Shown here piece after piece: positions 1 through 34,711 of a stretch of DNA of 34,711 nt; within the stretch, counting starts at the first letter, position 1, and each line of letters opens with the position of its first letter. The stretch is from a virus. Where the stretch lies: the IMG/VR virus record IMGVR_UViG_3300006805_000020, positions 1-34,711 of that record. One strand, 5' to 3'. Under the pieces are notes generated by a model, which made no database searches, was not told where the DNA came from, and worked only from the letters and a program-made list of their open reading frames with translations. Position numbers and translations under genes: made by a program.

Positions 1-105
1 CTCTGAGATGATAGGCGGTTCGTAGCTGTCATCTTTAGGTACCAGATTTGGATTGCTTACCGGGCTTGGGTCGTTGCTCAACAGATTCGACTGCACGTTG
101 GACAT
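1..105 (-). other. Duplicated 5' part of the 94-aa zinc-finger-like gene
   Basis: Because of the terminal duplication, the first 35 codons of the gene at 34409-34693 appear here again and run off the left edge. This is not a separate gene. In unit coordinates that gene starts at 105 and overlaps the end of the 127-aa gene (35-418) by about 70 bases in another frame. Confidence 0.9.
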
Positions 106-123
106 CCTCCATTATTTTGGTTA
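1..123. repeat. Left copy of terminal direct repeat (circle junction)
   Basis: These 123 bases are identical, in the same orientation, to 34589-34711, the last bases of the window. Genes read straight through the join when the ends are merged. The simplest reading is a circular molecule, or a circularly permuted genome assembled as a circle, with a unit length of 34,588 bp. The copy lies inside coding sequence, so it is more likely an assembly overlap than a true short terminal repeat. Confidence 0.95.
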
Positions 124-418
124 ATTCTGCTCGGACGGTTTGCTGGGCCAGCACTTTGATCTGGAACTCAGCGGGCGGTAGGTCCTTGAACTGCATGACG
201 TTGTTGCCATCATACGAGTCAAGCAAAGCATTGAACTTATCCTGGACGCTTTCCCATGCTGGGTGCCAGTACGGGGCTGCCTCTTTGTCGGTGGCTATAT
301 CATCGGCGGTATTCTCGGGACTGTTGGGTGCAACGGCCGGGACATCCTCCTGGATGGCAAAGCCGGGACCGCCGGGCACTGGGCTCATGTCGTCGGGTGT
401 TGCTGAAAAGTCACTCAT
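35..418 (-). CDS. Small protein downstream of portal (127 aa), unknown function
   Basis: I do not recognise this protein. The N-terminal 40 residues are rich in Pro, Ala, Asp and Ser and look disordered. The rest is predicted helical and charged, with a conserved-looking aromatic patch (YWHPAWE, about residues 50-56) and a basic Lys/Pro/Gly tail. Its ATG overlaps the portal stop as ATGA, so it is translationally coupled to portal. Its 3' end overlaps the next gene by about 70 bases. Position between portal and scaffold suggests a head-assembly accessory, but that is inference only. Confidence 0.75.
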   Translation of the reverse strand: MSDFSATPDDMSPVPGGPGFAIQEDVPAVAPNSPENTADDIATDKEAAPYWHPAWESVQDKFNALLDSYDGNNVMQFKDLPPAEFQIKVLAQQTVRAELTKIMEDVQRAVESVEQRPKPGKQSKSGT

Positions 419-2475
419 CGTGCTGCTCCTGCCATCATTTGTTGTGCTAACTGTGCGATCTGCGGATCCTCAAACTGCGGTCCGGCCATCTGTGGGCCCA
501 TTGGCGGGCCAGCTGGGGCGGGCATCATCTGCGGTTGCACAGGCTGCATCGGTGCTTGTGGCATACCCTGAGGCGCACCCTGTGGCGGCATACCTTGCGG
601 CGGACCGGCAGGGATCTGGCCAGCTGCGGCAGCGGCCGCTAGTGCGCTAGGATCCATCGGAGGCTGACCGTTTGGAGCTGGTTGACCACCTTGTTTGGCT
701 TGCTGCATCTTTTGTATAAGGGCAGGCGACTCTTTGAGGATTTGGTCCCAGTCGCTGATGCCGGCGCCGATAAATAGTTTCTTGAGGTGATCGCCCTCGT
801 CATACTCGATGCCGGTTTGGGCCAGTGACTGAACGAGGCCAGGTGTTTCGTGCACCAGGTTCCAGGTAGCCATGAGCGCCTGGAATTGCTCCTCCTCGTC
901 CTTTTTCATGGTGGAGTTGGAGTCGATCAGGTACTGATAACCGACGGTGTCCTTGTTAGGTTGCAGCATCGCCTTAGTGACGGTGAGCTTACCGGTCTTG
1001 TTGCCATCGAACACATCCAGGCCGTCGACGTTCTTGGCAGCAACCTTTTTGCCGTTGTCATCAGTGGTTTCGGGCTGGTAGCCAAGGGCGCGCAGGTCGT
1101 CCTCGAACACAGCAAAGTTAATCGGCTTTTCCATCTTGACGGTGAGCAGCTGTGCCATGCCCTCGATGAGCTCCTGCATAGCCTTTTCGCCCATGAACCG
1201 ATCCCATGTGTCGCGGGCGTTCTCGCGGGCTGACTGCATCTTGAGCGCCTCGGGTGTCTTGCCCTGGGCTGGGCCGCCTTGCTTTTCGCTGATCTCGGTG
1301 GTTGATGTGCCGAACTGGTTTTGCAGCATACCCTGCAGGGCAGCATAGGTCGCCTGGAACTCGGCAAGCGGTGCCTGGCCGAACTGGACCGGGTTGACCG
1401 CGTCCATGCTCTTTACTTTCCACTTGGTGCCGGCCTGGTACTTGATGGTGCTCGGAGTCAGCTGGTTATCGATCATCTTGAGCGGTGGATAAATGCGGTT
1501 CTTGGCGCCCTCCAGGAACAGGTTGATGATCGAGTCCTTGGCTTTCTGGATCTTCATGCCGCGCTCAAAGTCGCCGAGGCCAAAGAACGAGTTGAGCAGT
1601 GGGAAACAGTGGCGCATGACGACAGGCACACGACCGGACTGGTGAGGGCTGGCCATATCGCGGATGACCAGGTCCTCGCCAGTTTCCGTATTAGCAAAGT
1701 CTGGAGCAAACGATACCCACTTCTCGCTGGTGTATTTTGTGACGATCTCGCAGCGTCCATCAGCGTTGGATAAGTCGTAGCGTTGACCGACCGTGGTGTT
1801 GGTCTTGTTCTGGTCGTTGTCTTTGCTGGGGCGGGACTGCTCTGTTTTGATGAGTTGTATGAGCTTTCGCACCGCCGCCTTGTTGTAAGATGTTTTGTCG
1901 CGCTTGAGGATGTCCTCGAGCTCGGAAACGTGCATGATGGTGCTGATGTAGCAGCCGGCTGTTTGCACATTGTGCATACCATCAACGGGTGCGATGCAGC
2001 GCGGATCCACGAGCCAGCAGTCTGGTCCGACGTAGCGCTTATCGACTCGGTAGTCGTAGAACATGGGCATCGAGCCATAGACTGATGCGTATACGCCCCA
2101 CAGGCGCAGCTTGATCAGGAAATCGAACTGAGAGTCGGCGTTGGGGATGATGTAGTTGTTCAGGCAGATGTTGAGCAGCGCCGAGTTCTTGCTGGCCTTT
2201 TTGCTCATGGAATAAAAACGCCCGGTCGGCAGCTGGGCTGTCACACGGGCTTGGCGTTCGTAGGCGAGGGTTGATAGTGCGGCATCGGACACGCGGGTGG
2301 CAACGATGTTGCCGGACACTGAGTCGTTGGTCTGAGCCATCAGGGCCTGTTCCTTTTCGGTCCAGGTAGCACGGATCGGGGCTAGTGCGTTCCACGCATT
2401 GTTCCACGCCTTAGTGAGCGGGGCGTCTTTGATTTGTTCAGTTTGTGCCTTTTTAGATCGCGTTTTAGTTGCCAA
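415..2475 (-). CDS. Portal protein (686 aa)
   Basis: Predicted portal, the dodecameric ring at the capsid vertex through which DNA is packaged and ejected. Support: length typical of podovirus portals (about 550-750 aa), position after the terminase block and before scaffold and capsid genes, and an alpha/beta core with a long helical segment around residues 330-450. The C-terminal 90 residues are a low-complexity Pro/Gln/Met/Gly/Ala stretch, probably the disordered barrel or tail extension. The start is TTG at 2475: an in-frame TAA lies just upstream, and GTGAGGG sits 8 nt before the TTG. An extended -10 promoter lies at 2526-2535. Confidence 0.85.
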   Translation of the reverse strand: MATKTRSKKAQTEQIKDAPLTKAWNNAWNALAPIRATWTEKEQALMAQTNDSVSGNIVATRVSDAALSTLAYERQARVTAQLPTGRFYSMSKKASKNSALLNICLNNYIIPNADSQFDFLIKLRLWGVYASVYGSMPMFYDYRVDKRYVGPDCWLVDPRCIAPVDGMHNVQTAGCYISTIMHVSELEDILKRDKTSYNKAAVRKLIQLIKTEQSRPSKDNDQNKTNTTVGQRYDLSNADGRCEIVTKYTSEKWVSFAPDFANTETGEDLVIRDMASPHQSGRVPVVMRHCFPLLNSFFGLGDFERGMKIQKAKDSIINLFLEGAKNRIYPPLKMIDNQLTPSTIKYQAGTKWKVKSMDAVNPVQFGQAPLAEFQATYAALQGMLQNQFGTSTTEISEKQGGPAQGKTPEALKMQSARENARDTWDRFMGEKAMQELIEGMAQLLTVKMEKPINFAVFEDDLRALGYQPETTDDNGKKVAAKNVDGLDVFDGNKTGKLTVTKAMLQPNKDTVGYQYLIDSNSTMKKDEEEQFQALMATWNLVHETPGLVQSLAQTGIEYDEGDHLKKLFIGAGISDWDQILKESPALIQKMQQAKQGGQPAPNGQPPMDPSALAAAAAAGQIPAGPPQGMPPQGAPQGMPQAPMQPVQPQMMPAPAGPPMGPQMAGPQFEDPQIAQLAQQMMAGAAR

Positions 2476-2525
2476 AGTTTAAGCCCTCACCTCGTTGTAT
2501 AATTGTGCACTTGCGGATATTGGTA

Positions 2526-2552
2526 AGTATACCATAAGCGTATTTTTTGCAA
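2526..2552 (-). promoter_or_regulatory. Extended -10 promoter for portal
   Basis: On the minus strand the sequence reads TTGCAA, 15 nt, then TATACT preceded by TG and one base (plus-strand 2526-2535 is AGTATACCAT). The TG-n-TATACT form matches the promoter-like sites at 13831 and 26954. The leader to the TTG start is about 45 nt and carries GAGGTGAGGG. The intergenic gap 2476-2567 holds nothing else obvious. Confidence 0.6.
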
Positions 2553-2567
2553 CCAAATAACTTACTG

Positions 2568-3014
2568 TCATGCCAGGATCTTCTTTTCGTACATCTTGTT
2601 GACTACCTTGCGGGTGATGTCGCCGGTCAAGTAACACAGCTTTTCCTGGGCCTCAATGTCCTCGAACAGGGCAGCCTCGGGTGCATCGTGCCGCAGGATG
2701 AACAACGCGGCATGCGTCGACTCGTGGGCAATGATCTCGGTCGGGCGGTGCAGCAGCCGGTCCTTGGCAAAGCGCATGGTAATAAACGGCTTGAACTCAT
2801 CCTCGGCCGGGTCATCGTGGGTAACGTGCGCCGCGTCAATGTACTGCGTGATGGCGCTCATGCGGGTGTAGTAACCCTCCTCGTTCTGGACCAGGCCATA
2901 GTAGCCATCACGTTTGCGGGTGGCTTGACTGAGCCCGTTGATGTCGGGATAGGTGAACACTTTGATGCGCCGGGATGGTCCGGTGTGCCGGGTGCTGACT
3001 TGAAACTCGATCAT
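2568..3014 (-). CDS. HExxH zinc-metallopeptidase-like protein (148 aa)
   Basis: Contains a classical zincin motif, AHESTHAAL, with HEXXH at about residues 97-101. A downstream acidic helix (EDIEAQEKLCYL, about 118-129) could supply the third zinc ligand. The N-terminal half has several aromatic beta-strand-like segments. Such short HEXXH proteins are peptidases of unknown substrate; here it could process a virion or host protein. It starts by ATGA overlap with the methyltransferase gene and lies between terminase and portal. Specific activity is inferred from the motif only. Confidence 0.65.
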   Translation of the reverse strand: MIEFQVSTRHTGPSRRIKVFTYPDINGLSQATRKRDGYYGLVQNEEGYYTRMSAITQYIDAAHVTHDDPAEDEFKPFITMRFAKDRLLHRPTEIIAHESTHAALFILRHDAPEAALFEDIEAQEKLCYLTGDITRKVVNKMYEKKILA

Positions 3015-3463
3015 CGTTTGATGAACTCCATGTGCAGTTCGTAGTCGCTGGACGCCGGCAGGATGCGCCAGGTGCAGTCCGGGAAACTATTGACCAGGCT
3101 TTCCGGCGTAAACCCGTTCTTGTGCAGCTGGCCCTCGGATCCTTGCTGGCCGTAGATCCGTTGCAGCTGCAGCTCGCGGTCCTCACCGCCCAGGAACAGC
3201 ACACACAGCTTTTCCATGTCCGGGCAGCGCAGCTCCATGACACCACCAGGCTTGAGCACCCGCAGCCAGTCGCGGCGCACGTGTTCCCACTCGGCACGTG
3301 TGAAGTGCTCGATGACGTGGCTGGAGTAGATACGATCGACTGAGCCGTCTTTGTAGGGCAGTGGTGTCGTCAGGTCGTGCTTGACGTCAGCATCGGTATG
3401 CAGATCCACGCTGATGTGGTCTTGGACTCGTGTGTCGCCGGATCCTAAGTTGAGTGCGATCAT
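3011..3463 (-). CDS. Class I SAM-dependent methyltransferase (150 aa)
   Basis: Rossmann-type methyltransferase of the Methyltransf_11 style. Motif I is LNLGSGD (residues 4-10), the acidic end of strand 2 is VDLH (19-22), the segment DGSVDRIYSSHVIEH (39-53) is the typical motif IV region, and LKPGG (70-74) is the post-I loop. At 150 aa it is near minimal, lacking an obvious substrate domain. Methyltransferases of this form often act on sugars or small molecules. With the glycosyltransferase and sugar dehydratase elsewhere in the genome it may modify a glycan, but the substrate is unknown. Coupled by ATGA on both sides. Confidence 0.8.
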   Translation of the reverse strand: MIALNLGSGDTRVQDHISVDLHTDADVKHDLTTPLPYKDGSVDRIYSSHVIEHFTRAEWEHVRRDWLRVLKPGGVMELRCPDMEKLCVLFLGGEDRELQLQRIYGQQGSEGQLHKNGFTPESLVNSFPDCTWRILPASSDYELHMEFIKR

Positions 3464-3777
3464 TTGTAATTCCCCGTGTTTAGGTCTAGGTTATCGCGCT
3501 GGAAATCGTTGGTCAAAAGCTCGGTCGCCTCACCATGTTTGAGCCCGATCGTGAACGTCAGCTGGCCGGTTTCACCGTTCTGATTGAGCAGCTTGAGCAT
3601 GGTGCCGACGAGAGTTAATGCCTGGGCGCTGCCGGACACTTTGCGGCTCGAGTTCTTGGTGACATCGACGGTCATGGTTTCGCCATGCGCCCGCTTGAGC
3701 GTCAGCGTCACGGTGCCAAACATCACGGACTCAGCAGCCTCGTCGACGATGTCCATGAGTGATCGTTCGCTACTCAT
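3460..3777 (-). CDS. Unknown protein with beta-rich core (105 aa)
   Basis: Not recognised. The sequence alternates short strands (VTLTLKR, MTVDVTK, LTFTIGL), suggesting a small beta-sandwich-like fold after an N-terminal helix. The start at 3777 is chosen because AAGGAG sits 7 nt upstream; an ATG seven codons earlier lacks a ribosome site. It overlaps its neighbours by a few bases on both sides, so it is part of the terminase-portal operon. Confidence 0.7.
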   Translation of the reverse strand: MSSERSLMDIVDEAAESVMFGTVTLTLKRAHGETMTVDVTKNSSRKVSGSAQALTLVGTMLKLLNQNGETGQLTFTIGLKHGEATELLTNDFQRDNLDLNTGNYK

Positions 3778-3985
3778 CCTTGAACTCCTTGGCCACACCC
3801 ATCAGACAGATGATGCAGCGGCAAAAGGCCCGCAGCTCGCCTTGGATCATGGCGGCACCGGCAAAGTTCTTGCCCGTGATCGGCCGCTCACAAAATGGCG
3901 AGTGCGGATCGGCGGCATCAGCCAGGGCTTTGCGGATGTGCTGGAACACACGCTGCTTGAGTGAGTTATCAAACGTGATCTGCAT
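3770..3985 (-). CDS. Small Cys-containing protein (71 aa), unknown
   Basis: Not recognised. It has three cysteines near the C-terminus (CRCIIC, about residues 55-60), plus one at about 32, which could bind metal or form a disulphide. The ATG start at 3985 overlaps the previous stop codon (TGATG) and has GAGG four bases upstream; a TTG one codon earlier is an alternative. Its reading frame is conserved without stops between two coupled genes, which supports it being real. Confidence 0.6.
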   Translation of the reverse strand: MQITFDNSLKQRVFQHIRKALADAADPHSPFCERPITGKNFAGAAMIQGELRAFCRCIICLMGVAKEFKDE

Positions 3986-4323
3986 CAATCCTCATCCTTT
4001 CGCGGTGGTTCAAGCAGCACGAGCTTGTTGACGATATCAGTGGCAAACTGCAGGTGCTCGCGCTGCGCCTCGTACAAACCCTTGATGTAGCCGTAGTCCT
4101 CGGGATCGCCGCGGCTTTCCTCGTCAAGGTAGTCCTGCATCGATGTGACCAGGGCCTTGGCATCATTGTGATCGAGCACCAACCACCACGGTGCCGGGTC
4201 GCCTTGCTTGACCTCTTTGCGCTTGCCGTCGTGGGTCCAGTAGGATCGGATGCCGCCAGGCAGATTGTCCCAACGATAGACAAGGACACCGTTGCCGGCA
4301 GGCTCGAAGTCAGCACGTATCAT
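3985..4323 (-). CDS. Unknown acidic/helical protein (112 aa)
   Basis: Not recognised. The first half holds a Trp/Tyr-rich beta segment (YRWDNLPGGIRSYW, about 16-29), the second half is an amphipathic helix region rich in Glu, Asp and Gln. It starts by ATGA overlap with the 57-aa gene upstream and ends at the start of the 71-aa gene. One of a run of coupled small genes directly after the large terminase. Confidence 0.65.
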   Translation of the reverse strand: MIRADFEPAGNGVLVYRWDNLPGGIRSYWTHDGKRKEVKQGDPAPWWLVLDHNDAKALVTSMQDYLDEESRGDPEDYGYIKGLYEAQREHLQFATDIVNKLVLLEPPRKDED

Positions 4324-4493
4324 CGCGTTGCGTCCTCCAGGATGTTGAGTAGGTGTTGTGTGTCCTCTTTAGCATACGTGTCCATTTCGGGGCTTTTGAG
4401 CAGTGCACTGAGCATCCGGCATAGCCAAACCCAGTCCTCAGCCTCCAGGCTTATGGTTATTGTACCAGTAACGTTTGCGTGTTCGTGGATCAT
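4320..4493 (-). CDS. Small protein (57 aa) coupled to large terminase
   Basis: This short frame fills the gap between the large terminase and the 112-aa gene exactly. Its ATG (4493) overlaps the terminase stop as ATGA, and its TGA overlaps the next ATG as ATGA. The product starts MIHEHANVTG, followed by a short beta segment (GTITISL) and two helices (WVWLCRMLSALLKS and a C-terminal acidic helix). I do not recognise it. The double coupling and lack of any other frame here make it a likely real gene. Confidence 0.7.
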   Translation of the reverse strand: MIHEHANVTGTITISLEAEDWVWLCRMLSALLKSPEMDTYAKEDTQHLLNILEDATR

Positions 4494-5944
4494 ACGAGGA
4501 ACCCTTGCTCGTCAAAGATCTGATCGTCGTCGATTGAGTCATCGATGTCCGGCTCGCCCATGTAGCTCACGAGGAAATACGCCAGGGCACGGATGCCATC
4601 GAAGTGGTGGCCAAAGCGGCGGTGATCATCCCACTGCGGCACGATCTCATCGCCCTGCTTGGAGGTACGCTCGAGCCACACCAGGTTCTCAATTTCTTGG
4701 ACCATCCAGTTTTCCTCCTGGCCAGTCTGCTCGTTGTATTCCATCAACTGATCGCTGATGTAGAGGCGAGGCTTGCCGGTGCCGGGTTGGATCTCACCAT
4801 ACTCGTCGAGTTTCATGCCGAGGTACTCGTCCCAGCTGGCAGCATCTTTGGCAACCTTAGTGACGGGCTGCAGCCACATGCCCTCATCAACCAGGTCCTG
4901 CTGCAGGCGAGGGTCATCATTGTCGATCCAGCCGGCAGTGATCATCACACCAGTCTTGGAGCCGCCGCGTTTGATATCACGCAGCTCTTTGATGCGCTTG
5001 GCCTTGAGTCCTTTCTTGCGATAGCCAGCAACGACATGGACGTTGTTGTCCTGGTCAACGCCGATCAGCAAGTAGGCAGCCGGGTCACTGAACCCACCAT
5101 CGAGCACCTCGTACCAGGTCCAGCTGCGGTCCAGGTAATCGTAATGCCGGACGTGTGCCGCACGGTTCCACCAGTTGCATACCAAACCAACACGCTTGAC
5201 GAACTTGCCATCACGTCGGACCTGGATGGCCTCAGGAGTCAAACCACGGGACATCTGTGCCTTTTGCTTTTCGGTGAGGTACGGGTTGTCATCCCAACCG
5301 GCAGTGCTGATGAATAAGTCAGGGTTGTCGGTGTCCAGGTAGATGCGGTTGTATACCCACGTCATACCTTTGATGGCGGTCATGGTCAGGATCACATCGA
5401 GTTGCTGCCCGGCCTCGACACGCACGAAACACTCGTCCCAAATGTCTTGCGGCGGCTCCTCATCAAACCAAACCAGGCGCACACCGGCGCCCTGGAACTT
5501 CTCGCGGCCCTGCTCATAACTCTTGAACACGATGGTCACACCGTTCTTGAGCTCAATCTTTTTGATAATCTTGCCGCGGATATACTCAACGCGCTTGATG
5601 GCATCAGCCGGCAGGTATGTCAGCAGCTTTTTCTGGTTGGTGTGTTCCTGGACGTCAAACGATGGGCACGCGGCCCATATCTCAAACGGTGCACGCAGCT
5701 TGCGGTGTGGATGGTGCAGGGTAGCGTACTCGGCCGTTTCCTGGCCGCCCCACTCGCTTTTACCGACACGGTTGCCCCAAAACAGGGCACGGATAGCCTC
5801 GTTGGCGTGGTGGGCCTCTATTTGTTTGTCATGACGTTCAACGTACTTGAGCGGGTCAGCAGCGCGGCGGCGCTTTTTTTCCTCGATCAACTCAAGCAAC
5901 TGTATCTTTTGCTGCCGCGATTGCTGCGTCGAGCTGTTCATCAT
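4490..5944 (-). CDS. terL: Terminase large subunit (484 aa)
   Basis: ATPase-nuclease motor that packages DNA into the procapsid. The Walker A motif is GNRVGKS (about residues 57-63), the Walker B motif is VRLVWFDEE (about 155-163). The C-terminal RNase H-like nuclease begins at LDGGFSDP (first Asp at about 282), with further acidic residues in the IDNDDP segment (about 345) and HFDGIRALAYF near 455-465. Length is normal for the Terminase_6 type. A second Met follows at codon 2, and AAGGA lies just upstream. It overlaps the small terminase by 53 bases, indicating translational coupling. Confidence 0.93.
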   Translation of the reverse strand: MMNSSTQQSRQQKIQLLELIEEKKRRRAADPLKYVERHDKQIEAHHANEAIRALFWGNRVGKSEWGGQETAEYATLHHPHRKLRAPFEIWAACPSFDVQEHTNQKKLLTYLPADAIKRVEYIRGKIIKKIELKNGVTIVFKSYEQGREKFQGAGVRLVWFDEEPPQDIWDECFVRVEAGQQLDVILTMTAIKGMTWVYNRIYLDTDNPDLFISTAGWDDNPYLTEKQKAQMSRGLTPEAIQVRRDGKFVKRVGLVCNWWNRAAHVRHYDYLDRSWTWYEVLDGGFSDPAAYLLIGVDQDNNVHVVAGYRKKGLKAKRIKELRDIKRGGSKTGVMITAGWIDNDDPRLQQDLVDEGMWLQPVTKVAKDAASWDEYLGMKLDEYGEIQPGTGKPRLYISDQLMEYNEQTGQEENWMVQEIENLVWLERTSKQGDEIVPQWDDHRRFGHHFDGIRALAYFLVSYMGEPDIDDSIDDDQIFDEQGFLV

Positions 5945-6389
5945 CGAGATCCTTAAACTTATGGGTGACGGTAGTGTCGCCGGTCACGTCGAGCTTATCA
6001 CCGTATTTCTTGGGCTTGAGCTTTGATGCGATCCACTTTTTGCCATCCATGGCCACCCGGGCAGCTTGAGGATCATACTTTTTCTTGAGCACGCCATCGG
6101 ATATGTCCTGGATGTCATCAGCCAGTGCATCGGCTGCAGCCTCTCGCGCGTGCGCGTATTGTTCCGAAAAGGATTGCTTGTCATCCTGCGTCAACCAAAG
6201 CATCACGGTTGAAATTGCCGGCATCTTTTTGCTCTCACAAACTTTGCGGAGGCTTTTGCCCTCAGCGATCTGCCCACATATCTCTGCGCCTAGTTCCTCA
6301 GTGTATGCAGTGGGACGTCCTGTTCCCCGGTTCCCTGCACTTCCCTGCTCGGAGTTTGCCTTTTTTTCAGTTTCTGGTTTCCCTGCCAT
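5892..6389 (-). CDS. terS: Terminase small subunit (165 aa)
   Basis: DNA-recognition subunit of the packaging terminase. After a disordered Lys/Glu-rich N-terminus, residues about 26-70 form the helix-turn-helix typical of the family (TEELGAEICGQIAEGKSLRKVCE followed by a short loop and TVMLWL, which is the recognition helix). A middle helical oligomerisation region and a C-terminal Ala/Asp-rich segment follow. It directly precedes the large terminase and overlaps it. The ATG at 6389 has no Shine-Dalgarno, but a TG-n-TACAAT box ends 9 nt upstream, so it may be translated from a nearly leaderless message. Confidence 0.88.
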   Translation of the reverse strand: MAGKPETEKKANSEQGSAGNRGTGRPTAYTEELGAEICGQIAEGKSLRKVCESKKMPAISTVMLWLTQDDKQSFSEQYAHAREAAADALADDIQDISDGVLKKKYDPQAARVAMDGKKWIASKLKPKKYGDKLDVTGDTTVTHKFKDLDDEQLDAAIAAAKDTVA

Positions 6390-6398
6390 AATGCAGGC

Positions 6399-6407
6399 AT
6401 TGTATCA
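6399..6407 (-). promoter_or_regulatory. Extended -10 box 9 nt before terS ATG
   Basis: On the minus strand the sequence is TGATACAAT, an extended -10 element. It sits in the 25-bp gap between the stop of the 139-aa gene and the terS ATG, with 9 nt to the start codon, so transcription would begin 1-4 nt before the ATG. No strong -35 is visible. The same geometry is seen at 8270, 8870, 10389 and 13831. Confidence 0.5.
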
Positions 6408-6414
6408 AAAGTGG

Positions 6415-6834
6415 TTACGTTTTGACCACTGCTCCCCTGTCGAGCTGCGGACTGCACGCACACTCACCCGTTGCGTTGTTGCAGATCTTGGCCCCGGCCT
6501 TTCGCAGCTTGGCCTCCTGCTCTGCCCGCCACTGCTTATCACCCAACATTTTGAAGTTCTTGGACTCGGATGCAATGCGCATGAGCTGCTTGGCGAGTGA
6601 GTATTCCCCGCGGCACGATCCGACAGTCAGTGCTTTGCGCTCCTCCGGCGTATGGAATAACGACACCCGCGGATCCACACCACCCGGCTCGAGTTTGCTG
6701 ATGCTGGTCTTTTTGATCGTCACCCCGCGAACTGTAATAAAACCCTCGGTGGACTTGGTAAGCGATGCGCTGATCATCTTGCCCTCGCGCTCGTCCACAA
6801 ACATTTCGGATCGGTCAGTCATTTTCAAGATCAT
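6415..6834 (-). CDS. Unknown protein with C-terminal Cys cluster (139 aa)
   Basis: Not recognised. The N-terminal half looks like a small beta barrel (MFVDEREGKMISASL, FITVRGVTIKKTSI). The middle has a charged helix (EYSLAKQLMRIASES), and the C-terminus holds CNNATGECAC (three Cys), possibly metal-binding. The start at 6834 is chosen because its ATG overlaps the TGA of the replication gene (ATGA); 28 further in-frame codons upstream lie inside that gene and lack a ribosome site. Position after the initiator suggests a replication or packaging accessory, without direct proof. Confidence 0.65.
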   Translation of the reverse strand: MILKMTDRSEMFVDEREGKMISASLTKSTEGFITVRGVTIKKTSISKLEPGGVDPRVSLFHTPEERKALTVGSCRGEYSLAKQLMRIASESKNFKMLGDKQWRAEQEAKLRKAGAKICNNATGECACSPQLDRGAVVKT

Positions 6835-7634
6835 GATATTACTGTAACACCCGAGTCGGCGTGCCCTTTCCGTCGACCCCACGACAACAGGTCCGGGAGC
6901 TTTTGCTGCAGCTGGCAAAAGTCGGCGATCCTGGGCGCGTACTGATCACTGTGAGTCATGGCCACACCCCGGATGAGTTGCTGGACCTTTTCGGGTCCGT
7001 GTTTCTTGATAAGATTGGATGCTGCCGCGCGATTTGCTTTGACCCGAGACTCGATATTGTAGCCGACCTCCTCTGCCCAAAAATCAAATGCCTGGTTGAT
7101 AATGGGTGATCCATAGCGGACCGGCTTGTCCGGGTCTGCTATTACGTTAGTAATAGTCTTTGTATTGTCTACTGTATTGTCTTTATTAGATGTGCCATTT
7201 TTGTCGTTTTGATGTGCCACTTTTGACGCATCACTCGGCGTTTTTGGCACATCTGGTTGTGCCACTTTTGGCACTTCTCTTACAGGGGTTGACTTCTTAG
7301 ATGTGCCACTTTTGGCACTTCTCTTGTTGCCGTAGATCTTTTCGGCTTTGAGGACCGTGATGGATAGACCGTAAGGCGTGCGCAGCGTGAGGATGTAGCC
7401 GGCAGCGCGCAGCTTATCAACCCAGCGGCGGTACGTCCGGGTGCTGATCCCAAGCTCGAGCTCGATCTGCTCGAACGTGACCGGCTTGCCGCCCAGGACC
7501 TTACCCAGGCCGTTTTCGTTTACGGACGTCATTTTGTCCAGGAGCCACATGTATAACCAAACCGACTCACCCATCGCCTCAACATGCTTAGGCTCAAGCA
7601 GATTGTTTTTGACGTAGATACCAAAGCCTTTCAA
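6831..7634 (-). CDS. Replication initiator-like protein with N-terminal winged helix (267 aa)
   Basis: N-terminal about 100 residues form a winged helix (ALxxxVWLYMWLLDKM-type helix, then IELELGISTRTYRRWVDKLRAAGYI as helix-turn-helix and wing), as in phage O/DnaD-type initiators. A disordered Lys/Thr/Pro/Asn linker (about 105-165) is encoded by a cluster of DNA iterons at 7188-7325, the arrangement seen in lambda O. The C-terminal region (about 170-245) is helical and resembles a helicase-loader or DnaD-like tail. A GTG at 7706 would give 291 aa but spans a 12-bp inverted repeat and lacks a ribosome site; TTG at 7634 fits the start of the conserved fold better. Confidence 0.75.
   Translation of the reverse strand: MKGFGIYVKNNLLEPKHVEAMGESVWLYMWLLDKMTSVNENGLGKVLGGKPVTFEQIELELGISTRTYRRWVDKLRAAGYILTLRTPYGLSITVLKAEKIYGNKRSAKSGTSKKSTPVREVPKVAQPDVPKTPSDASKVAHQNDKNGTSNKDNTVDNTKTITNVIADPDKPVRYGSPIINQAFDFWAEEVGYNIESRVKANRAAASNLIKKHGPEKVQQLIRGVAMTHSDQYAPRIADFCQLQQKLPDLLSWGRRKGHADSGVTVIS
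7161..7325. other. Probable replication origin: iterons and AT-rich repeats inside the initiator gene
   Basis: Four direct copies of a GATGTGCCACTTTTG-type element lie at about 7188-7204, 7210-7226, 7255-7270 and 7298-7314, with one inverted copy at 7241-7254. Copies 3 and 4 extend into GGCACTTCTCTT and contain the inverted repeat GTGCCA-CTTT-TGGCAC. Immediately beside them is an AT-rich segment with TGTATTGTCT twice (7161-7170, 7173-7182), a plausible unwinding element. Iterons inside the linker of an initiator gene are the known layout of lambdoid origins; assignment here is inference. Confidence 0.65.
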
Positions 7635-7635
7635 T

Positions 7636-7670
7636 GAAAAATGCGCCTCTCTTTTGGGGGCGCATTTTTC
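7636..7670. promoter_or_regulatory. 12-bp perfect inverted repeat before the initiator gene
   Basis: GAAAAATGCGCC (7636-7647) is perfectly repeated in inverse at 7659-7670 with an 11-base loop. Because the arms end in A5/T5, it resembles a bidirectional intrinsic terminator. In the minus-strand message it lies just before the TTG start at 7634. The GAGAGG that could act as its ribosome site falls at the loop-stem edge, so it could also be an attenuator or translation switch for the initiator. Confidence 0.7.
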
Positions 7671-7840
7671 TGCTCGAACGATGTGGTATGACCTATAGCG
7701 TACCACTCGAGCGAACAGATATCAACACCCTCAACAATTACGTTAATATCAAGGGCTCTGTGGCTACCACACCGGTCGAGTCCTTAGACCACTATCATAT
7801 CAAAACGAGCCGTTTCACACCATAGCTAGATACACAGCAT

Positions 7841-7871
7841 TTATGCACAGTGTGGACAATGCTGTGGACAA
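7841..7871. promoter_or_regulatory. Cluster of three DnaA-box-like 9-mers
   Basis: TTATGCACA (7841-7849), TGTGGACAA (7851-7859) and TGTGGACAA (7863-7871) each match the DnaA box TTATCCACA or its complement with one mismatch. They sit upstream of the initiator gene in a non-coding stretch. A perfect complement, TGTGGATAA, occurs at 10408-10416. Three in 31 bp is unlikely by chance and suggests host DnaA takes part in replication or regulation. Confidence 0.55.
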
Positions 7872-7873
7872 GC

Positions 7874-7907
7874 AAAACGCCCCGGTCGGTCGAAACCTTA
7901 GGGGGCG
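7874..7907 (-). terminator. Intrinsic terminator of the predicted small RNA
   Basis: On the minus strand, CGCCCC and GGGGCG form a 6-bp GC stem with an 18-base loop, followed directly by TTTT. The loop is long for a terminator, so strength is uncertain. Confidence 0.5.
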
Positions 7908-7970
7908 CTTGCTGTCGACACTACTGACTCCATCGCTAGGGCAAACCTTGGCAACCGGCAGCGGTAGCTT
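7874..7970 (-). ncRNA. Predicted small RNA (about 97 nt) upstream of the initiator
   Basis: An extended -10 (TGCTATAAT) at 7977-7985 on the minus strand predicts a start near 7970. The transcript contains short complementary arms (TGACT/AGTCA and CGCT/AGCG) and ends in a GC hairpin CGCCCC/GGGGCG (7878-7883 with 7902-7907) followed by TTTTG. No open reading frame with a ribosome site is visible in it. It is bracketed by an intrinsic terminator upstream (7987-8006), so it would be an independent transcription unit. Function unknown; it could be an antisense or regulatory RNA for replication. Confidence 0.5.
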
Positions 7971-7976
7971 AGTCAC

Positions 7977-7985
7977 ATTATAGCA
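7977..7985 (-). promoter_or_regulatory. Consensus extended -10 promoter (small RNA)
   Basis: Minus strand reads TGCTATAAT, a perfect extended -10. It lies directly after the T-run of the terminator hairpin at 7987-8006. No convincing -35 is visible 16-18 bases upstream, where the hairpin sits. Confidence 0.6.
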
Positions 7986-7986
7986 A

Positions 7987-8006
7987 AACACCCCCGGAGG
8001 GGTGTT
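7987..8006 (-). terminator. Intrinsic terminator after the 59-aa early gene
   Basis: An 8-bp stem (AACACCCC with GGGGTGTT, plus-strand order), tetraloop CGGA, followed in the minus direction by TTTTG. It would end transcription from the promoter at 8270-8298. Together with the pseudoknot at 8011-8065 it forms the 3' end of that transcript. Confidence 0.7.
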
Positions 8007-8010
8007 GCCT

Positions 8011-8065
8011 GAACCGTCACTCTTGCCGGGCTATTGGCATGTGACTCGCCCGGATTTACCAGTTC
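8011..8065 (-). ncRNA. Predicted H-type pseudoknot with closing stem
   Basis: Three nested or crossing helices can be drawn: CCGGGC/GCCCGG (8026-8031 with 8048-8053), GTCAC/GTGAC (8016-8020 with 8041-8045, the second inside the first hairpin loop, so a pseudoknot), and an outer GAAC/GTTC (8011-8014 with 8062-8065). A terminator follows at once in the minus direction. It lies between the 59-aa gene stop and the terminator, so it is either a structured 3' UTR or a separate small RNA. No known RNA family is recognised. Confidence 0.5.
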
Positions 8066-8080
8066 AATGTGGAGTATACA

Positions 8081-8260
8081 CTAGCCGGCGTAGTGGGTGA
8101 ACTGGTACAGGGCGGCCTCACGATGCTCCAGGATCCACTTGATCCGGTAGGCGTGAAACTGACGCTTGTTGGCCAGTTTGCCATCGACGTATACCGGGAG
8201 GAACTCGCCGGGCTGGTAGGTGTAATATTTTTCTTTGATTGTTTGTGTTATTGATTTCAT
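8081..8260 (-). CDS. Early 59-aa basic protein behind a strong promoter
   Basis: A 59-codon frame starting MKSITQTIKEKYYTYQPG. It is rich in Tyr, Lys and His, with a short beta-like N-terminal half (EFLPVYVDGKLANKRQF) and a C-terminal helix (YRIKWILEHREAALYQF). I do not recognise it. It is strongly supported by a near-consensus promoter whose -10 ends 9 nt before the ATG, and by a terminator after its stop. Its position and promoter suggest an immediate-early host-takeover or regulatory protein. No Shine-Dalgarno fits in so short a leader. An antisense 61-codon frame here has no such signals. Confidence 0.75.
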   Translation of the reverse strand: MKSITQTIKEKYYTYQPGEFLPVYVDGKLANKRQFHAYRIKWILEHREAALYQFTHYAG

Positions 8261-8269
8261 AACAAGCCC

Positions 8270-8298
8270 ATTGTAGCACGAACTCGCTATTTTGTCAA
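8270..8298 (-). promoter_or_regulatory. Near-consensus sigma70 promoter of the 59-aa gene
   Basis: Minus strand: TTGACA (8298-8293), exactly 17 bases, then TACAAT (8275-8270) preceded by TG-C. This is the best promoter in the window by eye. Predicted transcription start is about 8263, giving a 2-4 nt leader before the ATG at 8260. Confidence 0.85.
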
Positions 8299-8532
8299 TT
8301 ATAACTCACGACTTCCCTTTTTCTCGTTGCACGGCCAGCATGCCGGCTGCAGGTTTTCCTGGTCGATCCGCAGGTCCGGGCGATGGGTGCGGCTGAGCTT
8401 GTGATCGAGTGTAGTTTCCTCCCGGCGCGTCCAACGTGGGCACTCCGGGACGATCTGCAGCGAACACTTAAACCACTCATCCGGGTGGTTCTTGAACCAT
8501 AGGCGGCGGGTTCCGGAACGCCTTGAGCTCAC
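8299..8532 (-). CDS. HNH endonuclease (77 aa)
   Basis: Compact HNH nuclease. The motif is LDHKLS (Asp43-His44), then DQENLQPAC (Asn60) and CWPCNEKKG (Cys65, Cys68, Lys71); Cys23 and Cys31 could complete a zinc site. Free-standing HNH proteins near terminase genes assist DNA packaging in several phages, and this one lies upstream of terS on the same strand. The start is GTG at 8532; the first ten codons overlap the wHTH remnant on the other strand, so the true start could be later. It ends just before the promoter at 8298. Confidence 0.75.
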   Translation of the reverse strand: MSSRRSGTRRLWFKNHPDEWFKCSLQIVPECPRWTRREETTLDHKLSRTHRPDLRIDQENLQPACWPCNEKKGSREL

Positions 8533-8861
8533 TGCGATCCAAAGGCTATATCGAGGGCAAGGGCGATCTGCAGATCACTGCCGCCGGCCAGTCGGTTGTG
8601 GGTGAGGTCGAAACACTGCCGACAGGACAAGATCTAGTCAACTACTGGATGAAACAACTGCCCTTAGCACCACGCAAAGTGCTCGAGGTTGCAGCGTTCA
8701 AGTACCCGCGCCGCATCAGCATCGATAAGGTTGCCGAGATGACCGGCTACAGTGCCGGCGGCGGCGGTTTCCGCAACGCTTTGTCCCGGCTGCGCACGCT
8801 CGGCCTCATCGAGGGCCATGGCGATATCAAGGCCACGGACGAGCTTTTCCAGACTGCATAA
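8502..8861 (+). pseudogene. Truncated tandem winged-helix protein (remnant, about 112 aa)
   Basis: The frame encodes two related segments: the tail of one winged helix (GGGFRNALSSLRSKGYIEG, from 8502) and a complete second one ending GGGFRNALSRLRTLGLIEG. They match each other strongly, so the first copy has lost its N-terminal half. The frame is closed upstream by TGA at 8493, with no ATG or GTG; only a TTG at 8523 could serve, without a ribosome site. The HNH gene occupies the opposite strand from the breakpoint. Such paired domains usually sit at the C-terminus of larger proteins. A functional short protein from TTG cannot be excluded. Confidence 0.55.
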
Positions 8862-8866
8862 TTGTG

Positions 8867-8875
8867 TGCTACCAT
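8867..8875 (+). promoter_or_regulatory. Extended -10 box 8 nt before the endolysin ATG
   Basis: TGCTACCAT at 8867-8875 is an imperfect extended -10. Only 8 bases separate it from the ATG at 8884, and no Shine-Dalgarno precedes that ATG. This suggests a leaderless or nearly leaderless endolysin message. The -35 region (TTCCAG) is weak. Confidence 0.4.
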
Positions 8876-8883
8876 AAGCAGTA

Positions 8884-9843
8884 ATGAACCTCGATCAGTT
8901 TTACAACGCCTTTGTCAATCAAACAATGGACTATGACGGCGTTTATCCAAACCAATGCGTGGATCTAGCCAAGTATTACCTGGACCGTGTTTTCGGAGTC
9001 AAAGCAGGAGCGTGGGGCGATGCCCACGCTTATTTTGATGGTGAGGGCTGCCGGCAATTACAAGCCCGCGGCTGGAGCAAAGTGCCCAACAATCACAACG
9101 ACGTCAACCAGGTTCCGCCACGCGGCGCGCTGATTGTGTGGGACGCCAGCCTGGCCGGATCGGGCGGCGGCGGTCACATCGCACTCAGCTGGGATGCTCG
9201 CCCGGGCGCTGCAACGTTCGTGAGTTTTGATGAAAACTGGGGAGGCAATCGAGCCCATTTAGTAACACATAACTGGAGCAAAGTGCTCGGCTGGATGGTA
9301 CCGCCAAGCGCTCCTGCACCTGCCCCGGCGCGACCGGCGGCACCGGCTGCAGTGCCTGCTCCAACACAAGGAGTCGAAATGATAGCAAACGAAACACAGG
9401 CACGTCAGGCATACAAATTACTACGCCCAAACGGTAGCGTATCGGACGGCGAAATTGCTGCAACTGCCGGCAAACGATCCTGGGCTCAGTTTGCTAACGA
9501 CGCCCAAAACGAGGTCAATCAGCGCGATGCAGCACTGCGCAATCAGCAGCAGCACATGGCCGATATGCAGGGCACGATCAATAACCAAAATCAAGTAATC
9601 ACCGACCTCACGGTTAAGCTCAACGACTCAAATGCGACTGCCCAGGAAAAGCAAAAAGCGTTGGCTGATGCACTCGAGCAAATCGCAAAAGACAATGCCA
9701 ACATGGCTGCTTTGCACGACCAAATTGCTGACCTTAATAAGGCCGTTTCAGCCGGCCAAGTCGTTGACCAATCAGTCACTGACACCGACTCCAGCACGCT
9801 CCTGCAGCGAGTCCTGGCGTTTGTGTTGCGCGTCAAGAAATAA
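8884..9843 (+). CDS. CHAP-domain endolysin with coiled-coil tail (319 aa)
   Basis: Peptidoglycan hydrolase for host lysis. The N-terminal CHAP domain (about 1-140) has the catalytic Cys25 (NQCVDLAKYY), His98 (GGGGHIALSW) and an acidic/Asn site near FDENW (about 115-119). A Pro/Ala linker (about 142-162) leads to a second region (166-319): a short globular segment (YKLLRPNGSVSDGEIA), then a long coiled coil (about 205-295) and a basic hydrophobic end. An AAGGAG site with optimal spacing precedes the in-frame Met166, so the C-terminal part may also be made separately. No signal peptide, so release needs a holin. Confidence 0.88.
   Translation: MNLDQFYNAFVNQTMDYDGVYPNQCVDLAKYYLDRVFGVKAGAWGDAHAYFDGEGCRQLQARGWSKVPNNHNDVNQVPPRGALIVWDASLAGSGGGGHIALSWDARPGAATFVSFDENWGGNRAHLVTHNWSKVLGWMVPPSAPAPAPARPAAPAAVPAPTQGVEMIANETQARQAYKLLRPNGSVSDGEIAATAGKRSWAQFANDAQNEVNQRDAALRNQQQHMADMQGTINNQNQVITDLTVKLNDSNATAQEKQKALADALEQIAKDNANMAALHDQIADLNKAVSAGQVVDQSVTDTDSSTLLQRVLAFVLRVKK
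9379..9843 (+). CDS. Internal in-frame product of the endolysin gene (154 aa)
   Basis: AAGGAG at 9368-9373 is followed after 5 bases by an in-frame ATG at 9379 (codon 166), just after the Pro/Ala linker. This is the best ribosome site of the locus; the full-length start has none. The product would be the C-terminal region alone: small globular part plus coiled coil. Several Gram-positive phage endolysins make such C-terminal subunits by internal initiation and assemble with them. Whether it is used here is inferred from the sequence. Confidence 0.55.
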   Translation: MIANETQARQAYKLLRPNGSVSDGEIAATAGKRSWAQFANDAQNEVNQRDAALRNQQQHMADMQGTINNQNQVITDLTVKLNDSNATAQEKQKALADALEQIAKDNANMAALHDQIADLNKAVSAGQVVDQSVTDTDSSTLLQRVLAFVLRVKK

Positions 9844-9847
9844 GGCA

Positions 9848-9931
9848 ATGGCCGTCATCATAATTGCCATCGCAATCGTGGCATTATGGATGGCCACTCA
9901 ACCCCCAAAAGGCCCGCCGCCGCGCGTATAG
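9848..9931 (+). CDS. Tiny single-TM peptide after endolysin (27 aa)
   Basis: Four bases after the endolysin stop, an ATG opens a 27-codon frame: an uncharged hydrophobic segment (VIIIAIAIVALWMA) followed by a Pro/Gly-rich basic tail (TQPPKGPPPRV). It is a plausible membrane microprotein acting in lysis, such as a small holin or antiholin. A weak TAAGG lies 3 bases upstream, overlapping the endolysin stop. A terminator follows at 9959. Confidence 0.5.
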   Translation: MAVIIIAIAIVALWMATQPPKGPPPRV

Positions 9932-9958
9932 GCTAACTCCCCTGCTCTGCCTTGACAC

Positions 9959-9999
9959 TCCCCTACTTTTATTTTTTAAGGTGTTAGGGGACTTTTTTT
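9959..9999 (+). terminator. Intrinsic terminator after lysis genes
   Basis: TCCCCTA (9959-9965) pairs with TAGGGGA (9985-9991) and is followed by a seven-T run at 9993-9999. The 19-base loop contains TTTTATTTTTTAAGG, which resembles the T-rich/AAGG stretch found in three late leaders. It ends the endolysin-microprotein unit. Confidence 0.65.
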
Positions 10000-10079
10000 G
10001 TAAAACTTGACGGGGCAGGGAAGTGGTGTTGTTCGTATATTGTTCAATGAGCAAATATATTGTGCAGTAACTAAAATGA

Positions 10080-10107
10080 GGCCCCCATCTCTCGCGTGAA
10101 AGGGGCC
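10080..10107 (-). terminator. GC hairpin, possible terminator for the 59-aa minus gene
   Basis: GGCCCC (10080-10085) pairs with GGGGCC (10102-10107). In the minus direction the stem is followed by TCATTTTAG, so it may end transcription of the gene at 10203-10382. The surrounding interval 9932-10202 has no convincing gene; open frames there are low-quality and lack start signals. Confidence 0.4.
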
Positions 10108-10202
10108 CCATGGTGGGTTAGGTTTTTGAGTGTTTGTTTTCTGTTTTTGTTTTGATTTTGGTAGTCTTTGCGAGATTACCTAAGTTCGGTATACCATGCC
10201 CT

Positions 10203-10382
10203 TTAAGCAAAAGCAACTTGGATTTTACGGGCTGTGATAAGGTGGCCATTTACCCACCGGAAAATGAGCTGCGTGCCAGTATCGTACCGGACACTTGCAG
10301 GCTCCGGACGTGGCTTTTCGACGCGCTCATTTTTTTGATTTAAGTGCGTCAGATCAATGTGAGTTCCGACGTCATATAGCAT
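10203..10382 (-). CDS. Small protein (59 aa) from a leaderless-type promoter
   Basis: Not recognised. Starts MLYDVGTHIDLTHLNQ, continues through a Lys/Arg/Pro-rich loop and ends in a beta-rich stretch (GTQLIFRWVNGHLITARKIQ). The ATG at 10382 is preferred over an upstream TTG (10454) because a TACAAT box ends 6 bases before it, the same spacing as at 13843. It is divergent from the recombination operon, and a DnaA box lies in the shared control region, so a regulator is possible but not shown. Confidence 0.55.
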   Translation of the reverse strand: MLYDVGTHIDLTHLNQKNERVEKPRPEPASVRYDTGTQLIFRWVNGHLITARKIQVAFA

Positions 10383-10388
10383 GTATTT

Positions 10389-10416
10389 ATTGTACCGCTG
10401 ATCGGCTTGTGGATAA
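10389..10416 (-). promoter_or_regulatory. Promoter with overlapping DnaA box for the 59-aa minus gene
   Basis: Minus strand: TTATCC (10416-10411), 16 bases, then TACAAT (10394-10389), then 6 bases to the ATG. The -35 region is part of a perfect DnaA box TTATCCACA (10416-10408), so DnaA binding could compete with RNA polymerase. Confidence 0.45.
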
Positions 10417-10432
10417 GCTAAAAACTTCACTA

Positions 10433-10461
10433 TTGCAAAATACTGGGTACTCAATTATTAT
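10433..10461 (+). promoter_or_regulatory. Promoter of the plus-strand recombination operon
   Basis: TTGCAA (10433-10438), 17 bases, TATTAT (10456-10461). It would start transcription at about 10468, leaving a 20-odd base leader with GAGGAGGG before the GTG at 10490. It diverges from the promoter at 10389-10416. Confidence 0.55.
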
Positions 10462-10489
10462 GTACTTATACATTAACGAGGAGGGTATA

Positions 10490-10666
10490 GTGTATAAACG
10501 CATGCCAAAAATCTTGCGTCATGACTCGCGCATGCTGCGGGTCGGAGTGACATTTAAGCGGATCCGCAAGGACCGGGATATGTGGGAAATGATTGATGAG
10601 CCGGCAGAGGCTCACGACTACATGGCCTATATGGACATCCGGCCAAAGCATCGAGGTATCGCATGA
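10490..10666 (+). CDS. First gene of recombination operon (58 aa), unknown
   Basis: Not recognised. Basic N-terminal half (KRMPKILRHDSRMLRVGV), acidic and Met/Tyr-rich C-terminal half. GTG at 10490 is chosen because GAGGAGGG sits 4 bases upstream, the strongest ribosome site in the region. ATG at 10502 (54 aa) and ATG at 10460 (68 aa) are alternatives; the latter would fall on the -10 box. It is coupled by ATGA to the next gene. Confidence 0.65.
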   Translation: MYKRMPKILRHDSRMLRVGVTFKRIRKDRDMWEMIDEPAEAHDYMAYMDIRPKHRGIA

Positions 10667-10803
10667 AAATAAAACAGCTAATCGGCCGGCTGCGTCCAGC
10701 GCCGACAAAAACAAAACGAACGCACGATCTACTTTGCGATTGTCGTAATTGCGTGCGCAGTCAACTAAGCTATATAAGGGAATTGGCCAAGCAGAAATCA
10801 TGA
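10663..10803 (+). CDS. Cys-rich microprotein (46 aa)
   Basis: A 46-codon frame coupled by ATGA to both neighbours. It begins with a very basic segment (MKIKQLIGRLRPAPTKTKR), then CDCRNC, a cluster of three cysteines suited to zinc binding (a nearby His may contribute), and a C-terminal helix. It looks like a nucleic-acid-binding microprotein. No family recognised. Confidence 0.6.
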   Translation: MKIKQLIGRLRPAPTKTKRTHDLLCDCRNCVRSQLSYIRELAKQKS

Positions 10804-10994
10804 GCAATCATAGCGAACTAACTGACGACGAAAAAAGGCGACTGGTGGAGGCAGCAATGCAGATCCTGGCGCCCGTAGCTGCCGAGTACGAGCTCGACAC
10901 AGTGAGCGGCCGTGCGGCACTATATAAAGCGTTTCAGCTAGGCATCGTGTTTGCTACTGCTGAGGCCCGGAAAATCGAGGAGGATTTGTCATGA
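10800..10994 (+). CDS. Small helical acidic protein (64 aa)
   Basis: Starts at the ATG overlapping the previous TGA (10800). The product is helical (TDDEKRRLVEAAMQILAPVAAEYELD, then a second helix GRAALYKAFQLGIVFATAEARKIEE). Not recognised. The frame is coupled to the annealing protein by ATGA and GAGGAG lies before that gene. Possibly an accessory of the recombination system. Confidence 0.65.
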   Translation: MSNHSELTDDEKRRLVEAAMQILAPVAAEYELDTVSGRAALYKAFQLGIVFATAEARKIEEDLS

Positions 10995-11698
10995 GTGAGG
11001 AGCGACGCACTCAAACCACCAAAATCGGCGGCGGCGCTGATTATGCCAAAGTAGCCGATCGCCTCAAATTATTCCGTGAGGACCATGTCCGGGCCAAAAC
11101 CGAGTCAGCCTACGAAATCGATGTCGATGGCACGGTTGTATTTACTGTCTGGCTATGGAAAGACAAGAACGATCTGCTTGAGCTCATGAAGTCAGGCGTT
11201 ACTGATAAAGAAGTCCTGCGCAGCAGCGCTGACGCCAACGGTACTGCTAAGAGTGATCAAAAGCTCACCGCGGACAATAGGCCGGGCAAGGAAAAGCAAT
11301 TTGAGAAACTCGAGTCTGTTGCCCTGGGACGCGCCCTTGCCATGCTGGGGTACCTGGCATCCGGCGAGATTGCCTCAGTTGAGGAAATGGAGGAGTTTGA
11401 GCGTTTCCGCGCAGAACAGCGCCAGAACGAACTGCGGGCGGCCATTGAGTCACTCGAAACCGCCCCCACTATGGACGAGCTCAAAAAGCGCTTTGTGGCC
11501 ACCAAGATGATGGAGGTGCCTGAGATCGTTGCCGCCAAAGATAAGCGCAAGAGTGAATTATCGAAAACAGAGTCCACGCCAGCGCCAAAAGCAACTGCAG
11601 GGGCCAAGACTCCGCCGCAAAAGCCGGCGACACCCATGGACACGCCGACCGCAGATCCTTCATTACCGCTAGACGAGGGCCAGCCAAGTGAAAGTTAG
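10991..11698 (+). CDS. ERF/Rad52-like single-strand annealing protein (235 aa)
   Basis: Likely single-strand DNA annealing recombinase. Residues about 15-135 carry the pattern of this group: GADYAKVADRLKLFREDH at the N-terminus, an aromatic beta segment (GTVVFTVWLWKD), then EKLESVALGRALAMLGYLASGEIASVEEM, which resembles the conserved alpha-helical GRALA signature of ERF-type proteins. The C-terminal 90 residues are a charged helix and a disordered Pro/Thr tail, typical for SSB or partner contacts. The next gene is a YqaJ exonuclease, the usual partner. Exact subfamily is uncertain. Confidence 0.7.
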   Translation: MSEERRTQTTKIGGGADYAKVADRLKLFREDHVRAKTESAYEIDVDGTVVFTVWLWKDKNDLLELMKSGVTDKEVLRSSADANGTAKSDQKLTADNRPGKEKQFEKLESVALGRALAMLGYLASGEIASVEEMEEFERFRAEQRQNELRAAIESLETAPTMDELKKRFVATKMMEVPEIVAAKDKRKSELSKTESTPAPKATAGAKTPPQKPATPMDTPTADPSLPLDEGQPSES

Positions 11699-12434
11699 GG
11701 ATGACATCGAGCAGGGCACCGAGGAGTGGCATGAGCTGCGCAAGCGCCGGATCGGTGGTACTCGCCTGGGTGATATATGGTCCGCGCGCGCGTACTTAAA
11801 AAAGGACATCGTCGAGATCTTGCAGCAGGCCGGCCTGGAGTTTAAGAAGTCAGCGCCAACAGCCGAACTCGAGGCAATGCTGACTGATGAAATGCGGATC
11901 TCACTGCTCAAAGACGCCCCGCGCAAACAGGGCTTTTATGAACTGATCGCGGAATACCTGTCGATCGAGCGCGATGGCGAGAACCGCATGGACCGCGGCA
12001 CCCGGCTCGAACCGGAGGCCCGGGACTGGTTTGCCAAGACATACAAAAAGGACGTTGTCGAGGTGGGCATCTGCATGTCTGACGTCGACGACCGGATCTA
12101 TAACTCACCGGACGGCCTGATCAAGGACAGAAAGACGGGTAAGTTCACCGAGGCTATCGAGATCAAATGCCTGGCGCCGGCACGGCACATCCAGGCTGTG
12201 ATTGAAAAGGCAGTCCCGGAGGAGTATTGGTCGCAGATGATGCAATATTTCGTGGTTAACGAGGATCTGCAGCGCCTATACTGGATATTCCACGATCCGG
12301 GCATTGTAACCATCCCGTACTTTGTGCTCGAGATCACCCGAGAAAGCCTGGGCGACTGGCCGCAGCGGCTCCTGGAGTTCCAGGTCGCGCAGCTACAGCG
12401 GATCGATGAAATTATTGAGGAGCTGGCGTTCTGA
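11688..12434 (+). CDS. YqaJ-type PD-(D/E)XK exonuclease (248 aa)
   Basis: Phage recombination exonuclease that resects double-stranded ends for the annealing protein. The family layout is clear: QGTEEWHELRKRRIGGT at the start, RGTRLEPEARDWF (about 103-115, Glu metal ligand), SPDGLI with Asp142, AIEIKCL with Glu158 and Lys160, then the conserved QMMQY helix (about 183-188). The start is GTG at 11688, overlapping the previous gene by 11 bases. Length is normal for the family. Confidence 0.88.
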   Translation: MKVRDDIEQGTEEWHELRKRRIGGTRLGDIWSARAYLKKDIVEILQQAGLEFKKSAPTAELEAMLTDEMRISLLKDAPRKQGFYELIAEYLSIERDGENRMDRGTRLEPEARDWFAKTYKKDVVEVGICMSDVDDRIYNSPDGLIKDRKTGKFTEAIEIKCLAPARHIQAVIEKAVPEEYWSQMMQYFVVNEDLQRLYWIFHDPGIVTIPYFVLEITRESLGDWPQRLLEFQVAQLQRIDEIIEELAF

Positions 12435-12610
12435 TGGACGAGGCTGATATGTTTCCGTTATGTGATCAGTGCGGCCACGCCATGAGCATGCACATTGGGC
12501 CTGTAGATATGGGCGGTGGCCATGTTGAGCCCGTTGGCTGCACTCACGGCGTCCCGGGTCCGGATGAGATCTGTCAATGCTTGAATTACGATAAGGATGG
12601 GGAGTGGTAA
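12434..12610 (+). CDS. Zinc-ribbon-like microprotein (58 aa)
   Basis: The ATG overlaps the exonuclease TGA by one base. The product has CDQC (residues 10-13), CTH (36-38) and CQC (48-50), with nearby His residues: a likely small zinc-binding fold with a Gly-rich hairpin in the middle. Acidic ends. Not recognised as a named family. It ends by a TAATG overlap with the next gene. Confidence 0.65.
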   Translation: MDEADMFPLCDQCGHAMSMHIGPVDMGGGHVEPVGCTHGVPGPDEICQCLNYDKDGEW

Positions 12611-12762
12611 TGGCAAAGTTTATTGATACGGCCGAAGTTACACAGGACCTCGGGCAGGTGATCACACAAACACTCAAAAAGCACGGCATCACGGTTGCCG
12701 GCGTCCAGGTCAAGATCCTGGATGATCAGCTGCGTATCTTGGTGCCGCTCGAGGAGGAATAG
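12610..12762 (+). CDS. Small alpha/beta protein (50 aa), unknown
   Basis: A 50-codon frame beginning MAKFIDTAEVTQDLGQ, helix first (VTQDLGQVITQTLKKHG) then a beta hairpin (VAGVQVKILDDQLRILVPL) and an acidic end. The ATG overlaps the previous TAA; GGGGAG lies 8 bases upstream. The last codons GAGGAGGAATAG serve as ribosome site for the following GTG. Not recognised. Confidence 0.65.
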   Translation: MAKFIDTAEVTQDLGQVITQTLKKHGITVAGVQVKILDDQLRILVPLEEE

Positions 12763-13187
12763 TGAAGTATAACACCGCCAACAATGCCGAGGCAGGCAAA
12801 GCACTCGATTATCTGCTCACACTCACAAAGGGCAATAAGATTGTCGAAGTCAAAGAGGTCAAGCCACGCCGATCGCTGAACCAAAACAGCTATCTGCACC
12901 TGCTACTGGGCGCGTTTGGGGCGCACTTCGGCTATACGCTCGAGGAGGCCAAAGAGGTTTATAAGCACCTCAACAAAGAGATATACGCTTATGAGCGTGA
13001 GGTCCGGGGAAAGCAGTGGCAGTTCTGGCGGTCCAGCGCAGATCTGGATAAGGAGGAAATGGCCAAGAGTATTGATACACTCATGACATGGTCCGCGCGT
13101 GCGGGCTACCCGCTGCCGCCGGCAACTGATCAGGAGTGGTTGCGGCAGATCGAAAACGAAATAGAAAGGTCAGGCTACTACTTATGA
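12762..13187 (+). CDS. NinB-like recombination protein (141 aa)
   Basis: Resembles phage NinB/Orf proteins, which bind single-stranded DNA and help recombination. Matching features: KPRRSLNQNSYLHLLLGAF (about 34-52), the GYTLEEAKEVYK segment, RSSADLDKEEM (about 89-99) and the final PLPPATDQEW. Length is the family norm. It starts with GTG just after a GAGGAGG site and follows an annealing protein and exonuclease, the expected context. Confidence 0.82.
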   Translation: MKYNTANNAEAGKALDYLLTLTKGNKIVEVKEVKPRRSLNQNSYLHLLLGAFGAHFGYTLEEAKEVYKHLNKEIYAYEREVRGKQWQFWRSSADLDKEEMAKSIDTLMTWSARAGYPLPPATDQEWLRQIENEIERSGYYL

Positions 13188-13345
13188 TTTATAGCGAAAC
13201 TGAGCTCAAAACGCTTATACTACCTATATTGCAGTCTATGCCAAAAGGCGACGAGGACCGGGTGGCCGATGCTATCGTCAGAATAATAGTTGAAGATCGG
13301 GAGGCTCATGACGAGGAGCTGACCGAACCCGAGGAGGAGGGTTAA
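13184..13345 (+). CDS. Small acidic protein (53 aa), unknown
   Basis: Starts by ATGA overlap with the ninB-like gene. Strongly acidic C-terminus (EDREAHDEELTEPEEEG); one amphipathic helix (ETELKTLILPILQSM) and one charged helix (DRVADAIVRIIVED). Could be a DNA mimic or a partner protein; nothing decisive is visible. The last codons supply GAGGAGG for the next gene. Confidence 0.6.
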   Translation: MIYSETELKTLILPILQSMPKGDEDRVADAIVRIIVEDREAHDEELTEPEEEG

Positions 13346-13346
13346 T

Positions 13347-13547
13347 ATGAGCAGATTATCGGCCGAAACATTGCCCGATCACATCGAGGCTCACAAAGAA
13401 CGTCGCGGTCTGAAAGTTGGATGGGACGCCTTTTGTGCAATGGATGATGCCGGTGCTAGTACATCGAGTATGGCCCGGACGTTTGGTGTCGAGTGGCGGA
13501 TCATGGAAAAATGGCGCCGACTGCGCAAGGAACGTGTTGCCGCATGA
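13347..13547 (+). CDS. Small helix-turn-helix protein (66 aa)
   Basis: The C-terminal half reads as a helix-turn-helix of the resolvase/transposase style: AGASTSSMARTFGVEWRIM followed by the basic helix EKWRRLRKERVAA. A short N-terminal helix precedes it. GAGGAGG sits 7 bases before the ATG. A likely DNA-binding regulator of the operon; target unknown. Confidence 0.6.
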   Translation: MSRLSAETLPDHIEAHKERRGLKVGWDAFCAMDDAGASTSSMARTFGVEWRIMEKWRRLRKERVAA

Positions 13548-13771
13548 GTGGTAAAACCATGAAACTGCTGCGTAAAACCGCCGGCAAAACCGGTGCTAAG
13601 TACGAGTTGCTCAAAGACGCCTACAAACAGGCGCCGGCTCCGTTGCGTGCCCAAGGCAAGGCGATGATGCGTGACATCGTCGAGGTCGAACGGCAACACA
13701 ACAAACTGGCTCAAAATCCAGATTATCAAAAACATGTACGTGACTTGCGAAAGGAGCAGGCAGATGGATAG
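13544..13771 (+). CDS. Basic helical protein (75 aa), unknown
   Basis: Starts at the ATG overlapping the TGA of the HTH gene. Lys/Arg/Gln-rich and predicted nearly all helix (MKLLRKTAGKTGAKYELLKDA, VEVERQHNKLAQNPDYQKHV). It could bind nucleic acid. Not recognised. The end of the gene supplies AAAGGAG to the 14-codon frame that follows. Confidence 0.6.
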   Translation: MSGKTMKLLRKTAGKTGAKYELLKDAYKQAPAPLRAQGKAMMRDIVEVERQHNKLAQNPDYQKHVRDLRKEQADG

Positions 13772-13808
13772 CATTGTGCTATATGACCCCGAGTGGATCC
13801 TACCTTAA
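13764..13808 (+). CDS. 14-codon micro-ORF with strong ribosome site
   Basis: AAAGGAG, 7-8 bases, ATG, then 14 codons (MDSIVLYDPEWILP) and TAA. It overlaps the previous stop in another frame and ends immediately before the TTGACA of the next promoter. It could be a real peptide or a by-product; only the ribosome site supports it. Confidence 0.3.
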   Translation: MDSIVLYDPEWILP

Positions 13809-13809
13809 C

Positions 13810-13836
13810 TTGACAGTATGACGCTTATGCTATACT
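13810..13836 (+). promoter_or_regulatory. Promoter of the 102-aa membrane protein, leaderless geometry
   Basis: TTGACA (13810-13815), 15 bases, TATACT (13831-13836) preceded by TG-C. The ATG at 13843 begins 7 bases after the -10 box, at or within a base of the expected transcription start, and there is no Shine-Dalgarno. The short spacer is offset by the extended -10. Confidence 0.75.
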
Positions 13837-13842
13837 GAGCCT

Positions 13843-14151
13843 ATGATCAAAAAAATTATAGCTGTCGTCCTGGTAGTTGCGGCAGTCGCAACTGTTGGGC
13901 TCGTATCGGCCGATCAGTACCAAAAACATCAAAATAAACAAGCACCCGTGCCAACCGTAACGGTCGCCCAAAAAGATGCCGCAGTCGCAAAAGCGGTGAA
14001 CGATGCCAACACAGCATCAGCAGGCGAGTACGAAAGCCTCCAGGCGACGGCCCTGGCCGAGTGTCAGAAAGGGGCACAGGCTTATGCCGCTCTTACTCCA
14101 GCGCTTAAAACAAAAACTCCCGCACCGAACTGCTCGGTATTACAGAAGTAG
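13843..14151 (+). CDS. Membrane-anchored or secreted small protein (102 aa)
   Basis: The N-terminus is a classic signal/anchor: MIKK then a hydrophobic stretch (IIAVVLVVAAVATVGLVSA, about 5-23), with a possible signal-peptidase site after VSA. The exterior part is Ala/Thr/Gln-rich, helical, with two cysteines (CQKG, about 72, and CSVL, about 97) that could form a disulphide outside the cell. It has its own leaderless-type promoter at the end of the early block. Possibly a superinfection-exclusion or lysis-control protein; this is speculation. Confidence 0.7.
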   Translation: MIKKIIAVVLVVAAVATVGLVSADQYQKHQNKQAPVPTVTVAQKDAAVAKAVNDANTASAGEYESLQATALAECQKGAQAYAALTPALKTKTPAPNCSVLQK

Positions 14152-14251
14152 GGAAGTCGAGGCGATCCTCAACGAGGAGGTTGCTGACCAACTCGTCGCC
14201 GAAGTCATGGCCAAGGTGAGAAAGGATCCCAGCTATGCTACACGGTATTAA
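14084..14251 (+). CDS. Small basic-to-acidic helical protein (55 aa)
   Basis: Frame overlapping the end of the 102-aa gene. Start at 14084 is chosen because GAAAGGGG lies 9 bases upstream. The N-terminus is basic (LLLQRLKQKLPHRTARYYRSR), the rest an acidic helix (EVEAILNEEVADQLVAEVMAKV). The overlap of 68 bases and lack of a family leave it moderately supported. Confidence 0.5.
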   Translation: MPLLLQRLKQKLPHRTARYYRSREVEAILNEEVADQLVAEVMAKVRKDPSYATRY

Positions 14252-14450
14252 CTTTCAAAGTGTCAGCGAGGCAACGCTGATGTACGTCATCGTCCACGGA
14301 ATATTGCGTGGTCTATACATCGTGCTGCACAGCACCGAGCGTGGTGCTGCCATTTTTGCGCACTATCGTCACCAATTCCTGGGCGCCGGCCATCAAGCCG
14401 ACTCTGTCCTAGACTGCCGGCAGGACCGCTGCTCGGTTTTCGCACACTAA
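14235..14450 (+). CDS. Last plus-strand frame (71 aa), may be cut by a terminator
   Basis: AAAGGA lies 8 bases before the ATG. The first 30 residues are hydrophobic/helical (EATLMYVIVHGILRGLYIVLH) and could be membrane-associated. A terminator-like hairpin at 14330-14357 lies inside the frame, so full-length translation is doubtful. Not recognised. Confidence 0.4.
   Translation: MLHGINFQSVSEATLMYVIVHGILRGLYIVLHSTERGAAIFAHYRHQFLGAGHQADSVLDCRQDRCSVFAH
14330..14357 (+). terminator. Terminator-like hairpin at the end of the plus-strand block
   Basis: CAGCACC (14330-14336) pairs perfectly with GGTGCTG (14343-14349), loop of 6, then CCATTTTT. The stem core is the same CAGCAC/GTGCTG as in the leader hairpins at 18499 and 26886. 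It would stop plus-strand transcription about 100 bases before the convergent minus-strand genes. Confidence 0.55.
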
Positions 14451-14465
14451 CAGTCACGGCCAAGC
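14448..14465. repeat. Left arm of an 18-bp perfect inverted repeat
   Basis: TAACAGTCACGGCCAAGC. Its exact complement occurs at 14913-14930. The two arms bracket only the gene at 14472-14891. This arm lies just after that gene's stop codon. Confidence 0.9.
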
Positions 14466-14471
14466 CGATTA

Positions 14472-14891
14472 TTATTTGACTTCGCGTGCCTCATCTATGA
14501 CATCGAAAACTTTGTCATAGTTGGGGTACTTATCTTTGCGCCATGGTTCAATCAGGGAATCTGTCTGCCCGTGGTACCACGCCCACGCCTCACCCATGAT
14601 GAGATCTCGGACGGCTTTGCGCTGCTCCCCGTCAGGGTAGCTGGCGTCGACTACTTTGAGTAGCCGAGCCACCAAGTTATTGATGTACTCGTAGGGCACG
14701 ACCGGCAATATGTCATCATTGCCGCGCCGGCTGCCGTCCTCCTCAATGTCGAAGTCGTAAATTACAACACCTCTGATGTGCTCGTTTTTACCGAGCGTTT
14801 GCTCGAGAGTGATTACCTTTTCACTCCCACCGATAAACGGATTTCGTTCTGTACCATAACCCTCTTGAGTTATAAGTTTGATCTTTGCCAT
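14472..14891 (-). CDS. Unknown protein flanked by inverted repeats (139 aa)
   Basis: Not recognised. N-terminal beta-rich part with a possible strand pair (GSEKVITLEQTL, IRGVVIYDFDIEED), middle helix (YEYINNLVARLLKVVDASYPD), then a Trp/Tyr-rich segment (GEAWAWYHGQTDSLIEPWRKD). The ATG at 14891 has GGAAAGG 9 bases upstream. It is the last gene of the minus-strand block and the only gene between the 18-bp inverted repeats at 14448 and 14913. A TATAAT at 14938-14943 may drive it separately. Confidence 0.65.
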   Translation of the reverse strand: MAKIKLITQEGYGTERNPFIGGSEKVITLEQTLGKNEHIRGVVIYDFDIEEDGSRRGNDDILPVVPYEYINNLVARLLKVVDASYPDGEQRKAVRDLIMGEAWAWYHGQTDSLIEPWRKDKYPNYDKVFDVIDEAREVK

Positions 14892-14912
14892 ATCTAAAAC
14901 CTTTCCAGTGGT

Positions 14913-14930
14913 GCTTGGCCGTGACTGTTA
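14913..14930. repeat. Right arm of the 18-bp perfect inverted repeat
   Basis: GCTTGGCCGTGACTGTTA, exact complement of 14448-14465. It lies in the 5' leader of the gene at 14472-14891, right where transcription from a TATAAT box at 14938-14943 (minus strand) would start. Confidence 0.9.
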
Positions 14931-14938
14931 AGGTGCGA

Positions 14939-15103
14939 TTATAAGTATTTTCTCATATCTTTGGCCAGCTGGTTCTGATAATCCAGCTCAGCCTTTTCTT
15001 GCCGACTCGCCGTGCGTTTTTGCATGGCAATGCCGCGCTTAGGGGCTTTTAGCCGTCCCCGTAGCGCGGCAACCTGCTCACGTGTTAGCTTTTTGTGGTC
15101 CAT
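14939..15103 (-). CDS. Small basic protein (54 aa)
   Basis: A 54-codon frame on the minus strand: MDHKKLTREQVAALRGRL, then a Lys/Arg-rich loop and a helix ending LAKDMRKYL. Strongly basic, suited to binding nucleic acid. It fills the gap between the holin-like gene and the IR-flanked gene; the ribosome site is weak. Not recognised. Confidence 0.55.
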   Translation of the reverse strand: MDHKKLTREQVAALRGRLKAPKRGIAMQKRTASRQEKAELDYQNQLAKDMRKYL

Positions 15104-15112
15104 GGCGCTCTA

Positions 15113-15595
15113 TTATGACTTGAAGTCTTGGATCGGGACACTGGGTGATTGGACTGTGACCGTACTGGTAGTCGGTACTGAAACGCCCGTTGTGGGCTCT
15201 GTGAGGCCCTCAGAACGCTCGATATTGAGCTTTTGAGCTGCTAGTACCTGTGCGGTGATCCAGGCGCCCAGGCGCTTTGTACCGGGCTTAACGAGGATCA
15301 GGTAAAATGGCTGCGTCATAAACGCCACGCCAAGGCCCTGCAACAGCACAATGCGAGGATCTGTGCCGTAGTTGTGCAGTAGGTAGCTCCAGACCATCGT
15401 GACTAATGGACCTAGAATACCGATGAGGCCGATGATCACTACTTCGTGATGATCAAACCACTTCTTGATTTTCTTGTAGGGACCGACCAGCAACCCGGAC
15501 AATAAGCCAGATGCTGCTAAGGCGTCCCAAGGTACGTTTTTGGCGGCCCAGTTTAGGCCGTCAACCAGTTGATTTATGATGTGGACAAAATCCAT
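15113..15595 (-). CDS. Holin-like membrane protein (160 aa)
   Basis: Three hydrophobic segments are visible: about 25-40 (ALAASGLLSGLLVGPY), about 52-73 (VVIIGLIGILGPLVTMVWSYLL) and about 83-103 (VLLQGLGVAFMTQPFYLILV). Between the first two lies a basic loop (KKIKKWFDHH). The C-terminal 45 residues are Thr/Val/Ser/Pro-rich. This layout suits a holin or another membrane protein of the virion/lysis block. It follows the LysM protein with a 2-base gap. Holin function is inferred from topology only. Confidence 0.6.
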   Translation of the reverse strand: MDFVHIINQLVDGLNWAAKNVPWDALAASGLLSGLLVGPYKKIKKWFDHHEVVIIGLIGILGPLVTMVWSYLLHNYGTDPRIVLLQGLGVAFMTQPFYLILVKPGTKRLGAWITAQVLAAQKLNIERSEGLTEPTTGVSVPTTSTVTVQSPSVPIQDFKS

Positions 15596-15597
15596 GT

Positions 15598-17103
15598 TTA
15601 CTCCTTATTTTGTTTTACTTTATCGGCATAGCGGCGCAGAATTGACGACCGGGCAGTAGCCTTTGCGAGCGGGACAGTTACATACTTCTCGATGGCAGTC
15701 AATCGACCGTGACGTATCGAGGATCGCTCAGCAAGGGAAAGGTTGGTGTTGAACAGCTCGGCCTCAGCAATCATGTTAGGTTCGCCGTTTTCAGGATCGA
15801 TTATCGGTATGCCATACCAGGTATCGCTATCAACAGCATCTTTTGGCCGGTAGCACTTGACGCCATCGGGGTTATTGAACGTGCCGCCGATCTTGACGCC
15901 GTCCAAGCGGCGCAGTGCCTTGTTGGGGCCTTTGCGGCCGTAGTCCTGGACCACCATATCGCGGTTGAACAGGAAAACCTCTGATTTTTCCTCGCCGCTG
16001 AGCGGCTTATAGGTCGTTTTCCACCAGTCGGCCGTATAGTCAGGATCGTCCAGTGGCAGCGAGTCTGAGCCCTGGCGCTTGCTTGGTGGGTTGTTTTCCT
16101 CCTCGGCCGCTGCAGCGACTGCGCGGTTTAGCTCGGCCTCGGCTATTTTTTCCTCGAGTTGCGCTTTGATCTCAGGGCTTGGTTGGTACGCCTCGAGCTC
16201 GGCAGGATCCACGTGGCCCTCAGCCACATCCTCAGCACGGAAACCAACCGTCCACTTGATTTTTTTACGGGCCAGGTCGATGTCAGTGCCCTCCATGTAA
16301 AATGTCCGTACCTCGCCATCGACCGGGACGTGGGCAACACAGAATATCATCAGGTTCTTATTTTTGCGGTTGGTTGGTCCGGACTCCCGGATCCCCATTT
16401 TGGCGTTACCAAAAGAGTATTTGCGAGTGGACCGGGTGGTGTGCATTTCTAAGCCGCGGCGCAGGAACTCGAACTGAGTTGTCGGGTTCTTTGGAGTAGT
16501 AGGCAAACGAGTAGGCAAGTGCAGGATGGTGCCCTCGGGTATATTGCTAAAATCCTCGAAGTCGTCCTCATTGTGCTCGCGCAGGATATTAGCGTCGATA
16601 TTGAGTTTACGGGCTATTTCCCAGCCGCTCTCACCGCCCTTGAGCACTCTGTAGCTACGTTCTGTATCGATCTGCGGCTTTGGGGCCTTTGGTGCACTGC
16701 CAGGCTCAAAAACCGCCCAGGACACAGGGAGGCCGTATAGGTTAGGCTCTTTGATCACTCCGTCGGCCGAGTCAACGATAGTTCGATGCTCAAAATCTGC
16801 CACCAGGCAGTAATGATCCTTGATATTAGCATCCCGGCTGCCGTCATCGTGCTCGATGTACGGGTCATCAATGTCCTGGTACTGGAACTGGATAATCGCG
16901 TTGTTGGAGGTAGGCCAACTGCCATAACCGCCGCGCTCGACAATATGCACATACTCGCCCTCAGTCAGAGTGTCAAAACTAACCTCTTGGTCAGCCATGG
17001 ACTCACGGAGCTCATTTAAGTCGACACTGATGCCCAAATTACTGAGCAAACCAGTAAAAGCGTAAATCAGTGCCTCATTAGCCGGATCGAGCAGGGTTGA
17101 CAT
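15598..17103 (-). CDS. LysM-containing virion or lysis-associated protein (501 aa)
   Basis: A LysM-type peptidoglycan-binding module lies at about residues 149-197 (YRVLKGGESGWEIARKLNI with INIPEGT-like ending). The N-terminal 130 residues contain HYCLVADFEHRTIVDSADG and a YGLP..W segment reminiscent of papain-like wall hydrolases, but no clear catalytic Cys-His pair can be assigned. The middle (230-320) is a beta-rich region, followed by an Ala/Glu coiled coil (about 310-345) and a basic C-terminus. In the late operon between fibre and holin-like genes, it may be a tail-associated wall-binding protein. Confidence 0.6.
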   Translation of the reverse strand: MSTLLDPANEALIYAFTGLLSNLGISVDLNELRESMADQEVSFDTLTEGEYVHIVERGGYGSWPTSNNAIIQFQYQDIDDPYIEHDDGSRDANIKDHYCLVADFEHRTIVDSADGVIKEPNLYGLPVSWAVFEPGSAPKAPKPQIDTERSYRVLKGGESGWEIARKLNIDANILREHNEDDFEDFSNIPEGTILHLPTRLPTTPKNPTTQFEFLRRGLEMHTTRSTRKYSFGNAKMGIRESGPTNRKNKNLMIFCVAHVPVDGEVRTFYMEGTDIDLARKKIKWTVGFRAEDVAEGHVDPAELEAYQPSPEIKAQLEEKIAEAELNRAVAAAAEEENNPPSKRQGSDSLPLDDPDYTADWWKTTYKPLSGEEKSEVFLFNRDMVVQDYGRKGPNKALRRLDGVKIGGTFNNPDGVKCYRPKDAVDSDTWYGIPIIDPENGEPNMIAEAELFNTNLSLAERSSIRHGRLTAIEKYVTVPLAKATARSSILRRYADKVKQNKE

Positions 17104-17114
17104 ACGATCACCTC

Positions 17115-18467
17115 CTAATCCAGCTCCACCTTTATGTGCGTAATCGAGTAAATACCCGCTGACACGCTTGTCGAACCATACAACGTTGCGTTACCAGTAC
17201 CTGAGAAACGCATATGACTGATCTTGTATGTATGCACGCCAGCGCTCGGTGTGATCGGTACCTCCATCTGCAAAGCAAGTCCCTTAGCAGCTGTGTAGCC
17301 ACCAGTGCCCATAAGATAGGTGCTACCCTCGCGGATATAGGTGGCCAACTCATCACCTGAAACACTTGATGTACCACCACCCACAAAGGATAGTTTGACC
17401 CTTGCATTTGCAGGTATGTTGGCAGGCACTGTCAGTTCGGCAATATCGGTCAGGGTGGTGATTCCAGTCTTGTTGCTGGTCAAAGCTCTATAGGCTAGTA
17501 ATTTCTGGTTTGGCACTGGGTAGATCTGGTTGCCCAAGCTATCACAAACGGCCAGGATGGCGCTGGACACAGTAGGACCAGTGACTGCTGTGTCACCTTG
17601 GTTTATGACCGTCAGCGTGGTGCCGTTGGTCACAATGATGGCGATACGGATGCTGTTGGCCGCCAGTGACGGGGATGCGGCGTTGTTTGCAACTTCGGTG
17701 TAGGTGATCGTACCCGTCGTATCGATGTCGACATACGTGTCTTTTGAGGCGGTAAATGTTTTGTTAGCGATGCTGGACTTGGTGTAACGCTTACCACCGA
17801 TGTAATAAACAATGTTGGATATGGTGGCCACAAGCCCGGCCGAGATGGCGATTACACCACCGGAGGCTACGCAGTCGCGGAACGTTTCCTGGGCAAAGGT
17901 CTGAGGATAAAGGCCATCAACATTGACGCGCCCGGTCCCTTTGCCGTTCAGGTTAAGATCCACATTAGTGTCATCACCACTGGCAGCAACAGTGGGTCCG
18001 GATCCAGTAACGGAGTTAGTAACTTTCACCTGGTTGACGGCGGAGGCGACGCTGCCGCGCTCCAGCCACTCATTGCCATTGTTATCGGTCAGAGTTTTGT
18101 GGTTGCCGTTCGGGTTGCTATGATCCTGCAATAAGAAGTCGATAAGGTCGTTCCACATTTCACCGGAGTTGACGAACTCGATTACAGCGTTTGCCAGGTG
18201 AGGCTGGGCGGTCGTGCCTTGCTCGCCACGAGTCAGGCCGGCAAGCGTTCCGCCTGACACATAACCGGTCATGAGCTCCCGCAGCGCTGGGGTCTTATTA
18301 CCAGAGCTATCAACGCGGTCGACCACGAAACTCACACCGGTGTCTGTTGGGATATTTGTAACGTTGTTGGGCGTGAGGACAGTATCGGTGTCACTGATAC
18401 CGGTATTCAGTGTTTTCTGGAGGTAGCTATATGATTTTTTTGCTTTGTCTAATGCTGATGCAGCCAT
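17115..18467 (-). CDS. Tail fibre/receptor-binding-like protein (450 aa)
   Basis: The N-terminal 110 residues carry the pattern found at the base of many phage fibres and head/tail spikes (PALRELMTGYVSGGTLAGL then RGEQGTTAQPHLANAVIEF). The rest is beta-rich, low in charge and rich in Thr, Ser, Gly, Asn and Val, as expected for a trimeric fibre, with a likely carbohydrate-binding jelly-roll at the end (about 360-450). It follows the tail hub gene and has its own promoter/leader. Role in host recognition is inferred from these features. Confidence 0.7.
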   Translation of the reverse strand: MAASALDKAKKSYSYLQKTLNTGISDTDTVLTPNNVTNIPTDTGVSFVVDRVDSSGNKTPALRELMTGYVSGGTLAGLTRGEQGTTAQPHLANAVIEFVNSGEMWNDLIDFLLQDHSNPNGNHKTLTDNNGNEWLERGSVASAVNQVKVTNSVTGSGPTVAASGDDTNVDLNLNGKGTGRVNVDGLYPQTFAQETFRDCVASGGVIAISAGLVATISNIVYYIGGKRYTKSSIANKTFTASKDTYVDIDTTGTITYTEVANNAASPSLAANSIRIAIIVTNGTTLTVINQGDTAVTGPTVSSAILAVCDSLGNQIYPVPNQKLLAYRALTSNKTGITTLTDIAELTVPANIPANARVKLSFVGGGTSSVSGDELATYIREGSTYLMGTGGYTAAKGLALQMEVPITPSAGVHTYKISHMRFSGTGNATLYGSTSVSAGIYSITHIKVELD

Positions 18468-18476
18468 GATTATTTA

Positions 18477-18549
18477 CGTCCCTTAAAAATAAAATAAACA
18501 GCACGGCTGGGTGCTGCTTTGTTTAAGCTAGACTGCCCGTATTGTACCA
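18477..18549 (-). promoter_or_regulatory. Promoter and hairpin leader of the fibre gene
   Basis: Minus strand: TGGTACAAT (extended -10, 18549-18541), then about 25 bases of leader, hairpin CAGCAC-GGCTGG-GTGCTG (18499-18516, plus-strand coordinates), T-rich stretch TTTATTTTATTTTT and AAGGG (18481-18484 region) 12 bases before the ATG. The hairpin plus T-run looks like an intrinsic terminator placed in a 5' leader. The same module precedes the genes at 26854 and, in part, 21313. Confidence 0.6.
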
Positions 18550-18567
18550 TGCTGCTTACGTTTTTCA

Positions 18568-20592
18568 TTACTTTTTCCAATCCGATGGGTCAGATACCGG
18601 CTGCAGGGTTCCCTGGATCACAAACTGGATCAGAGAGTATCTCGCATCAACGGTACTGGTTGCTAGGCTCAACTTGATGTTGTTGAGCTGCTTTTTGATA
18701 TTCAACACCTTTTTAACGGATGGCTGAGTATAGGTTTGGCCGGAGTAGCCAGAGTCACCAAATAAGATGTCACCCCATAGGTCGACACCAAATCCAGACT
18801 GACCTTGCTGGGCGCTAATGGTACGAGATGCCAGGGTGCGGAAGTCTTTGCCGCGGCGCACACCAGACGCACTAAAGTCGATCTGGCCAGACGGATCCGC
18901 GAGCTCGACGTAGCATTTACTGACATACGCCCAGGTCATGTGATTTTTGTCGAAGTGGATCAAGCCGGTTTCGAGCAGGGAACTAAACGCTGTGCCGGAG
19001 TCGCCCGATCCGGAGCCGCCAATCTCAATCAGTTTTGTGCCGGTTGTTGGAACGGCCAAGAAGTGGATGACACCGTCGCTGCTGGTGTACTCAAAGAACC
19101 GTTTGACGCCCAATGTCCACGGCAGCGCCCAGGCACCCTTGCGTTCAACATCATGCACAAAGATCTGATTGTTGGTTGTCGATCCGTAGGGGACTGCCCA
19201 GTAAATACGGCCGTCGTGGTAGCCGCCGGCAATGCCGGATGCGTAGGCGTTGTTGATGCCGCGCACACTTGGCCGGATCACGTCGGACAGATCGGAGGTC
19301 ACAAGGGTGTTTAGGATCGACTGGCGCGAACCGGTGTTGTGGAACCCTTTGGGCGAGGGGAAATAGGCAGAGTCATTTGTCAGGACCACACCGAGCGGTG
19401 AGCGGGTACCGACCGATCCCTGCTGCTTAACTGCGACAGGTATAACGATCACCAGGGTGTCCACGGTTAGCGTCGTCAAAGTAACGGCAGTGGAGGAGCC
19501 GGCACCCGTGGGGCTCGAGCTAAGCACCGTGCTGGCGGCGTCGCCCTTACCAGTGCGGAAGTGGAAACCCTTTTCTGGTCGCTCAGGACCACCTTTTTCA
19601 AGGTCAATATAGCCACCGCCATAGAATGGGTTAAATGCACCCATGTACTGGCCAGTGCCGGTCCAGGCGACGCGGTACGGCTGTGTCGGGTCTTTGGTGG
19701 CCCATACGCGGTTGCCGGACATCCAGCCGTCGCCGTACTTTGGACCGCCGGTGGTGTCGGTATCAGGTACTGATTGATAAGGGTTCGGAACGTCGACGCC
19801 GGTGTCACTATAGGCGTTAGTGGTCGATGACCCCAGGAACACCTCAGCACCCGACTGGTCGGAATAATAGACGTTATAGCGTGAGGCGCCAGTTACGGCT
19901 GTCCACGCAAGGTTAATGCCGTCGCTCGCGGTAGTCAGCCAGTTATCACGAGTTTTGTTGATGCCGCCGGACACGCTGGCCTCAACAGACGCCAGGGTTT
20001 CACCGATCGCGTTGACGGCAGTGACTCGGTAGTAGCCGTTCTGGCTGCCTGCGGTGAGGCCGCCGGCACGAGTACATGCTAAGCCCGTTGGAGTACCAAT
20101 CGAGCTGTATGACCCCATGACACCGCCGCTGATATCGTAGTAGCCGAGTGCGGTGCCGGCCTGGAACAACAACAAGATGTTGGCCCGGCTGCCGTCGGAT
20201 TTTATACCGTTAACCTGCAGGCCAGTGACCGGCTTACCGACGGTAAATGAAATACCAGTCTTTGGCGACCAGGACCCACCATCCTGGCTGATCTTAAAGG
20301 TGCCGTTGTCGATTATCCAGATGTACGTGGTAGCCGTGCCATCAGTGTTGTATACGACGAACTCATCAGCACCATCGACCGGACCGGTAAAGGCAGCACC
20401 GTATGGCGTTGATGGCGGCCGGGTTTCCCACACACCATCCTGGCTGAGCCACATGTTTTGCGCAACGCTGACTCCATCCAGGGGGATCCTGGTGCTGGAG
20501 TACAGGGTCATGACCGCGCGGCCGAACTTGTCGATCGTGATAGTAAATGGTTTGCCGTCAGATCCGGATAGCTTGACCGCTTTTTTTGACAC
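18568..20592 (-). CDS. Tail nozzle/hub-like protein with Fn3-like domain (674 aa)
   Basis: Beta-rich throughout. The first 160 residues contain repeated propeller-like strands (GVSVAQNMWLSQDGVWETRPP, YIWIIDNGTFKISQDG). An Fn3-like domain lies at about 165-270 (YYRVTAVNAIGETLAS, LAWTAVTGASRYNVYYSD). The C-terminal half has further strand repeats (PFYGGGYIDLEKGG, GRIYWAVPYG). This matches podovirus tail tube/nozzle or P22 gp10-like closure proteins. It sits directly after the adaptor gene with a 1-base gap, the expected order. Exact family is inferred. Confidence 0.7.
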   Translation of the reverse strand: MSKKAVKLSGSDGKPFTITIDKFGRAVMTLYSSTRIPLDGVSVAQNMWLSQDGVWETRPPSTPYGAAFTGPVDGADEFVVYNTDGTATTYIWIIDNGTFKISQDGGSWSPKTGISFTVGKPVTGLQVNGIKSDGSRANILLLFQAGTALGYYDISGGVMGSYSSIGTPTGLACTRAGGLTAGSQNGYYRVTAVNAIGETLASVEASVSGGINKTRDNWLTTASDGINLAWTAVTGASRYNVYYSDQSGAEVFLGSSTTNAYSDTGVDVPNPYQSVPDTDTTGGPKYGDGWMSGNRVWATKDPTQPYRVAWTGTGQYMGAFNPFYGGGYIDLEKGGPERPEKGFHFRTGKGDAASTVLSSSPTGAGSSTAVTLTTLTVDTLVIVIPVAVKQQGSVGTRSPLGVVLTNDSAYFPSPKGFHNTGSRQSILNTLVTSDLSDVIRPSVRGINNAYASGIAGGYHDGRIYWAVPYGSTTNNQIFVHDVERKGAWALPWTLGVKRFFEYTSSDGVIHFLAVPTTGTKLIEIGGSGSGDSGTAFSSLLETGLIHFDKNHMTWAYVSKCYVELADPSGQIDFSASGVRRGKDFRTLASRTISAQQGQSGFGVDLWGDILFGDSGYSGQTYTQPSVKKVLNIKKQLNNIKLSLATSTVDARYSLIQFVIQGTLQPVSDPSDWKK

Positions 20593-20593
20593 G

Positions 20594-21313
20594 TTACTCT
20601 CCTAAGATGGCACCGTTGAGCGCATCTGTGTTTTCGACTTGGTTGTTTTGGTAATCGGGCAACAGATCGTTCATGATCCGCATGTTGTCCAGGGACTCGG
20701 TAGCCTGGGCGTCATACACCGTGTATTTATTGTTTTGGGACTCGAGCAGCGCCTTTTGGGCTGATACCCAAAAAATCACGAAGTTTGGATCGCTCATCTC
20801 GAGTTTTTCGTTTGACGGATCCGTACCCGGTGGTTTGTACGGATATTTGTAGTAATCAAAGACTGGTGTGGCGCCGAACGTACCATCGCCGGCAGTCGGG
20901 GTCCAGGTAAGGTTCAGCACATAGCCGTCCTTAGGGTTGCCAGTGATATAAGCGCCCTTGTGGCCGTTTTGCGTATAGCTTTGAGCCTGTTCAGATTTGA
21001 TAATTGGCACGTACTGTGTGGCGCCATTAAGCGTGAGGCGCAGGAAACCGCCCGGAAAACGATAATCAGTGAGTGTCAGAGTATAAGTGGTGACGCCGGA
21101 AAGCACTGCATCGTGTGTGTAAGTGGCCCAAAGCTCGTTCCACAGCACATCTTGCGTGGTGCCCCAGATCCGTATGGCCATATAGATCAGGTTGAGGCGC
21201 GCTTGCCACTCGTCAGAGTCATCCGCTTGAGTAGGCGTATCACTGTCATTGGACACGTTCGTGTTGATCGCGTCCATTATGTCTTGTAGTGATGCTGGGT
21301 CTGTGTTGGCCAT
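20594..21313 (-). CDS. Head-tail adaptor protein (239 aa)
   Basis: Resembles podovirus adaptors (tail tubular protein A / gp4-type). N-terminal helix pair (QDIMDAINTNVSND, DEWQARLNLIYMAIRIWGT) followed by DVLWNELWAT, then a beta sandwich (TYTLTLTDYRFPGGFLRLTL) and a C-terminal helix with FVIFWVSAQKALLES. Length is right. Position just before the tail hub gene agrees. Own promoter at 21380-21388. Confidence 0.75.
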   Translation of the reverse strand: MANTDPASLQDIMDAINTNVSNDSDTPTQADDSDEWQARLNLIYMAIRIWGTTQDVLWNELWATYTHDAVLSGVTTYTLTLTDYRFPGGFLRLTLNGATQYVPIIKSEQAQSYTQNGHKGAYITGNPKDGYVLNLTWTPTAGDGTFGATPVFDYYKYPYKPPGTDPSNEKLEMSDPNFVIFWVSAQKALLESQNNKYTVYDAQATESLDNMRIMNDLLPDYQNNQVENTDALNGAILGE

Positions 21314-21341
21314 TTTTTTGTCCTTAAAATAAAAACGCCGC

Positions 21342-21388
21342 CACTGAGGGCGACTGATTTGATAATCTGGTCTGCCCTCAGTGTAGCA
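21342..21388 (-). promoter_or_regulatory. 10-bp terminator-like repeat with nested promoter before the adaptor gene
   Basis: CACTGAGGGC (21342-21351) has its perfect inverse at 21374-21383. On the minus strand a T-rich TTTTTATTTT and AAGGAC follow before the ATG at 21313, so it can act as a terminator for the upstream gene. The minus-strand extended -10 TGCTACACT (21388-21380) overlaps the upstream arm. A transcript started there would begin at about 21373 and lack that arm, so it would not form the hairpin. Confidence 0.6.
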
Positions 21389-21394
21389 TACTGC

Positions 21395-21673
21395 TTATCG
21401 TTTTTTCGTGTTTCCTCCGCCGCTTTTGTAGCGGACTGGTCCCTTGCTACCGGCGCGACTCATTGCCTTGGCACTGTTAGCACGGGCGGTACGGTCAGCC
21501 TTTTTCATAGGTGTTTTGACCGGCTTTTGGGGCGTGCTGTTTTTTGTGGTCCGGGCAGTAGTGTCAGGAGTGCGGCGCACGGCCTTTTTGACTCGACCGC
21601 TCACGGCGCCGGATTTGCCTTTTGGATAAACTCTTGCTGCTGGTGCCTTAAAGGCTCGACTTGGTGTTGGCAT
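21395..21673 (-). CDS. Very basic small protein (92 aa), probably DNA-associated virion protein
   Basis: About a third of the residues are Lys or Arg, with much Ala, Thr, Ser, Gly and Pro and almost no acidic ones (KGKSGAVSGRVKKAVRRTPD is typical). No hydrophobic core is visible, so it is likely disordered and nucleic-acid-binding. It lies between the 1358-aa ejection protein and the adaptor gene. It could condense DNA or be ejected with it; no family recognised. AAGGAGG lies upstream of its ATG. Confidence 0.7.
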   Translation of the reverse strand: MPTPSRAFKAPAARVYPKGKSGAVSGRVKKAVRRTPDTTARTTKNSTPQKPVKTPMKKADRTARANSAKAMSRAGSKGPVRYKSGGGNTKKR

Positions 21674-21685
21674 GTTATTTCCTCC

Positions 21686-24600
21686 TTATGCTAACTTCTT
21701 AGGTGCACTTATTTTTACGCTGCCGCGCTTGCGTGCGGCCACCTTAACACTGCCCTTATTTTTCAGCTGGACAACAGGTGCTTTGTAGGATGAAAGTTGG
21801 ACAACCGGACTCGACAGGCCGGACGGGATGGATGTGTCGATACTCGGTAGGCCCTTGGCGCCCTTGCTGCCGGAACCCTTGGTAAAGCCGCCATACTCTT
21901 GGTATTTGGCCACTTTTTGCATCAGGTTCTGCTGCTGCAGGGTAATCGCGTCAATCTTGTCGCCCTCAGTGCCGGGATCATACAGCGATTTTTTCTTTTC
22001 CAGGGCATCGAACTGCTGCTGGGCTAAACCGATCCAACCTTGGTAATCGTTCTTGGCCTGGGCGGTGTCCATTGCTAGGTTGAGCTTAGCGTTTGTGACA
22101 TTGAAGTCGTACTCAGCTTTGGGCATCGACTTGACTGTGCCATCGCCGGATTTGTAGTACAGGGTGTCGCCGAACTGCATCATTTTATCGTTGGTCTTGG
22201 CGAACTTGGCCACAGCAACCTTTTCGTTGGCACTGGCAGCCAGCTTGACGTTGCCTGATGTGCCGGTTGCACCGCCGCCAGCCAGGATGTCGGCAGTGCC
22301 GCTAGTGATATCCTGCGGGTTGTCACCGGCTACTTTGATCTTGGCAGCGTTATTTACGTCAGTCTGGAGGCCGCTAAGCAGCTTAACCTTTTCGGAGTCC
22401 GGCAGTGCCTGGTAGTTCGGGTCCTGCAGCAACTGGTTGATCTGGTCATTTGTCATCTTACCGGTGAACTGCTGGTAATCGGCCTGGGTTTGGCCGCCGA
22501 GCTTAATGGTTTGCGGCTTGCCATCAGCACCGGTTATTTTGATCGAAGTTGGGGCAGTGTTCGGCGTTTGTTTAGTTTCACCGGTCCGGTTGTAAAGTCC
22601 GAGAACCTCGTTTGCCGCACCGTTTGGCTTGTAGCTGTTGACGAACGCCGGGTTGAACAGCACGTTAAACAAGTTATTGCCGTTGTCTTGGTAGCGCTGC
22701 ATCGGGTTGCCGAGCACATCGAACTGGCCGGGCAATGTTTCCGCGAGGCCGGGGATCTTGTTGGCGACCTGGTTGTAGGCGTCGTGGGCAATACCCTTGA
22801 GTCCGGTGTCGCCGCTGTTTAGATTGCGCTGACGGTTATCAATCAGCTGATTAGCTTGTGATAACAGGGTAGGGATGAACGAGGCCGGGGCGCTCTCAAT
22901 AGTATTGCCTACTGCATCGCCTATGCCCCCGTAGCCACCGAACAGGCGTTGTACGCCCTGCAACAACGGCTGCTCCACGAGTGTATTGACAGAGTTTGCG
23001 TAATTGCTGACTGTGTTTTGGGCACCCTCTTTGACTGGAGTGTGAGTCCCAAGTGCCGCGCCGGCGCTCATCGGGATAGCGACAGGCTGGGCCCAGTCGT
23101 ATGATACGAGCTTGTCGCCGGGCTGGATCTTAGCGGCATCTTTATTGAAACCGCTGCCAAACCATCGCTTGAGGGCGCTGACATTGATCTGGTAGCCACC
23201 GAGGCCGGTGGTCTTTTGGACGTTGCGCAGGTCCTTATTTTGTGCCGGCTGCGCAGTGATGATGCCGTTGTCGGCCAGCACGTAACCGAGCGCAAAGGCC
23301 GATCCGGACCCAACCGCTGCACGTGAGAAGTCGTCGACGAACGCCTTTTGATTGAACTTGCCGCCAAACAACGGCTTAGTCATCTCATAAGTGGCTTTGA
23401 GGAAACCAGCCGGCGAGTAGTCAATGCCACGAGCCAACAGGTTGCCTGGAGTCTTTGGGTATTTCAGGACGATATCACCGAGGCCGAAACGCTTGCCCTC
23501 GGTACCAATACCGATCTTGTTTAGCGATCGTTTCATGCCCACAAAGAAGTCAGACACGGCGTTGCTGTCCTGGAACGTGCGGTAGAGGGCAGTGTGGTGG
23601 GCTTGTTCCATCATGTCAGTTGTGACTTTGTCAGTCTTATTGACCTTTTGTAGCGACCGGATAGTGTCATCAAACGCAGCTTTGTAGGCAGCACGGTCGG
23701 CGCCGCGCAGCGTGCCGTTCATAGTGCGCTCAAGAGTATTGAGGATCCCATCGCGGAATACTGGTACACTGTTTAGCTCAAACTGTGAGGCGGGGCCGGT
23801 GTTGATACCCTCACGGGCCTCTTTGACACCGATCTTGCCACCCTCAACAAAGCTCTTGGCCTGGGTGCTGAGGCTCGGTAGACCAGTCGTGCGCTCACCA
23901 GTCTTGAGGCTGAGGAGCTTATCCAGTCCGGTACCGACGACTTGTGAGAAGTTGTCCAGGGCGCCAAACATGCCGTTACCCATAATGTTACGCACGTTAG
24001 TCTTGAAGTTGAGCAACTGTGCCATCGTCTGCAGTGTGCCGAGTTTTTCGGCCAGGGTTGCCGGCATTTGTTTCTGAACCTCTGCGACCAGTCGTGCGGT
24101 CGCCTGCGCGCGTTCGAGGCCCTCAGGCATGTTCTGGATCTCGGTGGCCATTTTCACCAGTCCCTCGGCCGCTGTGGGGTTCAGGGTGATGTTTTTGCCA
24201 GTAGCTTGGTTGTACTTGTTAATCTCGTTTTGAGCAAAGCGCAGGATGCCCTCAGGTGCTAGTCGGCCGTAAATACTCGCAGCCTGGACCATACGGCCGG
24301 CCTCGGTCAGGTTTTTGGCCATGCTGCCAGCAAGTTCAACGGCCTGCTCGATGTGGCCGCCATTTTGCAGCGCTTTGATCATTTCGGATCCGACGGCTAC
24401 TGAAATATCATCATGGGCATTTTTGGCCAGCTGCATCGCCACGTCCGGATTATCCTGGACCAGGTTTGCAGCCTTGATCTGCAGGGCCTCGGTATTGCGT
24501 GTCTGATAGGAGTTGTCGAGATCTGTGAGCGCAGCTTTGACCTGTGGTGCCGTGTTAGGATTATCAATAATGGTATTGATAAACCCACGGTCGCGGATCT

Positions 24601-25762
24601 GAAATGGAAAGCCTGGCTGCTGTAGCTCTGCTGGTGCCCCTGTTCCACCTTTACCAACACGTATCCCGGTTGGAGGCACGGCATCCGTGGTTGGAGTCGG
24701 ACTGGGTTGCTGTGGTGCTATACGTGGCGTTTCCTGCGCTATGGTTACTGGAGATGTGGGCTGTGGGTTCGCTACTCGAACTCCTGTAGATTGATTGGCT
24801 TGATCAAGCATTGCCTGGGCAGCCTGGACGCGGGCAAAATCAGTCGGCTGCGTGACCATCGTGTCACGGCCTTTATTTACAACACTCTCGCCACCCTTGA
24901 GCAGGCCATAAGTACCGACGGCACCCATGACTGGATCGGCAAAGTATTTGGCGGCCCCAGTACGATTGAGGTCATACCCACCGGCCTGGAGCGCAGCGCG
25001 CGCATCAGCGCCACCGTGATCACCGACAAACGCCTCAACAGGGCTGACCATTTGGCCCACCACGGTGTGATTAAGTCCCTGGAGCCCTTGGTTATAAGCA
25101 GCTTGCTGTTCCTGAGTAGGGGCATGCGGGTGATGGCCAAACTTATCCATGACAAAACCGGCCGGGTTAGAAAGTGCGAAACCGGCCTGGTTGACAAGGT
25201 TGTTGCGTGTCTGCGGCAGCAATGATCCGCCCATAACGTCACCTTGGACTGCACGAGGCAGGGCTGCGATGGTCTTGCCGGCATTGATGCCTTGGTCAGT
25301 AATAAAGCCGGGGATCGACTGGTGCCAGCGGCTGGCCATGGCTGCAGCGTCATTTGCTTGGGTCTGCAGCGGCGCACCCGTCACATGATCGAACATCATT
25401 TTGCCGGCATCAGCACCAGTGGCAAGGGTGCTGTATACCGGCTTGACCGTCAAGTTACCGACAGTGTTGGTGAGGCCGTTATGGGTCAACTGACCAAAAA
25501 CTGAGCGATCGTTTTGCTGTTCCGGCATTTTCCAGGAGCGGCCGTTGTCCAGCATATTGAACTGGTCAAAGCCTTTCTCAAAGATATTGCGGTTGTCTTG
25601 CTGCGGCTGCGCCGCGGCGATCCGGATAGTCGGCCTTTGAGTAGTGAAACCCTGCCCACCATCAAACATGTTAATACCATGATAGCCAGCGGCAACGCCG
25701 TTACTGACGGTCCCTGCTGCGTCATCGAACCACTTTTTGAGGCCGTTGAGGCTCAAACCCAT
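21686..25762 (-). CDS. Very large internal virion/ejection protein (1358 aa)
   Basis: The largest gene in the genome. Gln/Asn/Ala/Gly-rich, with many helical stretches and a mid-protein region (about 570-760) of long amphipathic helices (TLQTMAQLLNFKTNVRNIMG). A hydrophobic segment (about 865-890, SGSAFALGYVLADNGI) could insert in membrane. Low-complexity Pro/Thr linker at about 335-375. The C-terminus is Lys/Gly-rich with repeated VQL, VKV motifs. Such long proteins next to adaptor/nozzle genes in podoviruses are ejected to form a DNA channel. No enzymatic motif is evident. Confidence 0.65.
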   Translation of the reverse strand: MGLSLNGLKKWFDDAAGTVSNGVAAGYHGINMFDGGQGFTTQRPTIRIAAAQPQQDNRNIFEKGFDQFNMLDNGRSWKMPEQQNDRSVFGQLTHNGLTNTVGNLTVKPVYSTLATGADAGKMMFDHVTGAPLQTQANDAAAMASRWHQSIPGFITDQGINAGKTIAALPRAVQGDVMGGSLLPQTRNNLVNQAGFALSNPAGFVMDKFGHHPHAPTQEQQAAYNQGLQGLNHTVVGQMVSPVEAFVGDHGGADARAALQAGGYDLNRTGAAKYFADPVMGAVGTYGLLKGGESVVNKGRDTMVTQPTDFARVQAAQAMLDQANQSTGVRVANPQPTSPVTIAQETPRIAPQQPSPTPTTDAVPPTGIRVGKGGTGAPAELQQPGFPFQIRDRGFINTIIDNPNTAPQVKAALTDLDNSYQTRNTEALQIKAANLVQDNPDVAMQLAKNAHDDISVAVGSEMIKALQNGGHIEQAVELAGSMAKNLTEAGRMVQAASIYGRLAPEGILRFAQNEINKYNQATGKNITLNPTAAEGLVKMATEIQNMPEGLERAQATARLVAEVQKQMPATLAEKLGTLQTMAQLLNFKTNVRNIMGNGMFGALDNFSQVVGTGLDKLLSLKTGERTTGLPSLSTQAKSFVEGGKIGVKEAREGINTGPASQFELNSVPVFRDGILNTLERTMNGTLRGADRAAYKAAFDDTIRSLQKVNKTDKVTTDMMEQAHHTALYRTFQDSNAVSDFFVGMKRSLNKIGIGTEGKRFGLGDIVLKYPKTPGNLLARGIDYSPAGFLKATYEMTKPLFGGKFNQKAFVDDFSRAAVGSGSAFALGYVLADNGIITAQPAQNKDLRNVQKTTGLGGYQINVSALKRWFGSGFNKDAAKIQPGDKLVSYDWAQPVAIPMSAGAALGTHTPVKEGAQNTVSNYANSVNTLVEQPLLQGVQRLFGGYGGIGDAVGNTIESAPASFIPTLLSQANQLIDNRQRNLNSGDTGLKGIAHDAYNQVANKIPGLAETLPGQFDVLGNPMQRYQDNGNNLFNVLFNPAFVNSYKPNGAANEVLGLYNRTGETKQTPNTAPTSIKITGADGKPQTIKLGGQTQADYQQFTGKMTNDQINQLLQDPNYQALPDSEKVKLLSGLQTDVNNAAKIKVAGDNPQDITSGTADILAGGGATGTSGNVKLAASANEKVAVAKFAKTNDKMMQFGDTLYYKSGDGTVKSMPKAEYDFNVTNAKLNLAMDTAQAKNDYQGWIGLAQQQFDALEKKKSLYDPGTEGDKIDAITLQQQNLMQKVAKYQEYGGFTKGSGSKGAKGLPSIDTSIPSGLSSPVVQLSSYKAPVVQLKNKGSVKVAARKRGSVKISAPKKLA

Positions 25763-25765
25763 GGC

Positions 25766-26854
25766 TTAGTACCCCGGCTGTAGACTTAGGCCGTAGTCCT
25801 CATTAAACTTGCGCGGCTGGTAGTAGGAGCTGTTGTCAGTCTGCATTTGTGGCACGTTGCCGATGTTTTGGAGCTGGCCAGCGCTGATTGGGTTTACGGC
25901 GTACTGGAGTAAGTTGCCGCTGATTTGCTGGTTTGGTGCGGTCATACTCTGGTAGCGGCCGACGAGGTCACTAGCCTGTTGTTTGTATACGCCCTCGAGG
26001 TTTGCCAGTTGCTGGATAGCCTGGTTGGTGTAGCTGGCGTCCGCCTGAGCGAGGGCCTGGTAGCGGTCCGCATTGGCACCGACCATCTGTTGCTGGATAG
26101 CTTGGCGTTGCTGCAGGAACTTGGTGGCGATGTCATTGAGGCTGGCGGCTTTCCAGTCGTCGAGTGATTTCATGTTGTTTTGGAACTCGGTGTCGAGGTC
26201 CTGACCCTGGAGCTGGATGCCCTGGGTTTGCTGGCCAGCACTTTGCATGACGGAGTTGCGGTTTTTGGATGCCTGACCGCTGAGGGCTTGCTGAATAAGT
26301 TGTGCGGCGCTCGAGTCACCAGCACCGAACGCGCCGAGCTGGTTGTTGTAGCTCATACCCATAGTTTCAACCTGGTGGCGCAGGTCGTTCAGGCTGGAGG
26401 CTTTTTGCTGGTCCACCTGGTTTTGGGCGAGGTTGAGGTTGCGATGGCCCTGTGCCTGCTGAGTCTGCAGGGCATTGGCCTGATTTTGATACTGATTATT
26501 GACTTGGAGGTTAGCCGAGTCCTGCTGTGGCTGGAGGGTATCAAGGACTGACTGGAGGCCGGCGATTTTGGTGTCGTAAGCCTGGTTTACGAAGTTGGGG
26601 TCAACTTTGGAGGTGCTGCCGCCGGATCCACTGCCCACGGTGATAGATGCACCCTGGACCTGCGGGTTAGGATCGTTAATGCGCTGCGCCTGGATGGATT
26701 GCTGCAGCGTGTTACTCTCGAAACCGCCATCCTGGAGGTTGTAGTTGCCGGCTCCGCCTTGGCCCTGGACAACGCCGCCGAGATTTTGTACGCCATTTGC
26801 ACCTTTGAGCCATACGTTTCCGTCTGTTCCGACCCAGTAGACTGATCCTGCCAT
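25766..26854 (-). CDS. Gln-rich internal virion protein (362 aa)
   Basis: Starts with a short beta segment (VYWVGTDGNVWLKGANGV), then a long coiled-coil region (about 95-310) of extreme Gln/Asn/Ala content (LQVNNQYQNQANALQTQQAQ is typical). The tail is Tyr/Pro-rich (SYYQPRKFNEDYG). Composition and position just before the 1358-aa protein match inner core/ejection proteins of podoviruses. Preceded by promoter and hairpin leader (26870-26962). Function inferred from context. Confidence 0.6.
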   Translation of the reverse strand: MAGSVYWVGTDGNVWLKGANGVQNLGGVVQGQGGAGNYNLQDGGFESNTLQQSIQAQRINDPNPQVQGASITVGSGSGGSTSKVDPNFVNQAYDTKIAGLQSVLDTLQPQQDSANLQVNNQYQNQANALQTQQAQGHRNLNLAQNQVDQQKASSLNDLRHQVETMGMSYNNQLGAFGAGDSSAAQLIQQALSGQASKNRNSVMQSAGQQTQGIQLQGQDLDTEFQNNMKSLDDWKAASLNDIATKFLQQRQAIQQQMVGANADRYQALAQADASYTNQAIQQLANLEGVYKQQASDLVGRYQSMTAPNQQISGNLLQYAVNPISAGQLQNIGNVPQMQTDNSSYYQPRKFNEDYGLSLQPGY

Positions 26855-26869
26855 AGTGTTATGTGTGTT

Positions 26870-26962
26870 TCCTTAAAAATAAAAAACAGCACCGCTGTGC
26901 TGCCAATAATTAGCTTGCTTAGCCGATTGCCCGTTTAGGCTGATCTGGTAAGCAGTATAACA
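26870..26962 (-). promoter_or_regulatory. Promoter and hairpin leader of the internal virion operon
   Basis: Minus strand: TGTTATACT (extended -10, 26962-26954), about 60 bases of leader, hairpin CAGCAC-CGCT-GTGCTG (26886-26901), TTTTTTATTTTT and AAGGA (26874-26870), then 15 bases to the ATG at 26854. The 6-bp hairpin plus T-run is terminator-like although it lies inside the leader, which suggests attenuation or RNA processing. The stem is the same as at 18499-18516. Confidence 0.6.
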
Positions 26963-26982
26963 CAAGCACTATGCTATACTGC
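26952..26982. promoter_or_regulatory. Palindromic pair of divergent -10 boxes
   Basis: GCAGTATA (26952-26959) and TATACTGC (26975-26982) are exact inverse copies separated by 15 bases. The left one is the minus-strand -10 above; the right one is TGCTATACT on the plus strand, which would transcribe antisense into the 3' end of the dehydratase gene. It may be an operator palindrome instead of a true second promoter. Confidence 0.45.
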
Positions 26983-26988
26983 AAACTT

Positions 26989-27990
26989 TTACAAAAGCCA
27001 CTCGGGGTGCTTGAGTGTCCACTCGATGGTGCGCTTGAGTGATGCCTCCAGGCCAAGCGGGGCAGTCCAGCCGAGATCCGCGAGCTTGCTGCCATCCAGG
27101 GCGTACCGCAAGTCGTGGCCTGGGCGGGAGCTGTGAAAGTCGACCAGTTCGTACTGGAGCGGCCGGTCCATGTATTTGGCGATCAGCTGCGCCATTTCGA
27201 GGTTATTGACCTCTCGCTCACCGACGATGTGGAACTTGTCCGGGCGATCCGTCAGGCCGTATGGCGTCGGTTGGCCGTTCTGCAGCAGGAACACCAGGGC
27301 ATCAGCCTGATTGCGCGCATGCAGGTAGAACCTGGAGCCGATAACGCCATCTTTGCTGGCGTGGATCGTCATAGGCTCGCCGGCCGCGATCTTTTTCATG
27401 GTCATGGGCACAAACTTTTCGGGATCCTGCAACTCACCGATGATGTTCATGGTGTTAGTGATGATCAGCGGTATGCCGTATGTGCGCCAGTATGAAAAGG
27501 CAATCGACTCCTGGGCGGCTTTGCTGGCAGAGTAGGGGTTGCTTGGCAGCATCGGTTCCCATTCCATGTGATTGTGACCGGCTGGTGCTGGGCCATACAC
27601 CTCATCGGTGCTGACATGCAGGAACTTCTCGACTGGGTACTCGCGGGCGTACTCCAGCAGTGTCAGGATCAGCTGCACGTTATTAACGATGAAATCCCGC
27701 GGCGCCTCGATTGAGCGGTCAACGTGGCTCTCACTGGCCATGCTGATGATGTAGTCGATTTTGCCCATTTGATGCGCCAGATAGGGCGATATAGGTGCCT
27801 GCAGGTCATGCGTGAGTACAGTGAGCCGGGAACGGTCCATGCCATCCATTTGGATCCGGATGCGATCAGTAACACCCTTATGGCGGAAACTATCCAGCAC
27901 AACGACGTGCCAGTCGGTTTTTTGCATGATGTGCCGCAGAGTGTGGGAACCGACGAAACCGCCGGCCCCCGTCAATAGCACCCTGGTCAT
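26989..27990 (-). CDS. rmlB: dTDP-glucose 4,6-dehydratase-like enzyme (333 aa)
   Basis: Extended short-chain dehydrogenase that would convert dTDP-glucose to the 4-keto-6-deoxy sugar, the entry to rhamnose and other deoxysugars. NAD-binding TGAGGFVGSH (residues 7-16), STDEVYG (127-133, with the Asp-Glu pair characteristic of 4,6-dehydratases), and catalytic YSASK (Tyr153-Lys157) are intact. Length matches RmlB (about 330-360). No RmlA, C or D is seen, so it must rely on host enzymes or make a keto sugar for a local use. Coupled by ATGA to groEL. Substrate could be another NDP-hexose. Confidence 0.82.
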   Translation of the reverse strand: MTRVLLTGAGGFVGSHTLRHIMQKTDWHVVVLDSFRHKGVTDRIRIQMDGMDRSRLTVLTHDLQAPISPYLAHQMGKIDYIISMASESHVDRSIEAPRDFIVNNVQLILTLLEYAREYPVEKFLHVSTDEVYGPAPAGHNHMEWEPMLPSNPYSASKAAQESIAFSYWRTYGIPLIITNTMNIIGELQDPEKFVPMTMKKIAAGEPMTIHASKDGVIGSRFYLHARNQADALVFLLQNGQPTPYGLTDRPDKFHIVGEREVNNLEMAQLIAKYMDRPLQYELVDFHSSRPGHDLRYALDGSKLADLGWTAPLGLEASLKRTIEWTLKHPEWLL

Positions 27991-29531
27991 TTCTTGTCGT
28001 CCTCGACAATCAGTGCACCCGCTGTCATGCCGGACACACCAAGTGATACTGATGTCTGCAGCGCTTGCTTGGTCACGCGGTACGGATCTACGATGCCGGC
28101 CTCGAGCAGGTCGACATATTCACCCGTTTTGACGTTGAAACCCTTGGTCGAGTCATCGAGCTTGGCCACCTGCTTTTCAGCCGCAGCCACGTCCATGCCA
28201 GAGTTTTCAATCAGCTGCTTGAACGGCTCCTGCAGCACCTCTTTGAGTAGTTGGGCGCCAGCAGTCTTACCTTTGACTGGGGCCTTATATAGGATCACAC
28301 CGCCGCCGGGCAGATAACCCTCAGCCATGGCCGCCTTGGCAGCTGACACTGAGTCATCAACGCGGAAAGTGCGCTCCTCGATCTCGGTTTCAGTTTGGCC
28401 GCCGACTTTGATCACGGCGACTTTGCCGGCCAGGTTGGCGCGGCGCTTTTCGAGCATTTCCTGCTCAACCTCGCTGCCGGCAGCATCGATCTTATCAGTC
28501 AGCCACTTGATGCGCTCGTCCAGGCCCTCACCAAGGCCCATAAATGTGGTCTTGTCACGGGTAGCGATGACCTTTTGGGCCTTGCCGACAACGTCCAGCT
28601 GCGCCTCATCAAGGGCAACGGTATCGGTTGCGATGACACCGCCGCCGGTTGCCACTGCGAAGTCATCCAGGATCTGCCGCTGCTGCGATCCAAAGCTCGG
28701 TGCTTTGACCACGAGCGTGCGGAACTTGCCCTGCTGCGTGTTTAGCACCAAAGAGGCAAGGGCATCAGCCTCGACATCGTTGGCGATCAGTACGGCCTGC
28801 ATGATACCGGTCTGCGCGACCTTTTCCAGGACCGGCAAGATTTCCATAAACGAGTAGATCGGCCGGTTGACCAATATCACAGCAGCCTGCTCGTAAACAG
28901 CCTCCATTTTGGCCTCATCAGTGACCATGTACGGGCTTAAATAACCGCGTTCAATGACCGCACCGGCCACCATACTGGTGCTGGTGTCCCGGCTGATTGT
29001 AGGTTCAACGGTAATGGTCCCAGTTGGGCCGACTTTGTGGACGGTTTCGGCCACGATCTTACCCAGTTCCTCATCGCCGGCACTGATGGTGGCGATTTTT
29101 TGCAGGGTTTCCAGGTCATCGGCCGGTTTGCGGATCTTTTCCAGGTACTGGAGCACACTTTCGAGCGCAGCCTCGACCTCACGGGCCAAAATCATCGGAT
29201 TTACGTTGCCCTCGTCGATCAGCTTGGCTGCTTTGGCCAGTAAATGGTATGTGAGCACGGTCACAGTCGTGGTGCCATCGCCGGCCACGTCGTTGAGGCG
29301 GTTGGCGGCCTCTTTGATGAGCTCAGCACCGATATTTTCCGACTCATCACGGACGTGGACCGCCTTAGCAACGGTCACACCGTCGTGCGTGACAGTCGGA
29401 CCTTGGCCGCGCTTGCCGATGATGACGTTACGACCCTTAGGGCCCATCGTTGTGCGGACTGCTTTGTATAATTTTTCAGCGCCAGCCAGTAACTTGTCCC
29501 GGCCCTCTTTTTCGTAGAATTGATCAGTCAT
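27987..29531 (-). CDS. groEL: Phage-encoded GroEL chaperonin (514 aa)
   Basis: Full-length group I chaperonin. ATP-site residues are intact: TMGPKGRNV (about 28-36), Asp50 in THDGVTVA, GDGTTT (84-89) and the catalytic Asp in RVDDSV (about 392, the Asp398 equivalent). The apical domain keeps RGYLSPY (194-200) and SLVLNTQQGKF. It lacks the Gly-Gly-Met tail of most bacterial GroELs, ending EDDKK. The start at 29531 has GGGAGG 10 bases upstream; nine further in-frame codons exist. It overlaps groES by 8 bases. Probably folds a capsid, tail or ejection protein. Confidence 0.95.
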   Translation of the reverse strand: MTDQFYEKEGRDKLLAGAEKLYKAVRTTMGPKGRNVIIGKRGQGPTVTHDGVTVAKAVHVRDESENIGAELIKEAANRLNDVAGDGTTTVTVLTYHLLAKAAKLIDEGNVNPMILAREVEAALESVLQYLEKIRKPADDLETLQKIATISAGDEELGKIVAETVHKVGPTGTITVEPTISRDTSTSMVAGAVIERGYLSPYMVTDEAKMEAVYEQAAVILVNRPIYSFMEILPVLEKVAQTGIMQAVLIANDVEADALASLVLNTQQGKFRTLVVKAPSFGSQQRQILDDFAVATGGGVIATDTVALDEAQLDVVGKAQKVIATRDKTTFMGLGEGLDERIKWLTDKIDAAGSEVEQEMLEKRRANLAGKVAVIKVGGQTETEIEERTFRVDDSVSAAKAAMAEGYLPGGGVILYKAPVKGKTAGAQLLKEVLQEPFKQLIENSGMDVAAAEKQVAKLDDSTKGFNVKTGEYVDLLEAGIVDPYRVTKQALQTSVSLGVSGMTAGALIVEDDKK

Positions 29532-29793
29532 TGTTTTTGAGCCTCCCGATGATGTCAACTTGCTCGATTAGGTAATGTTCCACTCCGTCGAGTTTAACCT
29601 CGGTCATGGCGTATGGTTTATAAATGACGTTGTCGCCCACCTGGTAGGTTACGTCCTCACCCACAGCGACCACTTCGGCGATTTTGGGCGCCTCTGCGGA
29701 TCTATCGCTTAGCAGAAACCCGCTGGCCGTTTGGGTTTCCTTTTTGCTCGGTTTTGCCAGCAGATAGCCCTTGGCCGGTTCTATGGTCTGCAT
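29524..29793 (-). CDS. groES: Phage-encoded GroES co-chaperonin (89 aa)
   Basis: Matches GroES: KGYLLAKPSKKE at the start, a mobile loop around TQTASGFLLSDRS in which GFLL replaces the usual GIVL contact triad, VVAVGE, then VGDNVIYKPYAMTEVKLDG and a C-terminal YLIEQVDIIGRL. Slightly shorter than host GroES (about 95 aa), with the roof hairpin region reduced. The start at 29793 follows GAAAGGAAAG; the first 92 bases overlap the end of the glycosyltransferase gene. Next to groEL in the normal order. Confidence 0.92.
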   Translation of the reverse strand: MQTIEPAKGYLLAKPSKKETQTASGFLLSDRSAEAPKIAEVVAVGEDVTYQVGDNVIYKPYAMTEVKLDGVEHYLIEQVDIIGRLKNND

Positions 29794-30907
29794 TGACTTT
29801 CCTTTCATTGATTTTGATAAACAGGTCACGATATGCCATCCAGTGATCCTCAAGCCGATGCTCGGCTTTCAGTCGCTTTTGGGCGTTTTCCACGAGGATC
29901 TGCCGCAATTTGGGCGAGTCCACGAGTTGTTTGATGGCCTTATACCACGCATCCACTGAATTATCTTTAACCAGCAAAGCGTCGACGCCATCGCGCAGGG
30001 TCTTGTAGGGACCGACTGCACTTGCGACCACCGGACTGTTTGCCCGGGTGTATTCCTGCCACTTGATGTCCGACTTGCCGCGGTTGAACTGGTCATCGAC
30101 CAGCGGCGCGATGGCAATGTCGTAGTTTAGGGTAGGGAACACTTTGGTCACAAAGTCAGATCCGCGAACACCAAGATCGAAGTGTTTGCGCGCGGTGGGC
30201 AGGTACTTGTCGACAAACATGCCGATGCTCTGGAAATGGATGTTTTTGTGCTCGTGCATGATCCGCTCGATAGCCTCAACAACGCCGGTATCATCCAGGT
30301 CAAAGTAGTGCGAGGATCCGCCCATAAAGCCGATGATCAGGTACTCCTTGCCGTCACGGGTGTTGTTGAACCCGGGGTTTTTGTAGTCATCGGTGATGTA
30401 GTTCGGGATCACCGTAATCGAGTCATCAGCCTTGCCCGGGCGGCGCTCAGCAAAACGGCGCTTGAGCTCAGGGCTTGGCGTGGTGATGTAGTCAGCGTGA
30501 GCGATCATACGCTGCATGATGTATACGTGGTCGTGGTTGTGCTTGAGCCAGTACGGGTTGCCCGGGTGGATGGCAAACAGGTCGTCGTCGACGTCCAGGA
30601 TGAACTGGGTGCCAAACTTATCGCGGCACAGCTGCAGCAGGTTGAACGTCGTGGGGTCCGGCACATAGCTCAGGAACACGATGTCGTACTGCTTGATTAG
30701 ATCCAGGCCCTCCTGCATCTCAGCCTCAGTAAACTGCTCAAGTTTCTCGTTTTCAGGGTATTTGGGAATAATGCCGCCGACATGGTCGATGGTCCAGTCA
30801 ACGTGTTTCGCCAGCTCATACATAGGGCGTGCAATGCGCCACATATCAACCGGCGATTGGTGTTTTGACTCCTTAAATACCAGCGAGTGAACGGCCAGGA
30901 CTTTCAT
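29702..30907 (-). CDS. GT-B glycosyltransferase (401 aa)
   Basis: N-terminal Rossmann-like domain (MKVLAVHSLVF..., IVFLSYVPDPTTFNLL, FILDVDDDLFAI) and a C-terminal GT4-type domain (IIGFMGGSSHYFDL, IAIAPLVDDQFNRGKSDIKWQEYTRANSPVVASAVGPY), where the KWQEY motif is the usual nucleotide-sugar site with Glu. The start at 30907 overlaps the previous stop (ATGA). The last 30 codons overlap groES in another frame and look non-conserved. Likely transfers a sugar onto a virion or host surface glycan, with the dehydratase and methyltransferase of the same genome as possible partners. Confidence 0.82.
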   Translation of the reverse strand: MKVLAVHSLVFKESKHQSPVDMWRIARPMYELAKHVDWTIDHVGGIIPKYPENEKLEQFTEAEMQEGLDLIKQYDIVFLSYVPDPTTFNLLQLCRDKFGTQFILDVDDDLFAIHPGNPYWLKHNHDHVYIMQRMIAHADYITTPSPELKRRFAERRPGKADDSITVIPNYITDDYKNPGFNNTRDGKEYLIIGFMGGSSHYFDLDDTGVVEAIERIMHEHKNIHFQSIGMFVDKYLPTARKHFDLGVRGSDFVTKVFPTLNYDIAIAPLVDDQFNRGKSDIKWQEYTRANSPVVASAVGPYKTLRDGVDALLVKDNSVDAWYKAIKQLVDSPKLRQILVENAQKRLKAEHRLEDHWMAYRDLFIKINERKVNADHRTGQGLSAGKTEQKGNPNGQRVSAKR

Positions 30908-31194
30908 GCGTCCTCGTCCCATCGGCTGTATTCTTTGGCCTCGATCATGTCGCGGCGCTTTTCGTAGGCCCGGATCTGGTTGCTGATCATAAACTCGGCG
31001 TGCTCGTCGCGGTACTGAGCAGCCTTAATTAGCCGGGCTCGTAGTTTCATAAGCTGGCGGTCGCGCACCTGGGCAACGATCTGCCGGATGGCACGATCGG
31101 CAAGCATGCGACGGTAAGGATGCCGGCTGGCATCGTCGCGGCGGGCTTTCAGGTAATTGAGGGTCGACAGGCGCCCGTACATCAGCGTGTTCAT
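30904..31194 (-). CDS. Basic helical protein (96 aa), unknown
   Basis: Arg/Ala-rich and almost wholly helical (LADRAIRQIVAQVRDRQLMKLRARLIKAAQ), with a charged C-terminus ending WDEDA. The pattern of Arg every three to four residues suits binding to RNA, DNA or an acidic partner. Two ATGs are possible (codons 1 and 5); no strong ribosome site. In the head operon between capsid-linked small proteins and the glycosyltransferase. Not recognised. Confidence 0.6.
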   Translation of the reverse strand: MNTLMYGRLSTLNYLKARRDDASRHPYRRMLADRAIRQIVAQVRDRQLMKLRARLIKAAQYRDEHAEFMISNQIRAYEKRRDMIEAKEYSRWDEDA

Positions 31195-31195
31195 A

Positions 31196-31447
31196 TTAGT
31201 TTAGGCTGAAAGGCACGTCCTCTTGGCGTGGAGGCTGGATCTCGCCCTTAAAGTTTTTGCCGATCTCTTGCTCGTCAATCAAGTCACCACCGATAGTAAC
31301 TTCGCCGAGGTCCTCCTCGCCGACGATTGTGAGCACTTGAGGCACTGTCAGGTGGTACATCCGGGCGTAGTCCTGGATGGATCCACGCCCGGCCTGGTAG
31401 TGACCTCTGATTTCATCTTGGATGTTCTCAGGGATCTCACCGTACAT
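31196..31447 (-). CDS. Small protein with HTH-like segment (83 aa)
   Basis: Residues about 20-45 (GSIQDYARMYHLTVPQVLTIVGEED) look like a helix-turn-helix. A similar pattern, AAKYDVTPERVMQLIDEG, occurs near the end of the 184-aa protein two genes upstream. Acidic overall. The ATG directly follows the upstream stop. Not recognised; could be a head-completion protein using an HTH-like fold. Confidence 0.6.
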   Translation of the reverse strand: MYGEIPENIQDEIRGHYQAGRGSIQDYARMYHLTVPQVLTIVGEEDLGEVTIGGDLIDEQEIGKNFKGEIQPPRQEDVPFSLN

Positions 31448-31723
31448 TTACTCTGTACCCTCTTCAGCATCACTCGTCACGTTCGGAGTGAGATTTTCGG
31501 ACTGTTCTGCAGCGACCTCGTCGCCCTTGGCTTGCTGAGCCTCCTCAGCTGCCACGCGCTCGGCCTCAGCCTTACGCTCGGCATCCACATCGGCCTTGAG
31601 CCGCACCGTGTATGCCAGATTGACCTTTTCGCCATCAACCTCTTGATAGCTGACCCCCGTAACCTCGAGGGCATTACTGCCGGCCTGGATCACGTCACCG
31701 TGATTGTAAAGCTGCTTGGCCAT
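31448..31723 (-). CDS. Small beta protein with charged tail (91 aa)
   Basis: N-terminal half is a small beta barrel (LYNHGDVIQAGSNALEVTGV, VNLAYTVRLK). The C-terminal half is a Glu/Ala/Lys helix and acidic tail. A similar layout is common in small phage head-operon proteins of unknown role. The ATG overlaps the preceding TAA. Not assigned to a family. Confidence 0.6.
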   Translation of the reverse strand: MAKQLYNHGDVIQAGSNALEVTGVSYQEVDGEKVNLAYTVRLKADVDAERKAEAERVAAEEAQQAKGDEVAAEQSENLTPNVTSDAEEGTE

Positions 31724-32277
31724 TATTCCTGGTCCTCAGCAGCGCGCTCTGCCGCACCCTCATCGATGAGCTGCATAACACGCTCGGGGGTGACATCGTA
31801 CTTAGCAGCGACGTTGGCGACAACGGCACCCGGTTCGTTCATCTCGTCGATGATGTCCTGCTTGGTCATCTCGTCGAGGTCGCCATCGTGAATTGGCGAC
31901 TGCGGGTGAGTATTCTCAGCGCCCTGACTCTGACCATCGGCCGTGTGGTCAGCAGTAGCGTCAGCACTGCCGGCTGGAACTGTCTGAGTTGTATCACCCT
32001 CGTGTGTGAGGCTTGCCTCAGTCTTTGGACTGGCAGTAGTGTCCTCGGGCGCCTCCTCGGGTTGAGAGGCTTGCACTTCTGGATCGTTCACATCATCAGG
32101 GGCTGGTGCCTCATTGACATCGTCAGTGGGCGGCTGGTCCTGATTAGTCTGGTCACTTTCGTCACCAGTCGCAGCGTTCGGGTTGGCCTGAGCCTCGTCG
32201 AGTGGTGCGGAGTTTGGTGTAGGCTCGGTCGAGTTAGTCGGGTCCGGGCTTGTCGTATCGGCTTTTTTCTTTGCCAT
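31723..32277 (-). CDS. Acidic low-complexity protein with C-terminal HTH-like motif (184 aa)
   Basis: Residues 1-125 are disordered, rich in Asp, Glu, Pro, Thr, Ser, Gln and Asn, with near-repeats (DDVNEAPAPDDVNDPE). The C-terminal 45 residues are folded: DEMTKQDIIDEMNEPGAVV then AAKYDVTPERVMQLIDEG, an HTH-like unit that resembles the 83-aa protein downstream. GGAGG lies 7 bases before the ATG. It follows the capsid gene after a terminator hairpin. Possibly a capsid-associated or decoration protein. Confidence 0.6.
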   Translation of the reverse strand: MAKKKADTTSPDPTNSTEPTPNSAPLDEAQANPNAATGDESDQTNQDQPPTDDVNEAPAPDDVNDPEVQASQPEEAPEDTTASPKTEASLTHEGDTTQTVPAGSADATADHTADGQSQGAENTHPQSPIHDGDLDEMTKQDIIDEMNEPGAVVANVAAKYDVTPERVMQLIDEGAAERAAEDQE

Positions 32278-32308
32278 TTAACATCCTCCATTAACTGATA
32301 TAAAAGGG

Positions 32309-32349
32309 GAGCGGGGCTCACCATAATGTTACCACATGGCCCCCCGCTC
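32309..32349 (-). terminator. Terminator-like hairpin after the capsid gene with internal -10
   Basis: GAGCGGGG (32309-32316) pairs with CCCCGCTC (32342-32349), plus an inner CCAT/ATGG stem; CCCTTTT follows in the minus direction. The loop contains TGGTAACAT on the minus strand, an extended -10-like box that could restart transcription for the 184-aa gene (32277). Partial termination here would give capsid protein in excess. Confidence 0.55.
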
Positions 32350-32396
32350 TAGCATCCCCAAAATGCTTATTGTTTAGAACTCGCTGTCGCTAACGA

Positions 32397-33335
32397 CTAA
32401 GTACGGCCGGTCGCACCGGTCTTGACTGCCAGCAACCAGCTCGCGTTCAGAGTCTTACTGACGTAAGAACCTGCCCATGAAACTAGGCTGAACCGTCCAG
32501 CGGCGTTACCTGAGTCGATCTTAGTGTTAGGGATGATGAACACATCCGGCTTGTCGCCCGTCAGGTCAATACAACCAAAGGCGTTTTGACCGTGCAGGAA
32601 GTTCCAGACGATGTCGGCGCTTGACGCACCGCCGTCGACGGTTTCCTTTTGGTTAGGCGACTCAGTCAGGCGGGCACCGAGGATCTTACCAAGTTCACCC
32701 TGGTACAACTTCTCAGCACCGTTGTCATAGATGTCTGAGTTGATGAACGTCGAGTCCTTAGTAAGGTCGTAACTGGTGTCTGGACCTAACTTGGCTACCC
32801 ATGGAGCAATCTTGCTCTGGTAGCGCTTAGCTTTGTTCTTTTTCAAGGTGCGGACGCCTTTGCGGATTTCATCCACGGACATCACATCAGTGGTGCCGAC
32901 GTCGGTTAGGGCAGCCTTACCACCAGCAAGCTGGGCAGTACCACCGGTTGCGAGCTCGTTGCGGGTCAGCTCGTCGATTGTTTCACCCATGTTTTGACCG
33001 ACCACTTCGATCTTTTCCTCGTTGTTTTGGTCAATGGAGGTGAGGCTCAAGAACCTCGAGATCTTAACAGTGGTACCGTACTCAGCCAGCTGTGCGGACA
33101 CAGTGGTTGCGGTCAGCGCGTTTTCGGCAGGGTTAGTGCCTTCTGTCAGCGCGGTGGTTACGGTTGCAAGGGGCGTGTGACGGGTGAAGTTTACCTGCTT
33201 ACCCTCATTGGCAGGCATACTGCGCATCTGACCACCCTCGTTGAATACGTACTCGTACTCAGCGCGATCGAGGAACGTGCCCTCGTAGTAGACGCTCATT
33301 TCCTGGGTTAAACCAGTTGTTACTTGTGCGGACAT
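32397..33335 (-). CDS. Major capsid protein, N4 gp56 type (312 aa)
   Basis: HK97-fold major capsid protein of the N4_gp56 family. Supporting pattern: QEMSVYYEGTFLDRAEYEYVFNEGGQMRSMP at the N-terminus, NFTRHTPLATVTTALTEGTNPAE, the segment VSAQLAEYGTTVKISRFLSLTSID (extended loop/spine), and a C-terminal DVFIIPNTKIDSGNAAGRFSLVSWAGSYV. Length is slightly short of many homologues but complete. It follows the scaffold gene. An AGAAAG precedes the ATG. This is the expected highest-expressed protein. Confidence 0.88.
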   Translation of the reverse strand: MSAQVTTGLTQEMSVYYEGTFLDRAEYEYVFNEGGQMRSMPANEGKQVNFTRHTPLATVTTALTEGTNPAENALTATTVSAQLAEYGTTVKISRFLSLTSIDQNNEEKIEVVGQNMGETIDELTRNELATGGTAQLAGGKAALTDVGTTDVMSVDEIRKGVRTLKKNKAKRYQSKIAPWVAKLGPDTSYDLTKDSTFINSDIYDNGAEKLYQGELGKILGARLTESPNQKETVDGGASSADIVWNFLHGQNAFGCIDLTGDKPDVFIIPNTKIDSGNAAGRFSLVSWAGSYVSKTLNASWLLAVKTGATGRT

Positions 33336-33392
33336 TTTTTTATTGCTTTCTAACTATATTAGTTGGTAAAAGCCTGCCCGCCGGTTATCGGA

Positions 33393-34238
33393 TCAAGCCT
33401 TGACGTAGCCTAGACGTTTGCGCTGCTCCTCACGTGATAGCTGTTCAAATGGAACTTCTTGGGGTGTCGTACCCGATGGACGTGGAGCGCCTTGGTCGGC
33501 TGCGGCCTGTTGGCCGGCTTGTGAATTGGCGGACATGCGTTGTGCCAGGGCTCGCGCACTGGTCACGTGGCGCTTTGCGATATCTGCTAACCGTACAGAT
33601 GGATCAAGCTGCCGGATCGGCTGGCCAGATGTCTGGTCATAACCGACGATCCTAAACGCCCGCTCCTGGTACTCCTGAGTAATAGCCTCATCGAGTTCCG
33701 GGGTATAAGCGTCGTTATCAGGGTTCAACTCCTCGAACTGCTGCGGGACTGCGGCTATGTCGCTGTCAAGATTTCTCTTGGCGTCATGCTGCTGCAGCTG
33801 TTGCTGGACCTGCAGGTTCGCAATCGCACTCGCGGTCTGGACCACATCTCTCTGCAACTGATCAGGCGTGACCTCTTGGCCAGGCTGATAGTTCGGGAAT
33901 TGTGGCGACCCCTGTGCACCAAAGGGCTGGTTAGGCGCCTGTGGTTGCTGAGGCTGCTGGTTGAGCTGTTGCATTGGGCTTGGTTGCCTGTTTGCTCGCT
34001 CCTGATCACGGCGCTCCTGACGAGTTTGCTGCGGCGGTTGCTGACCGTCACCCCCCTCGCCGGGCGTTGGTTGTGCACCAGGTTCAGCAGGTGCTGGGGC
34101 TGCAGGTTCTGCCGGGGCAGGTGCAGCTGGTTCAGCTGGAGCTGGAGCTGGGGCGGGTTGCGCAGCTGGCTGGGCTGGCTCTGCAGGCGTAGCTGGCGCC
34201 GCAGGTTGTTGATTAGCCGGTTCGTTTGGTTGGGGCAT
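33393..34238 (-). CDS. Scaffold-like protein (281 aa)
   Basis: The N-terminal 100 residues are Pro/Ala/Gln/Glu-rich, including about four near-repeats of APAPAEPAA. The middle and C-terminal parts are helical and charged (LQRDVVQTASAIANLQVQQQL, RLADIAKRHVTSARALAQRM), ending FEQLSREEQRKRLGYVKA, a basic helix as in capsid-binding tails of scaffolds. Position immediately before the capsid gene supports a scaffold role. AGGAGG lies 6 bases before the ATG. Confidence 0.7.
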   Translation of the reverse strand: MPQPNEPANQQPAAPATPAEPAQPAAQPAPAPAPAEPAAPAPAEPAAPAPAEPGAQPTPGEGGDGQQPPQQTRQERRDQERANRQPSPMQQLNQQPQQPQAPNQPFGAQGSPQFPNYQPGQEVTPDQLQRDVVQTASAIANLQVQQQLQQHDAKRNLDSDIAAVPQQFEELNPDNDAYTPELDEAITQEYQERAFRIVGYDQTSGQPIRQLDPSVRLADIAKRHVTSARALAQRMSANSQAGQQAAADQGAPRPSGTTPQEVPFEQLSREEQRKRLGYVKA

Positions 34239-34265
34239 AAAGCCTCCTATCTAGCACCTTGTAAA

Positions 34266-34342
34266 GCCAGGGCTCTGCTATAAAGCACCACGTTGGTTAA
34301 CGGCCAGGGCTCTGCCAAGCACCACATACGCCAGGGCTCTGC
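34266..34342. repeat. Three tandem copies of a 13-bp repeat upstream of the scaffold gene
   Basis: GCCAGGGCTCTGC occurs at 34266-34278, 34303-34315 and 34330-34342, with AAGCACCAC between copies at about 34283 and 34317. The interval 34239-34408 has no gene. In the minus-strand message it is the 5' leader of the scaffold-capsid unit. Possible roles: operator, RNA-binding site or packaging-recognition site. Confidence 0.8.
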
Positions 34343-34408
34343 GTTTGAGCTAAGCGCTCATCTGGCTCATCAGAGGGGGTGGGCACCGCTGATAAGCCGG
34401 ATCAATGC

Positions 34409-34693
34409 TCACTGCACGACGATGTCGCGGATCATAGGCAGGCCCCTTTCATCGATGCCATAAAGTTGTTTGCCGGGCGGGATATAACTAGCGTGCCCGT
34501 AGGGGCAGCTGTCACACACCAACTCCGTTCCACGTTGGCGCCAGTTGTGACCCGCAAGACTGGCCTCCGGGATTTGGCTGAGGTCAAACTCTGAGATGAT
34601 AGGCGGTTCGTAGCTGTCATCTTTAGGTACCAGATTTGGATTGCTTACCGGGCTTGGGTCGTTGCTCAACAGATTCGACTGCACGTTGGACAT
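34409..34693 (-). CDS. Small zinc-finger-like protein (94 aa)
   Basis: N-terminal half is disordered (Ser/Asn/Pro-rich). The C-terminal half reads HNWRQRGTELVCDSCPYGHASYIPP, with Cys-X2-Cys and nearby His residues that could bind zinc, then QLYGIDERGLPMI. A similar short protein of unknown role occurs in head operons of other phages, from my general memory of such sequences. A GGAGG abuts the ATG at 34693, so the GTG three codons later (34684), at 9-base spacing, is a good alternative start. Overlaps the 127-aa gene once the ends are joined. Confidence 0.7.
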   Translation of the reverse strand: MSNVQSNLLSNDPSPVSNPNLVPKDDSYEPPIISEFDLSQIPEASLAGHNWRQRGTELVCDSCPYGHASYIPPGKQLYGIDERGLPMIRDIVVQ

Positions 34694-34711
34694 CCTCCAT
34701 TATTTTGGTTA
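34589..34711. repeat. Right copy of terminal direct repeat (circle junction)
   Basis: Exact copy of bases 1-123. It contains the start of the 94-aa gene at 34409-34693 and the internal part of the 127-aa gene. One of the two copies should be dropped to obtain the circular unit. Confidence 0.95.

Follow-up and report, generated by a model that had tools for sequence, protein, structure and literature searches.

A candidate small non-coding RNA with a possible pseudoknot before an intrinsic terminator in an uncultured phage

In transcriptional preQ1-type switches, the general layout is a pseudoknot placed right before an intrinsic terminator. Phage PhiKZ offers another arrangement, in which a non-coding RNA of about 100 nt comes from the 3' UTR of PHIKZ298 and consists of two stem-loops, the second one being maybe a terminator (PMC8545117). 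No start site was mapped after the stop codon of that gene, and the RNA is presumed to arise by processing of the message (PMC8545117). In the case of type III toxin-antitoxin systems, the antitoxins ToxI and CptI form arrays of repeats, with the gene for an endoribonuclease downstream (PMC5086642). Our search of the literature for a phage small RNA combining a pseudoknot with a terminator found no paper.

Here we describe U1, a predicted RNA in a virus record of 34,711 bases that was analysed over its whole length (the window) and bears phage genes in a GC-rich genome of 35 kb. The closest documented case is the PHIKZ298 3'-UTR RNA, since both are short phage RNAs directly after a coding gene, with a stem-loop body followed by an intrinsic terminator. 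However, the phages are unrelated, the PhiKZ RNA is presumably processed from mRNA whereas U1 has a conserved promoter -10, and two stem-loops in PhiKZ stand against a possible pseudoknot in U1. preQ1-I and other small pseudoknot riboswitches (PMC11625349) resemble U1 in having a compact H-type pseudoknot before a terminator; U1 differs in that no family match and no antiterminator were seen and no regulated gene lies directly downstream, and its loop L2 is much longer. Like the type III antitoxins (PMC5086642), U1 would be an H-type pseudoknot RNA, similarly small and next to an intrinsic terminator. That it is itself a ToxI-like antitoxin is nevertheless extremely improbable, because it is a single unit outside any repeat array, no ToxN/CptN/AbiQ-like gene lies downstream and the neighbouring genes gave no toxin match in Pfam or PADLOC.

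Gene context and limits of the predicted RNA

The phage genes of the window include those for a large terminase, a portal-like protein, an Sf6-type small terminase and a YqaJ recombinase, and further genes encode a DnaD-like helicase loader, a CHAP endolysin and GroEL. The GroEL-like chaperonin is encoded by the phage itself (27987-29558, minus strand), and the phage relative G003 also has one (32% identity, L010 853-2340). A search of the window for tRNA and tmRNA found none. The elements around U1 are the following:

8298-8270, minus strand: promoter of the 59-aa gene, TTGACA-17-TACAAT with extended -10 TGCTACAAT, conserved in L002 and L003
8260-8081, minus strand: 59-aa gene, small, conserved, of no known family, stop codon TAG at 8083-8081
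8073-8101, minus strand: candidate small-RNA promoter, sigma70-like, -35 TTCACC, 17-nt spacer, -10 TATACT (8078-8073)
7984-8066, minus strand: U1, predicted small RNA, about 80 nt long (83 nt), from the predicted +1 to the terminator end at about 7984/7985
7984-8006, minus strand: intrinsic terminator AACACCCC-UCCG-GGGGUGUU, hairpin 8006-7987, 8-bp stem, C(UCCG)G tetraloop

Searches of Pfam, PHROG and PADLOC with the 59-aa protein gave no match, and its AF2 model has low confidence (pLDDT 65). Its gene has a predicted +1 only some 3 nt ahead of the ATG, and so the message is probably leaderless. Extended -10 promoters near the ATG were seen for both the 59-aa gene (8270-8278) and the small-terminase gene (6399-6407), all on the minus strand, and since they lie so near, both mRNAs would probably be leaderless.

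The second promoter, a candidate, lies at the other end of the 59-aa gene. After the TAG come the bases TG and then TATACT, which ends 8 nt past the stop codon. Its predicted +1 at 8066/8065, seven bases past the -10, coincides with the first base of the outer helix P0. Evidence against the candidate is its score, only 9/12 in the window, and the position of the -35, as TTCACC sits within the last codons of the gene. No substantial ORF begins near this +1. From there to the terminator, U1 folds with an MFE of -31.5 and a z of -2.0. The terminator exists on the minus strand only. It had been called strong, which holds for its 8-bp stem and less so for its tail, the U-tract being just UUUU followed by GC.

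Helices, competing folds and chance expectation

The three helices reported in the first-pass annotation, P0, S1 and S2, were confirmed at 8009-8067, and their proper reading is on the minus strand, the reading strand of the flanking genes (59-aa and DnaD-like) and of the terminator. Their arms are, in the order of transcription:

8066-8062, minus strand: P0 5' arm UGAAC (span 8061-8067), pairs with 8009-8015
8053-8048, minus strand: S1 5' arm CCGGGC, pairs with 8026-8031
8045-8041, minus strand: S2 5' arm GUCAC, pairs with 8016-8020, crossing S1
8031-8026, minus strand: S1 3' arm GCCCGG, pairs with 8048-8053
8020-8016, minus strand: S2 3' arm GUGAC, pairs with 8041-8045
8014-8010, minus strand: P0 3' arm GUUCA (span 8009-8015), pairs with 8061-8067

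P0 gains the extra pairs U8061.G8015 and U8067.G8009. Inside it, a 7-nt linker J1 (GGUAAAU) leads to the first arm of S1, followed by L1 (GA, 2 nt), the first arm of S2, L2 (AUGCCAAUA, 9 nt), the second arm of S1, L3 (CAAGA, 5 nt) and the second arm of S2, which passes directly into P0. The loops are sterically acceptable on this strand, and the crossing helices, S1 of 6 bp and S2 of 5 bp, are those of an H-type pseudoknot. A reading on the plus strand was rejected, as the U-tract and the promoter are on the minus strand and the third loop would be too short, with just 2 nt across a 5-bp stem.

Shuffling the entire window gave an expectation of 7.7 bare pseudoknots (S1 of at least 6 bp, S2 of at least 5 bp) per strand; 5 were observed on the plus and 14 on the minus strand. 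Ranked with a simple energy score, the U1 pseudoknot is 79th of 319, and 84 candidates of the window are equal or better. As a bare pseudoknot, the U1 structure is no more than chance. If S1 must be all-GC and the outer stem must have 5 bp or more, the expectation falls to 0.01 per strand (200 shuffles), against one case observed, and only 0.5% of shuffles of the 62-nt body attain the same pseudoknot energy; as the all-GC S1 and the outer stem were picked as rarity criteria after the element had been seen, thus post hoc, the true significance is modest and the support weak to moderate.

Nested folds compete with the knot. For the body, nested folding is nothing out of the ordinary (z -1.2). 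P0 and S1 come to -18.7 kcal/mol, and P0 with an S2 hairpin lengthened by UGCC/GGCA to -14.8 kcal/mol; the S2 arms can join this nested hairpin, GUCAC-A-UGCC...GGCA-AGA-GUGAC, at -12.1 kcal/mol. A rough estimate that penalises the pseudoknot leniently puts P0, S1 and S2 together at -20 to -22, and therefore the knot would be about as stable as the nested fold or slightly stabler. Formation of the U1 pseudoknot is possible but unproven.

A rival account takes the interval for a plain 3' UTR of the 59-aa gene with a terminator that insulates it, the -10-like sequence being inactive and the knot accidental, a by-product either of GC-rich sequence or of two alternative nested hairpins. Both this account and its view of the knot are tentative possibilities. 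The number of equal or better pseudoknots, the ordinary nested fold and the nested hairpin that accounts for S2 favour them, but P0 starts exactly at the predicted +1. Further evidence on both sides comes from the relatives.

The promoter site and the RNA body in relatives

Three IMG/VR contigs contain relatives of the 59-aa gene (78, 78 and 69% identity), and the relatives carrying it are G001, G002 (L003/L008) and L005. Differences pile up at third codon positions, of which 21/59 in G002, 26/59 in G001 and 29/59 in L005 differ from the window. The closest phage is G002, which has the DnaD-like gene (60% identity) and several further genes in common with the window. Phage and plasmid records contained neither similar DNA nor a similar 59-aa protein, GTDB genome contigs queried with the 59-aa alignment and GroEL gave no relatives, and the endolysin and terminase as bait for related phages gave none either; the DnaD-like gene as bait brought one additional phage, L004/G003.

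DNA similarity extends from the upstream promoter through the 59-aa gene and breaks off just beyond the -10 (8073), at 8072 for G002 and 8070 for G001, while in L005 it ends at the stop codon. At the site of the candidate small-RNA promoter, G001 (L006) has TTTACG-17-TATAAT and G002 (L003) TTTACG-18-TATAAT, both better matches than TTCACC-17-TATACT of the window. L005 has neither the -10 nor the small-RNA unit. The position of the -10 hexamer is therefore kept in 3/4 phages (window included), and since it is kept despite a third-position divergence of 36-44% and similarity ends just past it, the comparison suggests selection on the -10. This argues against an inactive -10-like sequence in a plain 3' UTR.

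Downstream of this site, the sequences are unrelated to that of U1 and are not versions of it with mutated stems, although both relatives have short structured RNAs predicted there. G002 has a long hairpin and then a clear terminator, GATAGCCC-UCCG-GGGCTATT-TTT, with an MFE z of -5.5; the CCCTCCGGGG core of the U1 terminator recurs in this L003 terminator. In the case of G001, a CCGGU-CGC-ACCGG hairpin is followed by a probable terminator, which was missed by the pattern scan although a hairpin and then TTTT are predicted. Neither the U1 sequence nor its pseudoknot is kept downstream in G001 and G002, a point in favour of the 3'-UTR account. In these relatives, it is the promoter position that is conserved, and the RNA body is not.

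Covariation support for the crossing helix was not obtained, as no relative could be aligned over the element; records very near the window were left out of the searches, so close relatives may exist unseen. A DNA pattern for the pseudoknot had no match in viral contigs, and one for the terminator-promoter junction returned only the already known relative.

One could go further and see in the 59-aa gene, with a promoter embedded at its downstream end, a conserved carrier of a small-RNA slot with changing RNAs, which we consider rather unlikely. Gene and promoter would be kept, while the structured, 5'-sealed RNA and its terminator would differ from phage to phage, again an idea with a low chance of being right. 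A pseudoknot in the window phage and a long hairpin in G002 would be examples, fitting fast-changing host-directed or anti-defence RNAs, and this too we hold at a low probability.

Downstream units and the proposed role of U1

Past the terminator, the minus strand continues with these elements:

7985-7977, minus strand: TGCTATAAT, extended -10 for the unit that follows, directly adjoining the U-tract of the U1 terminator
7872-7970, minus strand: U2, another candidate non-coding unit, served by an extended -10 promoter and ending in its own terminator
7634-7793, minus strand: leader of the DnaD-like gene in the window (in L008 4279-4453, minus strand; in L009 1351-1463, plus strand)
6831-7706, minus strand: DnaD-like gene as longest ORF, the start being probably a TTG near 7634

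Of the extended -10 matches of the window, 3/9 are clustered on the minus strand between 8278 and 7802, which is consistent with serial short transcription units. The fold of U2 is not unusual (z -0.9), and a pseudoknot candidate at 7919-7875 was seen in which its terminator stem can pair in a knot with GUCGA/UCGAC. Between U2 and the DnaD-like gene leader, two DnaA-box-like TTGTCCACA sites lie 12 bp apart (7851-7871, minus strand) and overlap a 9+9-bp pseudoknot-like repeat set at 7866-7816; the region 7851-7871 is probably a replication origin. The DnaD-like gene leaders are unusually stable in three phages (MFE z -5.2, -4.6 and -6.1) and end in a terminator-like hairpin and T-run directly before the start codon, with no obvious Shine-Dalgarno sequence. 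This leader looks like an attenuator, and as such it is better supported by its position than U1.

For U1, attenuation would mean a cis-acting leader in which the knot decides whether polymerase gets through the terminator 8006-7987 to transcribe the downstream units as well as the DnaD-like gene. We find this improbable. The pseudoknot does lie directly before an intrinsic terminator, as in transcriptional preQ1-type switches (PMC11625349), and pairing of CCCGG in the S1 3' arm with the terminator's CCGGG is conceivable. However, about 370 nt without a coding gene lie downstream, the element is not conserved, and in successive truncations, computed with nested folds only, the terminator hairpin forms without serious competition. 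A riboswitch is unlikely because the units that follow are served by extended -10 promoters of their own, U2 also has its own terminator, and no antiterminator was seen. The ligand-sensing element suggested in the first-pass annotation finds no support either, with no gene directly after it, no competitive antiterminator in nested folds, and the knot missing from two relatives that retain the promoter. The first-pass annotation recognised no matching RNA family, which is right at curated thresholds, as the Rfam check gave no gathering-score match, riboswitches included; permissive E-values brought nothing credible.

Because a conserved -10 follows the gene, a helix starts at the predicted +1 and a terminator lies 80 nt on, a separate small RNA is the simplest account. 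Among the three options originally offered for the element (3'-UTR element, small RNA or ligand sensor), this is the best supported one, although the RNA is predicted only. We thus propose, with a probability of about 0.5, that U1 is a non-coding small RNA of the phage, about 80 nt long, with its own sigma70-type promoter, a sealed 5' end and a terminator.

Transcription on the minus strand would begin at about 8066/8065 from the promoter at the end of the 59-aa gene. The 5' end would be sealed at once in P0, within which S1 and possibly S2 would fold, and the 8-bp, UNCG-capped terminator would stop the RNA near 7984. Sealed 5' end and terminator hairpin should together confer resistance to exonucleases and to decay that depends on the 5' end. 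Transcripts reading through from the 59-aa gene would contain this sequence too, as the 3' UTR of that gene, for which reason a 3'-UTR element is possible as well. The small RNA itself would most likely be trans-acting, by base pairing or protein binding via J1 and L2; predicted antisense pairing of U1 with phage start regions was no better than that of shuffled sequence.

Overall, the candidate belongs to a known kind, a phage small RNA or terminator-adjacent structured RNA, and is probably no new RNA class. If U1 is not made, three perfect short helices in 55 bases would be an example of how weak such evidence is without conservation in a GC-rich genome of 35 kb. If it is made, U1 would be the first small-RNA candidate among this group of uncultured phages, and a fixed promoter with a varying RNA body would, if true, be a simple means of finding more.
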